From assembly GCA_021545665.1 (NCBI GenBank), contig JAJRTX010000292.1, forward strand, positions 1-5,540: a stretch of 5,540 nucleotides of DNA, given 5' to 3'. The notes beneath the pieces are model-generated. The model did no database searches. It was given only the letters and a program-made list of their open reading frames with translations, and had not been told where the DNA came from. The position numbers were made by a program, and so were the translations under genes. Below, piece by piece: positions 1-5,540 of the stretch. Positions within the stretch are counted from its first letter, which is position 1. Each line of letters begins with the position of its first letter. The DNA is from Zetaproteobacteria bacterium (lineage in GTDB: Bacteria > Pseudomonadota > Zetaproteobacteria > Mariprofundales > Mariprofundaceae).

Positions 1-1419
1 ACGGGCCGAGCAGGGTACAAAGGTGATAAGCAGAGAAGAAACCACGCGGTCGCGTCCGCTTGATAATCCTTTGGTGGCGGCAATGGCGGGGACATTGCAA
101 CCCAGCCCCAGCAGGAATGGTACGGCCACTTTTCCGTGCAGGCCGATACTGTGAAAAAAGCGGTCCACGACAAAGGCAATGCGATGCATGATGCCGGACT
201 CTTCGAGTGCAACCAGCATCAGTACCAGCGGCAGCATATAGGGCACAACAATGCCGATCAGCCCGATCAGGCCATCGGTTACGGCGCGCCCGATAATACC
301 GGCCATGGTTTCAGGCTGCCATGCGGACACCAGTTCAGCCAAACGGGCTGCGGACATGGCATCCAGTGCAGTGCTGACTTCAAAGACCATGAACAACACA
401 GCTGCAAATACCGCCATACTGCCCACCAGGCCCCACTGCGGATGCAGAAACAACATATCCAGGCGATCTTCCCATACCATTTTAGGTTTATGGATAAGTT
501 GTGCGACCTCTTCAAACAAGCTGACTGCGCGATGGTGACGATCCGCTTCAACCTCGTCAGCCAGTGTCCGGGGCAACTCATTGGTAGCTTGCAATTGCAA
601 GGCTTTCACTTCAGCCAGCACTTTGGGGAAATGACTGCCCAGCTCGGTCATAAAATAATGATCTGCTTCCAGCAATTGCATAACCAGTAACTGCCGGGGC
701 ATGGCAAATGCCTCATGCAACTCCGGCTGTTCCAGCTTTGCTTGTAGCAGGGACGCCCATTTTTGAATATGTAATGCCGGAGCTTGTGGAAGTGGACAGG
801 CTGAACTGCGTGCAGTTTTCAATACCTGTTCAAACAGGCCTGGAAGCCCGTGTCCTTTTATCGCTGTAGTAGGAATAACAGGTACGCCAAGTTTTCTGGA
901 TAGTGCCTGCACATCAATATCCACGCCCTTTCTGCGTGCTTCATCCATCATGTTCAGCGCAATCACCATGGGTAAGCCAAGCTCGGCAAGCTCACACGTC
1001 AGCTCAAGGTTGCGTGCCAGTACACTGGCATCAATAACATGGATAATGATATCAGGACGGGAAAATGGCGCAGGAGGCTCACTATGCTCGTGTCGTGAAA
1101 CCAGGGGCCGTGCATCACCCCAAAGCAGGTATTTCAATGCCTCAAGATCATCTCCTGCCAGTCCGCGCAGTGAATAAATGCCCGGTAAATCCACCAGATG
1201 GATCTCATCCATGCCGATTTGTACAGGACATTCAGCATAAGGCTTATGTGTACCCGTCAACTGGCCGGTATGATAGCTGGTACTGGCTACAGCATTAAAA
1301 ATCCTGCTCTTACCACTGTTAGGCTGGCCAACAAGCGCTATGCGTAATCGATTTTCCCCACGATAGATGTGGCTGTGGAAAGTGATGGGTTGTTTCAGGT
1401 TGGATGCATGGGAGTTCAA
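1..1419 (-). CDS. feoB: FeoB-like ferrous iron transporter, N-terminal 473 residues (gene continues past left edge)
   Basis: FeoB proteins are inner-membrane Fe2+ transporters with an N-terminal cytosolic G domain. The translation shows G1 GQPNSGKS (residues 31-38), G3 DLPG (77-80), G4 NMMD (156-159) and a G5-like TTAIKG (184-189). A helical region follows, then the pre-membrane DRLDMLFLHP motif (318-327), LEESG (405-409), GCNVP (440-444) and PCSAR at the window edge, all typical of the FeoB pore. Family members are usually 600-800 residues, so the C-terminal part is missing here. The frame has no ATG after the upstream in-frame stop at 1456-1458. I placed the start at TTG 1419; CTG 1398 is an alternative, and neither has a good Shine-Dalgarno. 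Oddities: the switch I region (usually G-N-W-x-G-V-T) reads GQLTGTH at 52-58, and about 17-20 extra residues lie between G3 and G4 (about 110-130). No feoA lies directly upstream. Family assignment is firm; start and full activity are uncertain. Confidence 0.93.
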   Translation of the reverse strand, partial: MNSHASNLKQPITFHSHIYRGENRLRIALVGQPNSGKSRIFNAVASTSYHTGQLTGTHKPYAECPVQIGMDEIHLVDLPGIYSLRGLAGDDLEALKYLLWGDARPLVSRHEHSEPPAPFSRPDIIIHVIDASVLARNLELTCELAELGLPMVIALNMMDEARRKGVDIDVQALSRKLGVPVIPTTAIKGHGLPGLFEQVLKTARSSACPLPQAPALHIQKWASLLQAKLEQPELHEAFAMPRQLLVMQLLEADHYFMTELGSHFPKVLAEVKALQLQATNELPRTLADEVEADRHHRAVSLFEEVAQLIHKPKMVWEDRLDMLFLHPQWGLVGSMAVFAAVLFMVFEVSTALDAMSAARLAELVSAWQPETMAGIIGRAVTDGLIGLIGIVVPYMLPLVLMLVALEESGIMHRIAFVVDRFFHSIGLHGKVAVPFLLGLGCNVPAIAATKGLSSGRDRVVSSLLITFVPCSAR

Positions 1420-1510
1420 AACAGAAACAAGACTGAGACCAGAAGGCTGTTCAAGTCAAGTCAGGCTCTATTCAGACGGATGCATATAAGATATAGGCCA
1501 CACGTTTTTG

Positions 1511-1539
1511 TTGCGATCTATTGGCTTGTGCAATATGTT
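1511..1539 (+). promoter_or_regulatory. candidate sigma-70 promoter for the CPA2 antiporter gene
   Basis: TTGCGA (1511-1516) and TATGTT (1534-1539) are separated by 17 bases, each matching the sigma-70 consensus at four of six positions. They lie about 115 bases ahead of the antiporter start, which would leave a leader containing the inverted repeat at 1579-1639. A second -10-like TATAAA at 1622-1627 has no convincing -35 partner. The call is by eye and weak. Confidence 0.25.
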
Positions 1540-1578
1540 AAAGCCTGATGCCAGCTAAAACTTTTCGCACGATGTGAG

Positions 1579-1639
1579 GTGTTTAACGACCTGTTTTACC
1601 TGATTCGGCTAACAGATATTGTATAAACAGCGTTAACAC
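1579..1639. repeat. imperfect inverted repeat upstream of the CPA2 antiporter gene
   Basis: The left arm GTGTTTAACGACCTGTTT (1579-1596) is complementary to the right arm AAACAGCGTTAACAC (1625-1639), with a one-base (T) and a two-base (AC) bulge in the left arm. That gives about 15 pairs around a 28-base interior. The right arm ends eight bases before the Shine-Dalgarno at 1647. It could be an operator for a dimeric regulator or a leader RNA stem; the sequence does not decide between these. Confidence 0.45.
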
Positions 1640-1646
1640 ACATGAT

Positions 1647-1653
1647 GGAGGAG
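1647..1653 (+). promoter_or_regulatory. ribosome binding site of the CPA2 antiporter gene
   Basis: GGAGGAG ends two bases before ATG 1656. Pairing through its first part (GGAGG, 1647-1651) leaves a four-base spacer. This strong site supports the chosen start. Confidence 0.75.
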
Positions 1654-1655
1654 CA

Positions 1656-3308
1656 ATGGACTACAGCTATTTGAATGACACGCTGATCATCCTTGCATCA
1701 ACAGTGGCTGTAGTAGTTCTATTCCTGCGTATTGGTCTGCCACCGATTCTTGGTTATTTATCTGTCGGTATTCTTATCGGGCCTTATGGACTGGAGCTGG
1801 TTTTCGATGTCGAGCATATCCGGGTGCTGGCTGAATTTGGCGTGGTTTTCCTGCTGTTCACCATTGGACTTGAATTTTCAGTGCCATTGCTAATTCGCAT
1901 GCGCGGTTCAGTGCTGGGTCTGGGCAGCGGTCAGGTGCTGCTGACGGTGGCGCTTACCATGGCCATTGCCATGTATTTTGGTTTTTCTTTTGAAACTGCG
2001 CTGGTTCTTGGAGGTGTGATCGCTATGTCTTCAACCGCACTGGTGACCAAGCAGCTGTCCGATCAGGTGGAATTACACACCCGCCATGGCAGGAACACTA
2101 TCGGCATTCTGCTGCTTCAGGATCTGATGGTTGTACCTTTATTGATTCTCGTGGCCAGCCTGTCAGACCAGTCCGGATCGATATCGCTCACTACGGTGTT
2201 GCTTGCCTTTGGCGAAGGGCTGCTTGCTCTGGCATTAATTTTTGTCTTCGGCCACTGGGTTTTGAGGCCGCTGTTCCGTGAAGTGGCCGGTTTTCGCTCA
2301 GCAGAACTGTTTACCCTGACGGTGTTACTGGTGGTGCTGTGCTCGGCCTGGGCCACCCACCAGATCGGCCTGAGCTTTGCTCTTGGCGCATTTCTGGCGG
2401 GCGTCATGCTCAGCGAAACGGAATTCCGGCATCAGGTGGAATCAGAAATCAGGCCATTCCGCGATGTCCTGCTGGGACTATTCTTTATTACCATCGGCAT
2501 GATGCTGAATATAAGGCTGCTACCTGAAACCTGGCACTGGGTTCTGCTGCTGCTTGCCGTGCTGATACTGGCGAAAATGCTGCTGGTTATGGGCCTGTGC
2601 CGCCTGGCTGGCTGGAACAACGCCGTATCCATGCGCACCGGACTGATTCTTGCCCATGGCGGTGAGTTTGGCTTTGCTATTTTGATTCTGGCCCTTGATG
2701 GCAATTTATTTTCAGCTGATCTGGCTCAGATTGTGCTGGCTACATTGCTGTTCAGTATCGGTCTGGCACCCTTTATCTTACGCCATAACGCGAAAATAAC
2801 GGCATTTATAATGCCAACGGCCATGGCCATAAGCCGAAAAAAGATCAGAGATCAGCTTGTTAACAAGGCGTGCGAGCTTAATCATCATGTTATTATCTGC
2901 GGCTTTGGCCGGGTGGGACAGCATGCCATGCAACTGCTCAACGATGAAGGCATCCACAGCATTGCTATCGATCTGGATCAGGAGCGGATAAAACAAGCAA
3001 ACGATTCAAAAAAACCTGTTTATTATGGTGATGCGGCCAGTCTCGAATTACTCAATGCCTGCGGCCTGGCCCGGGCATCGGCAGTGCTGGTCAGTATGGT
3101 GGATTTCAATACCAGTATCAAAATATTACAGCGGGTGCGATCAGTAGATGCCGAACTGCCGGTGATTGTACGCGCCCGTAAAGAGATTCACCTCTTCCAG
3201 TTGTATCAGGCCGAAGCCTCTGATGTGGTGACCGATACCTTCGATACCAGTCAGATGTTAAGCAAAGAGATGCTCAGCAGGTACAATATTCACCGTCAGA
3301 ATCTGTAG
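1656..3308 (+). CDS. Kef-type monovalent cation:proton antiporter (CPA2) with C-terminal RCK/TrkA-N domain
   Basis: This is a predicted inner-membrane antiporter exchanging K+ or Na+ for H+, with a regulatory nucleotide-binding domain in the cytosol. Residues 1 to about 390 form a CPA2/Kef exchanger domain of about 12 hydrophobic segments. It includes GYLSVGILIGPYGL near the N-terminus, the Kef-type QD pair (155-156) in a central membrane segment, and a loop with SETEFRH (253-259) before LLGLFFITIGM. After a basic linker, residues 409 to about 525 form an RCK (TrkA-N) Rossmann domain with GFGRVG (416-421), the acidic residue D439 at the end of the second strand, and YGDA (457-460). At 550 residues it is shorter than KefB or KefC (about 600-620) and ends soon after the RCK domain. 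It therefore lacks the extended Kef C-terminus, and no KefF/KefG-like partner is adjacent. Ion preference and glutathione gating cannot be read from the sequence. It is divergent from feoB and converges on the yrbG-like gene. Confidence 0.93.
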   Translation: MDYSYLNDTLIILASTVAVVVLFLRIGLPPILGYLSVGILIGPYGLELVFDVEHIRVLAEFGVVFLLFTIGLEFSVPLLIRMRGSVLGLGSGQVLLTVALTMAIAMYFGFSFETALVLGGVIAMSSTALVTKQLSDQVELHTRHGRNTIGILLLQDLMVVPLLILVASLSDQSGSISLTTVLLAFGEGLLALALIFVFGHWVLRPLFREVAGFRSAELFTLTVLLVVLCSAWATHQIGLSFALGAFLAGVMLSETEFRHQVESEIRPFRDVLLGLFFITIGMMLNIRLLPETWHWVLLLLAVLILAKMLLVMGLCRLAGWNNAVSMRTGLILAHGGEFGFAILILALDGNLFSADLAQIVLATLLFSIGLAPFILRHNAKITAFIMPTAMAISRKKIRDQLVNKACELNHHVIICGFGRVGQHAMQLLNDEGIHSIAIDLDQERIKQANDSKKPVYYGDAASLELLNACGLARASAVLVSMVDFNTSIKILQRVRSVDAELPVIVRARKEIHLFQLYQAEASDVVTDTFDTSQMLSKEMLSRYNIHRQNL

Positions 3309-3317
3309 ACAATCAGT

Positions 3318-3342
3318 CTGTTTATGATTGCATGATAAACAG
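3318..3342. terminator. hairpin between convergent genes, possible weak bidirectional terminator
   Basis: CTGTTTAT (3318-3325) and ATAAACAG (3335-3342) are perfect inverted copies around a nine-base loop. The hairpin lies just past the antiporter stop (3306-3308) and overlaps the yrbG-like stop codon (3322-3324). A competing stem pairs CAATCA (3310-3315) with TGATTG (3325-3330). No T-run follows on either strand and the stem is AT-rich, so intrinsic termination would be weak. Confidence 0.35.
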
Positions 3343-4284
3343 TATATAGAGATAAGTGCAGAATCCACTTGCCAGCAACGTACCTTCCAGGCGGTTGATT
3401 TTGCCCTGCGAGCGAATGCCAAAGGCCATAACAAACATGGCAATGGTAAAGGCAAACATCACCGGCAGGTCACGTAGCAGAATGTCACTGTTGAAGGCAT
3501 GGGGATGAATCAGTGCAGGCATACTCAGTACGGCCAGCAGATTAAACATGTTCGAACCAATCACATTGCCGATGGCAAGCTCGGCCTCATTTTTCAGCAC
3601 ACTGACAATGGAAGCTACAAGTTCCGGCAGACTGGTGCCGATAGCAACAATCGTTAAGCCAATCACTAGGTCACTGATACCGAGAATCTGTGCGATCTCA
3701 ACCGCGCCCCAGACCACAATCCTGGAGCTGAATAACAATACGAGCAACCCGACTATAAACCATAACCCGGCCATTTTCATCGGCATATGCGCCGGAATAA
3801 CTTCTGCGAATTCTTCTTCTATGGGATCATGACGTTCACGTTTGCCCAGTCTGACCAGCCACCAGAGCAACACGATCAGCCCGGCCAGCAGGGTTATGCC
3901 ATCCCACAGGTTCAGATCACCATCAGCCATCAGTGCAAAAGCCAGAAACATGACCAGGAAGAGAACAGGCAGTTCGCGCCGTAACGTCAGTGATTTCACT
4001 GTTAACGGGGCAACCATAGCTGTAACACCAAGAACAAGGCCGATATTTGCGATATTCGAGCCCAGTGCATTACCAATACCCAGATCGCTGTTTCCCTCGA
4101 AGGCCGCCATGGCCGCAATCAGCATTTCCGGAAATGAAGTGCCCAGGCTGACAATGGTCAAGCCGATAATCATTGGCGAGATGCGGAAATTCCGTGCTAT
4201 GGCGGAGGCGCCATCAACAAAACGGTCAGCGCCCCAAACCAGTAGCAGAAAACCTCCAATGATGGCCAGACTAGCTTGTAACAT
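3322..4284 (-). CDS. calcium/sodium antiporter, YrbG-like (CaCA family)
   Basis: This 320-residue inner-membrane protein belongs to the Ca2+:cation antiporter superfamily and is close in length and layout to E. coli YrbG (325). The two inverted alpha repeats are clear. Alpha-1 has GLTIVSLGTSFPE (41-53) and GNALGSNIAN (71-80); alpha-2 has GLTIVAIGTSLPE (209-221) and GNVIGSNMFN (239-248). The glutamates E53 and E221 match the central ion-binding glutamates of the family, and the matching second-helix positions are N80 and N248. About ten hydrophobic segments are split by a charged cytosolic loop at about 145-170 containing EEEFAE. The start ATG 4284 follows purC by 17 bases with a modest AGGG seven bases upstream, so translation probably depends on the purC transcript. 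The transport role is known for the family, but YrbG itself is poorly defined, so the exact ions are inferred. Confidence 0.92.
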   Translation of the reverse strand: MLQASLAIIGGFLLLVWGADRFVDGASAIARNFRISPMIIGLTIVSLGTSFPEMLIAAMAAFEGNSDLGIGNALGSNIANIGLVLGVTAMVAPLTVKSLTLRRELPVLFLVMFLAFALMADGDLNLWDGITLLAGLIVLLWWLVRLGKRERHDPIEEEFAEVIPAHMPMKMAGLWFIVGLLVLLFSSRIVVWGAVEIAQILGISDLVIGLTIVAIGTSLPELVASIVSVLKNEAELAIGNVIGSNMFNLLAVLSMPALIHPHAFNSDILLRDLPVMFAFTIAMFVMAFGIRSQGKINRLEGTLLASGFCTYLYILFIMQS

Positions 4285-4301
4285 GATCAGGCCCTACCCA
4301 A

Positions 4302-5192
4302 TCAACGTTCACTCACCAGGCGGGACTGTGCCTCGTGATATTTGGCCGATGTCACTGCCATGATTTCATCGGGAACCTGTGGTCCCGGCGCCTGTTTGTC
4401 CCAGTCCAGCGTTTCCAGCCAGTCACGAATATACTGCTTGTCAAAGCTGGGCGGACTAAGGCCGGGCTGATAAGCGTCTACTGGCCAGAAACGGGATGAA
4501 TCCGGCGTCAGTGATTCGTCGATCTGTACTAACGCCCCATTTTCATCCAGCCCAAACTCGAATTTAGTGTCGGCAATAATAATGCCCTTTTCCAGCGCAT
4601 AAGCAGTTGCTTCTTTATACAGGGCCAGACTCGCATCCCGCACCTGCCTAGCAAGATCAGATCCAATAATGTGACACATTTGTTCAAAGCTGATATTTTC
4701 ATCATGGTCGCCTACACTGGCTTTTGTTGATGGCGTAAAAATCGCTTCCGGCAGCTGATCGGCCAGGTTAAGCCCTGCTGGCAGCTTAATGCCACATACC
4801 GAACCCCGCTTGCCATACTCTTTCCAGCCCGATCCAATCAGATAACCACGCACAATGGCTTCAATCGGTAAAGGTTTCAGCCGTTTGACTACAATGGCCC
4901 GCGAGCGCACGCGATCACGTTCAGCCACATCCGGAATAGCCTCTTCCAGACTCATATCAGACAAATGGTTGGGCACGATATGGGCGAGCTTGTGAAACCA
5001 GAACTCCGATACCACTGTCAGCACTTCGCCCTTACCCGGCACAGGCGTAGGCAGAACCACATCAAAAGCGGACAGTCGATCCGTGGTCACGATCAGCAGA
5101 TGCTTATCATCCACCTCATACATATCGCGCACCTTGCCGCTGTGCAGTAATTTAAGGCTGTTAATTTCGGCATGAAACATGGCGTTTGGCAT
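4302..5192 (-). CDS. purC: phosphoribosylaminoimidazole-succinocarboxamide synthase (SAICAR synthetase)
   Basis: PurC catalyses the ATP-dependent joining of CAIR and aspartate to give SAICAR in de novo purine synthesis, in the cytosol. Numbered from the second ATG (296 residues), the sequence shows the nucleotide-binding HSGKVRDMYEV (17-27), TDRLSAFD (37-44), signature LPIEAIVRGYLIGSGW (108-123), FTPSTKA (152-158), IIADTKFEFGLDENG (205-219) and QIDESLTPDSSRFW (223-236). All expected motifs are intact. The length is that of the longer PurC form rather than the roughly 237-residue E. coli form. Two adjacent ATGs are possible: AGGAG (5198-5202) lies five bases from ATG 5192 but only two from ATG 5195, so 5192 is preferred. 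It is the first gene of a likely purC-yrbG-like operon and has its own -10 element about 30 bases upstream. Confidence 0.96.
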   Translation of the reverse strand: MPNAMFHAEINSLKLLHSGKVRDMYEVDDKHLLIVTTDRLSAFDVVLPTPVPGKGEVLTVVSEFWFHKLAHIVPNHLSDMSLEEAIPDVAERDRVRSRAIVVKRLKPLPIEAIVRGYLIGSGWKEYGKRGSVCGIKLPAGLNLADQLPEAIFTPSTKASVGDHDENISFEQMCHIIGSDLARQVRDASLALYKEATAYALEKGIIIADTKFEFGLDENGALVQIDESLTPDSSRFWPVDAYQPGLSPPSFDKQYIRDWLETLDWDKQAPGPQVPDEIMAVTSAKYHEAQSRLVSER

Positions 5193-5197
5193 CATTT

Positions 5198-5202
5198 CTC
5201 CT
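5198..5202 (-). promoter_or_regulatory. purC: ribosome binding site deciding the purC start
   Basis: AGGAG reads on the minus strand ahead of the tandem ATGATG. Its spacing is five bases to the second ATG (5192) and two to the first (5195), which favours the second. Confidence 0.7.
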
Positions 5203-5223
5203 GTATTCTGTTAACATGCACGG

Positions 5224-5229
5224 ATTATA
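5224..5229 (-). promoter_or_regulatory. purC: -10 element of a probable purC promoter
   Basis: A perfect TATAAT reads on the minus strand, within TGATAATATAAT, and lies 31 bases before ATG 5192. The expected -35 position 17 bases upstream (GGGCAT) is a poor match, so the promoter may need an activator or be weak. No PurR-like operator was recognised. Confidence 0.45.
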
Positions 5230-5232
5230 TTA

Positions 5233-5466
5233 TCAGGCGGCGAAAAATGCCCGATTAAAGACACTCATACAAGTTATGTGCGGCTTCAATCGCCGGATTT
5301 GCATGCAATAGACAAATTCTTCATCTCTGCTGTAGCGCGCAGGAGGAAGAGTTAACCAATGGTCAGGCTGACCGATCAGGAGCAACAAGAGATTATCTGT
5401 TTTATTATCTATCTTCAGGAGTAAAACCACCGGCTTTGAGCCGGTCAGCTTCAGCTTGATGTTCAT
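5233..5466 (-). CDS. doubtful 77-residue reading frame starting in the left arm of the palindrome
   Basis: The frame opens with ATGAAC five bases after a perfect AGGAGGAG (5472-5479, minus strand), a very good initiation site. It ends at 5233, just before the purC -10. The predicted peptide starts MNIKLKLTGSKPVVLLLKID and has a leucine-rich stretch near residues 26-31, but I recognise no domain, signal peptide or clear membrane helix. A terminator-like hairpin lies within codons 8-15, which argues against full expression. The initiation site may exist only because it mirrors the one at 5513-5528. It could be a leader peptide, a decayed gene fragment or chance. Confidence 0.2.
   Translation of the reverse strand: MNIKLKLTGSKPVVLLLKIDNKTDNLLLLLIGQPDHWLTLPPARYSRDEEFVYCMQIRRLKPHITCMSVFNRAFFAA
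5359..5424 (+). CDS. doubtful 21-residue small reading frame
   Basis: ATG 5359 follows AGGAGG (5341-5346) at a long 12-base spacing and encodes MVRLTDQEQQEIICFIIYLQ plus a final E, ending with TAA. The peptide is polar at the N-terminus with a short hydrophobic ICFIIYL patch. The hairpin at 5429-5445 starts five bases after the stop, an arrangement resembling a leader peptide. No family is recognised and chance is a serious alternative. Confidence 0.15.
   Translation: MVRLTDQEQQEIICFIIYLQE
5423..5445 (-). terminator. intrinsic-terminator-like hairpin, leftward
   Basis: On the minus strand ACCGGCT and AGCCGGT form a perfect 7-bp GC-rich stem around a CAA loop (5429-5445), followed by GG and then four Ts (5423-5426). 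The T-run is short, so efficiency is uncertain. It would stop transcripts coming from the right soon after they cross the palindrome, shielding purC from read-through. On the plus strand the same stem lacks a T-run. Confidence 0.5.
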
Positions 5467-5531
5467 AATCTCTCCTCCTGTTTTGGCTCGCCCATTGGGT
5501 GAAAGCCAAAACAGGAGGAGAGATTATGAAC
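5461..5531. repeat. perfect 28-bp inverted repeat with mirrored ribosome binding sites and starts
   Basis: Bases 5461-5488 are the exact reverse complement of 5504-5531, separated by 15 bases. The spacer nearly continues the stem: CGCCC can pair with GGGTG around ATT, with an AA bulge before the outer stem. The whole 71-base unit can thus fold as one hairpin of about 33 pairs. Each arm, read outward, contains AGGAGGAG, a five-base spacer and ATGAAC. Beyond the arms the flanks differ completely and no target-site duplication is evident. It may be a regulatory leader hairpin, a small palindromic repeat element, or the result of template switching. Confidence 0.9.
5513..5520 (+). promoter_or_regulatory. 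ribosome binding site inside the right arm of the palindrome
   Basis: AGGAGGAG lies five bases before ATG 5526, an ideal site for a gene reading right out of the window. A transcript starting left of about 5470 would pair this site with 5472-5479 and hide it. Confidence 0.5.
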
Positions 5532-5540
5532 TATAGTACA
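5526..5540 (+). CDS. possible start of a rightward gene, five codons visible
   Basis: ATGAACTATAGTACA gives MNYST and runs off the window. The strong Shine-Dalgarno at 5513-5520 is the only support. Nothing can be said about its product. Confidence 0.3.

Follow-up and report, generated by a model that had tools for sequence, protein, structure and literature searches.

The window analysed here, 5,540 nucleotides from a zetaproteobacterium of the Mariprofundaceae (assembly GCA_021545665.1, contig JAJRTX010000292.1), is a complete contig, the longest of PurC entry P0001. It carries feoB, truncated by the contig start, on the minus strand (1–1419; Pfam PF02421 and PF07670), a KefB-type cation:proton antiporter gene on the plus strand (1656–3308; PF00999 and PF02254) and, both on the minus strand, a sodium/calcium exchanger gene (3322–4284; PF01699, E 3.1e-70) and purC, encoding SAICAR synthase (4302–5195; PF01259, E 1.8e-73). 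Its PurC is closest to that of Zetaproteobacteria: among the best 120 of 7,999 relatives scored, the 12 entries with an organism name belong to Mariprofundus or other Zetaproteobacteria (74–78% identity), and the 11 clusters P0002–P0012 reach 88–93% identity. A first search of Gammaproteobacteria found no close PurC (best 70%), and re-centring on the best matches led to two genomes. The gene order feoB-kefB-cax-purC is kept in six of the 17 purC neighbourhoods that were fetched (L046, L047, L048, L050, L051 and L052), some of the others being short or ending at contig ends. Gene content beyond purC is variable among the 17, with a KefB-like gene on the strand opposite to purC in eight of them. 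No relative with the same spacer as the window was found among 78 Zetaproteobacteria genomes.

The spacer itself holds several elements. Positions 5337–5406 (plus strand), with a Shine-Dalgarno sequence (SD), an ATG at 5359 and about 16 codons, are 80% identical (E 1.4e-10) to a stretch of G477 (C288:7191-7261, fetched as L438:1501-1571) in which SD and ATG are aligned; since the similarity ends after about 16 codons, this segment is read as the relic of a gene start. The relic lies to the left of the palindrome described below, at a distance of 54 bp. It is reminiscent of the N terminus of a DNA methyltransferase, but as the relative's ORF has no Pfam match it is given no name here. In G477 the counterpart is situated near the genes for a KilA-N protein and a histidyl-tRNA synthetase. 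Judging from the relic, the spacer appears to have been rearranged already. Further to the right, the segment 5424–5445 (plus strand) resembles a second multi-copy repeat, with 91% matches in G540, G572, G605 and G485, and contains a short hairpin (5429–5445) that is the one terminator-like site found, on the minus strand, where 0.3 were expected. This second element has an ACCGGC/GCCGGT hairpin (copies L448–L457). All ten of the fetched ACCGGC copies lie less than 350 bp from a contig end, and such repeats therefore end contigs here.

The most striking feature is a palindrome which, the window being the whole contig, stops 9 bp before the contig end. Its left arm (5461–5488) and right arm (5504–5531) are 28 nt each and 100% complementary, with a 15-nt loop between them (5489–5503), exactly the inverted repeat that an earlier note on this DNA had described. 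Each arm comprises AGGAGG, 7 nt and ATG AAC, the left one as a mirror image on the minus strand, and that note was also right that the same SD and start lie on both strands and face outward. More specifically, the right arm holds the SD at 5513–5518 and ATG AAC at 5526–5531 of a right-hand ORF, with the start codon at 5526–5528 on the plus strand, while the left arm leads into a 77-codon ORF judged spurious (see below). In the predicted RNA fold the loop contains a hairpin of its own, CGCCC-ATT-GGGTG, and an AA that stays unpaired. The palindrome is far beyond chance, with only 3e-12 perfect inverted repeats (arms of at least 28, loop 0–40) expected in 5,540 bases of the same composition. As RNA, the region 5445–5540 is predicted to fold with −59.5 kcal/mol (z −11.8), and none of 200 shuffles was equally stable. 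Outside the arms the two sides are not reverse complements of each other (one of nine bases matches, the right side having only 9 bases). Rfam gave no match at or above the gathering cut-off at the palindrome; matches below it are mostly to miRNA-precursor models, which is read as a consequence of the long stem, and an Rfam identity was rejected because all scores fall below the cut-off.

The ORF begun by the left arm (5233–5466, minus strand) was examined as a possible gene. A protein search, in which candidates had to share exact words with the 77-residue query and to have 0.55–1.75 of its length, found only the query itself. The coding score of the whole ORF is 0.006, compared with 0.33–0.48 for the four real genes of the window, whose own codons served to train the score; codons 1–40 score 0.19, and a frame is open for as long in 1.5% of shuffles. 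Within the ORF lies the motif CGGGCATTTTTCGCCGC (5237–5257, minus strand), upstream of purC, of which 21 of 21 bases are identical in G382; a 13-base string, GGGCATTTTTCGC or AGGCATTTTTCGC, occurs in seven of the 17 fetched purC neighbourhoods, and the motif may be a promoter or regulator site. Given the missing homologue, the coding score and the overlap with a motif that recurs upstream of purC, the left ORF was rejected as a gene. The back-to-back translation starts of two genes, which the earlier note had proposed, were thus not borne out, and of the two divergent starts the right one is the only one that possibly still belongs to a gene.

The right-hand ORF begins MNYST and is cut by the contig end after five codons; the pattern of an SD followed by MNYxT, sought in order to identify this gene, occurs in none of the 78 genomes. 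Accessibility of the right start was assessed from in silico folds of RNAs with varied 5′ starts, all ending at 5540. For RNAs starting at 5340, 5420 or 5461, the right SD is predicted to be unpaired at 0.0 and the AUG at 0.001, and with a start at 5470 the SD is still fully paired. Beyond that point the unpaired value of the SD is 0.35 for a start at 5476, 0.96 at 5482, 0.72 at 5489, 0.95 at 5497 and 0.73 at 5504. The expectation that the stem would bury both ribosome binding site and start codon therefore agrees with the predicted folds, provided that one RNA holds both arms, and in silico this sequestration is seen only for RNAs that start left of the stem. That transcripts must carry both arms, as had been argued, does not follow: the SD is largely unpaired in the RNA from 5482, and the left arm might overlap with a promoter. 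A scan for sigma-70-like promoters in 5150–5540 found none, with 0.7 expected. As the SD is paired in RNAs that start upstream and mostly free in those that start further into the hairpin, only transcripts from upstream would have the right start silenced by it.

The centre of the palindrome (5482–5508, plus strand) closely matches a core of 27 nt that belongs to a dispersed intergenic repeat; the consensus of its position-specific scoring matrix (PSSM) is TTTAGCTCGCCCGCAGGGTGAGGGCCA. By BLAST, 24 of the 27 positions (89%) are identical to two tandem copies in G462. With a core PSSM built from 19 distinct cores, the window excluded, the centre scores 32.7 bits, the next best position in the window reaching 6.5. 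Among 8,965,966 positions in fetched loci, a score of at least 32.7 outside the loci flagged for the family occurs only in L475 and L484, both of which were fetched using the family pattern and neither of which passed the flank filter. The significance of this match is overstated, because it was a weak match of the window itself that led to the family: a comparison of 5196–5540 with the 78 Zetaproteobacteria genomes gave matches in 58 at E up to 1, one of them strong, and the link to the family began with a BLAST match of E 0.01 per genome in one of the 78. The full-length model of the family, R1, has no match at the palindrome (its best in the window, elsewhere, has 5.1 bits and E 0.55), and therefore only a core fragment is claimed. 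On this basis, the palindrome centre is probably a fragment of the repeat core.

The repeat family deserves a description of its own. The core pattern, with at most two mismatches, was found at 31 places in 13 of the 78 genomes (reversed control: 1). Seven of these places (L458, L460, L464, L468, L469, L482 and L483) were taken as chance and dropped; the family, defined as copies with the right flanks, neighbouring units and additionally L114, comprises 25 distinct copies from nine genomes. Their alignment (A2) has three hairpins with the loops AGGANA, TTTA and ATGGAT. At its 20 pairs, 89.5% of cells pair and 12 pairs change on both sides, while covariation is 0.343 vs 0.151 in shuffled alignments, although kinship of the copies flatters such numbers. 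At an E-value limit of 1e-3, R1 detects the repeat in 52 of the 78 Zetaproteobacteria genomes (60 candidates scored per genome); with the limit at 1e-5, it does so in 71 of 274 genomes of Gammaproteobacteria (17 candidates scored per genome). These E-values are rough. The repeat looks intergenic and occurs singly or in tandem, with units about 69–74 nt apart (e.g. L442:1465-1609, L466:1387-1612 and L481:1485-1710). No Rfam family matches the tandem array L442 even at an E-value limit of 5, and a literature search found no published description recognisable as this family, which is not proof of absence. Its AGGA/AUGGA loops are presumably like binding sites of CsrA/RsmA. As a widespread repeat of three hairpins that covaries and has loops containing GGA, the family may turn out to be more important than the palindrome itself.

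The best explanation of the palindrome, to which we would give about an even chance of being correct, is that a single recent mutational event duplicated a short stretch in inverted orientation where a right-hand gene begins. The core of the dispersed repeat would form a small hairpin, GCT-CGCCC-NNN-GGGTG-AA-AGC, at which the nascent strand would fold during replication; the folded strand would then copy about 25 nt of one flank, C-AAAACAGGAGGAGAGATTATGAAC, and rejoin the template. Such an event would leave perfect arms, an AA bulge at the core that was not copied, and unrelated outer flanks, and would thereby make the right start perfectly self-complementary. The isolated 22-nt core is predicted to form the proposed hairpin with its AA bulge, at −8.4 kcal/mol, for the sequence of the window as well as for that of L442. 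When the L442 core is folded with its native downstream flank (1505–1540), the outer GCT/AGC pairs yield to another hairpin, and they return in a fold of the full unit. The lack of relation between the outer flanks is as expected of a short copied patch. The right arm seems more likely to be the source and the left the copy, because the left start leads nowhere and because a KefB-like gene lies beyond purC, on the opposite strand, in eight of 17 relatives, even if the sequence itself would look the same either way. As far as the available parts of two publications go, a single template-switching event is able to produce a perfect stem (PMC8794818), and the process is documented in E. coli (PMC7202029). 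The event was not observed here, and no ancestral state without the copy was found among the relatives.

Several rival readings have to be weighed against this inverted duplication. Two real divergent genes with duplicated leaders, the arrangement of the earlier note, would account for an SD and ATG AAC on both strands, and the rarity of so long an open frame in shuffles, together with the score of its first 40 codons, points the same way; with the left ORF dismissed on the evidence given above, this reading is nonetheless extremely improbable. A selected translational off-switch, in which the left arm would sequester the right SD and AUG until an alternative transcription start, RNase III or a factor opened the stem, draws on the stability of that stem and on the predicted change in SD accessibility, from 0.0 for RNA starts at 5340–5470 to 0.96 at 5482. 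We consider it distinctly unlikely: the pairing is more perfect than a switch requires, the promoter scan was negative, and none of the 17 purC neighbourhoods has a perfect hairpin of at least 20 bp at the same place, a weak test in that the window's spacer is not common to them. Of the recent origin or strong selection that the earlier note had read from the perfect identity of the arms, recent origin thus fits and a selected switch finds no support. An accident of a repeat-rich, rearranged spacer seems more likely than an evolved switch; according to the accessible part of PMC6060812, the one paper that a literature search on inverted repeats with divergent SD and start brought up, inverted repeats in E. 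coli are deficient just before start codons, which agrees more with an accident than with a device in common use. A mobile element is improbable as well, whether the arms are taken as its ends or as a MITE-like unit, or the right ORF as an insertion-sequence gene at a repeat. It would suit a palindrome core that resembles a dispersed repeat, contigs that end at repeats, and the use of REP sequences as insertion targets (from the portion of PMC1525189 that was available), but copies are missing. In the genome contigs the 22-nt arm has one exact match, in Chromohalobacter, without a second arm within 300 nt; two patterns for arm and unit found nothing in viral contigs, and plasmids (15 records) and phages (22 records) gave only weak short matches, none covering 80% of the query. 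The 78 genomes contain the arm at 16 places in 15 genomes, each with three mismatches (reversed control: 1), and these were read as ordinary SD plus ATG sites. The arm was consequently rejected as a repeat or mobile unit, and no second copy of the 71-base unit was found in any of the collections searched (genome contigs, viral, plasmid and phage sequences and the 78 genomes), so that what survives of the mobile palindromic element once suggested is the likeness of its centre to the dispersed repeat core.

An artefact of library preparation or assembly, in which fold-back extension, or a wrong join where the metagenome contig ends, produced the second arm, is unlikely, though it has to be taken seriously. 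Only 9 bp separate the palindrome from the contig end and no second sequence supports it, hairpins so long are rare in the clade, and structured or palindromic sequences are known to give rise to library artefacts (PMC10908179, as far as its available text goes). After a simple fold-back, however, the sequence beyond the second arm should be the left flank in reverse complement; with only one of the nine available bases matching, this possibility was rejected, and the uncopied AA bulge likewise argues against it. The 80 ends of 40 whole MAG contigs from the class were all free of perfect hairpins of at least 14 bp within 270 bp; 102 of 240 viral loci are whole contigs, and the sole hairpin of at least 16 bp in a whole contig sits 3,864 bp from its end. 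Contig-end hairpins are uncommon in the sampled contigs, no literature on them was found, and contigs here break at repeats, as in ten of ten ACCGGC copies (within 350 bp of a contig end). As for rarity, 1.6 Mb from three Zetaproteobacteria genomes (20-kb slices) contain nine perfect hairpins with arms of at least 16, the longest 24; most of them were judged terminator-like, while L141 resembles a Fur box and L118 is of uncertain type. The 240 viral loci (2.16 Mb) contain six hairpins of at least 16 bp, the longest 26, and the one in L183 starts at base 1 of the locus, which is an inner slice of its contig. A first batch of relatives (336 kb, leaving out L032–L044, which are contained in later loci) has two hairpins of at least 20 bp: L030, a locus from the gammaproteobacterial draw, contains one of 29 bp and L056 one of 20 bp. 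The latter (L056:5911-5961) is perfect and lies directly before purC in another zetaproteobacterium, G394.

If the inverted duplication is real, it would be a clear case of a perfect hairpin around a ribosome binding site arising from a repeat core in one step, and would offer a testable route from repeats to regulation. A bolder generalisation, which we regard as a long shot, is that repeat cores act as priming hairpins: one fold-back copy would capture the ribosome binding site and start of a neighbouring gene into a perfect stem, silencing it from upstream promoters and leaving it active only from a start inside the hairpin, so that repeats would be a standing source of new translational switches.

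Hairpins in 5′ leaders that sequester the start codon act as translational switches, and the palindrome resembles them in holding SD and AUG in its stem; unlike them, it has a perfect stem of 28 bp, with no alternative fold or counterpart seen. A second comparison is with REP elements, which in the part of PMC12306157 available to us are 14–40 nt in E. coli. The core of the palindrome is likewise the short hairpin of a multi-copy family read as intergenic, with 27 nt in total and a folding inner part of 22 nt, but the window has only this core, whereas the unit of the family is a three-hairpin element. The closest parallel to the proposed origin lies in template-switch or quasipalindrome hairpins, as the accessible portions of PMC8794818 and PMC7202029 present them. 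The case described here departs from these precedents in that the copied patch holds a ribosome binding site and a start codon and the ancestral sequence is lacking; it shares with them a perfect inverted copy running to tens of bases, flanks that are unrelated further out and a small central hairpin, which may have served here as the primer.
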